Assembly: GCA_018436595.1 (NCBI GenBank)
Contig: JAHDLC010000029.1
Coordinates: 1 to 51,139, forward strand
Direction: 5' to 3'
From: Synergistaceae bacterium
GTDB taxonomy: Bacteria > Synergistota > Synergistia > Synergistales > Aminobacteriaceae
DNA: 51,139 nucleotides
A program made the position numbers and the translations under genes. Below the pieces are notes generated by a model. It saw nothing but the letters and a program-made list of their open reading frames with translations. It searched no databases and was not told where the DNA came from. This document shows positions 1 through 51,139 of the stretch, piece after piece. Position 1 is the first letter of the stretch. Each line of letters begins with the position of its first letter.

Positions 1-141
1 GTAGGCCGTGAATTCCGCATACTTCGACGTGGCCAGACACTTCGTGATCGCCGCCGTCAGCGTCGTCTTGCCGTGGTCGATGTGACCGATGGTTCCGATG
101 TTCAGATGCGGCTTGGACCTCTCAAATTTCTCCTTCGCCAT
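1..141 (-). CDS. tuf: Elongation factor Tu, N-terminal 47 residues (cut by window edge)
   Basis: EF-Tu is the GTPase that delivers aminoacyl-tRNA to the ribosomal A site. Only the first 47 codons are in the window; the rest lies beyond position 1. The visible part begins [20 protein letters not shown] and carries the P-loop [11 protein letters not shown] at about residues 19-29. Most bacterial EF-Tu proteins have GHVDHGKTT, so the isoleucine is a mild variant. The ATG at 139-141 follows a strong GAGGAGG ribosome site. It is the last visible gene of the rpsL-rpsG-fusA-tuf (str) order and lies 42 nt after fusA. Identity is secure; the number of tuf copies in the genome cannot be judged. Confidence 0.95.
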
Positions 142-183
142 TGTGATTCCCTCCTCAGAAAATTATCAGATGTAATTGTTGCG

Positions 184-2247
184 TCAGCCTTTCAGAACCT
201 TCTCGGCTACATCCGCGGACACTGCCTCGTAGTGATGAAACTGCATCGAGTAGGTTGCCCGTCCGGACGTCTTGCTTCGAAGATCCGTCGCATACCCGAA
301 CATTTCAGCGAGCGGCACGAAGGCCCGGACGACCCGCGTGTTCATCCTGGTGTCCATTCCCTCGATCCGGCCTCTCCGGGAAGAGAGGTCGCCGATGACA
401 TCGCCTATGTAGTCCTCGGGCGTCACCACTTCGACAGCCATGATGGGCTCCATGAGAACCGGGCCGGCCTTCTTCATGGCCTCCTTGAAGCCCATGGAGG
501 CGGCGATCTTGAAGGCCATTTCGGAACTGTCAACCTCGTGGTAGCTGCCGTCCACAAGGGCGACCTTTACCCCGATGACGGGATAGCCGCCCAGAATGCC
601 GTTGTTGAGGGCTTCTTCGAGGCCCTTCTGCACGGCGGCAATATATTCCTTGGGCACCACGCCGCCCACAATTTTGTCCTCGAATTCGAATCCGACTCCC
701 TCGGGAAGAGGCTCCATCTCGAAAACCACGTGTCCGTACTGGCCCCGTCCACCGGACTGGCGGATATACTTTCCCTCGGCCCTGGAGGAATTGCGAACCG
801 CCTCGCGGTACGCAACCTGGGGGCGGCCGACCTTGACGTCAACGCCGAACTCCCTCTTGAGGCGGTCCACGATGATTTCAAGGTGAAGCTCTCCCATGCC
901 TGAAATGATGGTCTGGGAAGTTTCCTCGTCGGTCTTCACCCTGAAGGTCGGATCTTCTTCCGCGAGCGCCACGAGGCCCTTGGTAAGCTTGAGCTTGTCG
1001 TTCTTTGTGGCAGGCTCCACGGAGAGGGAGATAACGGGCTCCGGGAACACGAGGTTCTCGAGCACCACGGGTTTTCCTTCTTCACAGAGCGTGTCGCCGG
1101 TGCGCGTGGCCTTGAGCCCGGGAAGAGCGACAATCATGCCGGCCTCGGCTTCTTCCAGTTCCTCCCGTTTGTTGGCGTGCATCCGAAGGATGCGGCCGAC
1201 CCGCTCCCTGCCGTTGTTCGTAGCGTTAAACACAGTGGAGCCCTTGGTCAGTTTTCCCGAGTAGACCCGGGTAAACACAAGGCGGCCGACGAAAGGATCC
1301 ACCATGATCTTGAAGGCGAGGGCGGTAAAAGGATCAGTGATACTGCTGGCCCGGGTTTCCTCTTCCATGGAGTCGGGGTTCACCCCGGTCACGGGAGGAA
1401 GGTCCACAGGGCTCGGGAGATAGTCCACCACGGCATTCAGCAACATCTGGACTCCCTTGTTCTTGAAGGCAGAGCCGCAGATGACAGGGACGATTTTCAG
1501 GCCCACGGTACCGGCCCGGAGCGCTTTCTTTACAAGCTCTACGGGAACTTCCCGCCCGTCGAGATAGAGCCCCATGATCTCCTCGTCGTAATCGGCGAGA
1601 ATTTCGATCATGGTGTCCCTGGCCGCTTTCGCCTCGTCCTCCATGGAAGAGGGAACCGGCACCACATGGGGGTCGGTGCCGAGATCGTCGGAATACTGGA
1701 TACCCCGGAACTCGACGAGATCCACCATGCCGGTGAAACTGTCTTCAATGCCGATGGGGAGCTGAATGGGAACCGGCCTGGCTCCAAGCTTCTCCTTGAT
1801 TCCCCGGACGACGTTGTCAAAATCGGCTCCGATTCGGTCCATCTTGTTCACGAAGGCGACTCTGGGAACATGATACTTGTCCGCCTGACGCCAGACGGTT
1901 TCCGACTGGGGTTCGACCCCCCCCACAGCGCAGAAGACGGCAACCGCTCCGTCAAGCACTCTCATGGACCGCTCGACTTCCACTGTGAAGTCCACGTGGC
2001 CGGGCGTATCAATTATATTGATAAAACTATCTCCCCATACACACGTAGTGGCGGCGGAGGTAATGGTGATCCCCCGCTCCTTCTCCTGCTCCATCCAGTC
2101 CATGGTGGCCGCGCCTTCATGGGTTTCGCCCATTTTGTAATTCTTTCCGGTGTAGAAAAGAATCCTCTCCGTGGTCGTCGTCTTGCCCGCATCGATGTGG
2201 GCGGCGATTCCGATATTCCGGATTCTTTTCATATCAAGTGTCTGCAT
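184..2247 (-). CDS. fusA: Elongation factor G
   Basis: EF-G is the GTPase that drives ribosomal translocation and, with RRF, ribosome recycling. The product is about 687 residues, normal for the family. Visible motifs are the P-loop AHIDAGKTT (about 16-24), switch II DTPGH (about 80-84) and NKMD (about 134-137), followed by the domain II-V sequence. I chose the ATG at 2245-2247, preceded by GGTGG with a 5-nt spacer. In-frame TTG and GTG codons just upstream (to 2259) and an internal ATG at 2232 are alternatives. It lies between rpsG and tuf in the classic str order, so it is probably co-transcribed with them from the promoter upstream of the L7Ae-like gene. Confidence 0.97.
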
Positions 2248-2310
2248 AGCTACCACCAAGCCTCGTTTCCATCAGTTTGCCGCATGCAAATTCCTGCGCT
2301 TCGTTGCGAA

Positions 2311-2781
2311 CTACCAGCGGTAGTGGGCGAACGCGCGGTTTGCCTCCGCCATCTTGTGGGTGTCTTCCTTCTTTTTTATGGAGCTGCCCTCACCCTTGTA
2401 GGCATCCATAAATTCCCGTGCAAGCCGCTCGGCCATGGGCATACCCTTTTTTGCCCGCGAATAGCCGAGAATCCAGCGGATGCAGAGAACCTGGGCCCGC
2501 TCGGCCGGAACTTCCACGGGAACCTGGTAGGTTGCGCCGCCGACCCTGCGGGGACGCACTTCAACGAGAGGCCGGACATTTTCCATGGCCTTCTTGAAAA
2601 CCTCAAAGGGTTCGGTATTCAGTTTTTCCCCGGCAATATCGAGTGCCCGGTACATAATCTTTTCTGCAACGCTCTTTTTGCCTTTCCGCATCAGGCTGTT
2701 GATGAACTTTGCCAGTGCGGCGCTGCCGAACTTGGTATCCGGCAGAGCCTGACGCTTCTTGACATGCCCCTTACGCGGCAT
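2311..2781 (-). CDS. rpsG: 30S ribosomal protein S7
   Basis: S7 is the primary 16S rRNA-binding protein that nucleates assembly of the 30S head and lines the mRNA exit region. The 156-residue product has the usual length and starts MPRKGHVKKRQALPD. The conserved stretches SLMRKGKKSVAEKI, VEVRPRRVGGATYQVPVEV and the C-terminal ANRAFAHYRW are all present. It lies 42 nt after rpsL and 63 nt before fusA, as in the str operon. In other bacteria S7 can repress its own operon by binding the rpsL-rpsG intergenic RNA; I see no obvious structure here that proves this. Confidence 0.98.
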   Translation of the reverse strand: MPRKGHVKKRQALPDTKFGSAALAKFINSLMRKGKKSVAEKIMYRALDIAGEKLNTEPFEVFKKAMENVRPLVEVRPRRVGGATYQVPVEVPAERAQVLCIRWILGYSRAKKGMPMAERLAREFMDAYKGEGSSIKKKEDTHKMAEANRAFAHYRW

Positions 2782-2823
2782 AGGTCAACCCCTCCTCAAA
2801 AAAAAGCTCAAACGCCGCAAACC

Positions 2824-3195
2824 CTACTTGGGTCTCCTGGCGCCGTACTTGGAACGGGATCTCTTGCGATTCTCCACGCCCCCACAGTCAAGGGTTCCCC
2901 GGATGATGTGATACCTGACACCGGGAAGGTCCTTCACTCGCCCGCCCCTGACGAGCACAACGGAGTGCTCCTGCAGGTTATGGCCGATTCCGGGGATGTA
3001 GGATGTTACCTCGATCCCGTTGGTGAGGCGAACACGGGCAACCTTTCTCAAAGCCGAGTTGGGCTTCTTGGGGGTTACAGTGTACACACGGGTGCAGACA
3101 CCCCTCCGCGCAGGATTTCCCTGCAGTGCAGGAGCATCGGTTTTCCGCCTCTTTTCCTCGCGGCCATGCCGGATAAGCTGGTTAATAGTCGGCAC
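2824..3195 (-). CDS. rpsL: 30S ribosomal protein S12
   Basis: S12 sits at the 30S decoding centre and affects tRNA selection accuracy. The 123-residue product begins with GTG at 3193-3195 (giving [15 protein letters not shown]), supported by GGAGG seven nt upstream; the longer in-frame ATG at 3213 would place that ribosome site inside the gene. The loop [11 protein letters not shown] and the segment [12 protein letters not shown], where streptomycin-resistance substitutions and the beta-methylthio-aspartate occur in other bacteria, carry the ordinary sensitive-type residues. It follows the L7Ae-like gene by 49 nt, the order typical of Gram-positive and related bacteria. Confidence 0.97.
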
Positions 3196-3244
3196 ACAAC
3201 TTCCTCCTTCCATTTGTTCTTTTCTATCGGGCTTGAAGGCCCGT

Positions 3245-3490
3245 TTATCTTTTAATCCCCGCGACAGAGGCTCCGCGGCTTATGGCGCACGCCCTGCCCA
3301 GCCGGACCATATCGCTGACTCGTTCCACGGGGATATCCTGTCTCCGCGCTTCCGCCTCAAGAGGACCGACCATGGCCGGGTCGGCATCCTCGGCGATGAA
3401 AAGTTTCGCCAACCTGCCTGCTTCAAGCTTCCGCCTCACCTGACGCTCTCCCGTGACTCTCTCGGGAACTGCCAGCTCGTTTAAAGGCAA
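3245..3490 (-). CDS. L7Ae/YbxF-like kink-turn RNA-binding protein
   Basis: This is an 81-residue protein of the bacterial L7Ae family (called YbxF/RplGB in Firmicutes), whose members bind kink-turn RNA motifs. The core [20 protein letters not shown] and the later [17 protein letters not shown] match the family pattern. The start is TTG at 3488-3490, preceded by AGGAGG seven nt upstream. It is the first gene of the operon continuing into rpsL, rpsG, fusA and tuf, with its own promoter at 3522-3551. The same placement before rpsL is common in Firmicutes. Its exact RNA partner is not known; a ribosome-associated role is inference. Confidence 0.85.
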
Positions 3491-3521
3491 AAGAATCCCT
3501 CCTGTGCAAAAGCACCAAGGA

Positions 3522-3551
3522 ATAATAACAAAAGGGCGGGATAGGTGTCAA
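3522..3551 (-). promoter_or_regulatory. Sigma-70 promoter of the L7Ae-rpsL-rpsG-fusA-tuf operon
   Basis: Read on the minus strand there is a perfect -35 box TTGACA (3546-3551), an 18-bp spacer and a -10 box TATTAT (3522-3527, five of six consensus bases). A 17-bp spacing to TTATTA is also possible. The -35 box lies in the loop of the rpoC terminator hairpin and the T-run of that terminator forms part of the spacer. Transcription would start about 25 nt before the TTG start of the L7Ae-like gene. Confidence 0.7.
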
Positions 3552-3569
3552 GCCGGACTTTTCCCGCCC
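3530..3569 (-). terminator. Intrinsic terminator after rpoC
   Basis: On the minus strand, GGGCGGGA (3562-3569) pairs with TCCCGCCC (3534-3541) across a 20-nt loop, followed at once by TTTT and further T-rich sequence. It lies 29 nt after the rpoC stop codon. The long loop and short T-run suggest only partial termination. It overlaps the next operon's promoter. Confidence 0.65.
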
Positions 3570-3597
3570 CTGTTTTCTCTCCGGATTTCTTTTCTTC

Positions 3598-6500
3598 TTA
3601 TTCCCGGCCGGCCGTTTCGGTCATTTTTCCAGCGGATATCTTCGCCTGGCCGACCCTGATGGCCCGGAATCTTTCAACTCCCGTTCCGGCGGGGATGAGG
3701 TGACCGATGATCACGTTCTCCTTCAGACCCTCGAGGGGATCGATTTCCCCCTTGACCGCCGCTCCGGCCAGAACCTGGGCCGTCTGCTGGAAGGACGCCG
3801 CGCTGAGGAAGCTGTCCGTGGCGAGGGCCGCCTTGGTGATGCCGTGAACAAAGGGCTTCACCTTCGGCCCCTCCCGGAGTTTCCGGACGAAGGTCACCCG
3901 CTGGATGATCTTCTTTTCGTCCTTCCGGGGAGCGCCGATTGGACGGACCACCACTTCCTGGAGATCCGGACAGTCGGCGAGGGCGTCGATCACGGCCTGG
4001 TTCACTTCGGTGCCGGCTTCAGCCAGGACATGTCCTTTCCTGTCGGTCACTGATTCGAGCAATACCTTGCCGTAGATCTTGGCCGACAGGAGATCCCTGA
4101 GAAAACGGTCTCTCGAGAAAATGGAGCCGTCTATCTCTATGGCGGAAACGGAACCGTCGAGAATTCCTTTAATGATGGAAGCATCCACCAGCTGCGGAAT
4201 GTCCGCAATGGCATCCCCGTCCCGGTCGATGGCCTGGGTCAGGGGCTTGCCCCACTTGTCCTTGAGGCTCTCCTCGAGCTTGTCGGGTATGTTGACCCGC
4301 TCCACCGTATGCCACAGGACGATGGACGGAACATTGAGCTCCCTGCACCGGGCGGCGTCCTTCGCCGTGAAGACCCTGTCGGCCTTCGCGATGAGCTCGT
4401 CGTCCACGATGATGTTTTCAGCGAGATAAACGCCGTCGGCGAGTTTCTCGAGGATCTCGCCGTCCCGGACGAGCAGCGGCGTCGGGTCGTCGGCGGTGAT
4501 GAGGCCGAGCTGCCCGAGGGTCAGGTGCGTACCGGCGGAAATTTCCTTGCCGTCGGAGGATGTGAAGGGAGTGATGAGATCCATGCCCTCCATCTGCTTC
4601 CTGAAAGCGGCCTCGCCCACGATGAGGGTGACGGGAACGCCTTCCTCGTCGTCCACCACCACGGAGGAGATCATCATGCCGGGCCTGAGTATGGTCCGGA
4701 TGGCTTCCTCGTCCAGGGGGACACCGATATACCTGGTCACCGCTTCGTTGAGCTTCTGGGAAGCCACGTCCCGGAGGATCCGGCCGGAGAAGATGCGCAC
4801 CGCTTCGGTGATGTTGTCCTCGTTTTCCTTTACTATCTGGGCCATCTCGGCGTCGATGTCGTCGGTCCACACGAGGTCGCCGGCCACGAAGGAGGTGTCT
4901 CCCTCCTCGGTGATCTTGACCCGGTTCACCGGCGCCACTTTCCGCAGGATGACCTCGATGTGCTTGTTGTTGATGGACACGCCCTGGGATCGGTAGACTT
5001 CCTGGATCTCGTCCACGAGGGCCCGCTGAACGGCCTCGATCCCCTCCACCTCGAGCATCTGCTGGGGGTCCACGTTGCCCTCGGTGATCTTGTCGCTCTT
5101 CCTGACCTCATCCCCTTCCTTGATCAGAAGGTTCTGGCTGATGGGGATGTTGTAGGTAGTCTTTTCCTCGCTCTCGCCGTTTCCGGAGGTGATGATGACC
5201 TTCCGCTTGCCTTCCATGACCCGGACTTCGGACACCCTGCCGTCCACGCCGGCAAGGTAGGCCACTTTCTTTGGACGGCGGACTTCAAAGAGCTGCTCGA
5301 TCCGGGGAAGACCCTGGGTGATGTCCTCACCGGTGAGGCGGACGCCTCCCGTATGGAAGGTCCGCATGGTGAGCTGGGTTCCCGGCTCGCCGATGGACTG
5401 GGCGGCAACGACGCCCACCGCCTCGCCCATGGGGACTTCCTTCCTGGTGGCCAGGTCCATGCCGTAGCACACCTGGCACACGCCGTGCCGGAGGCCACAG
5501 GTCAGGGGGCTCCGGACCCACACGGATTCGATTCCCGCCTTTTCTATCTTTTCCGCCGTCTCGACGGAGATGCATTCGCCCTTCGACGCGATCACGGCGC
5601 CGGTCGCGGGGTCAGCTATGTCGTCCAGGGCGGTGCGGCCGTAGATCCTCTCCGAAAGGGGGATCATGACCTTGCCGTCCTGCTTCAGGGGCTCGATGCA
5701 GATGCCGTGGTCCGTGCCGCAGTCGTGGTCCGTGATGATGAGATCCTGGGCCACGTCAACAAGCCGCCTGGTGAGGTATCCCGACTTGGCCGTCCGGAGG
5801 GCGGTGTCGGCGAGGCCTTTCCGGGCGCCGTGGGTGGAGATGAAGTACTCGAGCATGTTCATCCCCTCGCGGAAGTTCGCCGTGATGGGATAGTCTATGA
5901 TCCGTCCCGACGGGTCGGACATGAGGCCCCGGATGCCGGCCATCTGGCCCATCTGGCTCCGGCTTCCCCTGGCGCCGCTGTCGCTCATCATGCGGATGGG
6001 GTTGACCCGTTCCATGTGGTCCACGATGCTGTCCGCTATGGTTCGAGATTTCTCGGACCAGAGGCTTTCCTTCTGGAAGAGGTATTCATCCTGGGTCAGG
6101 ATGCCCATATTGTACTCGGACTTGAGCTCCTCATCCTCTTCCATGGCCTGCCTCGTGAGTTCCATCTTCTCCGGCGGGATGATGATGGACTGCACGCCGA
6201 AGCTGATGCCGCTCCGGGTGGCCCACCGGTAGCCCAGCATCTTGATGTCGTCGAGCATCTTCACCATGGCCACCCGGTTCACCATGTCGTAGGCCCGGTC
6301 GAGGATGGCGCCGAGGTCCTTCTTTCCGAGCTGCCGGTTGACGAACCGCAGTCCCTCGGGAAGAATGCTGTTGAAGATGACCCGGCCGGGGGAGGTAATG
6401 ATCCAGTTCCCTTCCCCTCCCCACTCGGGACTGCTTTTCAGCTTGACCCGGCCGTCCACCTTCACGGCGCCGTGGTTGAACGCCACGAGCACGTCGTCAA

Positions 6501-8589
6501 GGTCGGTGAAATGGGGCAATTCTTCCCCGGGCGTTTCGTCCTTCATGTCCGTCAGGTAGTAGATGCCCAGCACGATGTCCTGGGTGGGCGTCATGACGGG
6601 ACGGCCGCTCGCCGGGGAGAGCAGGTTGTTCGCCGAGAGCATGAGGAGCCGGGCTTCCGCCTGGGCCTCGATGGACAGGGGCACGTGGACGGCCATCTGG
6701 TCTCCGTCGAAGTCGGCGTTGAAGGCGGTGCAGACCATGGGGTGAAGGCGTATGGCCTTGCCCTCCATGAGCACGGGCTCGAAGGCCTGGATGCCGAGCC
6801 TGTGGAGCGTGGGGGCCCGGTTCAGCATGACCGGGTGGTCCTTGATGATCTCCTCGAGGATGCCCCAGATCTCTTCCCGGCCCCGCTCGATTATCCGCTT
6901 GGCGCTCTTTACGTTGGGGGCGAGGCCCCGCTCCACGAGCTGGCGGATGACGAAGGGCTTGAAGAGCTCCAGGGCCATCTGCTTGGGAAGGCCGCACTGG
7001 TAGATCTTGAGCTGGGGGCCGATGACGATGACGGACCGGCCGGAATAGTCGACCCGCTTTCCGAGGAGGTTCTGCCGGAACCGTCCCTTCTTGCCCCGGA
7101 GCAGGTCCGTGAGGCTCTTGAGGGGCCGGTTTCCCGCCCCCAGGACGGCCTTCCCCATGCGGCCGTTGTCGATGAGGGCGTCAACGGCTTCCTGGAGCAT
7201 GCGCTTCTCGTTGCGGATGATGATCTCCGGAGCCTTGAGCTCCTGGAGCTTCTTCAGCCGGTTGTTCCGGTTGATGACCCTGCGGTACAGGTCGTTGAGG
7301 TCCGACGTGGCAAACCGGCCGCCGTCGAGCTGCACCATGGGGCGCAGGTCGGGCGGGATGACCGGCAGCACTTCGAGGATCATGGACTTGGCTGCCGATT
7401 TGCTCTTCCGGAAATCCTCCGCAACCTGGAGTCTCTTGATGAGCTTCCGCTTCTTCTGGCCCGTGCTCTCGGAGACTTCCTCCCGGAGAGCCGCGCCGAG
7501 CTGGTCGAGATCGATCTGCTCAAGCAGGGCCTGGACTCCCTCGGCCCCTATGCCCGCCCGGAATTTCTTGTCGTAGGCTTCGCAGAGATCATATTCCCTC
7601 TCGAGGATGATGTCGGCAGGTGTGAAGGGGGAAATGCCCTCCTCGATGACCACGTAGCAGGGATCCTCCACGGTGATGACTTCCTGCTGGGCGGTGAACC
7701 TTCCGGGGAATTTCTGGCTGTAGAGCCGGAACTCGCTCTCGGAGAGGACGTCGCCCTTTTCAAAGGGAAGATGAACGGCCGCGGTGACCACGAAGGCCTC
7801 CTGGTTTCCGGCCATGGCCCGCTCCACTTCAAAGGTGTCGCCGTGGCGCTTCCGGAGGCGCTCAAGGTCTGTGGCCGATATGACCGCACCCTCTGCGCAG
7901 GAGGGGTCATCGGGTATGGTGACGAGGGTGAAGGCGGTCTCCACCTTGAAACTCTCGTCGCCGTACTCCGTCTTGAACCGGGAGACCTGGGCCGCGGACA
8001 GAAGGTCATCCTCGTTCACGGGGACATCGTCCACGGAAACGATGCGGAAGGCTTCCTCGGCCTTGAACTTGGGGTCGTAGTGGCTGTGGATCCGGACCTC
8101 GCTCTCGGAGAGCACGTCATTTTTCCTGGCAAGGTCGATCCGTCTGCCCTCCATGACCACCTTGTAGGCGGCCTCCCGCTGGCGGGTGGGGGCGAAGTAG
8201 ACCACCTTCTCCAGGTCCTTGGTGGTGCAGCCCAGAAGCAGGCTGAGCCTGCTGGGGATACCCCGGAGGTACCAGATGTGCACCACCGGCGCGGCAAGCT
8301 CGATATGGCCCATGCGCTCACGGCGGACCCGGTTGTCGGTGACTTCCACGCCGCACCGGTCGCAGATTATGCCCTTGAACTTGGGGCCGCTGCGCTTGTA
8401 TTTTCCGCAGGCGCACTCGTAGCTCTTTGTGGGGCCGAAGATGCGCTCGCAGAAGAGCCCGTCCTTTTCAGGCCGGAGGGTCCGGTAATTGATGGTCTCG
8501 GGCTTCTTCACCTCTCCGCTGGAGAGTTCCCGTATTCTTTCCGGGCTTGCGAGCTTGACCCGCACCCCGAGTATTTCCCTTCGGGCCAT
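3598..8589 (-). CDS. rpoC: DNA-directed RNA polymerase subunit beta'
   Basis: This is the catalytic beta' subunit of RNA polymerase, 1663 residues. It contains the N-terminal zinc site (CACGKYK...ICDRCG, about 59-80), the absolutely conserved active-site motif [12 protein letters not shown] (about 624-635) and the second cysteine cluster (DHDCG...[13 protein letters not shown]). It is longer than the roughly 1200-1400 residues of Firmicutes or proteobacteria. Much of the extra length near the N-terminus is an insert at about residues 155-345 built of repeated units (separate entry). The ATG at 8587-8589 shares one base with the rpoB stop (TGATG), implying translational coupling, and an intrinsic terminator follows. 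Confidence 0.98.
7555..8127 (-). repeat. rpoC: Tandem protein repeats in the RpoC N-terminal insert (about residues 155-345)
   Basis: The encoded stretch contains about five degenerate units of 40-50 residues. Each opens with a D-(V/L/I)-(L/I)-S-like core followed by an acidic/aromatic helix and a (Y/F)-(G/P/D)-x-x-F-x-(A/V) end: [67 protein letters not shown] and [19 protein letters not shown]. The last unit runs into [17 protein letters not shown], which is the segment most bacteria carry only once at this place. The simplest reading is multiplication of that one unit. Confidence 0.75.
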
Positions 8590-11500
8590 CAGTCTTCATC
8601 CCCTTCTTCTATGGACATACCGTCAGGAAGCTCTTCGCCGAAGAGCATTTCCTCGGGAACGATCTCTTCCATTTCTTCCTCTCCGAATACGGAGTCGCTC
8701 TTCTCTTTTTCTTCAGGTTCCTTCTCCTCGAAAACGGGGCGCTCCCTCGGGCCGGAATATCGTCCGACGGGTGGCTCGTCCTCGTCGTCGTCCATGAGCA
8801 GTTCGCCTATCTGGCCGTCGCTGTACTTCACTTCCACGTCGAGGCCCAGTCCCTGGAGTTCCTTGACGAGAACCCTGAAACTCTCCGGTACGCCCGGCTT
8901 GGTGAGGTTCTGCCCCTTGACGATCCGTTCGTAGGTCTTGAGCCTTCCCCGGATATCGTCAGACTTCACGGTAAGCATTTCCTGGAGGATGTTCGCAGCG
9001 CCGTACCCTTCCAGGGCCCAGACTTCCATCTCGCCGAACCTCTGGCCGCCGAACTGGGCCTTTCCGCCCAGTGGCTGCTGGGTGATGAGGCTGTAGGGGC
9101 CGATGGACCGGGCATGGATCTTGTCGTCCACGAGGTGGATAAGCTTGAGCATGTACATGCAGCCCACGGTGACCTTCTTCTCGAAGGCGTCCCCCGTCCG
9201 GCCGTCATAGAGAGTAATCATGCCGTCGGAGGTGAGCTCCGGATATTTATCTTTGCTGAGCTGCTCCAGGAGGTCGAAGATTTCCTTCTCCTTGGCCCCT
9301 TCGAACACGGGAGTGGCCACTTTCCAGCCGTTCTGGAAGGCAACGAAACCCATGATGGTCTCGAGCACCTGGCCGAGGTTCATGCGGCTGGGAACGCCGA
9401 GAGGATTGAGGACCACGTCCACCGGCGTGCCGTCGGGGAGGTAGGGCATGTCCTCCACGGGGAGGATCCTGGAGACGACGCCCTTGTTGCCGTGCCGTCC
9501 CGCCATCTTGTCTCCCACGGTGATTTTTCGGAGCTGGGCGACGTAGATCTTGACCACCTTGTTTACGCCCGGGCTGAGTGCATCGGGGCTGTCGGCCCTG
9601 GTCATCTGCTTTACCGCCACGATCTTGCCCCGTGCTCCATGGGGCACCTTGAGGGACGTGTCCCGGACTTCCCGGGCCTTTTCTCCGAAGATGGCCCGAA
9701 GAAGCTTCTCTTCCGGCGTCTGGTCGGATTCTCCCTTGGGGGTGACTTTCCCGACGAGGATGTCGCCGGCGTTGACTTCGGCGCCCACGCGGACGATGCC
9801 GTCCTCGTCGAGGTTCTTCAGCATGTCCTCGCCCACGTTGGGGATATCCCTGGTGATCTCCTCGGGGCCGAGCTTGGTGTCCCGGGCCTCGATCTCGTAC
9901 TCTTCTATATGGATGGAGGAATAGAAATCCTCCTTCACAAGCCGTTCGCTGAGCAGGATGGCATCCTCGAAGTTGAAGCCTTCCCAGGGCATGAAAGCGA
10001 CGATGACGTTTCTCCCGAGGGCGAGCTCTCCTCCTTCGGAGGCCTGGCCGTCTGCGATGATCTGTCCCTTTTCGACCGTTTCCCCCTTATGGACGATTGG
10101 TTTCTGGTGGATCACCGTGCCCTGGTTGGACCGGCGGAATTTCACAAGGGGGTAAATGTGCGATTCGGCACCCTTTCGGATCTCGATCCGGGTGGAATCT
10201 ACGTATTCCACCACGCCGTCCTTGGCGGCCACCACGCAGGAGCCGGAATCCTTGGCGATGCGGTGCTCCACTCCCGTGCCCACCACGGGGGCCTCGGGGG
10301 CAATGAGGGGTACCGCCTGGCGCTGCATGTTCGAGCCCATGAGAGCCCGGTTGGCGTCGTCGTGCTCCAGGAAGGGGATGAGCGCCGTGGAGGCGGAGAC
10401 GATCTGCTTGGGGGAGACGTCGAGGTAGGTCACTTCTTCCCGGGGCACCGTAACGATGTTGCCCTGGTACCTGGTGAAGCACTGCTCCTCGGTGATTCTG
10501 CCGTCGGCATCCACGGGAGTGTTGGCCATTCCCACGTACACCCCGTCCTCCTCGTCGGCGGACAGGAAGACGATCTCCCCGGTCACCCTGCCGTTCTCCA
10601 CCTTGCGCCTGGGGGTGATGAGGAATCCGTACTCGTTGAGGCGGGCATAGGTGGCAAGGGAGGTCACGAGGCCGATATTGGGACCTTCAGGCGTCTCGAT
10701 GGGGCAGACCCGGCCGTAGTGGGTATAGTGAACGTCCCGCGCCTCGAACCCGGCCCGTTCCCTGGAAAGCCCTCCGGGACCAAGGGCGGAAAGCCTGCGC
10801 CTGTGGGTCACCTCGGCGAGAGGGTTCGTCTGGTCCATGAACTGGGAGAGCTGCCCCGAGCCGAAGAACTCCCGGAGGGAGGCAGCGATGGGGCGCACGT
10901 TGATCAGGTCCCGGGCCATGGCGTTGCCCAGGTCGGGGATGGTGGTCATCCTCTCCTTGGCGATACGCTCCATGCGAAGCAGGCCGATGCGGATCTGGTT
11001 CTGGAGAAGTTCTCCCACGGAACGGACACGCCGGTTGCCGAGGTGGTCGATGTCGTCGTCCGTCTTCTCCGGATTTTTGAGTTCGATGATGCCCTTGATT
11101 ATGCTCACCAGGTCTTCCTTGGTGAGGAGCCTCATGTCCTCGGGAATTTCGAGGCCGAGCTTGCGGTTCATCTTGTAGCGCCCCACTCGGCCGAGGTTGT
11201 ACCTGCGGGGGTCGAAGAAGAGACTGTGGACATATTCCCGTGCGTTCTCGATCCTGGCCGGCTCGTTGGGACGGAGCTTCCGGAAGAGCTCCACCATGGC
11301 CTCGTCGGCGTTGAAGGCACCGTCCTTTTCAAGAGTGGCGGCCACGGCGGTGTCCGCGTCCCACACCAGGACCTTCGTCCTGCCCATGCTCCAGAGCTTT
11401 TCGAGGTGCTCCTTGGTGATGGTCCTGTTCCTGGGCAGTACGGTGCCGCCGTCCTGGTCGAGGACGGACTCGGCGGACAGCATGCCCTTCACGTCCTCCT

Positions 11501-12191
11501 CGGTGACGTCCCGCTCCACTTTCTTCGCGTCGAAAAGGTCGAGGACGCCTTCGTTGGTGGACGCGCCGAAAATTTTCAGCAGGAGGGTGGCGGGAATTTT
11601 TTTCCTGTTGTCAATGTTGACGGAAATGAGATCCCCGGGAGTCAGGCTGAACTCGAGCCATGCCCCCCTGTCGGGGATGATTTTCGCGGAATAGGCTTCC
11701 TGGCCGGGGATCTGTTCATCCTTGGTGAAGTAAACTCCTGCGGAACGGGCGAGCTGGTTGACCACCACGCGCTCCGTCCCGTTGATGATGAAGGTACCCC
11801 TTCCCGTCATCAGGGGGAAGTCTCCGAGGAAGATCTCCTCTTCCTTCATTTCTTTCGTCTTTCGGTTCACCAGCCGAATGGTGGCCCTTATGGGTCGCGA
11901 CCAGGTGAGGTCCCTCTGGCGGGATTCCTCTTCCTCTGTGGATGGCTCGTCGAGAAGATACCTGACGAACTCGAGGGCGAAGGAGCCGTCATAACTTTCG
12001 ATGGGAAACACTTCGTGGAGCAGTTCCTGCAGTCCCTGCGGAACCCGCGCCTCCGGAGCGGCGTCTTCCTGGCAGAACCAGTTGTATGAGTCGCGCTGCA
12101 CCTCGATCATGTCTGGAATCTCGACAAGATCCCGGGCACGTCCGAAGGTCAATCTCTGGCGCTCGCTGCTGACGGGGACAAATTCGGCCAT
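8589..12191 (-). CDS. rpoB: DNA-directed RNA polymerase subunit beta
   Basis: This is the beta subunit of RNA polymerase, 1200 residues, starting [19 protein letters not shown]. The rifampicin-pocket region lies at about residues 441-476 ([19 protein letters not shown], then [14 protein letters not shown] and [18 protein letters not shown]). It has the aspartate, histidine and serine typical of rifampicin-sensitive enzymes at the usual resistance positions. An acidic tail rich in Glu and Asp ends the protein. The ATG at 12189-12191 has GGGAGG about 11 nt upstream. It is the first gene of its transcript, with a promoter at 12247-12275, and overlaps rpoC by one base. The rplKAJL genes that normally precede it are not here. 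Confidence 0.98.
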
Positions 12192-12246
12192 GAACCGTAT
12201 GACCTCCCTGAAAAGATTGGTGGGAAATGAGTACTGACAAATAGAA

Positions 12247-12275
12247 AAGATAACAAAAAGGTCGCATTATGTCAA
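12247..12275 (-). promoter_or_regulatory. Sigma-70 promoter of rpoBC
   Basis: On the minus strand there is a perfect -35 TTGACA (12270-12275), a 17-bp spacer and a -10 TATCTT (12247-12252, four of six consensus bases). The predicted start near 12240 leaves a leader of about 48 nt before rpoB. The -35 box straddles the loop and descending arm of the tRNA-Leu terminator hairpin, and the terminator T-run sits in the spacer. Confidence 0.7.
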
Positions 12276-12294
12276 CGGACATAATACGACCTTT
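12255..12294 (-). terminator. Intrinsic terminator of tRNA-Leu, overlapping the rpoB promoter
   Basis: A 17-bp inverted repeat (12257-12273 with 12278-12294, one mismatch, loop of 4 nt) is followed on the minus strand by five T residues, counting two beyond the stem. It lies about 30 nt beyond the 3' end of tRNA-Leu. Because its arms begin AAAGG and end CCTTT, it could also act in the opposite direction. Confidence 0.75.
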
Positions 12295-12324
12295 AGAAAA
12301 AAGGTTGCTGCTTTTTCTTCAGTA

Positions 12325-12411
12325 TGGTGCCGAGGCGGGGACTCGAACCCCGACAGGCTATCGCCCACTAGAACCTGAATCTAGCGCGTCTACCAATTCC
12401 GCCACCCCGGC
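12325..12411 (-). tRNA. tRNA-Leu (anticodon CAG)
   Basis: The minus-strand sequence from 12411 to 12325 folds as a class II tRNA. The acceptor stem GCCGGGG pairs with CCTCGGC (one G-T pair), the anticodon stem CTAGA/TCTAG encloses the loop TTCAGGT with anticodon CAG (12375-12377), a long variable arm follows, and the T-arm contains GGTTCGAGTCC. The discriminator A and CCA end are encoded. It has its own promoter (12428-12456) and terminator (12255-12294), so it appears monocistronic between sua5 and rpoB. It reads the CUG leucine codon. Confidence 0.97.
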
Positions 12412-12427
12412 TTAAATCACGAGGGTA

Positions 12428-12456
12428 ATTTTAGCAAGGCCTGAAGCCTTTGGCAA
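12428..12456 (-). promoter_or_regulatory. Sigma-70 promoter of tRNA-Leu
   Basis: On the minus strand there is a -35 TTGCCA (12451-12456, five of six), a 17-bp spacer and a -10 TAAAAT (12428-12433, five of six). The predicted start is about nine nt upstream of the mature tRNA 5' end. The spacer contains the small palindrome AAGGC-TTCAG-GCCTT. It begins only a few bases after the sua5 stop codon. Confidence 0.7.
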
Positions 12457-12459
12457 GCC

Positions 12460-15484
<3,025 letters not shown>

Positions 15485-15507
15485 GATCGCTTCCTCGTTT
15501 TCTTTTC

Positions 15508-15548
15508 AAAAAAACCGGGAGTCTCCGGCCGCTCCGCCGGAGGCTCCC
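15508..15548 (-). terminator. Intrinsic terminator-like hairpin after metG
   Basis: On the minus strand GGGAGCCTCCGGC (from 15548) pairs with GCCGGAGACTCCC (to 15517) with one mismatch and a small loop, followed by GG and seven T residues (15508-15514). It lies 26 nt after the metG stop and just before tatD. I see no good promoter between it and tatD, so it may be leaky and reduce expression of the downstream genes. Confidence 0.75.
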
Positions 15549-15574
15549 AGGAATTCCGTCCGGAACAGGGGCGT

Positions 15575-17545
15575 TCAGCTGACCCTGCAGCCCAGGGGAA
15601 TGTCCCTGTCGGGGGTCAGGAGGGAGAGGGTGGTCTTCTTCCCGTCGCCGGCGGCCAGGAGCATGCCGTTGCTCTCCACGCCGCAGAGCTTGGCCGGTTT
15701 CAGGTTGGCCACCACAACGATGCGCTTGCCCAGAAGCTCTTCCGGGGTGAAGAATTCCTTTATGCCGGAGACGATGGTCCGCTTCTCGTACCCGAGGTCG
15801 ATGGAAAGCTTGTAGAGCTTCTTCGACTTGGGAATCTCCTCCACGTTGAGAATCTGGGCCACCCGGAGCTCAACGGCCCGGAAGGCATCGATCTCCACGG
15901 CTTCCTCGTGCTCCAGGGGGATCTCCGGGGCAGGGGCAGGGGCCTTGGGGGCGGCCTTCTGTTCGTCCCTGGCAGCCTTCTCCTTCTTCCATTCGTTCAT
16001 GTCGATCCGGGGAAAGAGCACTTTGCCCTTGTTCACCTTCAGTCCCGGGGTCCGTTCGCCCCAGGTGAAGCCGTCGATGGAGCATGCCAGGGGGTCACCC
16101 TCCAGGCCGAGCTGCTCCCACAGGCGGGCCGCCGTGTCGGGGACAAAGGGCGCCACGAGAAGGGAACTGAGCCTGAGGACATCGTACAGGGTATTCAGCA
16201 CACGGTGCAGGTCCTCTTCCTTCCCTTCCTTGGCGAGCTTCCAGGGCATGGTCTCGTCAATATACTTGTTGCCCCTGCCTATAAGCGTCCAGATGGCCTT
16301 CAGTGCCTCGTCGAAGGCGAAATCAGAGATTGTTTCGTCCACATCCCGCACGGTTTTGCCGGCAAGTTCGGCAATCTCCCGTTCGAGATCTCCCGCCGGG
16401 CCCGAGGCCGGAAGAACACCGCCGCAGAAGTTGTCCACCATCTGGAGGGTCCGGTTAAGAAGGTTGCCCAGGTCGTTGGCGAGGTCGGAGTTGATCCTCC
16501 CCACCAGGGCCGCTTCCGAGAAGTCGCCGTCAAGGCCGAAGGGCACTTCCCGCAGGAGGAAATAACGGAAGGGATCCCGGCCGTACCGCTCCACCATCTC
16601 GAAGGGGTCCACCACGTTCCCCCTGGACTTGGACATCTTCTCCCCCTCCACAGTCCACCAGCCGTGGGCGAAGACCGACACGGGAGGGTTCACGCCCAGG
16701 GCGAGGAGCATGATGGGCCACACCACGCAGTGGAAGCGGATGATGTCCTTCCCTACGAGGTGGTGGGCCGCCGGCCAGAATCTGCGGAATTTCTCGGGGT
16801 CGTCGAGATAGCCGCAGGCGGTAACGTAGTTGATGAGGGCGTCGAACCACACGTACACCACGTGGGCGTCATCGCCGGGAACGGGAATGCCCCATTTCAG
16901 GGTGGTCCGGGAGATGGACTGGTCACGGACGCCGCTTTTCAGGAAACTCACGATCTCGTTGTAGCGGGTCCTGGGCATGACCCCCCGGAGATTCTTCTCG
17001 TAGTACTCCAGGAGCCGGGGGACGTATTTCGACGCCCGGAAGAAGTAACTCTCCTCCTCCATCATCTGGAGGGGGCGCCTGCAGTCCGGGCAGGTCTTGT
17101 CCTCGCCCATGCTGCTCTCCGGCACGTAGGTCTCGCAGGGCACGCAGTACCAGCCCTGGTAGGTTCCCTTGTAGATGTCCCCCTGGTCGAGGAGCTTTTT
17201 GAAGATGGCCTGAACCGTCCTGTGGTGACGCTCCTCGGTGGTGCGGATGAAGTCGTCGTTGGAAATACCCAGGGCGTTCCAGAGCTCCCTGAAGTTCAGA
17301 ACGGTGCGGTCGGCGAGCTCTATGGGGGTCAGCCCCTTGGCGGCGGCGCTCTGCTGGATCTTCTGGCCGTGCTCGTCCGTCCCGGTGAGGAACATGACGT
17401 CATAGCCCTTCATGCGCTTGTACCGGCACATCACGTCGGCGGCGATGGTGGTATAGGCGTGGCCGATGTGAGGAATGTCGTTCACGTAGTAAATCGGTGT
17501 GGTGAGATAAAAGGCTTTCTTCTCCTGGTTCAGGTTCTCCGGCAT
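15575..17545 (-). CDS. metG: Methionyl-tRNA synthetase with C-terminal tRNA-binding domain
   Basis: The enzyme charges tRNA-Met with methionine using ATP. The 656-residue product starts MPENLNQEKKAFYLTTPIYY. It has the class I motif HIGH (about 26-29), a knuckle with cysteine pairs CVPC and CPDC, KMSKS (about 302-306) within GEKMSKSRGN, and a C-terminal EMAPII-like domain (from about 545, EIDAFRAVELRVAQIL...) after an Ala/Pro-rich linker. The ATG at 17543-17545 has GGAGG eight nt upstream; the long in-frame extension to 17959 lies inside rsmI and does not resemble the family. It is followed by an intrinsic terminator. Confidence 0.96.
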   Translation of the reverse strand: MPENLNQEKKAFYLTTPIYYVNDIPHIGHAYTTIAADVMCRYKRMKGYDVMFLTGTDEHGQKIQQSAAAKGLTPIELADRTVLNFRELWNALGISNDDFIRTTEERHHRTVQAIFKKLLDQGDIYKGTYQGWYCVPCETYVPESSMGEDKTCPDCRRPLQMMEEESYFFRASKYVPRLLEYYEKNLRGVMPRTRYNEIVSFLKSGVRDQSISRTTLKWGIPVPGDDAHVVYVWFDALINYVTACGYLDDPEKFRRFWPAAHHLVGKDIIRFHCVVWPIMLLALGVNPPVSVFAHGWWTVEGEKMSKSRGNVVDPFEMVERYGRDPFRYFLLREVPFGLDGDFSEAALVGRINSDLANDLGNLLNRTLQMVDNFCGGVLPASGPAGDLEREIAELAGKTVRDVDETISDFAFDEALKAIWTLIGRGNKYIDETMPWKLAKEGKEEDLHRVLNTLYDVLRLSSLLVAPFVPDTAARLWEQLGLEGDPLACSIDGFTWGERTPGLKVNKGKVLFPRIDMNEWKKEKAARDEQKAAPKAPAPAPEIPLEHEEAVEIDAFRAVELRVAQILNVEEIPKSKKLYKLSIDLGYEKRTIVSGIKEFFTPEELLGKRIVVVANLKPAKLCGVESNGMLLAAGDGKKTTLSLLTPDRDIPLGCRVS

Positions 17546-17573
17546 GACAGTTCCCTCCTGCGATTCCTCGAAT

Positions 17574-18395
17574 TCAGTCCTCCGCCTTTTCAGCGAAAAG
17601 GAACGATTTGACGTCATTTTTCGATAAACCATACTCCTTCGAAACGATTTTGACAACCTCCCGGGAGGAAAGGCCCTCCGACAGCATGGCCAGCGCCGCT
17701 TCCTTCCACCGGTCCCCGTCGGGCTCCGGCGGGGAGGCCCCTTCCACCACAAGAACGATCTCGCCCCGAATTCCCTCCGCGACGGAATCCGCCAGTTCCG
17801 CCAGCGTTCCCCTCCGGGCCTCTTCGTACACCTTGCTGATCTCACGGACGAGGGCGGCCCTCCGGTTTCCGAGCAGGTCAGCCGCATGGCGGAGGTGCTT
17901 CTCCGCCTTGTGGGGAGAGACATAGAAGACCAGGGTGCACTGCAGGGGGGCCAGGTCAAGGAGAACCTTCTCCCGCTCCCCCTGCTTGTCCGGAAGAAAG
18001 CCGTGAAACAGGAACGGGTGGGGCTGCAGCCCCGAGAGAACGAGGGCGGGGACGAAGGCCGTGGGCCCGGGCAGGACCGTCACGTCCACTCCCCCGGCGA
18101 TGCACCGGAGGACGATCTCCCATCCGGGGTCCGATATTCCCGGGGTCCCGGCGTCGGAGACAAGGGCGACTTTTTTCCCCTCCGCGAGCAGGGCAAGCAG
18201 GTGCTCCGACCTGCCTTTCTCGTTGTGGGCATGGTAGGAGACAAGACGGGAGGAGATGCCGAAATGCCGGAGCAGGGGCAGGGATGTCCTGGTGTCCTCG
18301 CAGGCGATCACGTCGGCTTCCTTCAGCATCCGGACGGCCCGGGGCGACATGTCTTCCAGGTTTCCCACCGGGGTGGGGATTATTGCGAGCGGCAT
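17574..18395 (-). CDS. rsmI: 16S rRNA (cytidine-1402-2'-O)-methyltransferase
   Basis: RsmI adds the 2'-O-methyl group to C1402 in the ribosomal P site. The 273-residue product starts MPLAIIPTPVGNLEDMSPRA, the family hallmark. It continues with DVIACEDTRTS, the SAM-binding loop VSDAGTPGISDPG (about 79-91) and VLPGPTAFVPALVLSG. The ATG at 18393-18395 has GGAGG seven nt upstream. It overlaps the 3' end of the upstream methyltransferase gene by 16 nt and precedes metG by 28 nt. The helical C-terminal tail (about 225-273) is also usual. Confidence 0.95.
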   Translation of the reverse strand: MPLAIIPTPVGNLEDMSPRAVRMLKEADVIACEDTRTSLPLLRHFGISSRLVSYHAHNEKGRSEHLLALLAEGKKVALVSDAGTPGISDPGWEIVLRCIAGGVDVTVLPGPTAFVPALVLSGLQPHPFLFHGFLPDKQGEREKVLLDLAPLQCTLVFYVSPHKAEKHLRHAADLLGNRRAALVREISKVYEEARRGTLAELADSVAEGIRGEIVLVVEGASPPEPDGDRWKEAALAMLSEGLSSREVVKIVSKEYGLSKNDVKSFLFAEKAED

Positions 18396-19132
18396 GACAG
18401 TCCCTCCTTCGTATAGGCGGACAAAAGCTCCTCCGTGTAGTTCCCGCTGCCGTCTTCGATAAAAAGGGGAGGCTCCACGGTCATGCCCGGTTTTCCTCCC
18501 CGGAGAGCTTCCACCAGGACCACCGAGGCTTTCCTTCCCGGCAGGGGGTGGACAAAGCGGATTCTCTTCGGCTCCACGTCCCGCTCCGAAAGAGACGCCA
18601 GGAGCTCCGCTGTCCTTCCCGCCCGGAAGACCACGTACATCCTTCCCCGGTGCTTCAGCAGGTACCGGGCCGCCGACGCCACATCGCCGGGGGAGCACCA
18701 GATTCCCTGCCGTGCCGCCCGGTCTGCCCGGGACGCGCTGGGCCTTCCCCGGCCGGGCTCCCCGTAGGGAGGGTTCATAGCCACGCAGTCGAAGGACTGG
18801 GGGGGAAAGAGCGTCCCGGAATTCCTGAGATCCCCCCGCACCACGGAGATTCTCCCCGACAGTCCGTTGATGGCGGCGTTCTCTTCAGCGAGGGCGGCCA
18901 GGTCTTCCTGGATCTCGAGTCCCGTGAGGGCAGCATCGGGAAACCGAAGGGCAAGGATCAACGATACCGCTCCTGAAGCGCATCCGAGCTCCAGGATCCT
19001 GCCGCCCGTCCGCGGAAAAGTATCCCGGACGTAGGCCGACAGGAGGATGGTATCCACGTTCACCCTGGGGCCTTCGGCCGGCTGGCGGAGAGTCAGGGCT
19101 CCGTAGAGGAGATCGTCCTTCGTGACGGTCAT
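18380..19132 (-). CDS. N6-adenine methyltransferase, TrmN6/YfiC-like
   Basis: This 250-residue class I SAM-dependent methyltransferase has the SAM loop ILELGCASGAVSLIL (about 46-60), GLEIQ at the second strand and the catalytic NPPYGEPG (about 120-127), which marks N6-adenine or glutamine-amide methylation. The closest well-known relatives are the tRNA1(Val) A37 N6-methyltransferase (YfiC/TrmN6) and its Firmicute homologues, so tRNA modification is the best guess. The ATG at 19130-19132 overlaps the smc stop as ATGA. A longer frame upstream to 19822 is only a shadow of smc. Position between smc and rsmI, among tRNA/rRNA genes, supports an RNA substrate. Confidence 0.8.
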   Translation of the reverse strand: MTVTKDDLLYGALTLRQPAEGPRVNVDTILLSAYVRDTFPRTGGRILELGCASGAVSLILALRFPDAALTGLEIQEDLAALAEENAAINGLSGRISVVRGDLRNSGTLFPPQSFDCVAMNPPYGEPGRGRPSASRADRAARQGIWCSPGDVASAARYLLKHRGRMYVVFRAGRTAELLASLSERDVEPKRIRFVHPLPGRKASVVLVEALRGGKPGMTVEPPLFIEDGSGNYTEELLSAYTKEGLSCRSQ

Positions 19133-22100
19133 CGCCGCACCGCCCCGGATAGTTTTCTGCCTTCCCTCTCCTCCGGCTCGGCCCAGTCCTCCACCTTCAT
19201 GCCCACGACCCTGGACAGCCCCGGCTCCGCAAGGGTGACGCCGTAGAGGATGTCGGCCCTCTCCATGGTGGCCCGGCGGTGGGTCATGACGAGAAGCTGG
19301 ATTCCCTTGCCCTGTCCCGGAGGCGATGAGTATTCTTTGGCAAGGTCGCCGAATCTCAGGAGGTTTGATTCGTCCAGGGCCGCATCCACCTCGTCGAGGA
19401 CCGCAAGGGGAACACCGGCCACCTCCATGGAGGCGAAAAGGTAGGCGATGGCGGTGAGGGTCTGCTCGCCTCCGGAAAGCTGTGCCAGGTTCTGGAGGTG
19501 CTTCCCGGGAGGACGGGCCACGATCTCCACCCCGGCGTCCCATGCCGGAGAGGACTTCTTTTCCTCCTCCCCGCCCGGTCCATCGGGATCGGGTTCCTGA
19601 AGGCGGAGCCATGCCTCTCCTCCGCCGAACAGCCTGCAGAAGAGAGAATTGAAGCGGGTGTTTATGTTCTCCAGGGCCTCGCCGAAAAGGACTCCCACGT
19701 GGAGGTCCGTCTCGGTGATGATCCCCCGGAGTTCCCCTATGGCCGCTCCGACGTCCCCGAGCTGCTCGGAAAGAAATGCGGTCCGCGCGGCGAGAGACTG
19801 GTCCTCGGAAAGGGCACCCCACTCCACGTTCCCGAGAGCCCGGAGTTCCCGCTCAAGCCTGCGGACCGCCGCAGAGGCGGCTTCTCCCTCCTCTCCGGAA
19901 GGAGCTTCTTCCGGGCTGTAGGGGTACTGTTCTTCCCACATCTCGGCAAGCTGCCGGAGTTCCCCGGCGAGGGCCTCCCTTTTCGAGGAGAGGATCCTTG
20001 CCCGTTCTCCGGCGGCGCCGGCGGCCTCCACCGCCCTCCTGCTTCGGGCGGCTATCCGGCCGGAACGGGATGCCAGCAGTTTTTCCTTGCCCAGAAGAAT
20101 CTGCAGGGCGGCCTCCTTCTCCCGGATCTTCCCGAAAAGGGCGTACTGCTCCCTGCCCCAGCGTTCGAGACGGTCTTTCTCGCCCCGCTCCCTGGCGAGA
20201 CAGCTTTCCCGTTCCGCGGCCAGGGCGGCGACCCGCTCCCGGTTCCGTTCCAGTTCCGATGCTGCCCGGTTTCTGAGGGAGGAAACGCTGGACAGGCGCT
20301 CCTCGAGAAGGACACAGCTGTTTTCCGCTTCGGTGAGCCGTGCCGGAAGGGAGGATTCTTCATCGCCCTCTGCGGTGGAGGGCATGGAGGCGGAGAGAAC
20401 TTCCATCTCCCCGTCGATTTCCGCCATCCGCTTCTCCCAGGAGGCGAAATCGTCGAGGGCCTGGAGCCGGTCGCGGTCCAGCCGCCCACCGGCTGCCCGC
20501 TCGAGATCCATGTCCCGCCGTTTTTCCTCCAGGCGCTTTCTTTTTTCCCGCAGTTCCAGGGAAATGGCTTCCTTTTCGGCGGACCGGGCCCGTTCCAGGG
20601 CTTCTTCTTTTTCAAGGGCGGCGGCCAGGGCGGCCCCTTCCTGCCTGACCCGGGCGAGGCGCTCCTCCGCCTCCCGGATGCGGCGGCGCCGTTCAATGGC
20701 CCCCGCGGCGGCCCGCGTCCGCCCGCCGCTCACCGTGCCCGAGGGGAGGAACACTTCCCCCTCGAGGGACGCGATCGGGTACGAAGCCCCCCCTGAGACG
20801 AGCCGAGCCCCCACGGAGTACTCCTCCACCAGCAGCAGATCCCCGAGAAGATGGGAAACACAGGATTCCCACTCCTCCGAGGGCGTGACGATCTCAATGG
20901 CCCATCCCACGACGCCACCGGCGGGAAGGACGGCCCTCCTGTCGGGAAACCGGGGACGGCTTTTTTCCAGGGGCAGGAAGGTGGCCCGTCCGGCCCGGCG
21001 CTCCTTGAGGAGGTCGATGCAGGCTCCCGCCTCCGCGAGAGTCTTCACGAAAATCCAGTACTGCCGCCCTCCGAGGTAGGCCTCCAGGGCCGAGGTAACG
21101 GACGACGGGCAGGAAAAGGACTCGGCGGCCACCGTCACGGGAACCTGGAGCTTTCCGAGGCGGTAGGCAGAGGTGAGGAAGCGGACGGGTTCGGGGTAGG
21201 ATGAACTTTCTGCCGTCTTCAGGTCCTCGGCGGCCGCCTCGAGAGAAGCGGATTCCTTCCGGGCCTGCTGGAGGGCGGAAGCCGTCTTCCTGCAGGCGGC
21301 GAAGGCGTCGCCGTGAGCCTCCACCACTTCGGCCTCCCTCCGTTCAAGGCCGGCTATTTTCTCTTCAAGGGCAGCCGATTCTTCCTGCAGAGCGGCCAAA
21401 ATCTCTCCCGAGGTCCTGATCCTGGCGTCGCAGTCGGCCAGAAAGGCCTCCCGGGATTCCCTTTTCGACCGGAGGGTCTCTTTTTCCGCACCAAGGGCCG
21501 AGAGGGCGGCTGAGAGGTTTTTTTTCCTCTCCTGCTCTTTTTCGATGGCCGCCCGAAGTTCGTTCATCCGTCTCCGGAGCCTGTCCCTTTCCTCAACAGC
21601 GGCGGCAAGTCCCGCGGCAAGGTCGTTTTCCTTCGAGAGAATTTCGCCCCATTCGGCCCCCATTTCCTCAAGGCGGGCAGAAAGGGTTTTTTCCTCCCCT
21701 TCAAGGGAGCCCATTCTCGACCGGATCTCCCGGACGGCGGCGGCGGACGCGAAACAGCTTCTCCGGAGATCCTCCCTCTTCCGGAGCAGTTCCTCCCGGT
21801 CTCCCCGAAGGCATTTTTCCCGTTCTTCGAGCTCTCCCCGCTCCCGGAGGGAGCGGCTGTACATTTTTTCCCACAGGTCTCTCCAGCGGATGCGGAAGGT
21901 CTCTTCCGCGCCGAGGGTACGGATTTCCTCCTCAAGGGCCGCAAGGCTTTCTTCGAGAACGCGCCTCCGGTGGAAATAAAAGAGCCGCCGTTTTTCCTCC
22001 AACCCGTCGGTTATGGCCCGTGCCCGGGATGCGAGGGCGACAGCGGGAGCGATCTCTTCCCTGCGGTTGTTGAGTTCAGCCACAAGGGCCCCCAGACGGA

Positions 22101-22656
22101 GGCTTTCCTCCTCCGCAGAGACGAGCTTTGCCGAAGTCTCGTTCCTTTTGCGGCGGTACTGGTCTATGCCGAAGAGAAGTTCGAGATGGGCCCTTCTCTG
22201 GGCAGGCCTCTGGCGGATGGCCTCAGCCACCTCCCCCTGGCCGATGAAGGCGAACTGGTCGCCCTCGAGCTTCCAGAGCCTCTTCACTGCATCGAGATCC
22301 GAGAGCCTCGTCCGGGCACCGTCCACGGTGATCACCGCTCCGGTTTCCGGTGAAAAGGATCGCTTGAGGACGCAGCTTCCGGCGCCGGGAGTTCCGTCCT
22401 GCCGGATGAAAAGGGCCACTTCCGTCTTCGTCGCGGGGGGAATGCTCACGCTCCCGGAAAAAAGCAGGTCCCCCTGCCTGACGATCCGCAGCCTCTGGAA
22501 TCCCCCGTCGCCAAGCACCCACCGGAGGGCGTCGAGAAGGTTGCTCTTTCCGCTGCCGTTGGGCCCCACGATAGCGGTGAGCCCCGGCGAGAACACCAGG
22601 TCCTGGGAAGCACCGAAACTTTTGAACCCTCTAAGATGAAGACGTTCGATATACAA
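19129..22656 (-). CDS. smc: Chromosome segregation ATPase SMC
   Basis: SMC forms, with ScpA and ScpB, the bacterial condensin that organises and segregates the chromosome. The 1175-residue product has the full layout: an N-terminal ATPase half with Walker A GPNGSGKSNL (about 31-40), a long Glu/Arg-rich coiled coil, a hinge at about 480-640, the return coil, then the signature LSGGEQTLTAIAYLFASM (about 1058-1075) and Walker B LAVLDEVDAALD. The start is TTG (22654-22656) with GGAGG nine nt upstream. It overlaps the rng 3' end by 26 nt. No scpA or scpB is in the window. Confidence 0.96.
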   Translation of the reverse strand: MYIERLHLRGFKSFGASQDLVFSPGLTAIVGPNGSGKSNLLDALRWVLGDGGFQRLRIVRQGDLLFSGSVSIPPATKTEVALFIRQDGTPGAGSCVLKRSFSPETGAVITVDGARTRLSDLDAVKRLWKLEGDQFAFIGQGEVAEAIRQRPAQRRAHLELLFGIDQYRRKRNETSAKLVSAEEESLRLGALVAELNNRREEIAPAVALASRARAITDGLEEKRRLFYFHRRRVLEESLAALEEEIRTLGAEETFRIRWRDLWEKMYSRSLRERGELEEREKCLRGDREELLRKREDLRRSCFASAAAVREIRSRMGSLEGEEKTLSARLEEMGAEWGEILSKENDLAAGLAAAVEERDRLRRRMNELRAAIEKEQERKKNLSAALSALGAEKETLRSKRESREAFLADCDARIRTSGEILAALQEESAALEEKIAGLERREAEVVEAHGDAFAACRKTASALQQARKESASLEAAAEDLKTAESSSYPEPVRFLTSAYRLGKLQVPVTVAAESFSCPSSVTSALEAYLGGRQYWIFVKTLAEAGACIDLLKERRAGRATFLPLEKSRPRFPDRRAVLPAGGVVGWAIEIVTPSEEWESCVSHLLGDLLLVEEYSVGARLVSGGASYPIASLEGEVFLPSGTVSGGRTRAAAGAIERRRRIREAEERLARVRQEGAALAAALEKEEALERARSAEKEAISLELREKRKRLEEKRRDMDLERAAGGRLDRDRLQALDDFASWEKRMAEIDGEMEVLSASMPSTAEGDEESSLPARLTEAENSCVLLEERLSSVSSLRNRAASELERNRERVAALAAERESCLARERGEKDRLERWGREQYALFGKIREKEAALQILLGKEKLLASRSGRIAARSRRAVEAAGAAGERARILSSKREALAGELRQLAEMWEEQYPYSPEEAPSGEEGEAASAAVRRLERELRALGNVEWGALSEDQSLAARTAFLSEQLGDVGAAIGELRGIITETDLHVGVLFGEALENINTRFNSLFCRLFGGGEAWLRLQEPDPDGPGGEEEKKSSPAWDAGVEIVARPPGKHLQNLAQLSGGEQTLTAIAYLFASMEVAGVPLAVLDEVDAALDESNLLRFGDLAKEYSSPPGQGKGIQLLVMTHRRATMERADILYGVTLAEPGLSRVVGMKVEDWAEPEEREGRKLSGAVRR

Positions 22657-24151
22657 CGAGACGGGCCTCCCATTTTTCCATCTGTTCCATTTTCCGCTCC
22701 ACCTGCTCGAGGCCTCCCTGGGCGTCCAGCCGGAACTTGCTCCAGGCGAACTCCGGAACCGCCGCGAGGAAGATCCTGCGGCCGAGTTCCTCCTCCCAGA
22801 GGGAGAGATAGGTTTCGTAAATGTAGTGGGCCACCGCGGGGTTCGCCTCCAGCAGAAGGGCCTCCGAGCGGTTCGACGCCGACACTTTCCTGAGGAAACG
22901 CTTGATGGTCATGGAGATGGTGTCCTCACGGTGAACCCACCCGTTGCCGCTGCAGAAGGGACAGCTCCTGGTGAGGGTGGACCTGATGTCGGGCCGGGCC
23001 CGCTTCCTGGTGATCTCCACGAGCCCGAGCTGGGATACTCCGAAAATGCGCGCCCGGTACCGGTCGGGCAGAAAGACCTCTTCCAGGCGCTTCAGGAGGA
23101 GGGTCCGGTCCTCCTCGTAATCCATGTCGATGAAGTCGATGACCACGATGCCGCCGATGGCCCGCAGCCGGAGCTGACGGGCGATCTCGGACGCGGCCTC
23201 GAGATTGGTCTCCAGGACCGTATGGCGGAGGTCCGTCTTGCCGATGAACTTTCCGGTGTTCACGTCGATGACCGTCAGCGCCTCGGTGTGGTCGATGATG
23301 AGGTAGGCTCCCGACTGGAGCCACACCTTCCGCTCCAGGGCGGCCTCTATCTCCTTTTCGATGCCGTAGAACTCGAAAAGTGGCGTGGTGCCGCCGTAGA
23401 GACTCACTTCGGGATGGTCCGTTCCGGAGAAGAGAGACAGGCTGTTGTTGACGTTTTCGTATTCTTCCCTGCCGTCAACCACGATCTCCGACACGGCGTC
23501 GGTGAGCTCGTCCCGGAGAACTCTCCCGAGAAGGCCCAGGTCCCGGTAGAGCAGGCACGGGGCGGACTGGATCCTCCCGTTGTGCTCGATCTCCCTCCAG
23601 AGCGCGAGGAGAACCTCCACGTCGTGGGAGAGACTTTCCTCGTCCACCCCCTCGGCGGCTGTCCGGACGATGATGCCGTAATCCTCTCCCCGCAGTTCCC
23701 GGGCGATGGTCTTCAGTCTCCTCCGCTCGTTCTCGTCGGTGATCCTCTTGGAAACTCCCGACTCCTGGCCGTGGGGCACGAGGACCACGTACCGTCCCGG
23801 AAGGGAGATCCGGGAAGTCACCCTGGCTCCCTTGTTCTTTCGTGCCGTCTTGGTGACCTGGACGAGAAGCTCCTGGTTCGGCTGAAGATTGAGCCCCCGG
23901 GCGTCGTTCAGGTACAGGAAGGCGTTCCTTCCGTCACCGAGGTTGACGAAGGAGGCATGGATGCCCGGGAGGACACTCTCCACCCGGGCCTTGTAAATCT
24001 CCCCGGCTTTCTGGCGCTCCCACATCCGCTCCACGAACAGGTCGGCCAGGCGGCCGTCTTCGATGATGGCGACCCTCGTCTCTTCCGGATCGATACAGTT
24101 GGCCACAATCTTCCGGTTCACGGCGCCCGGCTCCGCATGTCTTTCACTCAC
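22631..24151 (-). CDS. rng: Ribonuclease G/E family endoribonuclease
   Basis: RNase G/E cuts single-stranded AU-rich RNA in rRNA maturation and mRNA decay. The 506-residue product has the S1-like domain (about 25-115, with AGEIYKARVESVLPGIHASF), the RNase H-like part and the DNase-like catalytic part with IDVNTGKF and VVIDFIDMDY. The Zn-link motif CPFCSGNGW follows. It lacks the long C-terminal degradosome scaffold of E. coli RNase E, so it is RNase G-like. I chose GTG at 24149-24151, eight nt after GGAGG; a GTG at 24190 has no well-placed ribosome site. It follows the two radical-SAM-linked genes, a neighbourhood seen in many bacteria. Confidence 0.92.
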   Translation of the reverse strand: MSERHAEPGAVNRKIVANCIDPEETRVAIIEDGRLADLFVERMWERQKAGEIYKARVESVLPGIHASFVNLGDGRNAFLYLNDARGLNLQPNQELLVQVTKTARKNKGARVTSRISLPGRYVVLVPHGQESGVSKRITDENERRRLKTIARELRGEDYGIIVRTAAEGVDEESLSHDVEVLLALWREIEHNGRIQSAPCLLYRDLGLLGRVLRDELTDAVSEIVVDGREEYENVNNSLSLFSGTDHPEVSLYGGTTPLFEFYGIEKEIEAALERKVWLQSGAYLIIDHTEALTVIDVNTGKFIGKTDLRHTVLETNLEAASEIARQLRLRAIGGIVVIDFIDMDYEEDRTLLLKRLEEVFLPDRYRARIFGVSQLGLVEITRKRARPDIRSTLTRSCPFCSGNGWVHREDTISMTIKRFLRKVSASNRSEALLLEANPAVAHYIYETYLSLWEEELGRRIFLAAVPEFAWSKFRLDAQGGLEQVERKMEQMEKWEARLVVYRTSSS

Positions 24152-24220
24152 GGCGACGCCCTCCTCCCGAAGAAAACTGATTTTTTTCACAGGGGGGGAT
24201 GGATCTCCCCCGGAAATGCT

Positions 24221-24904
24221 TCATGCTCTTTCGTCCTCCCCGTCCGAAACCCTGAGAGGTTCCGCCAGAGGCAGGACCCTGGGCTCTCCCCCATCCTCCG
24301 GAAGGAAAAGGGAACCCACCGCCTCCCGAAGGATGAAGACGTCCGGCCATCCCGTGATGACCTCCCTGGCGGCCAGGGCTTTTACCAGCACGCCGGGACC
24401 CCTTTGCGCCGGATCTTCCATGACGAGGCGGAAAAAGCCTGACGGGAGGTCCGGTCCTTTTCCGAATGAGAGGACTGTTCCCTCCGTCTTCAGCTCATCA
24501 AGGCACTCCTGCAGTGCAGGGCCGGATTCTCCTCCCCTGAGGGCGAGAATGCACGACGAGGCCCGGCACCATTTGCCCAGGGACTTCGCCTCCTCCGTTC
24601 CGGGAAGGCCGTCCACCACGGTGCTTCCCGTGATGGAAAACCCTGCGGGCAAAAAGAGATTCCACCGGCGGGGGATATCTTCATCGTACCCGGTAAGCCA
24701 CGCTTCAAAGGGTTCGGCAAGGGCCGGAACACCCACTGACAGCTCTGGCCCGAGACTGATCTTCGGGCGGGGGGTAAATCCCTCGGAAAGCCGAAAGCTG
24801 ATTGAAGCCCTGGCGGCACTCCTGGCAAGGACGGAGGGAATGGCGATATGGGGGATGAAGCAGGCCCTCCCCCTCTTGGAATAGGTAAGCCGGACCCTAA
24901 TCAC
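24221..24904 (-). CDS. DUF2344 (TIGR03936) radical-SAM-linked protein
   Basis: This is a 227-residue protein of the DUF2344/TIGR03936 family, recognised from the N-terminus IRVRLTYSKRGRACFIPHI and the core SEGFTPRPKISLGPELSVGV. Its function is unknown. Family members are almost always encoded next to, or fused with, a TIGR03960 radical SAM protein. That holds here: the GTG start at 24902-24904 overlaps the upstream radical SAM gene by 8 nt, with GGAGG inside that gene's last codons. Partnership with that enzyme, perhaps as a substrate-binding subunit, is inference. A GGGGGA/TCCCCC palindrome lies in the 69-nt gap before rng. Confidence 0.88.
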   Translation of the reverse strand: MIRVRLTYSKRGRACFIPHIAIPSVLARSAARASISFRLSEGFTPRPKISLGPELSVGVPALAEPFEAWLTGYDEDIPRRWNLFLPAGFSITGSTVVDGLPGTEEAKSLGKWCRASSCILALRGGESGPALQECLDELKTEGTVLSFGKGPDLPSGFFRLVMEDPAQRGPGVLVKALAAREVITGWPDVFILREAVGSLFLPEDGGEPRVLPLAEPLRVSDGEDERA

Positions 24905-26780
24905 GGGAAGCCCCTCCCTTCCCGAGGACCGGGCACCGGTCCTGAACGCCGCAGGCCCTGCAGGGTGCCCCTTCGTTTCCGCCCAGGGGTCTGCAGTCGG
25001 GGGATACCAGTTCCCCGAGAGCCCGATCCCTCTCCCTGAGCAGAAAAGCCTTGCTCACGCCGGCATCGATATGGTCCCATGGCAGTCCTTCGTCGGCCGC
25101 CCGACGGCGGGCGGCGAATTCCGCGGGGTCGATTCCCGTCTTTTCAAAGGCCTCCATCCAGCGGGGCAGGGAGAAGGTCTCGCTCCATCCGTCGAACCTC
25201 GCCCCCGACTTCCACGCCTCCAGGAGCACCGGGGCGAGACGGCGGTCTCCCCGGGCGAAGACACCCTCGAGAAAGGTCTGCTCCGGTTCGTGGTACTTGA
25301 GGGAGATCCGGCTGTTCTTTCCGCCGTGACGGGAGGCAAGTTTTCCCTTCAGGAAGCGCCCGGCGGACCGGAGCTCGTCCACACCCGCCTGGGGCTCCCA
25401 CTGGAAGGGTGTGTGAGCCTTGGGGACGAAGCCTGCCACGGAAAGGGCAACCTGGGCTTTTTTCCCCCTGCTCTTTCCTATAGAGAGGGCCCGTTCGGCG
25501 AGGTCGAGAATTCCCTCCAGGTCTTCGGCGGTCTCGGTGGGAAGCCCCATCATGAAGTAGAGCTTGACCCTGTCCCATCCCTTGGAGAAAGCCGTCTCGA
25601 GGCACTGGGTGAAATCCTCGTCGGAAACGCCCTTGTTGATCACGTTCCGGAGCCGCTGGGTGCCCGCCTCCGGGGCGAAGGTGACCCCGCCCCGGCGCAT
25701 GGATTCCATCTCCGCGGCAAGATGAACCGAGAAGGCGTCCATTCTCAGGCTGGGAAGGCTGATCTTCACGTTTTTCGGCGCAAGGGCGGCGGATAGCTCC
25801 CGGATGACCGGGGATATGCCGCTGTAATCGCAGGAGGCGAGGGAGAGCAGGCCGACTTCCTCCCATCCCGTCTTTTCCACCAGGGAAAGGGTTTTTTTCA
25901 CCACGGTCTTCACGGACCGTTCCCTCACGGGACGGGTGACCATGCCGGCCTGGCAGAACCGGCATCCCCGGGTGCAGCCCCGGAAGAGTTCCATGGGAAC
26001 CCTGTCGTGGACAATGCCGCCGGACGGAACCAGGAGCATATCGGGATAGAAGGCACCGTCGAGGGAATCCACTATTCTCCGGTGAACGGGAAGGGGCAGG
26101 GCCGACGACCGGAACGTCATGCCCCTGCCGCCGGGAGAAAAATCGCACTCCACCAGGGAGGGGACATACACGCCCTCCACCCGGGCGAGGGCCTCGAGAC
26201 GCTCTTTCCTCGGCCTTCCCTTCGTCTCGGAGAGAACTTTCAGTGCTTCGGGCAGAAGTTCCTCCCCTTCGCCGACGCAGAAGAAATCCACGAAAGGCGC
26301 CATCGGTTCGGGGGCAAGGGCACCCGGCCCCCCGGCGGCCACGAGGGGATGGTCTTCTCCCCGGTCTCCCGCCAGGAGCGGGATGCCGCCGAGGTCGAGC
26401 ATAGTGAGAACGTTGGTATAGCTCAGTTCGTACTGGAGGGTGAACCCCACCACGTCGAACCGGTCCAGGGGACGGCCGCTCTCCATGGAGGCCAGGGGCA
26501 TTCCTTTTTCCCGGAGCAGCCCCTCGAGATCCGTCCATGGACAGTAGGCCCTTTCCGCGTCGGCCCAGGGCAGTCCCTTCACCAGAAAATAGAGGATCTG
26601 AAAGCCCAGGTAGCTCATCCCTATTTCGTAGACGTCAGGAAAGGCCAGGCATACACGAACCATCCCCCCGGAATCCTCCTTCGGGGGCAGGGAGCCGAAT
26701 TCACATCCGGCATACCGGGAAGGCCGCTTCACATCCGAAAGAAGCGGCCACATTCCATCGGCATATTCAGGAAAATGCAT
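24897..26780 (-). CDS. TIGR03960-family radical SAM protein
   Basis: This 627-residue protein has an N-terminal region resembling a B12-binding-type domain (to about 210) and a radical SAM core with FRGCTRGCRFCQAG, whose CxxxCxxC cysteines (about 268, 272, 275) bind the 4Fe-4S cluster. Later core motifs include LASCDYSG and FAPEAGTQRLRNVINK. Near the C-terminus four more cysteines (PDC, then CRACGVQDRC) could hold a second metal site. The reaction is not established for this family; an RNA or protein modification is only a guess. The ATG at 26778-26780 has AGGAGG six nt upstream. It is the first gene of the long operon down to sua5. Confidence 0.88.
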   Translation of the reverse strand: MHFPEYADGMWPLLSDVKRPSRYAGCEFGSLPPKEDSGGMVRVCLAFPDVYEIGMSYLGFQILYFLVKGLPWADAERAYCPWTDLEGLLREKGMPLASMESGRPLDRFDVVGFTLQYELSYTNVLTMLDLGGIPLLAGDRGEDHPLVAAGGPGALAPEPMAPFVDFFCVGEGEELLPEALKVLSETKGRPRKERLEALARVEGVYVPSLVECDFSPGGRGMTFRSSALPLPVHRRIVDSLDGAFYPDMLLVPSGGIVHDRVPMELFRGCTRGCRFCQAGMVTRPVRERSVKTVVKKTLSLVEKTGWEEVGLLSLASCDYSGISPVIRELSAALAPKNVKISLPSLRMDAFSVHLAAEMESMRRGGVTFAPEAGTQRLRNVINKGVSDEDFTQCLETAFSKGWDRVKLYFMMGLPTETAEDLEGILDLAERALSIGKSRGKKAQVALSVAGFVPKAHTPFQWEPQAGVDELRSAGRFLKGKLASRHGGKNSRISLKYHEPEQTFLEGVFARGDRRLAPVLLEAWKSGARFDGWSETFSLPRWMEAFEKTGIDPAEFAARRRAADEGLPWDHIDAGVSKAFLLRERDRALGELVSPDCRPLGGNEGAPCRACGVQDRCPVLGKGGASRD

Positions 26781-26794
26781 ACAGCGCCTCCTAG

Positions 26795-26832
26795 AAAAAT
26801 CCGGCGTCCCCGGCGCAGGCCACGGGACGTCC
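26795..26832 (-). terminator. Intrinsic terminator after rodA
   Basis: On the minus strand GGACGTCCC (26832-26824) pairs with GGGACGCC (26810-26803) with one mismatch and a GC-rich loop, followed by GGA and five T residues (26795-26799). It lies about 60 nt after the rodA stop and just before the ribosome site of the next gene. It separates the shape/division cluster from the following operon. Confidence 0.55.
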
Positions 26833-26891
26833 GGTCCAAAATACCCGAACGGCACGGAAGAACGCCTCCGTCTCCTTCGGGTTCATTCTCG

Positions 26892-27998
26892 CTAATAGGT
26901 TTTCAGCGTGGATATATACACGCTCTGGGCAAGGGCCAGGGCAACGGAAAGGGCGAGCAGGGAGCTTCCGCCGTAGCTCACCAGCGGCAGGGGGAGTCCC
27001 GTGACGGGAAGGAGTCCCATGCTCATGCCGATGCTCTCCGCCATCTGAAACCAGATCCAGGCGGAAATGCCGGCGATGAGCACTTTCGCCCGGCTGTCCT
27101 TGGTGCGCATGGCCGTCTCGATGAGCCTCCAGAAGAGTACCCCAAAGAGAAGGAGCATGCCGACGGCCCCGATAAAGCCGAATTCTTCGCAGTAGACGCT
27201 GAAAATAAAGTCGGTGTGGGGTTCCGGCAGAAACCTGAGTTTGCTCTGCAGCCCCTCCATGAACCCTTTGCCCAGGAGTCCTCCCGATCCTACGGCAATC
27301 CTGGACTGGATCACGTTGTATCCCGCCCCCAGGGGATCCACCCACGGATCGAGAAAAACCCGGATCCGCATTTTCTGGTACTCCTTCAGGAACTGCCATC
27401 CGAGGGGCACCGCCGCCATCATCAGGCCGATGAGGCCTGCCGGGTATTTCCACGGGGCGCCGGCAACCGCCACGGTCACCATGGCGATTGCCCCGTAGAC
27501 CATGGCGCTTCCGGCGTCGGGCTGGACGAGCACAAGCCAGCCTGAAACCCCCGCCAGGGCGAGGCCTCCCAGGAAGGAAGGCAGCGTCAGCGGAGGATAC
27601 CGGCAGAAATGCTTCGCCAGCACCAGGATGAGGGCAATTTTGCCGAACTCCGCCGGCTGGAACCGGAAAAAGCCCAGGTGAAACCAGCTCTGGGAGCCCT
27701 TTACGGTCATTCCGAGCACCATGACCCCGAAAAGAAGGACAAGGGCAAAAGCATAGATACGGTAAGCCCAGGAGAGAAACCGGGCATACCCGACCTGGAG
27801 CACCCCTAGATAGGCGACGGCGGAGAGGCAGCCCCACAGGAGCTGCCTGGCCGCAAATCCGCTCCCTCTGCCGTCGAAACCGGCGCCCGCGCTGAAAATG
27901 GACGCCACGCCGAGAAAGAAGAGGGCCAGGACCGAAAGAAACTGGAGCCTATCCAGGCTGGCCAGGTTTTCTCTTAGGCTGAGCCTTTTTTCCTCCAT
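26892..27998 (-). CDS. rodA: Rod shape-determining SEDS glycosyltransferase RodA
   Basis: RodA is the SEDS-family peptidoglycan polymerase of the elongasome and works with the transpeptidase PBP2. The 368-residue product has about ten membrane segments and SEDS signatures such as RFQPAEFGKIALIL, LVQPDAGSAMV, FLPEPHTDFIFSVYCEEFG and the C-terminal GLPLPLVSYGGSSLLA. The ATG at 27996-27998 (MEEKRLSLREN) has GGAG seven nt upstream and lies 50 nt inside minE. It is the last gene of the mreB-to-rodA cluster and is followed by a terminator. Its cognate PBP2 gene (mrdA) is four genes upstream rather than adjacent. Confidence 0.95.
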   Translation of the reverse strand: MEEKRLSLRENLASLDRLQFLSVLALFFLGVASIFSAGAGFDGRGSGFAARQLLWGCLSAVAYLGVLQVGYARFLSWAYRIYAFALVLLFGVMVLGMTVKGSQSWFHLGFFRFQPAEFGKIALILVLAKHFCRYPPLTLPSFLGGLALAGVSGWLVLVQPDAGSAMVYGAIAMVTVAVAGAPWKYPAGLIGLMMAAVPLGWQFLKEYQKMRIRVFLDPWVDPLGAGYNVIQSRIAVGSGGLLGKGFMEGLQSKLRFLPEPHTDFIFSVYCEEFGFIGAVGMLLLFGVLFWRLIETAMRTKDSRAKVLIAGISAWIWFQMAESIGMSMGLLPVTGLPLPLVSYGGSSLLALSVALALAQSVYISTLKTY

Positions 27999-28290
27999 CA
28001 GGAATCTCCTGTTCCATCTTTCCGGGAGCAACCCCCCGCTTGATCCGAATGACCGGGATGTTGGCCACGAAGGCCACCGATCTGTCAGCCCGGTCGAAAT
28101 CCATCTCTATCTTGGACGTGTCGATGTCCATGTAGCGGGTGATCACGTCGATCATGTCCCGGCGGAGCTGTTCGAGCATCTCGGGCGAAATGTCCGCCCG
28201 GTCGTGGATGAGAACGATCTGCAGGCGCTCCTTGGCGATGTTCTTCGAACCGCCGGAGCCGAAAAATTTCTTCAGAAATTCAAGTGCCAT
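27949..28290 (-). CDS. minE: Cell division topological specificity factor MinE
   Basis: MinE stimulates the MinD ATPase and drives pole-to-pole oscillation of MinCD, keeping the division site central. The 113-residue product starts MALEFLKKFFGSGGSKNIAKERLQ. Its N-terminal membrane-binding helix and the contact region ERLQIVLIHDRADISPEML match the family. The middle matches the dimer domain, and a basic tail of about 25 residues extends past the usual length. That tail is encoded by the 50 nt shared with rodA. It follows minD by 12 nt, completing minC-minD-minE. Confidence 0.93.
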   Translation of the reverse strand: MALEFLKKFFGSGGSKNIAKERLQIVLIHDRADISPEMLEQLRRDMIDVITRYMDIDTSKIEMDFDRADRSVAFVANIPVIRIKRGVAPGKMEQEIPDGGKKAQPKRKPGQPG

Positions 28291-28302
28291 GGCGCCATCC
28301 CC

Positions 28303-29109
28303 CTATTCCTTTCTGCCGAAGAACTTCCGGATTCCCGCGAAAAATCCTCTTCCCTGTTCTTCGCTGAAGTCGGGGAATGGAACGGTTTCTCCGAGTATTC
28401 GGGAGGCGATGCGCTGGAACGCCTGGGCCGCCGGGGCGGAGTCGCCGAAGGTGAGGGGCTCTCCCCTGTTCGCGGATTTCACCACGCTGTCGTCCTCGGG
28501 GACGATGCCCACGAGATCGATGGCGAGAATGTCCAGTACGTCCCGCACGTCGAGCATTTCGCCTTGCTTGACCAGCCGGGAACGGAGCCTGTTGATCACA
28601 AGGCGGATAGGGGATTTGCCCATGGATTCAAGGAGGCCGATGATCCTGTCGGCGTCCCGAACGGCGGGAACTTCCGGCGTGGTGATGACAAGGGCCTCGT
28701 CCGCCCCGATGGAGGCGTTGCGGAACCCCGACTCGATACCGGCTGGGCTGTCAAGAAGAATGAAGTCGAATTCCTTGCGGAGCATGCCGCACAGTTCTTC
28801 CATCTGGTCGGCGCTCACGGCGTCCTTGGTCCTGGTCTGGGCGGCCGGCAGCAGAAAAAGGTTGTCCACCCTCTTGTCCCTGACAAGAGCCTGGTTGAGC
28901 CTGCAGGTTCCTTCCAGCACGTCGATGAAGTTGTAGACCACCCTGTTTTCCAGGCCCATCACAACGTCAAGATTCCGCAGCCCGATGTCGGCGTCCACAG
29001 CCACAACCTTATGTCCGGCCCGTGCAAGGGCCACAGAGATATTCGATGTGGTGGTGGTTTTTCCGACACCGCCTTTTCCCGAAGTTATCACAATCACCCG
29101 AGGGTCCAC
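28303..29109 (-). CDS. minD: Septum site-determining ATPase MinD
   Basis: MinD is the membrane-cycling ATPase that recruits MinC and is displaced by MinE. The 268-residue product has the deviant Walker A GKGGVGKTT (11-19), DADIGLRNLDVVMGLE, Walker B FILLDSPAG and a C-terminal amphipathic membrane helix (GFFAGIRKFFGRKE, about 255-268). The start is GTG at 29107-29109 with GGGGAG seven nt upstream. It sits between minC and minE. The presence of MinE here argues for an oscillating system rather than a DivIVA-anchored one. Confidence 0.97.
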   Translation of the reverse strand: MDPRVIVITSGKGGVGKTTTTSNISVALARAGHKVVAVDADIGLRNLDVVMGLENRVVYNFIDVLEGTCRLNQALVRDKRVDNLFLLPAAQTRTKDAVSADQMEELCGMLRKEFDFILLDSPAGIESGFRNASIGADEALVITTPEVPAVRDADRIIGLLESMGKSPIRLVINRLRSRLVKQGEMLDVRDVLDILAIDLVGIVPEDDSVVKSANRGEPLTFGDSAPAAQAFQRIASRILGETVPFPDFSEEQGRGFFAGIRKFFGRKE

Positions 29110-29172
29110 TGAATTTCTCCCCTTCCCTTCCCCGGCAGCCGGATTTCTCCCGTCCGGGGAAATGGTCTCATT

Positions 29173-29874
29173 TTATAATTTTAACTCCCTCACCACGAGG
29201 GAATTGTTCTCCAGGGTAATAATAACAGGTTTTCCCCACCATTCCATGGAACTTCCCAGGGAAGAGCTCACTTTTCCGCCGATCCGCACCTGTTTTGCCT
29301 CGAAGAGTCCCGCCACCACGGTGTGGTCTTCCCCGCCGTCGAGACCGGCGTGGGCGAGCCCCTTCAGCTTGCCCCACACGCAGATGCTGCCCGAGGCGAA
29401 GACTTCCGCTCCGTCGTTCACGTGGCCGATGACGAGAACGTCCCCCTCGTGCTCCACTCTCTGCCCGGACCGGAGGGAGCGGGGCAGGAAGAGGGCGTTC
29501 CCCGATGTCTTTTCCTTCTTTCCGGATCGCTCCGGCACGGGTTCGCCGGTGGCCACCCCCATGGACCGGAGGTCGTCAAGGGTTTCCCCGTCCAGGGAAA
29601 TCCACGAGAGAATCTTCATCTTCCGGGACCAGATGAAATCGGAAAGAAGCTTCTGGATGAAATACCTGGACACCTTCCGTCCCTGGAAATCAAAGACCAC
29701 GCCGAGGTTGCCCGATAGCAGGGAAGCCTCTCCGAACAGCTTTTCCAGGTCGGAAAGAAGCTTGTCCTCGCTTCCCGTCTCGGGAAAGATCATCCGTATT
29801 CCGTATCCGGCGCCTTTCAGAAGTATGTCTCCTGAAGCCGCCGGGACTTCCCTGTGTTCAAGGGGATGGGACAC
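29173..29874 (-). CDS. minC: Septum site-determining protein MinC
   Basis: MinC inhibits FtsZ polymerisation away from mid-cell when recruited by MinD. The 233-residue product has a divergent N-terminal FtsZ-inhibiting domain (about 1-115), a charged linker near 120 (RSGKKEKTSG) and the conserved C-terminal right-handed beta-helix (LRSGQRVEHEGDVLVIGHVN, GSICVWGKLKGLAHAG). The start is GTG at 29872-29874 with AGGAGG seven nt upstream. It follows mrdA by 66 nt and precedes minD by 63 nt. A GGCGGA-GAAT-TCCGCC palindrome lies in the gap before it. Confidence 0.92.
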   Translation of the reverse strand: MSHPLEHREVPAASGDILLKGAGYGIRMIFPETGSEDKLLSDLEKLFGEASLLSGNLGVVFDFQGRKVSRYFIQKLLSDFIWSRKMKILSWISLDGETLDDLRSMGVATGEPVPERSGKKEKTSGNALFLPRSLRSGQRVEHEGDVLVIGHVNDGAEVFASGSICVWGKLKGLAHAGLDGGEDHTVVAGLFEAKQVRIGGKVSSSLGSSMEWWGKPVIITLENNSLVVRELKL

Positions 29875-29940
29875 GACCGCACCTCCTCAGAATTCTACGG
29901 CGGAGAATTCCGCCTGATTGTACCGTTCCTGCGCTCTCGT

Positions 29941-31686
29941 TCACTGGGCCTTTCCCCGCGCTTCGGGAACGAGCAGATAGGAAAGGATCTCACCCACCAT
30001 GGGCGATGCCACCGAGCTGCCGTGAAGGCCCGCTTCGATAAGGGCCACCGCCACGTACTTCGGATTGTCCATGGGAGCGTAGCCCGCGAACAGGGCGTGG
30101 TCGTCTCCGTGGGCATTCTGGGCCGTACCCGTTTTCCCCGCCACGGTGATGCCGAAGCTGCCTGCCTGCCGGCCTGTTCCGCGCCTGACCACGTAATCGA
30201 GACCCTTTCTGATGACATCCAGGTTTTTCTTTTCAAGAGACAGATTCCTGGCGACCACTCCGGCTGTGGAGGACAGATGGGGGCGCACCAGCTTGCCGCC
30301 GTTGGCGATCACCGCATAGAGCCTCGCGATCTGGAGAGGCGTGGTGAGCAGGAACCCCTGTCCAATAGAGTAATTCACCGTGTCGCCCTGGTACCACGAT
30401 TCCTTGAACCTGGCCCGCTTCCAGTCAGGTCCCGCCGTCACCCCCGGCGATTCGCCGGGGAGGTCAATTCCCGTGGGGGAACCGAGACCGAAGAGGGAAC
30501 ACCATTTCAAAATCCTTGAAATTCCGAGCTTGAGCCCCACCTGGTAGAAGTATACATCACAGGATTCCTGGAGGGCCCGCAGAAGATTCACCGTTCCATG
30601 GCCCGACCGTTTCCAGCAGCGGAATGTCCGGTTCCCCACGGTGAAGGCCCCCGAGCAGTGTGCAGTAAGGGCCGTGGTCGTCTCTTTTTCTTCCAGGGCG
30701 GCGAGTCCCATGAGGGCCTTGAAGGTGGAAGCCGGAGGATACTGGCCCGAGATGCTCCTGTCGAGCATGGGTTTTTCGGGATCCTTCACCAGGGCGTTCC
30801 ATTCCCTGAGAGAGACGCCCCACGCCAGGGGATTGTTGTCGTAGGAAGGGGAGGAATACAGGACAAGCACCTCGCCGGTGTGAGCGTCCATAACCACGAT
30901 GGCCCCCCTGTACCCCTTCATGAGATCCGCGGCGAGGCGCTGGGCCCCCAGGTCGAGGGTGAGGTGCAGGTCCTCTCCCCGCCCGGCCGGCCTGGTATCG
31001 ATGGTCCTGATTTTCCGGCCCCTTGCGTCCACTTCCACCGATTCCTCCCCGGGGGTTCCCCGGAGAACATCTTCGTACTGCCGCTCGATGCCGTTCTTTC
31101 CTATCTGGTCCCCGGCGGCGTAGTTTCCTTCGCTGAACTGCCGGAGTTCATTCTCGCTTATTTCTCCGACGTAGCCCGTGATGTTCGATGCGAGGCTTCC
31201 CGCCGGGTAGGTCCTCCTCCAAACCGGAAGGGGGAAGAGCTCCCTGGGAAATTCGGGATCGGCCACCAGGTCCGCCATCTGGGCAAGGGTGATGTTCCCC
31301 ACAAGCCTTACGACCCTGTACGGAGCCCATGACTGCCGTTTGATGGACCTGGAAAGATCCTCCGCCGTATAGGGGATGCCGTGGGCGGACAAAAGCTCCG
31401 CAAGCCGTTCCGGCATATCGTTCTTCTCGATATCCATGGGGTAGCCCATGATGTCGAAGGTGGTCACGTTCACCGCAAGCAGGGCGCCGTTCCGGTCATA
31501 AATCTCTCCCCTGACGGGCGGAAAGCGGATGAGCCGGAGGCGGTTGTTCGACGCGAGCCGGATGTAGGTATCGGCATGAACCACCTGGAAAAAATACAGG
31601 CCCCCGACGAGGATCCCCATGGAAAGCAGGACGGCCGCCCGCCACAGCTTCAGGCGGAGATTGAGAACCGGCCGGAAGTCAGGCAT
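29941..31686 (-). CDS. mrdA: Penicillin-binding protein 2 (elongasome transpeptidase)
   Basis: PBP2 is the class B transpeptidase that crosslinks lateral-wall peptidoglycan with RodA. The 581-residue product has one N-terminal membrane segment (about 15-35), a dimerisation domain starting RGEIYDRNGALLAVN, and the transpeptidase domain with the acyl-serine motif PPASTFKAL (Ser about 319), SCD in ESCDVYFYQ, and KTGTAQN (about 517). The SxN motif reads SCD, as in many PBP2 proteins. The ATG at 31684-31686 overlaps the mreD stop by 8 nt. Its ribosome site is weak, so translation is probably coupled to mreD. Confidence 0.96.
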   Translation of the reverse strand: MPDFRPVLNLRLKLWRAAVLLSMGILVGGLYFFQVVHADTYIRLASNNRLRLIRFPPVRGEIYDRNGALLAVNVTTFDIMGYPMDIEKNDMPERLAELLSAHGIPYTAEDLSRSIKRQSWAPYRVVRLVGNITLAQMADLVADPEFPRELFPLPVWRRTYPAGSLASNITGYVGEISENELRQFSEGNYAAGDQIGKNGIERQYEDVLRGTPGEESVEVDARGRKIRTIDTRPAGRGEDLHLTLDLGAQRLAADLMKGYRGAIVVMDAHTGEVLVLYSSPSYDNNPLAWGVSLREWNALVKDPEKPMLDRSISGQYPPASTFKALMGLAALEEKETTTALTAHCSGAFTVGNRTFRCWKRSGHGTVNLLRALQESCDVYFYQVGLKLGISRILKWCSLFGLGSPTGIDLPGESPGVTAGPDWKRARFKESWYQGDTVNYSIGQGFLLTTPLQIARLYAVIANGGKLVRPHLSSTAGVVARNLSLEKKNLDVIRKGLDYVVRRGTGRQAGSFGITVAGKTGTAQNAHGDDHALFAGYAPMDNPKYVAVALIEAGLHGSSVASPMVGEILSYLLVPEARGKAQ

Positions 31687-32137
31687 CGGAGTTCTTCAGC
31701 CTCCATCCGTATATGAGAGAGGCGAACAGCACCAGTGGAAGCAGGTAGCTCTGCTGGAGAAAATAGGTGGTGAAGATCCCCAGCCCCCTGGCGCCTCCCA
31801 TGAAAATACGGACCACGGAAACGGGAAAGAAAGCGGCCCAGAGTATCGCGCCGAAGACCGGCACAGTACGGCCCGAGACGGGCAGGGAAAACCACGCCCA
31901 CCTGGACATCAGGAGGGTCACCACGTAAAAGAGCGAAGACAGTCCGGGAAAGCCGATCCACCGGAGATCCCAGAGAATGCCGCCGAGAAATCCCGCCCAG
32001 AGAATCTCCACTCCCCGGGACGGGCCCCGGAGGGACAGAAAGACAAGGATCAGGAGAAAAATCTCCGGCACAAGCACTTTTCCGGTGCCGAGCACCCAGA
32101 GAAAATCCTGTATATACCATGATATGACATAGATCAC
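31679..32137 (-). CDS. mreD: Rod shape-determining membrane protein MreD
   Basis: MreD is the small integral membrane component of the MreBCD elongasome. The 152-residue product is hydrophobic with about five membrane segments and the family-like pattern WAGFLGGILWDLRWIGFPGL. Sequence conservation of MreD is low, so the call rests largely on position between mreC and mrdA plus topology. The start is GTG at 32135-32137, sharing 4 nt (GTGA) with the mreC stop, with GGGAGG upstream. Its end overlaps mrdA by 8 nt. Confidence 0.88.
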   Translation of the reverse strand: MIYVISWYIQDFLWVLGTGKVLVPEIFLLILVFLSLRGPSRGVEILWAGFLGGILWDLRWIGFPGLSSLFYVVTLLMSRWAWFSLPVSGRTVPVFGAILWAAFFPVSVVRIFMGGARGLGIFTTYFLQQSYLLPLVLFASLIYGWRLKNSDA

Positions 32138-32943
32138 GGGGAAGGTCCCTCCCGTCCGCCGTTCGGAGTCATTTGGCCGAAAATCTCGAGGGCGTAGAGC
32201 TGGGTGATGTTCGCCCCCGGGACAACCCGCCACGCAAGGTAGGCCCCGCCGGTCTTCCTGCTTTCGGAGGAAAGGCGCCCCACGGGAATTCCGGGCGGAA
32301 GGGCCTCGCTCACCATGGCGGTACTCACGGTCATGCCTTCGGAAAGGACCCTTCCCTCGGGCACGTACAGAAGCCAGAGGCCTCCCTCGCCGTCCCCGGC
32401 GACCACGCCGAGGTCTCTCGTTTCCTCGATGACCACCGGGATCATGAGGGATGACGAGGTGATGAGCTCAACCCATGAGAAACTTCCCTCCGAGGAGCTG
32501 ACCCGTCCCACGAGATGGCCGTTATGGAGAACCGGCGCCCCGAAAAAAACGCCGTCGGAGGTTCCCTTGTTGATCCTCACCTCCGACCACCATGACATGG
32601 GTTCCCTGAGGGTAACCCGGGCATAGCCGTAAAATCTGTCAAGCTCCTGTTTCAGGCTGCCGGCCGATCCCACGGACCAGGCCAGCCTGAGGCGGGTGTT
32701 CTCCTCTTCCAGTATGCCGAGCCGCTCCTGGAGGACACTCTTGTCGGCGAACCAGAAGGAGACTCTTTTTGCGCTCCGTTCCAAAGCGACGGCAGGATAC
32801 TCGGGATAGCGGAGAATTTCTCCAACAAAATCAACAGCGCCCTTGAAAACGTCCTTCCTGGGCGCGGCTGCCAAAAGCAGAAGGCTCGCTATGATCATAA
32901 GGAGCCCGTGAATCCATTCCTTCCCCAGATGTTTTTCCGTCAT
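32134..32943 (-). CDS. mreC: Rod shape-determining protein MreC
   Basis: MreC is the bitopic periplasmic scaffold that links MreB/MreD to PBP2 and activates it. The 269-residue product has a short cytoplasmic end, one membrane segment (about 11-28), a coiled coil (about 65-95, SVLQERLGILEEENTRLRL) and a beta-rich domain with INKGTSDGVFFGAPVLHNGHLVGRV. The ATG at 32941-32943 has AAAGG five nt upstream. It lies 28 nt after mreB and overlaps mreD by 4 nt, the canonical order. Confidence 0.95.
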   Translation of the reverse strand: MTEKHLGKEWIHGLLMIIASLLLLAAAPRKDVFKGAVDFVGEILRYPEYPAVALERSAKRVSFWFADKSVLQERLGILEEENTRLRLAWSVGSAGSLKQELDRFYGYARVTLREPMSWWSEVRINKGTSDGVFFGAPVLHNGHLVGRVSSSEGSFSWVELITSSSLMIPVVIEETRDLGVVAGDGEGGLWLLYVPEGRVLSEGMTVSTAMVSEALPPGIPVGRLSSESRKTGGAYLAWRVVPGANITQLYALEIFGQMTPNGGREGPSP

Positions 32944-32971
32944 GCAAACCTTTCCCCACTCCGGTGAGCTT

Positions 32972-34054
32972 CTACTTGGATCCCCTTTCCACGGAAAGGA
33001 GGACCTTTCTCATGTCGTCGAGATTGTCGAGAATTTTGCCCACTCCCCGGGCCACGGCGAAGAGAGGATCTTCAGCAACGACCACGGGAGTGTTCAGGGC
33101 CCTTGAGAGCCTTTCCGCCAGTCCACGGAGCTGGGAGACCCCTCCGGACAGCAGGATGCCCTGGTCCACGATGTCCTTCGCAAGCTCGGGAGGCGTCTGC
33201 TCGAGAGCGACCTTGACCATGTCCTCGATGCGCAGGACGATGGGCTCGAGAGCTTCCCTGACTTCCACCGAGGTCACCATGTCGGCCTTCGGGAGACCGT
33301 CAGCGAGATCCCGCCCCTTCACCGCCATCTCCAGCTCCTTGTCGAGGGGAAGGGCCGATCCGATGCCGATCTTGACCTCTTCCGCCGTGGTCTCCCCGAT
33401 GAGCAGGGCGTACCTCTGCCGGAGCATGGCCACGATGGCGTTGTCCATATCCTTGCCCGCAGCTCGCAGGGAATTGGTGACCACGATCCCGCCGAGGGAG
33501 AGCACCGCCACTTCGCTCGTGCCGCCCCCGATGTCGAGGATCATGCTGCCCCGAGGCTCCTGTATGGGAAGCCCCACGCCGAGGGCCGCCGAGACGGGTT
33601 CCTCCACCACGTAGGCTTCCCTGGCCCCGGCGCCGAGGGTGGCATCCACAACGGCTTTCCGTTCCACCTCGGTCACTTCTGCGGGAACGGAGATGACCAC
33701 CCGCGGGTTGGCCAGCAGTCCCCGGCCGCCCCCCGCCTTCCGGAGGCAGTGGCGGATGAGCTCCTCGGTCATGTCAAAGTTCGCGATCACCCCGTCCTGA
33801 AGGGGCCAGATGGTGGAAACCCCGGTGGGGGTTTTTCCCGCCATGGCCTTTGCTTCCTTCCCGACGGCTATCACGTCGGCGGCGCCGCCCTTCGGGCGTT
33901 TCCGCACTGCCACGGCGGAAGGCTCGCTGAGCACGATACCCCTGCCCTTCACAAACACCACGATATTGGCCGTTCCGAGATCGATGCCAATATCAGCGCC
34001 GAACATCCCCTTGAATAATCCGAACACCTGCTTCAGTCCCCACTTTCTAGGCAT
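32972..34054 (-). CDS. mreB: Rod shape-determining actin homologue MreB
   Basis: MreB is the actin-like filament protein that guides lateral wall synthesis. The product is about 360 residues with phosphate loop 1 DIGIDLGTANIVVFVKGRGI, DIGGGTSEVAVLSLGGIV and the adenosine motif LLSGGVSQLRGLAERL. The chosen ATG (34052-34054) gives an N-terminal amphipathic stretch KQVFGLFKGMFG like the membrane-binding end of Gram-negative MreB. Its GGAG directly abuts the ATG, so ATG 34078, or the internal ATG before FGADIG, remain possible. The start overlaps the radC stop by 8 nt. The pairing with mreC, mreD, mrdA and rodA argues for the elongation MreB rather than a paralogue. Confidence 0.95.
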   Translation of the reverse strand: MPRKWGLKQVFGLFKGMFGADIGIDLGTANIVVFVKGRGIVLSEPSAVAVRKRPKGGAADVIAVGKEAKAMAGKTPTGVSTIWPLQDGVIANFDMTEELIRHCLRKAGGGRGLLANPRVVISVPAEVTEVERKAVVDATLGAGAREAYVVEEPVSAALGVGLPIQEPRGSMILDIGGGTSEVAVLSLGGIVVTNSLRAAGKDMDNAIVAMLRQRYALLIGETTAEEVKIGIGSALPLDKELEMAVKGRDLADGLPKADMVTSVEVREALEPIVLRIEDMVKVALEQTPPELAKDIVDQGILLSGGVSQLRGLAERLSRALNTPVVVAEDPLFAVARGVGKILDNLDDMRKVLLSVERGSK

Positions 34055-34718
34055 CTCCGGGAAGCGGTATGGAAACATGCTTCCCGTTCGCCACCACATA
34101 ATGGCCTATGAACCTGATATCGAGCATCTTTGTCCTTCCGGCAAGGTAGTCAGTCAGCATCCTGTCTTCCCTGCTGGGGTTGAGGGTTCCGTCGGGGTGA
34201 TTGTGCACAAGGACGAGCCCCCAGGAGTCCAAACGGACTGCCCTCCGCAAGAGGTATTTTACATCAAGAAAAGCTCCGTCCGGTCCCCCGTAGGAAATTA
34301 TGTCGGAGGTGATGAGGGTCCCGTTCCGTCTCACGTGGAGTCCCACGATATATTCCCGCTCCTCGGCGGCGAGCTCCGCCGCAATGGAAGAAAGGCGCTT
34401 CTCCCACGGGAGCCCGTCCTCGGGCTCGCACTTTTCGGAATGAATCCGCTTCCCCAGCTCCAGGGCCGCCAGGAGAACGCAGGCCTTCGCTTCACCCAGT
34501 CCGGGAAAGGAGAGCATTTCTTCTTCCGTCGCCCGGGAAAGCCCCTTTGCGTTCCCGAATTCCCTGAGGAGTTCCGACGCAAGTTCCAGTACATCCCTGC
34601 CTTTGCTGCCGGTGCGGAGAAGGACCGCCAGCAGCTCCGCCAGGGAGAGCGAGGACGCCCCCCTGCGCCGCAGGCGCTCTCTCGGCCATTCTTCACTGGG
34701 AAGGGCGGCAAGCTTCAT
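34047..34718 (-). CDS. radC: RadC-family JAB/MPN metalloprotein
   Basis: RadC proteins carry a helix-hairpin-helix part and a JAMM metalloprotease-like domain. The historic link to DNA repair is doubtful, so the activity is unknown. The 223-residue product has HhH sequence LSFPGLGEAKACVLLAALELG (about 70-90) and the complete JAMM motif LVHNHPDGTLNPSREDRMLT. It lies directly before mreB, an arrangement common in bacteria. The ATG at 34716-34718 overlaps the stop of the upstream hydrolase gene (ATGA), so the shape genes may be co-transcribed with the stress genes upstream. Confidence 0.93.
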   Translation of the reverse strand: MKLAALPSEEWPRERLRRRGASSLSLAELLAVLLRTGSKGRDVLELASELLREFGNAKGLSRATEEEMLSFPGLGEAKACVLLAALELGKRIHSEKCEPEDGLPWEKRLSSIAAELAAEEREYIVGLHVRRNGTLITSDIISYGGPDGAFLDVKYLLRRAVRLDSWGLVLVHNHPDGTLNPSREDRMLTDYLAGRTKMLDIRFIGHYVVANGKHVSIPLPGDA

Positions 34719-35359
34719 TCCGTCGTCGCTCCGTCCGGCCAGAAGGGATTGTGTTTCCTCTCGGCGCCTATGGTGGTCTCCGGTCCGTGCCCGGGCAGCA
34801 CCTGCAGTCCGTCGGGAAGCGCCGCAAGTTTGAGAATGGACCGGTCGAGCATGTCCGGATCGCCCCCGGGAAGATCCGTCCTGCCGACACTCCGGGCAAA
34901 AAGGGTGTCACCGGAGAGCAGGAGACTGCCGCTCTCCTCTTCTGCCAGGTAGCACGAACTTCCCGGGGTGTGCCCGGGAGTGGCCAGAACAGTGACCTTC
35001 ATGCTTCCCACCTCGAGCACATCTCCGTCCCGGAGGGTCGAAAAGTCGTCCGTGCCCTTGAAGTCGTACCCCATCCACTCCAGGGCGCCCGGATCGGGGG
35101 ATGCCACCAGGGAGGCGTCCTTTTCCGGGACGTACACGGGGGCACCGAACCGTTCCAGAACGGCTGGAAGCCCCCCCGCGTGGTCAAGATGACCGTGGGT
35201 AAGCAGTATTTTTTCTACGGAGATTCCCCGGGCCCGGGCAAATTCGTCAATCTGGCCGGGATCTCCGGCGGGGTCGGCCAGGAATCCCCTGCCGGAATCG
35301 TCCCAGACCAGGTAGGTGTTCGTCCAGAGAGGCCCGAGAGGGAAACGCTTGTAGTTCAT
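34715..35359 (-). CDS. Metallo-beta-lactamase-fold hydrolase (glyoxalase II-like)
   Basis: This 214-residue single-domain MBL-fold hydrolase has the metal-binding motif THGHLDH (about 54-60), then TPGHTPGS, SGDTLF and a final PGHGPET. It resembles the hydroxyacylglutathione hydrolase group (GloB/YcbL-like), but the substrate cannot be read from the sequence. Small-thiol esters or other acyl thioesters are typical. The ATG at 35357-35359 has GGAGG ten nt upstream. It lies 29 nt after dtd and overlaps radC by 4 nt. Adjacency to rel and dtd is frequent in related bacteria and suggests quality control, which is inference. Confidence 0.85.
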   Translation of the reverse strand: MNYKRFPLGPLWTNTYLVWDDSGRGFLADPAGDPGQIDEFARARGISVEKILLTHGHLDHAGGLPAVLERFGAPVYVPEKDASLVASPDPGALEWMGYDFKGTDDFSTLRDGDVLEVGSMKVTVLATPGHTPGSSCYLAEEESGSLLLSGDTLFARSVGRTDLPGGDPDMLDRSILKLAALPDGLQVLPGHGPETTIGAERKHNPFWPDGATTE

Positions 35360-35388
35360 GTCCGATCATCCTCCGTTGTCCGTATTTT

Positions 35389-35856
35389 TCAGCCGTTGCG
35401 GGAATCTCCGCTTCCGGATTCTTTTTCGAGTATGAGCGTCACGGGGCCGTCGTTGGCTATTTCCACAAGCATGTGAGCCTGGAAGACCCCGCTTTCAACC
35501 TTGATTCCTCTTGCGGCCACCGCTTTCTTGAAAGCTTCATACAGCCGGTTCGCCTCTTCAGGCTCTCCGGCGGCGATGAACGAGGGGCGGCGCCCCTTGC
35601 GGCAGTCGCCGTAGAGGGTGAACTGGGAGACGGCCAGCACCGAGCCGCCCACATCCGCCAGGGAGAGGTTCATCTTTCCCTGGTCATCCTCGAAAATCCG
35701 AAGGCCGGTTATTTTCTCGGCCATCCACTCCACTTCAGCCTCCCCGTCGGTCCGGGAAGCGGCGAGCAGCACACACAGTCCCCTGCCGATCTCTCCCTTG
35801 ATATCTCCGTCCACGGAAACCTTCGCGGAGGAGACTCTCTGCACCACAGCCCTCAT
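35389..35856 (-). CDS. dtd: D-aminoacyl-tRNA deacylase
   Basis: Dtd removes D-amino acids (and glycine mischarged on tRNA-Ala) from tRNA, so they do not enter protein or trap tRNA. The 155-residue product has both active-site motifs: [17 protein letters not shown] and [10 protein letters not shown]. The ATG at 35854-35856 is only 6 nt after the rel stop, with GGGGGTGA upstream. rel-dtd pairing is common. In this window the presence of a probable amino-acid racemase (44657-45769) makes protection from D-amino acids a plausible physiological need. Confidence 0.96.
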
Positions 35857-35862
35857 ATTCCG

Positions 35863-38196
35863 TCACCCCCGTGAGACGTTGATCATTCCCTTGACCCCGT
35901 TCAGTTTTGCCACGATGAACAAAAGGTGCTCAAGATCCCTGACCCGGACTTCCAGCTTCATCCGTGCGAGGTTCCCCCCCACCACTCCGGCCTTGATGCC
36001 CGTCATGGCGCCGTCTCCGGCGATGATGGCCTGGGCCACGTCGCCGAAAAGACCTCCCCTGTCGATGGCCTCGAGCTTCAGTCGGGCGGTGTACCGCCTG
36101 TTCCCCGTGGTTCCCCAGGAAACGGAGATAATCCGTTCTTCTTTGGCGTTCTTCACGTTTTCGCAGTCCGTCCTGTGGACCGTAATCCCCCTCGAGCGGG
36201 TGGAAAAGCCAACGATAGGATCGCCGGGAACAGGCTCGCAGCAGTTTGAGAGCACCACCTGGACTCCTTCCGCCCCTTCGACGACGATGTCGGACTCCCC
36301 TTTTTTCCCGGCGAAGGACGTATGCTTCTCCTGTTCCGGCACTGCGGGGAGAGGAGCCGCCTGGGGCTGGGCCTTTCCCGCGAGACGCTGGGCCACGAGG
36401 GAAACGCTCTGGTTGCCTGCCCCGATGGCGGCCAGCAGGTCTTCTCCGTTCGACTGCCCCGTATCCCGGGCGATTTTGTTGAGCAGGGGAAGAAGTTCTT
36501 CGAAGGACTCGAACTCCGGCGTCCCCCTCCTGCGGAGTTCCCGTTCGAGGAGGTCCCTGCCCCTCTGGAGTTTTTCAATGCGCTCCGTCTTTTCCAGCGC
36601 ACGGAAATGGGCACGGATCTTGCTCCTGGCCTTGCTGCTCCGGGCTATTTTCAGCCAGTCCCTCGAAGGGGCCCCCTGGGGGGACGTGATGATTTTGACG
36701 ATGTCTCCGTTCTGGAGTTCGTACCCCATGGCCACGATCCTGTTGTTCACCATGGCCCCGACGCACCGCATGCCAACCTGGGTGTGGACGGCATAGGCGA
36801 AGTCGATGGGAGTGGAGCCCTTCGGAAGGGAAACCACTTCTCCCTGGGGAGTGAAGACGAAGACGTCGCTTGAGAGCACGTCGTCCTTCAGCCGTTCGAG
36901 AAACTCCGAGGGTTCGGGGGTTCCGTCATGGTCACCCTCGAGGGCCTGGCGGATCCAGGTCAGCTTGGCATCGAGGTCGTCGGTTCCGCCTCCCCCCTCC
37001 TTGTAGCGCCAGTGGGCGGCGATGCCGTATTCCGCCAGGGAGTTCATCTCCCAGGTGCGGATCTGCACTTCCAGGGGCTCTCCCGTGGGCCCCACCACCG
37101 TGGTGTGGAGGGACTGGTACATATTGCTCTTCGGGTTGGCAATGTAATCGTCGAACTGACCCGGGATGGGTTTCCAGACAGTGTGGACGATGCCAAGCAC
37201 GGTGTAGCAGGCGGCGATATCGTCCACCACCACCCGGAGCGCGAGGAGATCATAGAGCTGCTCCACCGGCAGTTTTTTCCGGTTCATCTTTTCATAGATA
37301 CTGAAGAAGTGCTTCGCCCGGCCCTTTACCTTGCAGTGGATTCCCTCTTCCTCCAGCCGGGCGCTGAGAATTTCCATGGCCTTTCGGACCACGGTCTCCC
37401 GCTCGGGCAGTTTTTTGCGGACCCTTCTCCGGATCTCGTAATACATTTCCGGATCGGCGTACTTGAAAGCGAGATCCTCGAGCCCCCGCTTCACCTGGTA
37501 AATACCGAGCCGATGGGCCAGGGGAGCGTAAATTTCCAGGGTCTCCCTGGCAATCCGCATCTGCTTGTCCTTCCGGAGCGCTCCCAGGGTGCGCATGTTG
37601 TGCAGCCTGTCGGCCAGCTTGATGAGAACCACACGGATGTCCTTAGCCATGACCACGAACATCTTCCGGAGGTTTTCCGCCTGGTAGTCTTCGAAAGACT
37701 TGAAGGGAAGCTTGCCGAGCTTGGTCACTCCGTCGACGAGGGTGGCAACCTCTGCCCCGAAGGCGCTTTTCAGTTTTTCGATGGTGATGTCCGTATCTTC
37801 GAGAACGTCATGAAGGAGGGCCGCCGCGAGGGTAACCACGTCGAGCTGCATCTCGGCGAGGATGGAAGCAACGTTGATGCTGTGGACGATGTAGGGGTCC
37901 CCGGTGGAACGCTTCTGTTCCTTGTGGGCCGCCCCGGCAAGGACCAGGGCTTCGCCGAGAGTCATGAGCTCGTCCCTGGAAAGGTAATGGATCACCTTGG
38001 ACCAGAGTTCGTGCCATGCGAACTTCACCGAGATGGCCCGCTCCTCTTCGGGAATCCGGCCGATGTAGCTGTCCCTCAGCTTGCCGGACGCTTTTCGGTC
38101 AAGCTCCGGGTGTTCGTCCTCCCGGACGCGCCCTTCCTCCTCAGGCATCACCTGCCGTTCCCCGAGAATGCTTTCGCTCAGTTCTTTCGGGTCCAT
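35863..38196 (-). CDS. rel: Bifunctional (p)ppGpp synthetase/hydrolase Rel
   Basis: This is a 777-residue long RSH protein. The N-terminal hydrolase has the HD pair in ALLHDVLEDTD (His about 129, Asp 130), with YIVHSINVA before it and LADRLHNMRTLG after it. The synthetase has SNMYQSLHTTVVGP and LEVQIRTWEMNSLAEYGIAAHW. TGS (VFVFTPQGEVVSLPKGSTPIDFAY), helical, zinc-finger-like (SNCCEPVPGD) and C-terminal ACT domains follow. An intact HD site and acidic synthetase loop indicate that both activities are retained. I chose the ATG at 38194-38196, ten nt after GGAG; a GTG nine nt further upstream is possible. It is encoded between recJ and dtd. Confidence 0.96.
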   Translation of the reverse strand: MDPKELSESILGERQVMPEEEGRVREDEHPELDRKASGKLRDSYIGRIPEEERAISVKFAWHELWSKVIHYLSRDELMTLGEALVLAGAAHKEQKRSTGDPYIVHSINVASILAEMQLDVVTLAAALLHDVLEDTDITIEKLKSAFGAEVATLVDGVTKLGKLPFKSFEDYQAENLRKMFVVMAKDIRVVLIKLADRLHNMRTLGALRKDKQMRIARETLEIYAPLAHRLGIYQVKRGLEDLAFKYADPEMYYEIRRRVRKKLPERETVVRKAMEILSARLEEEGIHCKVKGRAKHFFSIYEKMNRKKLPVEQLYDLLALRVVVDDIAACYTVLGIVHTVWKPIPGQFDDYIANPKSNMYQSLHTTVVGPTGEPLEVQIRTWEMNSLAEYGIAAHWRYKEGGGGTDDLDAKLTWIRQALEGDHDGTPEPSEFLERLKDDVLSSDVFVFTPQGEVVSLPKGSTPIDFAYAVHTQVGMRCVGAMVNNRIVAMGYELQNGDIVKIITSPQGAPSRDWLKIARSSKARSKIRAHFRALEKTERIEKLQRGRDLLERELRRRGTPEFESFEELLPLLNKIARDTGQSNGEDLLAAIGAGNQSVSLVAQRLAGKAQPQAAPLPAVPEQEKHTSFAGKKGESDIVVEGAEGVQVVLSNCCEPVPGDPIVGFSTRSRGITVHRTDCENVKNAKEERIISVSWGTTGNRRYTARLKLEAIDRGGLFGDVAQAIIAGDGAMTGIKAGVVGGNLARMKLEVRVRDLEHLLFIVAKLNGVKGMINVSRG

Positions 38197-38211
38197 TCCG
38201 TCCACGCTCCG

Positions 38212-39864
38212 TCAGGTGATGTCGTCAACGACGACGTAATCAACCACGTACTGCAGTCTCTCCCGGCCCTGCCAGTAATCGAGCCTCGGACGGTACACCC
38301 ACCCCCCGGAAGAGGTCATGGCGTCCATGGCGCTCTTTCCGTCAAAGGCGAGGAGCCGGGCACCTCCCGTCTCGATCTGCAGGTGCCTCCCGTCTTTTCC
38401 CAGGGGGAGCATTTTCTCCCCCCCCGTTCGGGCGACGAAGAACAGCGGCGCGGGGTTCCCGTTGCCGAAGGGACCGAGGGCGCTCACTTCCTTCCAGGAA
38501 TCGAGGGCTATTTCGTCCGGGCTGATCTCAAGGGCGGTTACCGGGGGTTCTTCGAGTTCCATGGAAGAAAGGGTTTCTTCGAGATACTTTGAAACATCCG
38601 GCCAATTATCCCTGGCCACGGAAAAGCCGGCGGCGTACTGGTGCCCTCCCCATGCATCCAGAAGGGAGGAAATGGGATCGAGAACCTTCATGGCGTCGCC
38701 TCCCTCCGGGACTCTCAAAGTGCCCCGGATGCCTCCCCGGACAGGGGCGGCCAGCACCACCGGCAACGATTTCATGCTGCACAGCCTGCTTGCAACGCCG
38801 CTGAGAACCCCCACCGGCCAGGACTCGCCGAGAGCCACATGGCTGAAGGAGCCGCTGAGCAATTCCTCCGCCTCTCCGGAAATGCGTCCCGACAGCACCT
38901 GGCGCTTTTTGTTCAGGGAGAGCAGGGTTTCCACCTTCTGCTCGGCCCCTGACCTGCCGTGGAGGACTCCCACCGCCGTATCGGCGAGGTCCATTCTTCC
39001 CGCCGCGTTCAGGCAGGGAATGACTTTCATGGTGAGGGACTCCTCGGAGAGGGCCTGGCTGGTCAGTCCCAGCCGTGAAAACAGTCTCGCCAGGCCGGAT
39101 CTCGGGCGGGATTTCATGAGAGCAATCCCCTCTCTCACGAGTTCCCTGTTGAGGGGGTTGAGAGGCATGCAGTCCGCCAGAGTGGCCAGGGCAGCGAGAT
39201 CCGTCATGCCTTCCATCAGCCTCCGGGGAAGGATGTCGAATTTCCACGCCCAGGCCCACAGGACGCCCGTGGCGCACAGGGCTTTGCCGAAGGAACATCC
39301 TCCGGTACCATGGGGATTCACCACGGTGCCGTGAAAATCCTTGCCTTCCTCCGGCTGGTGGTGATCAAAGACAAACACGTTGATTCCGGCCGCTGCGGCC
39401 TTTTCAAGAATCTCATGATCCTTCGAACCGCAGTCCACCACCATCAGGGTGTCCCAGCCCATGGGGAGGAGCTGGTCCATGACCGACTCGTGGAGGCCGT
39501 ATCCCTGCTCGTGCCGGTGGGGGATGAAGAAGCGGACCTGCTGCGCCTTTGAGCGGCAGATTTCCATGGCGAGCGTGGTGGAGGCCACTCCGTCCACGTC
39601 ATAATCTCCGTAAACCAGGACTCTTCCCAGGTCCGGTATTTTTTTCCAGCGAAGGGCGGCTTCCATGGAGCCCCTGCCAAGGTCCAGCCCGTCAAGGAGG
39701 CTGGGAATGGATGGACAGCGGAAGGCGGACAGCCCTTCCTGTCCGCCCCGGCTTTCGAGGACCGCCGCAGTGAGCAGGGAACAGCCTTCCCTTTCGGCGA
39801 TGGTCTTCGTGGAAGAGGTGGGCCGGACGATCCGGAGCCGGTCAGACCTGCAGAGAGCCGTCAC
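38212..39864 (-). CDS. recJ: Single-stranded-DNA-specific exonuclease RecJ (DHH family)
   Basis: RecJ degrades single-stranded DNA 5' to 3' in recombination and mismatch repair. The 550-residue product has DHH motif I YGDYDVDGVAS (about 85-95), motif II VVDCGSKDHE, motif III FDHHQPEE (DHH about 167-169), ADCMPLN, and the DHHA1 motif WGGHQYAAGF. Then comes an OB-like C-terminal region (ALEISPDEI...LGPFGNGNPAPLF). Length matches bacterial RecJ. The start is GTG at 39862-39864, with GGGAG ten nt upstream. This GTG overlaps the stop of a 45-codon ORF (GTGA), so translation may be coupled. It precedes rel by 15 nt. Confidence 0.93.
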   Translation of the reverse strand: MTALCRSDRLRIVRPTSSTKTIAEREGCSLLTAAVLESRGGQEGLSAFRCPSIPSLLDGLDLGRGSMEAALRWKKIPDLGRVLVYGDYDVDGVASTTLAMEICRSKAQQVRFFIPHRHEQGYGLHESVMDQLLPMGWDTLMVVDCGSKDHEILEKAAAAGINVFVFDHHQPEEGKDFHGTVVNPHGTGGCSFGKALCATGVLWAWAWKFDILPRRLMEGMTDLAALATLADCMPLNPLNRELVREGIALMKSRPRSGLARLFSRLGLTSQALSEESLTMKVIPCLNAAGRMDLADTAVGVLHGRSGAEQKVETLLSLNKKRQVLSGRISGEAEELLSGSFSHVALGESWPVGVLSGVASRLCSMKSLPVVLAAPVRGGIRGTLRVPEGGDAMKVLDPISSLLDAWGGHQYAAGFSVARDNWPDVSKYLEETLSSMELEEPPVTALEISPDEIALDSWKEVSALGPFGNGNPAPLFFVARTGGEKMLPLGKDGRHLQIETGGARLLAFDGKSAMDAMTSSGGWVYRPRLDYWQGRERLQYVVDYVVVDDIT

Positions 39865-39998
39865 CGGAAGAAGGCTCCCGAGGACCTGCCTTCCGCCGGA
39901 CGAACCGCGTCGGGAACAGAAAGGCCTCTCCTGAAATGATGTAAGATCACGGCCTCCATAACCGCCTTCAAGGCGGCGGCCGGAAATAGGTTCTTCAT
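39861..39998 (-). CDS. Small 45-residue ORF coupled to recJ
   Basis: A 45-codon ORF starts with ATG at 39996-39998 behind a very strong ribosome site (GGGGAGG, 6-nt spacer). It ends with TGA at 39861-39863, overlapping the recJ GTG by 3 of 4 bases (GTGA). The peptide begins MKNLFPAAALKAVMEAVILH, is rich in Arg and Ala, and has a predicted amphipathic first half; I recognise no family. The ribosome site and the 4-nt overlap match how real genes in this window are joined. It may be a leader peptide that sets recJ translation or a small protein in its own right. It is not a RecJ N-terminus in another frame, as RecJ is complete. Confidence 0.6.
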   Translation of the reverse strand: MKNLFPAAALKAVMEAVILHHFRRGLSVPDAVRPAEGRSSGAFFR

Positions 39999-40039
39999 AA
40001 AATTCCTCCCCGGAATCGGCCTTTTCTGCCGGAAAGCAT

Positions 40040-40088
40040 AAAAAAAGACATTTGCGGAGCCGGAGTATACGTTATGCCCGGGCTCCGC
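40040..40088 (-). terminator. Hairpin plus T-run in the recJ leader (attenuator or upstream terminator)
   Basis: On the minus strand GCGGAGCC (40088-40081) pairs perfectly with GGCTCCGC (40061-40054) around a 19-nt loop. Seven nt later come seven T residues (40040-40046). It lies about 95 nt after otsA but also downstream of the predicted recJ promoter (40113-40141), so transcripts from that promoter must pass it before reaching the small ORF and recJ. The gap between stem and T-run weakens the terminator call. Confidence 0.5.
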
Positions 40089-40112
40089 GCAACTGCGAAT
40101 CAGCGTATTTAT

Positions 40113-40141
40113 ATTGTAGTCTGTGCCCCCTGAGAAGTAAA
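40113..40141 (-). promoter_or_regulatory. Predicted sigma-70 promoter of the recJ-rel-dtd operon
   Basis: On the minus strand there is a -35 TTTACT (40136-40141, four of six), a 17-bp spacer and a -10 TACAAT (40113-40118, five of six). The predicted start near 40106 gives a leader of about 108 nt before the small ORF. It lies in the 184-nt gap between otsA and that ORF. Confidence 0.6.
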
Positions 40142-40182
40142 CTCCCGCATGGGCGCCTCAATCCGCATACAGCGGGAAGCGG

Positions 40183-41691
40183 CTACAAGCCTGGGTCGTT
40201 TTGCTCCCCGTCCGCCACACCGGGCCAGAGGGAGGGAATGGCCTGCTCGGGAAAATCTTCCAGCTTTTTCCCTGCGGCAGCCCGAAGAAAATTGTCCACC
40301 CACCAGAAAACATCCTGCCGGGCGATGGACTTCCTGAGAAACCGCATCCTTTCCTTTTTTTCCCTGTCATCCATGAAGAAGGCTCTCCTGACCGCCCCTG
40401 CAACGGCGTCCACGTCATAGGGGTTCACCAGGACCGCTCCACGGGCAAGCTGAAGGGCTGCTCCGGCAAACTCGCTGAGAATGAGGACTCCCTTTTCCCG
40501 CCCCTTGCAGGCGCAGTACTCCTTGCAGACAAGGTTCATTCCGTCCTTGAGGGACGTCACGAGGGCCATGTCCGCCGCCCGGTACATGGCCGCGAGTTCT
40601 TCCCTTGACACGGAGCCGTAATGCCAGTTCACCGGAACCCACCGGGTGGTGGAAAACTCTCCGTTGATCCGGCTGATGAGCAGCTCGATTTCCTCCTTGA
40701 GGGCCTGGTACTGCTCCACCGTCTCCCTGCTCGGGACCACGACCTGGTGCAGGGTAATCCGCTCGCGGAGTTCAGGATACAGTTCGAGGCACCTCCGGAA
40801 CCCCCTGAGCTTTTCCGGTATGCCCTTGGAATAGTCCAGCCTGTCGACGCCGAGGATGAACTTTTCCCCGAAGATCTCCTGCCGTATTTCTTTCGCCCTG
40901 GCCACTGCGTGCCTTGTTCCCCCCAGGGAGGAGTAGGCCTGGTAATCAATGCTGATAGGAAGACTCCCCAGGGAGAACGAGCGATCGCCGAGATGAACTT
41001 TCACGATGTGTCCCCGGCCGGAAACCCTGCATTCCGGGTGGAATACCTTCAGGCAGTCGAGGAAATTCTTCCTGTCTCTGCCGGTCTGGAAGCACACGAA
41101 GGAGTACCGGGTCATCTGGTCGAGGATTTCCCTGCGCCTGGGCATCTTCATGAACACATCGACGCTGGGGAAAGGAATGTGGAGAAAAAAGGACGTCCTG
41201 AGGCCCGGCTGCTTCTCCCGGAGCATGGCCCCCAGGGGGATGAGCTGGTAATCGTTCACCCATATAAAATCATCCTCCGAAGCATGCCTCAGGACAACCC
41301 GGGCGAACTTGGCGTTTGAGCGTACATAGCCGTCCCAGTAGCGGGGAGAAAAATCGCAGCGGCTCTGGAGATCGTGAAAAAGGGGCCACAGTACGGAGTT
41401 GGAATATCCGTGGTAGAAGTCATGCACATCGTCCTCCGTGAGAATGACCGGAAGAAAGCGGTACCCGCTCTCCTCCGACACCGGGCCCAGGATATCCCGA
41501 ATATCGGCAAGACGGGCGCCCGAACCCGTTCCGGGCCACCCTGCCCAGAAACCGCCCCTGTTCTTCAGCACAGGGTTCATGGCGCTGACCAGTCCCCCCG
41601 ACGCCGGGCACCCTTTCCACTTCCCCTCCTCACAGGAGAGGGTCACAGGAAGGCGGTTGGACACCACCAGCAGTCTTCCTTTTTGTTTCAA
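40183..41691 (-). CDS. otsA: Trehalose-6-phosphate synthase family glycosyltransferase
   Basis: This 502-residue GT20 enzyme joins an NDP-glucose to glucose-6-phosphate, giving trehalose-6-phosphate. GT20 glucosylglycerol-phosphate synthases are close relatives and cannot be excluded. Motifs: LLVVSNRLPVTLS at the N-terminus, WVNDYQLIPLGAMLR, VDRLDYSKGIPEKLRGF (about 282-298), HYGSVSREELAAMYRAADMA and the nucleotide-sugar site LKDGMNLVCKEY with LSEFAGAA. The start is TTG at 41689-41691 with GGAGG eight nt upstream; TTGA overlaps the otsB stop. The neighbouring phosphatase and TreT-like gene support a trehalose role. It ends the operon. Confidence 0.88.
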   Translation of the reverse strand: MKQKGRLLVVSNRLPVTLSCEEGKWKGCPASGGLVSAMNPVLKNRGGFWAGWPGTGSGARLADIRDILGPVSEESGYRFLPVILTEDDVHDFYHGYSNSVLWPLFHDLQSRCDFSPRYWDGYVRSNAKFARVVLRHASEDDFIWVNDYQLIPLGAMLREKQPGLRTSFFLHIPFPSVDVFMKMPRRREILDQMTRYSFVCFQTGRDRKNFLDCLKVFHPECRVSGRGHIVKVHLGDRSFSLGSLPISIDYQAYSSLGGTRHAVARAKEIRQEIFGEKFILGVDRLDYSKGIPEKLRGFRRCLELYPELRERITLHQVVVPSRETVEQYQALKEEIELLISRINGEFSTTRWVPVNWHYGSVSREELAAMYRAADMALVTSLKDGMNLVCKEYCACKGREKGVLILSEFAGAALQLARGAVLVNPYDVDAVAGAVRRAFFMDDREKKERMRFLRKSIARQDVFWWVDNFLRAAAGKKLEDFPEQAIPSLWPGVADGEQNDPGL

Positions 41692-42488
41692 GGCGTTCCC
41701 CTCCTTCCGGCTGTAAGGGCGCCAAGCCATCTCCGCAGAAATTCCGGCACTTCCTCCGGCAGGATTCTCACACCGGCTGCACTGACCGCCGGAAGAGCGG
41801 ACACGAGAATTCCTGCACCCCGGCCGTCAAGCACCCGGAATGCGTCCTCGTCCGTCACGTCATCCCCGAGGTAGCATACGGGGTCCCTGAAGCTTCGGGC
41901 CGCCAGTATACGTTTCATGGCCTCCCCCTTGGTGCATGAAGGAAGGCGGAACTCAACCCCCTGGTCGAAAGGAAGTCTTTCAAGGCCGGATTGCGAAGCC
42001 CTTTCAAGAAGTACCTCCTCGATCTTCCGGTACTGTTCAAGAACATCGGGCCGTTCTCTCCAGTGCAGGGCGGCGGAAACGGGCTTCCTTTCCACCGCGT
42101 CGGGAGGGAAGGCGCGGAACAGGTCCGGGAGCATAAGAAGGGCCCGCTCCTCCGCGGCCGAAAGGGGTACGGTGACCGTATCACCTCCGGGTGACCGGCG
42201 CTGCCATCCGTGACATCCCCATATTTCCGCCGGCACTCCAAGAAGGGAAGCAGCCTCCGACGCCTCTCTCCCGGTGAGAAGGACAAACTCTCCTCCCGCT
42301 TCCAAAATTCTTTGGAGAAGGTCCTTCGTTTCTTCGGAAGGAACGGCCTCGCTCCTTTCCCTTCGGAAAGGGGCGAGGGTACCGTCGTAATCGCTCACAA
42401 GCAGCGGGCTGACTCCGCCGAAGGAACCGAAGAATCCTTCCAGGTCCGAAAGCCCCAGGCCGGGATGCCCTATATCCACCGCTCCCAC
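41688..42488 (-). CDS. otsB: Trehalose-6-phosphate phosphatase
   Basis: This 266-residue HAD-superfamily phosphatase removes phosphate from trehalose-6-phosphate. HAD motifs are in order: the nucleophile DYDGTLAPF (Asp about 33, 35), FVLLTGREASEA, the Lys in TKGEAMKRIL, and GDDVTDEDAFRVL. A cap domain lies between. The start is GTG at 42486-42488 behind a purine-rich GGAGGAGAAGGAGA site and lies 19 nt inside the glycosyltransferase gene. Overlap with otsA by 4 nt makes the synthase and phosphatase a coupled pair. Confidence 0.92.
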   Translation of the reverse strand: MGAVDIGHPGLGLSDLEGFFGSFGGVSPLLVSDYDGTLAPFRRERSEAVPSEETKDLLQRILEAGGEFVLLTGREASEAASLLGVPAEIWGCHGWQRRSPGGDTVTVPLSAAEERALLMLPDLFRAFPPDAVERKPVSAALHWRERPDVLEQYRKIEEVLLERASQSGLERLPFDQGVEFRLPSCTKGEAMKRILAARSFRDPVCYLGDDVTDEDAFRVLDGRGAGILVSALPAVSAAGVRILPEEVPEFLRRWLGALTAGRRGTP

Positions 42489-43711
42489 TCTCCTTCTCCT
42501 CCGTCCAGGGTCACCAGAAGGGAAAGGTAGTTCCGAAGCTGCCCGGTAATCAGGAAATTCTCAAGAACGTACTGCCTGGCGTTCACGCCCATTCTCTCTC
42601 TTTTCCAGCGGTGGGTCAGGAGGTACCGGATCCTGATGGCGGCACCCTCGGGAGACCGCACGCGAAAACCGTTGAACCGGTTGATGACCTGCAGCCGTAT
42701 GCCCCCGACGTCACCGCCTATGACCGGTTTTCTTTTCCACATGCCCTCGCTCACCGTAAGGCCGAAGCCTTCCCTGGTGGATTTCTGCACAATCACGTCT
42801 GCACCGGACTGGAGGGCATTGATGGCCCGATGGGCATCCGGCGGAAGGACAAGGACGGAAATATCGGGATCCCCTGCGGCCGCCTCGCGGACTGCGGAAA
42901 GGACCTCTCCCGACTCGGGATCATCCGCCGCCCCGCCCCCTGCGAGAACAAGCCGGATATCTGCGTGTTCTCTCGCGATCCGGTAGCTCTCAATGACCCC
43001 AAGAGGGTCCTTGAACCGGTCGAAACGGGAAACCTGGAGGATGACAGGCTTGTCCCTGGGCACTCCAAGCTCCCGGTACGTTTTTTCCACTTCCGCCTTC
43101 GAGAGGGGGATGTTCTTCTCGCTGAGCGGATCAATGCTGGGCGTGATGAGAAACTGCGGATGAGACAGGGGCTGGGCGAAATCGGGCAGTGAGAAGATCG
43201 AGGCGTCATAGCCCTCCACCTGTTTTTTCACGAACCGCCACACCGACCGGTTCGGGGCGCTGACGTCGATATGGCACCGCCAGATCCACTTCCCCTTCCG
43301 TCCGGGCATCATCCCCAGCAGGGCCGCCGGCTGCGGGTCGTGGATGAAAACGTAATCCGCACCTTCCAGGCTCTCCTTCAGCTTTTCGGCGTTTCTTTCA
43401 TTCGTCGCCGTGTAGGAGGCAACCTGTCCCTCGGAAAGTCCTCCCGCCATCCCCTGCAGTGAGTTGTGCAGCGTTTTCGTGCAGGCGAAGAAGGGTTCGT
43501 CTCCCTCGATGACCTCCCAGGAGACGTCAAGGCCGAGCTCCCGGGAGAGGGGGACCATGGAAGAGAGAATTTCCGCCACTCCTCCTCCGGCCCTGGTGGA
43601 GTTTACGTGAACAATCCGCTTTCCCCGGAGACGCTCCGCTATGGCCAGAAGGCTGTCCATGGCATGGAAGCCGATAACTTCGCCGTACTGCTTCAGCATG
43701 TCGGACATCAT
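42470..43711 (-). CDS. treT: TreT-like trehalose synthase (GT4 glycosyltransferase)
   Basis: This 413-residue GT4 protein closely follows the TreT pattern: IVHVNSTRAGGGVAEILSSM (about 33-52), VIEGDEPFFACTKTLHNSLQG, YVFIHDPQPAALLG, RCHIDVSAPN, QVSRFDRFKDPLGVI and the acidic-retaining motif QKSTREGFGLTVSEGMWK. TreT makes trehalose in one reversible step from NDP-glucose and glucose, without a phosphate intermediate. Acceptor specificity is inferred from the family. The ATG at 43709-43711 (MMSDML) has GGAGG six nt upstream and overlaps the preceding gene (ATGA). Together with otsBA it gives this operon two trehalose routes. Confidence 0.85.
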   Translation of the reverse strand: MMSDMLKQYGEVIGFHAMDSLLAIAERLRGKRIVHVNSTRAGGGVAEILSSMVPLSRELGLDVSWEVIEGDEPFFACTKTLHNSLQGMAGGLSEGQVASYTATNERNAEKLKESLEGADYVFIHDPQPAALLGMMPGRKGKWIWRCHIDVSAPNRSVWRFVKKQVEGYDASIFSLPDFAQPLSHPQFLITPSIDPLSEKNIPLSKAEVEKTYRELGVPRDKPVILQVSRFDRFKDPLGVIESYRIAREHADIRLVLAGGGAADDPESGEVLSAVREAAAGDPDISVLVLPPDAHRAINALQSGADVIVQKSTREGFGLTVSEGMWKRKPVIGGDVGGIRLQVINRFNGFRVRSPEGAAIRIRYLLTHRWKRERMGVNARQYVLENFLITGQLRNYLSLLVTLDGGEGEWERWI

Positions 43712-44385
43712 TTCTTCCCTCCCTTCCGGAGTCCCTTTTCGAGAATGGAGACGATCTGTCCCTTCAGTTCACCGAGGGAAAAAAGGTACGAATCCACCCT
43801 GCCGAGGAGCCGCCTCACCTCCGCGGTACCCTCGCCGAACTGTTCAAGCCACAGGGAGAAGTCGTCCTTTCCCTCAGGAGACCGGCGGCGGCCGTCGAGA
43901 AAGTGATGAAAAAAGCTCTGCCGGCTCACCGTTTTGACCGCCACGGGAAAATCCTCCAGGGAGGAGGTAACCTTTCCCGTATCGAACATGAATTTTTTGC
44001 AGGCAATAAAATAGAACTCCCTGTCCGCCTTTTTCCAGCTCAGGAAATCTCCCTGGTCAAGTCGGGCCTCGAGAATGTCCTCAAGGATAGACCGTAGTTC
44101 CCCAAGATCCTTGCACTTCACGGGATTGACGGCGCTGAGGGCTTCAGCGAGTTCCGTGTCCCCGAGGCCTCCGTCGGCCCACGAGGCAAAATCATTGTTG
44201 AACTCCGACTCGGCGATGTGGGGGCGGAGCATTCTGCCCCAGAAATGATAATAGAGGGAACTTTCCGGAATTTCGGGAACGGCGGACCTGAGTTCTCTGA
44301 GCGTCTGTGCTCGAAAGCCCGTGCTCACGGGCAGAAGAGAGCATTCCATAAATCTGAAGGGGCCGTTGGCTCCTGTAGTGTTCAT
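43708..44385 (-). CDS. DUF5752-like protein with internal duplication
   Basis: This 225-residue soluble protein of unknown function resembles the DUF5752 family as I remember it. It consists of two related halves. Half 1 (about 10-110) contains FRFMECSLLPVSTG, SSLYYHFWGRML, NDFASWADGGLG and LGELRSILEDILEARL. Half 2 (about 127-222) contains FYFIACKKFMFDTG, QSFFHHFLDGRR, DDFSLWLEQFG and LGELKGQIVSILEKGL. The shared His pair and D-D/N-F-x-x-W motif could form a site. It is the first gene of the trehalose operon, with a textbook AAGGAGGT ribosome site seven nt before the ATG (44383-44385), and overlaps treT. A regulatory or accessory role in trehalose metabolism is inference. Confidence 0.7.
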   Translation of the reverse strand: MNTTGANGPFRFMECSLLPVSTGFRAQTLRELRSAVPEIPESSLYYHFWGRMLRPHIAESEFNNDFASWADGGLGDTELAEALSAVNPVKCKDLGELRSILEDILEARLDQGDFLSWKKADREFYFIACKKFMFDTGKVTSSLEDFPVAVKTVSRQSFFHHFLDGRRRSPEGKDDFSLWLEQFGEGTAEVRRLLGRVDSYLFSLGELKGQIVSILEKGLRKGGKK

Positions 44386-44456
44386 GGTTTCAACCTCCTT
44401 TGTGCAGTCGATGTATTCATCTCCCTTTCATTATGTAGCCTTATCGGCATTGAATA

Positions 44457-44486
44457 AGTATAACACATAATTTCTTTGTTCTACAA
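44457..44486 (-). promoter_or_regulatory. Predicted promoter of the trehalose operon
   Basis: On the minus strand there is a -10 TATACT (44457-44462, five of six) preceded after 18 bp by TTGTAG (44481-44486, three of six). The leader to the first ATG would be about 65 nt. The weak -35 leaves room for an activator or an alternative sigma factor, as expected for an osmotic-stress operon, but no operator is evident. Confidence 0.5.
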
Positions 44487-44574
44487 ATTAGCATTCCGCT
44501 CCATATATAAGCAGACGGAATTCCAGCAGTCCTGTACTTGAAATGGAGCAACCAGCCGTTTTAACACATCTGCA

Positions 44575-44617
44575 TGCATAGAAGAAGCGGAGGTAAAACC
44601 TCCGCTTCTTCTATGCA
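44575..44617. repeat. Perfect 19-bp inverted repeat, terminator-like, after the racemase gene
   Basis: Bases 44575-44593 are perfectly complementary to 44599-44617, with a 5-nt loop (TAAAA). It lies 40 nt beyond the stop of the enolase-superfamily gene. No T-run follows on either strand, so if it is a terminator or mRNA-stabilising stem it is not the classic kind. The 271-nt gap 44386-44656 otherwise holds only the trehalose-operon promoter. Confidence 0.85.
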
Positions 44618-44656
44618 AATTTGATTTCGTCTTTTGGTGACGGATAATTGAGTTCC

Positions 44657-45769
44657 TCACGCAGAGAAGACTGCCTTTTCAAGGGTATGTTTCTCGACTC
44701 TCTCCATAATGGGAAAAACACCGATGCCTTCTCCCGGAGGAACTCCAATGGTACCGTCTTCCACAATGAATGGAGGGTCAACGATGTCTTCATCCCAGTA
44801 TTTGTCTGAACCTGAAACATCGCCCGGTATTCTGAAATTCGGCAACGAGGCGATCGCTATGTTGTGTGCCCTGCCTATCCCATACTCGTGCATTCCGCCG
44901 CACCACACCGGGATGTTCCGGGAACTGCAAAGATCGTGAATTTTCTTTGCCTCGGCAATTCCGCCCACCCTTCCGAGCTTTATGTTAATAACCCGGCAGC
45001 TCCCGAGGTCAAGAGCCTTACGGGCATCCTCTGCGGAGTGTATACTTTCATCGAGGCAGATCGGAGTCATCAGCTCTCTTTGAAGTACCGCGTGGTCGAT
45101 GATGTCCGTGAAGCCCAGGGGCTGTTCAATCATCATCAGGCCAAGATCATCCAGCTTTTTGAGCATGGGAGTGTCGGAGAGAGTATAGGCGGAATTTGCA
45201 TCTGCCATTATCGGAAGATCCGGGAACTCCCTTCTGACTGCCGCAAGAACATCGTAGTCCTTTCCCGGCCTGATTTTCATTTTGATCCTTTTGTAACCCT
45301 GCTCCAGAAATTTCTCTATCTTACCAAAAAGTGCTCGCACATTTTCCTGAACACCGATACTTACCCCTGAATCAATTCGCTCCCGGGTTCCTCCGAGTAA
45401 AACCGAAAGAGATACCCCCTTCGAGCGGGCTAAAAGATCCCAAACAGCCTGCTCAAGTCCGGCCTTGGCAAAATAATTCCCTCTCACGGATTTGTACCAC
45501 CTGTTGTTCAGCAGATCATCGATTTTTTCGACCGATACACCGGCGACATAGGGCGCGATGAACCTGGAGAGGAAATACCATGCTGTATCGGTGGTTTCGT
45601 TGATATAGTACGGCGTCTGGTTGCAGGTACACTCTCCATATCCCTCGAAACCTCCGCCGGAGACGGTGACAAGTACATGTTCGATGTGCGTTTTCGTTTC
45701 CGTGCTCGTGGTGAAAGGTTCTTTCAAGGGAATGGAGAGATGCCGAAGCTCAATTTTTTCCAGCAGCAT
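44657..45769 (-). CDS. Enolase-superfamily N-acylamino-acid racemase / o-succinylbenzoate synthase-like enzyme
   Basis: This 370-residue enzyme belongs to the MenC/NSAR branch of the muconate-lactonizing subgroup. The two catalytic lysines are visible (KMK at 163-165 and INIKLGRVGG, Lys264), as are the three metal ligands (MADANS Asp190, MIEQPL Glu215, CLDES Asp240). WCGGMHEYGIGRAHNIAIASLP and PGDVSGSDKYW are typical of the N-succinylamino acid racemases. No other menaquinone gene is near, while two amidohydrolases and a dicarboxylate carrier are, so racemisation of N-acyl (perhaps N-succinyl) amino acids is more likely than menaquinone synthesis. I chose the ATG at 45767-45769, ten nt after AAAGGA. 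The GC content is lower than in the housekeeping genes. Confidence 0.8.
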   Translation of the reverse strand: MLLEKIELRHLSIPLKEPFTTSTETKTHIEHVLVTVSGGGFEGYGECTCNQTPYYINETTDTAWYFLSRFIAPYVAGVSVEKIDDLLNNRWYKSVRGNYFAKAGLEQAVWDLLARSKGVSLSVLLGGTRERIDSGVSIGVQENVRALFGKIEKFLEQGYKRIKMKIRPGKDYDVLAAVRREFPDLPIMADANSAYTLSDTPMLKKLDDLGLMMIEQPLGFTDIIDHAVLQRELMTPICLDESIHSAEDARKALDLGSCRVINIKLGRVGGIAEAKKIHDLCSSRNIPVWCGGMHEYGIGRAHNIAIASLPNFRIPGDVSGSDKYWDEDIVDPPFIVEDGTIGVPPGEGIGVFPIMERVEKHTLEKAVFSA

Positions 45770-45956
45770 ACTCGGCACATCCTTTCAAAAATAAAAAGTC
45801 TATGTTGGGTACCGATGTCTCCCTAATGCACCGAAAGAAATGGAATACACTGTCACTCCGGCAAGCTCGGCGAGGAGGAATCGGGTGTCTCGATTAGGAT
45901 ATCTTTTCCGTGCTTTCATTCACTGCAAGGGTAAAACAGAGCTGTTTGAACCGGTC

Positions 45957-45985
45957 GCGGGGCTCTTCACACTCAAGAGCCCCGC
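45957..45985. repeat. Perfect 11-bp GC-rich hairpin after the DcuC-family gene
   Basis: GCGGGGCTCTT (45957-45967) pairs perfectly with AAGAGCCCCGC (45975-45985) around a 7-nt loop, 15 nt after the carrier stop codon. No T-run follows on the minus strand. It probably ends or protects the carrier mRNA. The rest of the 230-nt gap (45770-45999) shows no convincing promoter or gene. Confidence 0.75.
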
Positions 45986-45999
45986 AAATAAGCATAAGC

Positions 46000-47385
46000 C
46001 TAAAAGCCTACGAGAAAATAGTTGGCAGCTACTGTCATCAGTAATCCGCCAGCCATGGGAACCGCCGTTCTCTTGATCACATCAAAGGGAGAGAGGTTTG
46101 CGGCACCTGAAACGGCCACAATTACTGCTGTTATGGGAGAAACGCTTCGTGCGATTCCCGAGGCAAATTGCATGGGAAGGAGCATGGCTACCGCATCGAT
46201 TCCCATTTTCCCGGCAACATCGGGCGCAAGGGCAGCAAACGCAAAGAATGGTGCGTTTCCTGATCCCATTACGATCGCTGTGATTGAAATAATCGCCGTC
46301 ATGACGATAACCATCATTCCTGCACCGAATCCCGAACTCTGCGCACTCGTAATAAGAAAATCGATTGCCCCTATTGACCGAAGCCCTGCAGCGAAGAGTT
46401 CGCCGGCGACTATCAGGGTCAGTACCCTTGCAAATTGGACTCCCATGCCGTCGAAGAATACAAGAACACTCTTCATGACGCTCTTCAAATCCCGCCTGCG
46501 AATGACGAATTCAAAAAGCATGGAGACAAACATCCCGATCAGCATCGCTGTCACGACGTTCATTTTGATGGTATTGATCAAAAAGGAGCTGAAAATGAGG
46601 ATCATTGCCAGAGGAAGAAGCGGCAGAATAATGTAGATGAGCGGCGCGGCCTCCTTCTGTTCGCCGTTTCCTGATGTGAAATTCGAGACATCCTGTTTGA
46701 CTGCCTCGTGCCCCTCCTTCTTGTCGTAATACCGCTGCGTAATATAATGAAGAATCGCAATGGTAATCATAACCGCTATAGCTACCGGAATCTGATTGTC
46801 TACGAAGTATGCCGCAACATCTATCCCGGCGGTTTTTGCGGCCAGATTCGCGTTTCCCGAGGCAGGCCCGAGATCCAGGCATGCTGCCGTTCCTATCATA
46901 GCGGTAGCGGCTAATTTGCTGACACCCAGTCCAACGAGAATCGGATACATTGTCACCATGAGCAGGAGGCCGAGACCGGAAGCACTCGGAATAAAAATAT
47001 TCAGAACCTGACCGACAATATAGCCCAAAGCAAGAACAAGATAGGGCGCATGAAAGACCTGAAGGGGCTTTACGGCCACCCGTACAAGTACGTCACTCGC
47101 TCCTATGTGATCCATGTACTTGGCGAATCCCGCAGTTGCCATAATAATCAGACCGAGCCCTGCTGCCCTGTTTTTGAAAAGATAATGGAGAAGTTCAAAA
47201 ATATCGAACCAGACAAAGCCGGTCGATTTTACGCTCTTCGGAAGAAATTCACCGGTACCCATAAGAACGGCTGTTCCGATAAGAATAATACCTCCGAGCA
47301 TCAGCACGGGCTGCGGCTGATATTTTTTCACGATAAACCAGGCGATGCAAATCGTTATTGCCAGAGCGATAAGAAATCCCGTCAC
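46000..47385 (-). CDS. DcuC-family C4-dicarboxylate carrier
   Basis: This 461-residue inner-membrane protein has about 11-12 membrane segments and closely follows the anaerobic C4-dicarboxylate transporter DcuC: MDHIGASDVLVRVAVKPLQV, SASGLGLLLMVTMYPILVGLG, VMGSGNAPFFAFAALAPDVA, SPITAVIVAVSGAANLSPFD and VIKRTAVPMAGG. DcuC proteins exchange or export succinate and related dicarboxylates. Between the racemase and deacylase-like genes, a relative that imports N-acyl amino acids or exports the released succinate is plausible but unproven. The start is GTG at 47383-47385 behind AAGGAGGT (8-nt spacer). A charged cytoplasmic loop (about 217-247, DKKEGHEAVKQD...) divides two halves. Confidence 0.88.
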   Translation of the reverse strand: MTGFLIALAITICIAWFIVKKYQPQPVLMLGGIILIGTAVLMGTGEFLPKSVKSTGFVWFDIFELLHYLFKNRAAGLGLIIMATAGFAKYMDHIGASDVLVRVAVKPLQVFHAPYLVLALGYIVGQVLNIFIPSASGLGLLLMVTMYPILVGLGVSKLAATAMIGTAACLDLGPASGNANLAAKTAGIDVAAYFVDNQIPVAIAVMITIAILHYITQRYYDKKEGHEAVKQDVSNFTSGNGEQKEAAPLIYIILPLLPLAMILIFSSFLINTIKMNVVTAMLIGMFVSMLFEFVIRRRDLKSVMKSVLVFFDGMGVQFARVLTLIVAGELFAAGLRSIGAIDFLITSAQSSGFGAGMMVIVMTAIISITAIVMGSGNAPFFAFAALAPDVAGKMGIDAVAMLLPMQFASGIARSVSPITAVIVAVSGAANLSPFDVIKRTAVPMAGGLLMTVAANYFLVGF

Positions 47386-47460
47386 AACACTCTACCTCCT
47401 TGAAATAAATGTGCATTCATTCTCTTGTCTCTCTTTTTCCTTGAAAACGGAATAGCCCCG

Positions 47461-48876
47461 CTACCACCTTCCCTTCAAAAACGCACTTTCGCCGAGATCG
47501 GCTACCGAATGCGGCACATGCTCTTTTCGAAGCGTCTGAACGCCTCTTTCACTCGTGATGAGCATTCCGCTCCCTCTATGCACTACGCCTCCGGACATCC
47601 TGATTGTTCCCCCGACAATGGCTGTCTCTACATGGCCGTTCGCCGGGTCAGCTATAATCACATCCCCGTCCGCACCGGGCGAGAGGTGTCCTTTTCCTGA
47701 AAGGCCGAACATGGCGGCAGGATTAAGGGACGTTTTGCGGACAAACTCCGGAAGCGTCAGGTACCCCATGTGAACAAAACGAATGCCGTTGGAAAGGATA
47801 ACGTTTCGGGGAATACCTCCTCCATCGCTGCTGATGGCAGGAATAACAAACCGTCCTGCTTCGTTTTTCGCCACCGCACAGGCCGACAGAGAGACCGGGC
47901 TGTTAACGGGAAATGAACATTTTGAATCGCGGAGGTGGTTCCGCCAATACACGAGACCGTCCTCAGGGGTAAGATACTGCAGTTCCCCTCCGATAAGGGC
48001 GTAGATTTTAGCATAACCATCCTGAATTGCCTTTTCTAGACCTTTTTTGTCCGGGGAATACTTATTCTTTTCAAGACATGTTCTTGTAACATGACTTGCA
48101 GGAAGGTCGTTTTCGTCCAGAGCCGCATCGGTACCGTTGTCGACGGAAAGGTATGATTCCGATAGTATATTTGGTGATTGTTCCAGTTTTTCTAGGGCTC
48201 TTTTAACTTCAGCCAGGGGCGGCTGCACCGTTCCCCGGCAATAGGAGTTTATGTGGGCTACATGGAGAGGAAGTCCTTCGGAAAGTTCCACCGCCTGTTC
48301 GAATCCTTCAATGTTGCTGCCCCTGGTAGTACTGCCGGCATGGATGGCAACGTAGCATTTCTGCCGAGCACATTCCCTTACGATACGAGAGATGGCATCA
48401 GGAGAAACAGGATAGTGCCCTCCGAGAATCTTTACCCCGAACGCCCCCTCGGAAAGTGCCTTTGCAACGGCTTCGGCAACTTCGGACGGGGAAGGATCGG
48501 GCCCTGAAAGGTTCTTTCCAGGGCGGAGGGCCTCAAGAACGAGCGCGTTCATACCGCACCCCTTTTCCCGAATCTCTTTTTTCACTGTCGCCACCGGTCC
48601 GGCAAAGCCGGCAGCCGTCGTGACGCCGGATTTCAGAAGCATGGCAAAGGCCGCGCCCTCAGCGTTCGGCCTCACAAGATGTGCATGAGAATCGACAATC
48701 CCGGGAAGAACCAGTTTTCCCCGTGCATCCAGCACCAGGGCAGCCTCTTCAATACCAATCCCCGGAGCCGATTCCTCGACACATCCATTACGGAGACCTA
48801 TGTCCCGAATTTCAAAGACTGCATTCAGAGGATCCACTACCATGCCGTTTCGTATAAGAATATCAAAATGCTTCAT
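47461..48876 (-). CDS. Amidohydrolase-superfamily enzyme A (D-aminoacylase/hydantoinase-like)
   Basis: This 471-residue cyclic-amidohydrolase-like protein has metal ligands in order: HxH in GIVDSHAHLVRP (His64, His66), a Lys in GAFGVKILGGHYP (Lys149, possibly carboxylated), His179 in IHAGSTTRGSNIEG, His208 in HVAHINSYCRG and Asp near 350 in ISSDGGGIPRN. The C-terminal GKGHLSPGADGDVIIADP is the usual beta-sandwich return. Substrate is unknown; an N-acyl or cyclic amide of an amino acid fits the family and neighbours. It is a tandem paralogue of the next gene upstream (48976-50391). The ATG at 48874-48876 lies 99 nt after that paralogue and 75 nt precede the carrier. Confidence 0.85.
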   Translation of the reverse strand: MKHFDILIRNGMVVDPLNAVFEIRDIGLRNGCVEESAPGIGIEEAALVLDARGKLVLPGIVDSHAHLVRPNAEGAAFAMLLKSGVTTAAGFAGPVATVKKEIREKGCGMNALVLEALRPGKNLSGPDPSPSEVAEAVAKALSEGAFGVKILGGHYPVSPDAISRIVRECARQKCYVAIHAGSTTRGSNIEGFEQAVELSEGLPLHVAHINSYCRGTVQPPLAEVKRALEKLEQSPNILSESYLSVDNGTDAALDENDLPASHVTRTCLEKNKYSPDKKGLEKAIQDGYAKIYALIGGELQYLTPEDGLVYWRNHLRDSKCSFPVNSPVSLSACAVAKNEAGRFVIPAISSDGGGIPRNVILSNGIRFVHMGYLTLPEFVRKTSLNPAAMFGLSGKGHLSPGADGDVIIADPANGHVETAIVGGTIRMSGGVVHRGSGMLITSERGVQTLRKEHVPHSVADLGESAFLKGRW

Positions 48877-48975
48877 TGTCCTACCGACCTCATTTCCTTT
48901 TTATCCAGGAAAGGGCAGAGCGGTTCCCGGAATGCTGCCCTGGGACTCTGCACGTCCAGTTCATGGTTTGATACA

Positions 48976-50391
48976 TCAGCGTCCTTTCAGAAACATGCTT
49001 TTTTCGAGACATACCGTCTCATGGGGAATGCCTTCTGCCTTCAGACGAGAAGCCCCTCTTTCACCTGTCAGGAGAACCCCGCTTCCTCCGAAAACAATCC
49101 CGCGTGCCATACGAACTTTTCCGGCGGTAACGACCACTTCCGCTTCTCCGCTGGAGGGGTCGGCGATCGTTACATCGGCGTCAGCTCCCGATGTGAAGTG
49201 ACCTTTGCCGGCGAGACCGAACATTCTCGCCGGCAAAAGGGAAATCTTTTCTACCAGTTCTTTCAGGGTTAAATATCCCATCCTGGTCAGCATTATCCCG
49301 TTTTTGAGAATGATGTTGCGAGGGATGCCTCCACCGTCACTGCTTATAGCGGGGATGATGAAACGGCCACTCTCATCCTTTGAGACAGCGCACGCAGCCA
49401 AGGACGCTGGCATGTTGACAGGGAAAGAACATTTTGCCCCGCTTTTGTTCGCTTTCCAGTAATCCAGTCCCTCTGAAACCGTAAGGTAATCCATTTCATC
49501 TCCGACAAGGGCATAAATTTTGGCATAACCTGCCTTCAATGCTTCTTCCAGGCCTTTGCCGTCTTCAGGATACCCTCCCATCCGAAGGCATGCCCTCGTC
49601 ACATGGCTTTTGGGGAGTCCATCCTCGTCAAGGTCGGCGCTCGTGCTGTTGTTGACCGCAAGATGGGATTCGGAAATTATATTGGGTGATTCAAGGAGTT
49701 TCCTGAATGCTCTCGACAGCTCTGCGGGGATCGGCTCGACCATTCCTCTGCAGTACGCATTTATGTGTGCAAGATGGAGGGGAAGCCCCTGTGCAAGGTC
49801 AACGACCTGTTCCATTCCTTCTATGTTGCTGCCTTTTGTTGTGCTCCCTGCGTGGGCCCCTACGTAGCATTTTTGTTCAGAAGCCTCGTATATGATGGCT
49901 TCTATGCTTTCCGGCGTTAAAGGGTAGTGCCCTCCGAGAATTTTCACCCCGAAAGCTCCGTCATCAAGCGCTTTCCCGACTACCTGACGCACCTCAGTTT
50001 TTGATGGGCCCGGCGAGCTGAAACCGTTTCCGGAATGGAGAGCTTCCAGGACAAGGACATTAAGGCCGCTTCCTTTTTCCACAATCTCCTTCTTCACTGT
50101 CTGAACGGGACCGGCAAAACAGGCAGCTGTAGTCACCCCTGCTTTTAGAAGCATTCCGTAGGCTGCCCCTTCAGAACCAGGCCTCACAAGATGGGCGTGG
50201 GAGTCAACCACTCCGGGAATAACCAGCTTGCCCTGAGCGTCGATGATCTGATCTGATTTGCTCCTGTCCAGTTGCCGGGCACAATCATCAATACGCCCGT
50301 TTCTGACAGCGAGATCGCACTTCCCGAGAATGCCGTTCATGGGATCGACAACAGTACCGTTCAAGAAAAGAATGTCGTATCGTTTCCTCAT
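48976..50391 (-). CDS. Amidohydrolase-superfamily enzyme B (tandem paralogue)
   Basis: This 471-residue protein has the same length and layout as enzyme A, with well over half of the residues identical by eye. All ligands are kept: HxH (His65, His67), GAFGVKILGGHYP (Lys150), AHAGSTTKGSNIEG (His180), HLAHINAYCRG (His209) and ISSDGGGIPRN. Differences cluster in the N-terminal strand region, the segment at about 225-300 and the last 60 residues, which may alter substrate range. It is the first intact gene of the accessory operon. Its ATG at 50389-50391 lies 4 nt after the stop codon of a decayed ORF, whose last codons supply the GAGAGG ribosome site. Confidence 0.85.
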   Translation of the reverse strand: MRKRYDILFLNGTVVDPMNGILGKCDLAVRNGRIDDCARQLDRSKSDQIIDAQGKLVIPGVVDSHAHLVRPGSEGAAYGMLLKAGVTTAACFAGPVQTVKKEIVEKGSGLNVLVLEALHSGNGFSSPGPSKTEVRQVVGKALDDGAFGVKILGGHYPLTPESIEAIIYEASEQKCYVGAHAGSTTKGSNIEGMEQVVDLAQGLPLHLAHINAYCRGMVEPIPAELSRAFRKLLESPNIISESHLAVNNSTSADLDEDGLPKSHVTRACLRMGGYPEDGKGLEEALKAGYAKIYALVGDEMDYLTVSEGLDYWKANKSGAKCSFPVNMPASLAACAVSKDESGRFIIPAISSDGGGIPRNIILKNGIMLTRMGYLTLKELVEKISLLPARMFGLAGKGHFTSGADADVTIADPSSGEAEVVVTAGKVRMARGIVFGGSGVLLTGERGASRLKAEGIPHETVCLEKSMFLKGR

Positions 50392-50395
50392 TAGG

Positions 50396-50817
50396 CTACA
50401 GCCTCTCTTTCTTTAATACTCCTGAAGGCGGAAACAGGTCCTGTATCTGAGGCACTTCCTTCATTGCCTTGAGTGGTTCAGCCGGCCATTGCAACATATC
50501 AGGGAGATAATCTCTTCCTGTCCGTAAATGGTCCAATAACCAATTTACAAACCGGCGACGGTTTTTTAAGGAATACCGGCAAACAATCGTAGGAAGTCCT
50601 TCTGCAACAGTCTTTTAAGGTTTTTATCTCCGGGATGGTTCCAAAACGACGACTGCAAACAAGCATTTGAAGTTGACTCCCGATTCTCGGGAAATCATAA
50701 AAAGAGGAATTTCTTTGCAGACGATATTTTATAGTATCAAAACTGCGGGATTGCCATACTGCCTTTTCAAATGTGTATTCACTTTATCATCTTTTCTTCA
50801 AAGCTGTCAAACCCGTT
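50396..50817 (-). pseudogene. Decayed coding remnant upstream of the amidohydrolase operon
   Basis: On the minus strand an open frame runs from 50817 to about 50604 (contains SFEEKDDKVNTFEKAVWQSR and RRFGTIPEIKTLKDC). After a one-base shift near 50600-50612 it continues as EGLPTIVCRYSLKN, RRRFVNWLLDHLRTGRDYLP and LQWPAEPLKAMKEV to a TAG at 50396-50398. Together about 140 residues read like protein, but there is no proper start, a TAA stands upstream at 50818-50820, and I recognise no family. The tight 4-nt spacing to the next gene suggests a former first gene of the operon, perhaps truncated by insertion activity. Bases 50818-50954 hold only short coding-like scraps. Confidence 0.4.
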
Positions 50818-50954
50818 TTAAACTCCCAATTCGTTATTTGGTTCCCTCACGAAAATTGAAGTGCTCATACCCTGGATTCCCGGCCACACCTAACGAGAAC
50901 GCCTGGCTAGCCTCAATAAATCCAGTGACAATCGAACTTTGACAACAAAAGTAC

Positions 50955-50983
50955 TTGACGTGCTCCTCGTTATGTAATAATAT
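50955..50983 (+). promoter_or_regulatory. Promoter of the transposase gene
   Basis: On the plus strand there is TTGACG (50955-50960, five of six -35 bases), a 17-bp spacer and TAATAT (50978-50983, four of six). The predicted start is near 50990, about 17 nt before the ATG. It is the only convincing plus-strand promoter in the window. Confidence 0.6.
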
Positions 50984-50996
50984 ATACGTAACGAGG
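50965..50996. promoter_or_regulatory. Inverted repeat spanning the transposase promoter -10 region
   Basis: CCTCGTTATGTA (50965-50976) and TACGTAACGAGG (50985-50996) form a 12-bp inverted repeat with one mismatch (a G-T pair in RNA) around the 8-bp AT-rich centre that holds the -10 box. Its place fits an operator, or a structure that damps translation by pairing the region just before the ribosome site. Confidence 0.55.
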
Positions 50997-51006
50997 ATGT
51001 GGGGCA

Positions 51007-51139
51007 ATGGCAAGCATCGTCTTCCAGAAGGACAAACGCTCCGGGATCACCTACGCCTATGAATCGGTCTCCTACTGGGACAAGGAAAAAAAGCAGTCAC
51101 GGGCGAAGCGGACCCTGGTCGGCCGGGTCGATGAAAAAA
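51007..51139 (+). CDS. IS1634-like transposase, N-terminal 44 codons (cut by window edge)
   Basis: The ATG at 51007 opens a frame that runs off the window end. The visible peptide, with IVFQKDKRSGITYAYESVSY followed by WDKEKKQSRAKRTLVGRVDE, matches the N-terminal module of IS1634/IS4-superfamily DDE transposases (a strand-rich YxYESxxYWDxEKKQ...R..LG pattern). GAGG lies ten nt and GGGG two nt before the ATG. The catalytic DDE part and the right end of the element are outside the window, so terminal repeats and target duplications cannot be checked. It is the only plus-strand gene. Confidence 0.8.
   Translation, partial: MASIVFQKDKRSGITYAYESVSYWDKEKKQSRAKRTLVGRVDEK

Follow-up and report, generated by a model that had tools for sequence, protein, structure and literature searches.

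The gene that heads the trehalose operon in the window, by which we mean the whole stretch of 51,139 nucleotides analysed here, encodes a DUF5752/OrfY-family protein that is internally duplicated and matches the fold of the solved protein 4cso; we also found that it forms a near-invariant gene pair with the trehalose synthase TreT, is tied to the TreTs on one side of their tree and has evolved jointly with TreT, with one case of joint loss. We see an even chance that OrfY/DUF5752 is a dedicated regulatory or stabilising partner of the TreTs of that clade, and it is probably a helper or control protein of TreT rather than a plain sugar sensor. The family, its structure and the conserved OrfY-TreT cluster were known already; new here are the single-copy modules in two other architectures, the counts that tie DUF5752 to one side of the TreT tree and, perhaps, the view of the protein as tandem modules, the repeat being one that the authors of the structure may have seen earlier.

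A duplicated protein at the head of the trehalose operon

The gene matches PF19027 over profile positions 2-208 of 208 (E 5.2e-68, 228.9 bits, cut-off 23), and this full-length match above the curated cut-off confirms the DUF5752 identity proposed in a sequence-only reading of the window, whose coordinates are exact for the ORF, on the minus strand (Table 1). The translational coupling to TreT assumed there is likewise supported by the overlap of the TGA stop with the ATG of treT. Among solved proteins the window TreT scores best with 6zj4 (417 bits, compared with 340 bits for the TreT 2x6q), which we take to be the T. uzoniensis enzyme, 2x6q presumably being that of P. horikoshii; against the NCBIfam model of the Thermococcales type it reaches 369 bits, far below the cut-off of 775. 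Solved TreTs of both species are mentioned in excerpts of PMC11046441.

Table 1. Position of the operon genes, repeats and upstream elements in the window.
Feature	Position	Strand	Remarks
DUF5752/OrfY-family gene	43708..44385	-	225 aa + stop, ATG start, TGA stop; heads the trehalose operon
Repeat 1 (residues 9-112)	44050..44361	-	hhalign; loop ~51-62 longer than in single copies
Repeat 2 (residues 123-222)	43720..44019	-	hhalign; Arg-rich stretch 166-168; conservation
Stop/start overlap ATGA (DUF5752 TGA / TreT ATG)	43708..43711	-	sequence
treT, trehalose glycosyltransferring synthase, 413 aa	42470..43711	-	TreT_GT1 E 1.8e-55; Glycos_transf_1
otsB-like trehalose-6-phosphate phosphatase, 266 aa	41688..42488	-	Trehalose_PPase E 7.9e-17; TIGR00685 80.7 bits (cut-off 68.05)
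otsA-like trehalose-6-phosphate synthase, at most 515 aa	40183..41730	-	Glyco_transf_20 E 1.2e-132
Shine-Dalgarno AAAGGAGG of the DUF5752 gene	44394..44401	-	6/6 aligned upstream regions, window's included
Promoter-like block	44457..44487	-	TATACT with TG upstream; core TGTAGAACAA at the -35 position
Terminator-like hairpin	44575..44617		20-pair stem; between the upstream enolase-superfamily gene and the trehalose operon

The OtsA-like protein scores 492 bits with TIGR02400, under the equivalog cut-off of 565, and its real start may lie further downstream. OtsB and OtsA follow TreT in a single gene run (40183-43711), and therefore two routes to trehalose are present in one operon. The window shares the gene pair and the clade of T. 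uzoniensis TreT with the OrfY-TreT cluster of the unidirectional TreT pathway, reportedly published by Kouril in 2008, while differing from it in the OtsB and OtsA genes that follow in the same run.

The internal duplication, for which self-comparison and profile comparison of the halves had been proposed as a check, stands. Residues 9-112 and 120-222 of the window protein align with a Smith-Waterman score of 92, whereas 1000 shuffles gave a mean of 24.3 and a maximum of 52 (0/1000 as high), and blastp of half against half gave E 3.7e-10 with 30% identity over 105 columns. Profiles of the halves were compared by hhalign using an alignment (A2) of 72 out of 108 sequences of at least 200 aa, from which copies at 85% identity or more had been removed and in which one sequence (L097) was trimmed; the halves matched with a probability of 99.4, E 1.6e-21, over 98 columns and a score of 114, compared with a maximum score of 21.9 and probability of 13.2 in 60 column-shuffled controls and a probability of 2.4 for a reversed half. 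A half-to-half match at z > 5 was seen in 71 of the 72 family members (100 shuffles each). The residue pairs quoted between the halves are all present in the translation, with the correction that the motif given as His-x-F is actually (Tyr/Phe)-His-Phe.

A single-module profile (A5), made by combining three single copies with three C-halves from relatives, matches the window twice, at 44068-44361 (E 2.3e-15) and 43735-44025 (E 6.0e-14), while Pfam models both repeats as one family of 208 positions. In the AlphaFold2 model (mean pLDDT 90.2, pTM 0.83) each half has one 17-residue strand followed by helices. The protein consists of two fused copies of a small alpha/beta module and resembles a covalent pseudo-dimer. 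In a tree of the repeats (107 columns) the 27 first halves, that of OrfY included, cluster with an SH-aLRT of 98, and 3 changes, the minimum possible, suffice for the four kinds of repeat; C-halves do not form one clean group (2 changes), and the single copies from HAD proteins have a support of 56. Because the first halves group together and the repeat kinds need so few changes, a single duplication preceding the spread of OrfY would be the simplest account.

The family has a solved structure, since the window protein is homologous over its whole length to 4cso (phmmer, E 2.2e-21), an entry released in 2014 under the title 'The structure of OrfY from Thermoproteus tenax' and labelled by its depositors 'OrfY protein, transcription factor'. 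The predicted model agrees with it by Foldseek (E 2.6e-14) and by fold comparison (VIA Z 22.6, rmsd 2.7, 208 residues, 27% identity), in which no other entry exceeded Z 5; the next was at 4.3, and other fold relations of the model may exist. The single-module profile finds two matching stretches in 4cso. OrfY of T. tenax is thus like the window protein in full-length homology, fold and the two tandem modules, although only ~27% identical, and it lacks most of the Arg-rich stretch in repeat 2 and of the loop in repeat 1. Among the titles and abstracts listed in a literature search we found no paper assigning a function to OrfY/DUF5752; DUF5752 was named in none, orfY and Thermoproteus tenax occurred together in none, and 4cso was mentioned in none of the best 25 of 250 papers.

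Single-copy modules and the residues they share

The ~85-residue module that is paired in DUF5752 also occurs as single copies in other architectures. A PF19027 search in a second phylum (that of Desulfobulbaceae locus L050) gave three half-profile matches inside long frames, which are single copies that either precede a PPDK_N (ATP-grasp) domain or form the end of a HAD and HerA-like ATPase protein; two such segments of 85 and 86 aa, taken in isolation, scored 27.1 and 30.3 bits against PF19027 (cut-off 23). With the single-module profile, matches were paired in nearly every DUF5752 gene and single in large proteins. In Synergistota it matched 37 of 185 genomes, the identical set to that of PF19027, and no single-copy modules were found in those 185 genomes, because all the matching ones except G143 match twice. 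Elsewhere it matched 71 of 198 genomes in the second phylum, 16 of 149 in the phylum of a Gaiellales locus (Actinomycetota) and 63 of 149 in the phylum of an Acidobacteria locus, the last with 46 matches in frames of at least 900 aa, of which two (L182 and L183) had their architecture checked.

By Pfam, six module proteins carry PPDK_N and a receiver domain (the receiver under cut-off in two), two further frames (L128 and L179) carry PPDK_N alone, and six others carry HAD, all six with a HerA-like domain (DUF87) that is under cut-off in two. A Parabacteroides plasmid record carries a relative named 'PEP/pyruvate-binding domain-containing protein'; the window DUF5752 protein had no match among plasmid records. 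Although the receiver-module-PPDK_N and HAD-HerA-like ATPase-module proteins carry the same module as DUF5752, they have one copy only, fused to other enzymes and with a shorter loop past the His. To judge from these architectures the module is mobile. It could be a general adaptor that docks on enzymes of carbohydrate and energy metabolism (TreT, PPDK_N-type ATP-grasp enzymes and HAD/HerA-like proteins), one duplication ahead of the spread of OrfY through bacteria and archaea giving a free-standing pseudo-dimer that makes a synthesis-type TreT controllable; we put this forward as a tentative and rather unlikely proposal. If true, it would explain the presence of DUF5752 in one TreT clade and its absence from the other. 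The role of the module can also be approached separately through the single copies in PPDK_N proteins.

Four positions are kept in both halves of the window protein, namely H47/H161, F66/F176, D65/D175 and W69/W179, and the His, Asp and Trp are invariant in 72 relatives. We compared these positions in 16 single-copy modules aligned to the module profile, all from PPDK_N or HAD/HerA-like proteins that show no evident link to trehalose. All 16 retain the Trp, 14 the His and 13 the Phe, while only 9 have the Asp (5 carry His instead) and 9 a Ser. By the secondary structure of the model, the Asp opens a helix within which the Trp lies. Other residues are conserved in the first half only (C15, A26, E31, E61, A67, E81 and L109) or in the second half only (F126, R166, R168 and L180).

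The repeated His and D-F-x-x-W positions had been taken for two similar binding sites, and OrfY would then bind sugar, T6P or NDP-glucose at both, with or without contact to TreT. The trehalose-gene setting agrees with such binding (68 of 80 public loci also carry OtsA/B or TreY/Z by best label, see below), and the half-specific E61, E81, R166 and R168 could line a candidate site. However, single modules attached to unrelated enzymes retain this His and Trp as well, which makes a trehalose-specific role unlikely for the two residues; since they are common to modules on such different enzymes, the repeated residues more likely belong to the core of the fold than to sugar sites, and the claim of two sites built on them is not supported. 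The half-specific residues appear better candidates than the shared ones for a TreT-specific job. Taken as a whole, we regard sugar binding at two sites as unlikely.

Pairing with TreT across genomes and in the TreT tree

Non-random neighbours in other species, which the sequence-only reading expected of a survey, are what we found. DUF5752 immediately precedes TreT, on the same strand, in three sets that overlap in lineage: in 185 Synergistota genomes this holds for 36 of 37 matches, the remaining one being a fragment; in 198 second-phylum genomes for 66 of 72; and among public loci for 76 of 80. In the second phylum the six exceptions comprise two genes that are broken or partial, three large frames with a single module each and one match below the cut-off; the four among the public loci are three loci cut by a contig end and one deletion. 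Of 105 locus rows, which leave out the frame-fused copies of G007 and include some repeat fetches of one gene, 102 have the projected TreT start no more than 30 nt from the stop codon of DUF5752. Broken or incomplete DUF5752 copies were seen in G143 (a fragment of 51 positions), G198 (three stops, near a contig end) and G299 (partial).

The remaining neighbours differ from locus to locus, in type as well as order (OtsAB, TreYZ, MalQ-TreY, GlgX), and because of this variation the fixed unit is, in the loci compared, the DUF5752-TreT pair and not the operon. The count of 68/80 loci with OtsA/B or TreY/Z, in many orders, takes one representative per label, the raw count of 70 including cross-hits between related enzymes; DUF5752-TreT-OtsB-OtsA was the order at 18 of the 80 loci, and DUF5752-TreT-TreZ-TreY at 13. 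Among 14 named control genomes DUF5752 was found in Sulfolobus acidocaldarius only, and TreT there and in Thermotoga maritima.

The deletion is that of a Methylobacter locus (L105:6001-6549), where TreT is gone and a DUF5752 gene cut short at its end is followed at once by TreZ, a joint loss; no other TreT was found in that genome (G192).

Several candidates were set aside. A 645-aa frame of G007 (L110:3161-5095; also L018 and L023) could be taken for a DUF5752-TreT fusion; we did not count it because of the run of nine G at the joint, which may reflect a frame-changing indel, slippage or an assembly error, and the structure predicted for this frame had a pTM of 0.47 and no usable TreT (four TreT rows misaligned). 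A 743-aa frame of G128 was ruled out as a fusion, and a match of 209 aa at L131, under the PF19027 cut-off, looks like chance.

TreT without DUF5752 (unlinked) makes up 11 of 47 above-cut-off matches in Synergistota and 28 of 94 matches, fragments counted, in the second phylum. Two TreT trees were built, both rooted by choice on P. horikoshii TreT, whose kinship to the unlinked clade cannot be read from them. In tree 1, with 71 linked TreTs and 10 of the 11 unlinked ones of Synergistota (G053 left out), nine of the ten unlinked fell in one group. Tree 2 comprised 33 hand-picked linked TreTs and 33 unlinked ones (the ten plus 23 of the 28 from the second phylum); four fragments were left out, and a stretch of G240 that gave a linked TreT (L207) was kept ungrouped. 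All 33 linked TreTs shared a clade with T. uzoniensis TreT (SH-aLRT 96), 27 of the 33 unlinked ones formed a separate clade (SH-aLRT 97), and the linked/unlinked label changed 2 times, compared with 22.3 in shuffles. On this tree, DUF5752 goes with the TreTs that share a clade with the T. uzoniensis enzyme.

Five unlinked TreTs (L114, L204, L205, L206 and L208) sit inside the linked clade. L114, from G041, is a long branch among linked TreTs, and a search of both locus and genome gave no DUF5752; L204 is also a long branch in that clade, and L203 is one outside both clades. Of L205, L206 and L208, at least L208, the same gene as L135, is part of a much larger protein: TreT occupies the C-terminus of proteins of ~1340 aa at L135:1814-5824 (minus strand) and L136:711-4766 (plus strand), the first ~900 residues of which matched no Pfam family at E 0.001. 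One such ~1340-aa protein, in G240, adjoins an ordinary DUF5752-TreT pair.

The distances of DUF5752 and TreT are strongly correlated (r 0.914, 68 loci), but neither protein tracks OtsA: at 13 loci having all three proteins the values with OtsA were 0.096 for DUF5752 and 0.173 for TreT. Correlated distances show a joint history, not binding, and both the gene pairing and the correlation also arise through joint transfer without binding.

Possible roles of OrfY and the upstream region

As a dedicated TreT partner, OrfY would be made together with a synthesis-type TreT by coupled translation and would bind it, tuning or stabilising it, where both the binding and the direction of the effect are our supposition. 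A TreT running mainly towards trehalose may need a brake or gate, or else UDP-glucose would be drained, and TreTs without DUF5752 might manage lacking one; both are guesses. In excerpts of PMC8615776, T. tenax TreT works in the trehalose direction only and prefers UDP-glucose, while the Thermococcus enzyme works both ways; glycosyltransferases are described in part of PMC6861944 as generally reversible, with the donor nucleotide setting the equilibrium. Other members of the linked clade would by analogy behave like T. tenax TreT, and the notion of a synthesis-only linked clade rests on one or two archaeal enzymes.

T. tenax TPSP offers a precedent for a trehalose enzyme that is activated by the product of an adjacent gene: its synthase activity requires a complex with a co-expressed glycosyltransferase, as stated in passages of PMC3634074; the partner in that case is a glycosyltransferase, and the likeness to OrfY-TreT is meant in terms of function. 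OrfY is not required for TreT catalysis as such, because T. tenax TreT works, being described as a working enzyme in a passage of PMC8615776 that has no mention of OrfY, and T. uzoniensis TreT has been solved. In S. acidocaldarius TreT is active in vivo and any one pathway restores growth of the triple mutant, the neighbouring gene going unmentioned in the relevant passages (PMC7688234). If OrfY were a control subunit of TreT, this would help to explain why many genomes keep at least two trehalose routes, and TreT might become a better biocatalyst.

The five unlinked TreTs within the linked clade are a counterpoint to the partner reading, and lacking an adjacent DUF5752 they also speak against OrfY as a folding or solubility chaperone of TreT with no regulatory role. 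Coupled translation fits the co-translational assembly that a chaperone would serve, and the titles of papers on mCherry fusion and inclusion bodies of trehalose transferase point the same way; such a role is close to the partner reading, and in this strict form we think it decidedly improbable.

We give a similarly low rating to OrfY as a transcription factor of the trehalose operon, the role that the depositors of 4cso indicate by their label. The gene comes first in the operon, and in five of six aligned upstream regions (here and below, the window's included) the promoter block is overlapped by a core TGTAGAACAA, which in the window belongs to a short inverted repeat. That block is our reading of the six-region alignment, in which the hexamer is TATACT in four and TATGCT in two; a consensus promoter scan listed no minus-strand site at 44457..44487. 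Against such a factor, the family is acidic (median pI 5.06, one of 72 above 7, and 6.14 for the window protein), no DNA-binding family was matched in Pfam or NCBIfam, although a DNA-binding domain may have escaped the fold comparison, OrfY stays with TreT and not with the pathway while the other trehalose genes shuffle around the pair, and its first, same-strand, overlapping position is atypical of a regulator. An enzyme, e.g. one supplying or modifying the acceptor, is very improbable: the invariance of the His, Asp and Trp across the 72 relatives would suit it, but these residues recur in both halves and mostly in the accessory modules too, and no catalytic family was matched in Pfam or NCBIfam.

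Two further observations concern the window. The inverted repeat, TTTGT-AGA-ACAAA at 44475-44487, lies at the -35 position and contains the core TGTAGAACAA; among the six upstream regions its full arms are present in the window only. Two adjacent minus-strand ORFs of 471 aa (47461-48876 and 48976-50391), presumably of amidohydrolase type, are near-paralogues as judged by eye from their translations.

Follow-up and report, generated by a model that had tools for sequence, protein, structure and literature searches.

Do the four adjacent genes at 44657-50391 of this stretch of DNA form a working cassette and, if so, for which substrate? The window is the whole stretch analysed, that is, the entire 51139 bases of contig C29, part of the 3.2-Mb genome of a Synergistaceae bacterium. 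It contains at this place four intact open reading frames, all on the minus strand, with transcription in the order AH1, AH2, DcuC, NSAR. An earlier note, made from the sequence, had read them as a set for the use of N-acyl amino acids, and its identification of the four genes agreed with their placement by Pfam and NCBIfam. AH1 (48976-50391, minus strand, 471 aa), the first gene of the cassette, encodes an uncharacterised amidohydrolase-superfamily metallohydrolase (Amidohydro_1/_3), and AH2 (47461-48876, minus strand, 471 aa) is its tandem paralogue with 60% identity. DcuC (46000-47385, minus strand, 461 aa; PF03606) encodes a DcuC-family protein that scores 433.6 bits with NF037994 (cut-off 100) and 389.8 bits with TIGR00771 (cut-off 187); by these family models it is a predicted C4-dicarboxylate carrier, as the note had it. 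NSAR (44657-45778, minus strand, 373 aa, starting at GTG 45778 or ATG 45769) encodes an enolase-superfamily racemase of the NSAR/OSBS subfamily. The set is real, coherent and new as a combination, with parts of known kinds.

The intergenic gaps along the cassette are 99 bp (AH1-AH2), 75 bp (AH2-DcuC) and 221 bp (DcuC-NSAR). A promoter-like site lies upstream of AH1 at 50781-50810 on the minus strand (TTGACA-18-TAAAGT with an extended TG, 10 of 12 consensus positions), identified by sequence match alone. Just past NSAR, at 44575-44617, is a palindrome with a 20-bp stem (fold z -9.9) that is a likely transcription terminator, though its T-run sits on the plus strand in our scan, making its use by the cassette uncertain. 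The DcuC-NSAR gap holds a strong, GC-rich 13-bp hairpin without a T-tract (approximately 45951-45987, minus strand, z -4.2), a possible processing or attenuation element, and the scan gave no minus-strand promoter match in this gap. Since the hairpin in the 221-bp gap is free of a T-run, NSAR is likely to be co-transcribed with AH1, AH2 and DcuC. Upstream of AH1, a 72-aa open frame at 50396-50614 matches no family and is possibly a gene remnant. Beyond the terminal palindrome, 40183-44385 carries sugar genes: DUF5752, a TreT-like glycosyltransferase, a trehalose phosphatase and a GT20 glycosyltransferase.

The four-gene block is a laterally acquired, foreign island next to a mobile element. 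At the cassette edge the GC content drops from roughly 0.60 to 0.50, and the four genes have GC3 values of 0.51-0.56 where their neighbours have 0.63-0.78. A repeated element (50930-51139, plus strand) makes up the end of the contig, 0.5 kb upstream of AH1; it resembles the beginning of a transposase ORF and has copies of 98-100% identity on contigs C41 (two) and C15. Close relatives are without the block: an AH relative was found in one of four congeners, at 41% identity; NSAR relatives at E<=1e-60 occur in 3 of 188 genomes of the phylum, the source genome included; and a search of 150 related genomes gave no DcuC relative at E<=1e-90. In the AH tree, AH1 and AH2 fall beside gut Desulfovibrionaceae and apart from other Synergistota. 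The low GC common to all four genes, as opposed to their neighbours, also supports a joint role.

What might NSAR do in such a block? It has the MR_MLE_N/C Pfam domains, scores 350.8 bits with TIGR01928 (cut-off 200.65), and has N-acylamino acid racemases as its closest solved structures (2zc8, E 9e-100). As the earlier note claimed, both catalytic lysines are present, K166/K168 (as KxK) and K267, together with the metal ligands D193, E218 and D243. Three residues past K267, R270 occupies the place of a second-shell arginine, which we take to be the equivalent of R266 in the Amycolatopsis NSAR, presumably linked to racemase activity. The name attached to TIGR01928 by NCBI would make the gene an o-succinylbenzoate synthase. 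However, the eight genes tested between 40183 and 50391 include no menaquinone gene, in agreement with the note, and no gene in the whole genome exceeds the MenD cut-off (best 53 bits against 244.2). A menaquinone (MenC/OSBS) role was ruled out because the genome is without MenD, and since the NSAR residues are also complete, action solely as an o-succinylbenzoate synthase is unlikely. The substrates of known NSARs include N-succinyl-, N-acetyl-, N-carbamoyl- and N-formyl-amino acids, and the characterised enzymes are tabulated with N-acyl Met, Phe and phenylglycine, not with acidic amino acids (PMC7431475). N-acyl and N-carbamoyl amino acids thus fit the predicted racemase.

The two hydrolases are harder to place. 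Their Pfam matches are confined to amidohydrolase families, and neither reaches any curated NCBIfam cut-off (the highest scores are 75 and 71 bits, for cut-offs of 340 and 371). Their scores with the hydantoinase, dihydroorotase and allantoinase models, whose cut-offs lie at 279-786 bits, do not exceed 72 bits. The full binuclear-metal ligand set ascribed to them is nevertheless there in both: H65, H67, K150, H180, H209 and D352 in AH1, and H64, H66, K149, H179, H208 and D351 in AH2. This set of HxH, Lys, two His and Asp on the superfamily fold is that of the amidohydrolase superfamily. All six ligands are invariant across 63 aligned relatives, as are R215, N326, R358 and N359 (AH1 numbering). 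At position 91 the other 61 aligned proteins all have an acidic residue, but AH1 has Cys (C91, window 50119-50121) and AH2 has Gly (G90), so that the AH1/AH2 pair has diverged. The two are sisters in the AH tree (support 100/100) and, judged by sequence, are a lineage-specific tandem duplication; the suggestion that they have different roles found no support. A scan of 84,980 species genomes gave 189 AH relatives in many phyla. AH may be a new amidohydrolase subfamily without a curated function model, at least within the open-licence literature searched; an earlier description outside it is possible.

An AlphaFold model of AH1 (pLDDT 96) was compared with solved structures, counting Z differences within 1 as ties. 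The longest alignment was to D-aminoacylase 1m7j (Z 31.6 over 382 residues), followed by Aquifex dihydroorotase (Z 31.5, 315 residues, rmsd 2.6) and N-acyl-D-glutamate deacylase 3gip (Z 31.0, Foldseek rank 1), with hydantoinase and isoaspartyl dipeptidase at Z of about 28. Because 31.6 and 31.5 are tied, the fold does not separate linear-amide hydrolysis, as by the deacylase, from ring hydrolysis, as by dihydroorotase. AH resembles the D-aminoacylase and N-acyl-D-Glu deacylase structures in having SDG...PR after the catalytic Asp, presumably the same motif as that ascribed to D-aminoacylase, but the identity is about 20%, and the invariant lysine ligand K150 aligns, in a weak stretch of the alignment, with a Ser in 1m7j. 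AH is therefore no strict member of the D-aminoacylase family. With dihydroorotase, hydantoinase and allantoinase it shares the fold and the HxH, Lys, two His and Asp ligands. In that group the Asp ligand typically lies in a TDH motif, whereas in AH it lies within SDGGGIPR, and the insert before this last ligand is longer, with 143 residues separating H209 and D352. Nor was there support for placing AH with the metal-dependent bile salt hydrolase; the dipeptidase 3MTW, to which its authors likened it, is absent among the matches listed, a weak argument.

If the hydrolases cannot be named from their fold, the neighbourhoods of their relatives offer a second source of evidence. Neighbourhood data were kept for 80 of the 189 relatives, with the remaining 109 loci outside the set. 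Up to two operonic genes away from AH there were 114 proteins, in which DcuC (18), M20 (14), TRAP DctM (11) and Asp/Glu racemase (6) were the best-represented families, and 5 proteins belonged to the hydantoinase/carbamoylase-family M20 (TIGR01879, NCBIfam). By our estimate, about 0.2 would be expected by chance for a family with 5 copies per 2500 genes. On the AH tree, DcuC linkage requires about 11 changes, 9 of them forced by starred branches, so the linkage is recurrent and not a single inheritance. AH plus DcuC is thus a module found widely, of which the four-gene set is one variant.

The closest cassettes come from Maledivibacter halophilus, Clostridium mobile and, in two places, a gut Desulfovibrionaceae genome (L027, L034, L032, L157), and consist of AH, DcuC and M20. 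They have M20 and no NSAR, whereas the window has two AH genes and NSAR and no M20. The AH proteins of L027, L032 and L034 form one clade with AH1 and AH2 (support 99/97). DcuC identity is 54-66% in three of the four cassettes (66% in Maledivibacter, 61% in Clostridium mobile) and 39% in L032. The L032 M20 is related to the polyaspartate hydrolase 7ljh, and the M20s of the other nearest cassettes share its cluster. Among 391 genomes of the Maledivibacter class no AH was found beyond the match already known, while the 288 genomes in the family of that gut bacterium gave one further M20-DcuC-AH cassette (L157), again without NSAR.

Other loci speak to the substrate more directly. In Desulfuromusa kysingii, a single gene at L055:11438-13645 encodes an aspartate racemase domain fused with a complete aspartate ammonia-lyase (AspA), and adjoins AH, DcuC, a carbamoylase-type M20 and a further M20. 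L080 has AH together with an aspartate racemase and an aspartase-like (AspA-like) lyase, and L064 has a Glu/Asp-symporter-like gene near AH. The AH proteins of these aspartate-pointing loci are only about 37-48% identical to AH1. The recurrence near AH of the racemase-AspA fusion, the L080 and L064 genes and polyaspartate-hydrolase-like M20s favours aspartate, and by analogy the neighbourhoods point to aspartate or other acidic amino acids as the substrate type. For the N-succinyl substrate proposed earlier there is no direct evidence. Separately, in a Lentisphaerae locus (L086:2752-4227), two tandem-fused Asp/Glu racemase domains (492 aa) adjoin AH. In L047 (6140-8209) and L049, an AH-DcuC-M20 cluster contains a succinate-CoA ligase beta-subunit gene with an apparent alpha-subunit gene adjacent, a hint that succinate or some other C4 acid is produced.

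We tentatively favour a cassette for the uptake and hydrolysis of an N-substituted acidic amino acid, most likely of the N-acyl or N-carbamoyl aspartate type, that is racemised while still N-substituted; we would put this reading somewhat short of an even chance. The dicarboxylate-like substrate would enter through DcuC, by import or in exchange for a C4-dicarboxylate product. By 1,1-proton transfer (K168/K267, divalent metal), NSAR would interconvert the enantiomers of the N-substituted amino acid, supplying whichever one the hydrolases might prefer. Amide hydrolysis by AH1 and AH2, at a binuclear metal centre in which K150 would be carbamylated, would then release the amino acid and an acid. 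The earlier note's cassette thus stands in part: a joint role on N-substituted amino acids is likely from the scope of NSARs, the AH1 fold and the co-occurrence of AH and DcuC, but conservation of the four genes together is not borne out, because AH-DcuC recurs across phyla and NSAR stands beside AH nowhere else among the fetched loci. Counting against the favoured reading are this single NSAR-AH locus, the 221-bp gap with its hairpin, and the absence of K150 from D-aminoacylase.

An unlikely alternative is ring opening: AH1 and AH2 would convert a cyclic ureide (5-carboxymethylhydantoin or dihydroorotate, for example) into an N-carbamoyl amino acid, after which NSAR would racemise this intermediate and a carbamoylase encoded elsewhere would complete the breakdown. 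The lysine-containing ligand set is of the cyclic amidohydrolase type, the AH1 model is near Aquifex dihydroorotase, and TIGR01879 proteins occur among the operonic neighbours of AH relatives; the source genome itself has 5 TIGR01879 genes above the cut-off. Hydantoin-utilisation clusters typically combine a racemase, a carbamoylase, an amidohydrolase and a transporter, as does L055. NSARs are also used together with hydantoinase and carbamoylase (PMC7431475). However, the cassette itself is without a carbamoylase, AH is far under every hydantoinase, dihydroorotase and allantoinase cut-off, and its Asp ligand lies in SDGGGIPR, not TDH, at the end of the long H209-D352 interval.

It is more doubtful that AH1, AH2 and DcuC are the working unit and that the racemase gene was carried in and serves another role. 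NSAR adjoins no other AH gene found (80 of the 189 relatives kept, plus L157), so its membership in the system rests on one locus. NSAR relatives at E<=1e-40 are present in 12 of 48 AH-bearing genomes, though not beside AH where the neighbourhood was readable; three regions gave no NSAR call in the ORF pass. Being located away from AH, these relatives were rejected as proof of co-occurrence, and two of the matches, at 30-32% identity, may be other epimerases. Elsewhere, NSAR relatives sit in unrelated contexts, and in two genomes of the phylum (G135, G136) their flanking genes have no AH or DcuC match. L035 and L083 have enolase-superfamily genes close to AH, but these were rejected as NSAR equivalents, as their best models are sugar-acid dehydratases. 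The gap and hairpin before NSAR would also suit a separate gene. On the other side, NSAR is on the same strand and matches the other three genes in base composition, the gap has no minus-strand promoter match, the strong palindrome comes only after NSAR, and amino acid racemases of another family recur next to AH.

Quite improbable is a peptide reading, in which AH1 and AH2 would cleave isoaspartyl or aspartyl peptides and NSAR would act like a dipeptide epimerase: the polyaspartate-hydrolase-like M20 partners, the Opp-type ABC transporters that adjoin AH in L025, L026, L033 and L044, and the structural match to isoaspartyl dipeptidase speak for it, but NSAR is far under the L-Ala-D/L-Glu epimerase cut-offs (96.3 bits against 500; 76.2 against 343) and does best in TIGR01928, and the best structural match of AH1 is to another enzyme.

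Racemisation followed by hydrolysis of an N-substituted acidic amino acid, the reading we prefer, has parallels. The NSAR/GNAT/M20 L-desuccinylase pathway of Geobacillus kaustophilus, reportedly described by Sakai et al. in 2006, is alike in that NSAR racemises an N-acyl amino acid and a metal amidohydrolase cleaves it, with net stereo-inversion. It differs in its GNAT succinyltransferase and M20 desuccinylase, both absent here; the window has amidohydrolase-superfamily hydrolases and a DcuC carrier, which suggests an exogenous substrate. Industry pairs NSARs with stereospecific N-acyl or N-carbamoyl amidohydrolases (PMC7431475), the same two activities that we infer here, but that pairing is man-made, whereas here the adjacency is natural and includes a transporter gene. 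Natural roles are settled for few NSARs despite this industrial use, and a linked NSAR-amidohydrolase-carrier set offers a concrete candidate role.

Among the AH relatives, the stereochemical problem would be solved after hydrolysis by an aspartate racemase, once fused to aspartase, and in the window by NSAR before hydrolysis. It is possible, if rather unlikely in full, that the AH subfamily is at the centre of an undescribed anaerobe route for N-substituted aspartates and related acidic amino acids, one that recovers both enantiomers by either of two non-homologous means, aspartate racemase (with aspartase) after hydrolysis or NSAR before it. The aspartate racemase, aspartase and dicarboxylate carrier neighbours narrow the substrate to assayable compounds. 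To our knowledge, carboxymethylhydantoinase is an orphan activity with no sequence assigned, and the cyclic-ureide version, if true, would provide one. The AH family, spread over many phyla, is borne by gut bacteria that include Sutterella, Phascolarctobacterium and Desulfovibrionaceae. One gut Desulfovibrionaceae genome (G195, that of L031) has four paralogues of AH, of which at least three differ in their surroundings.
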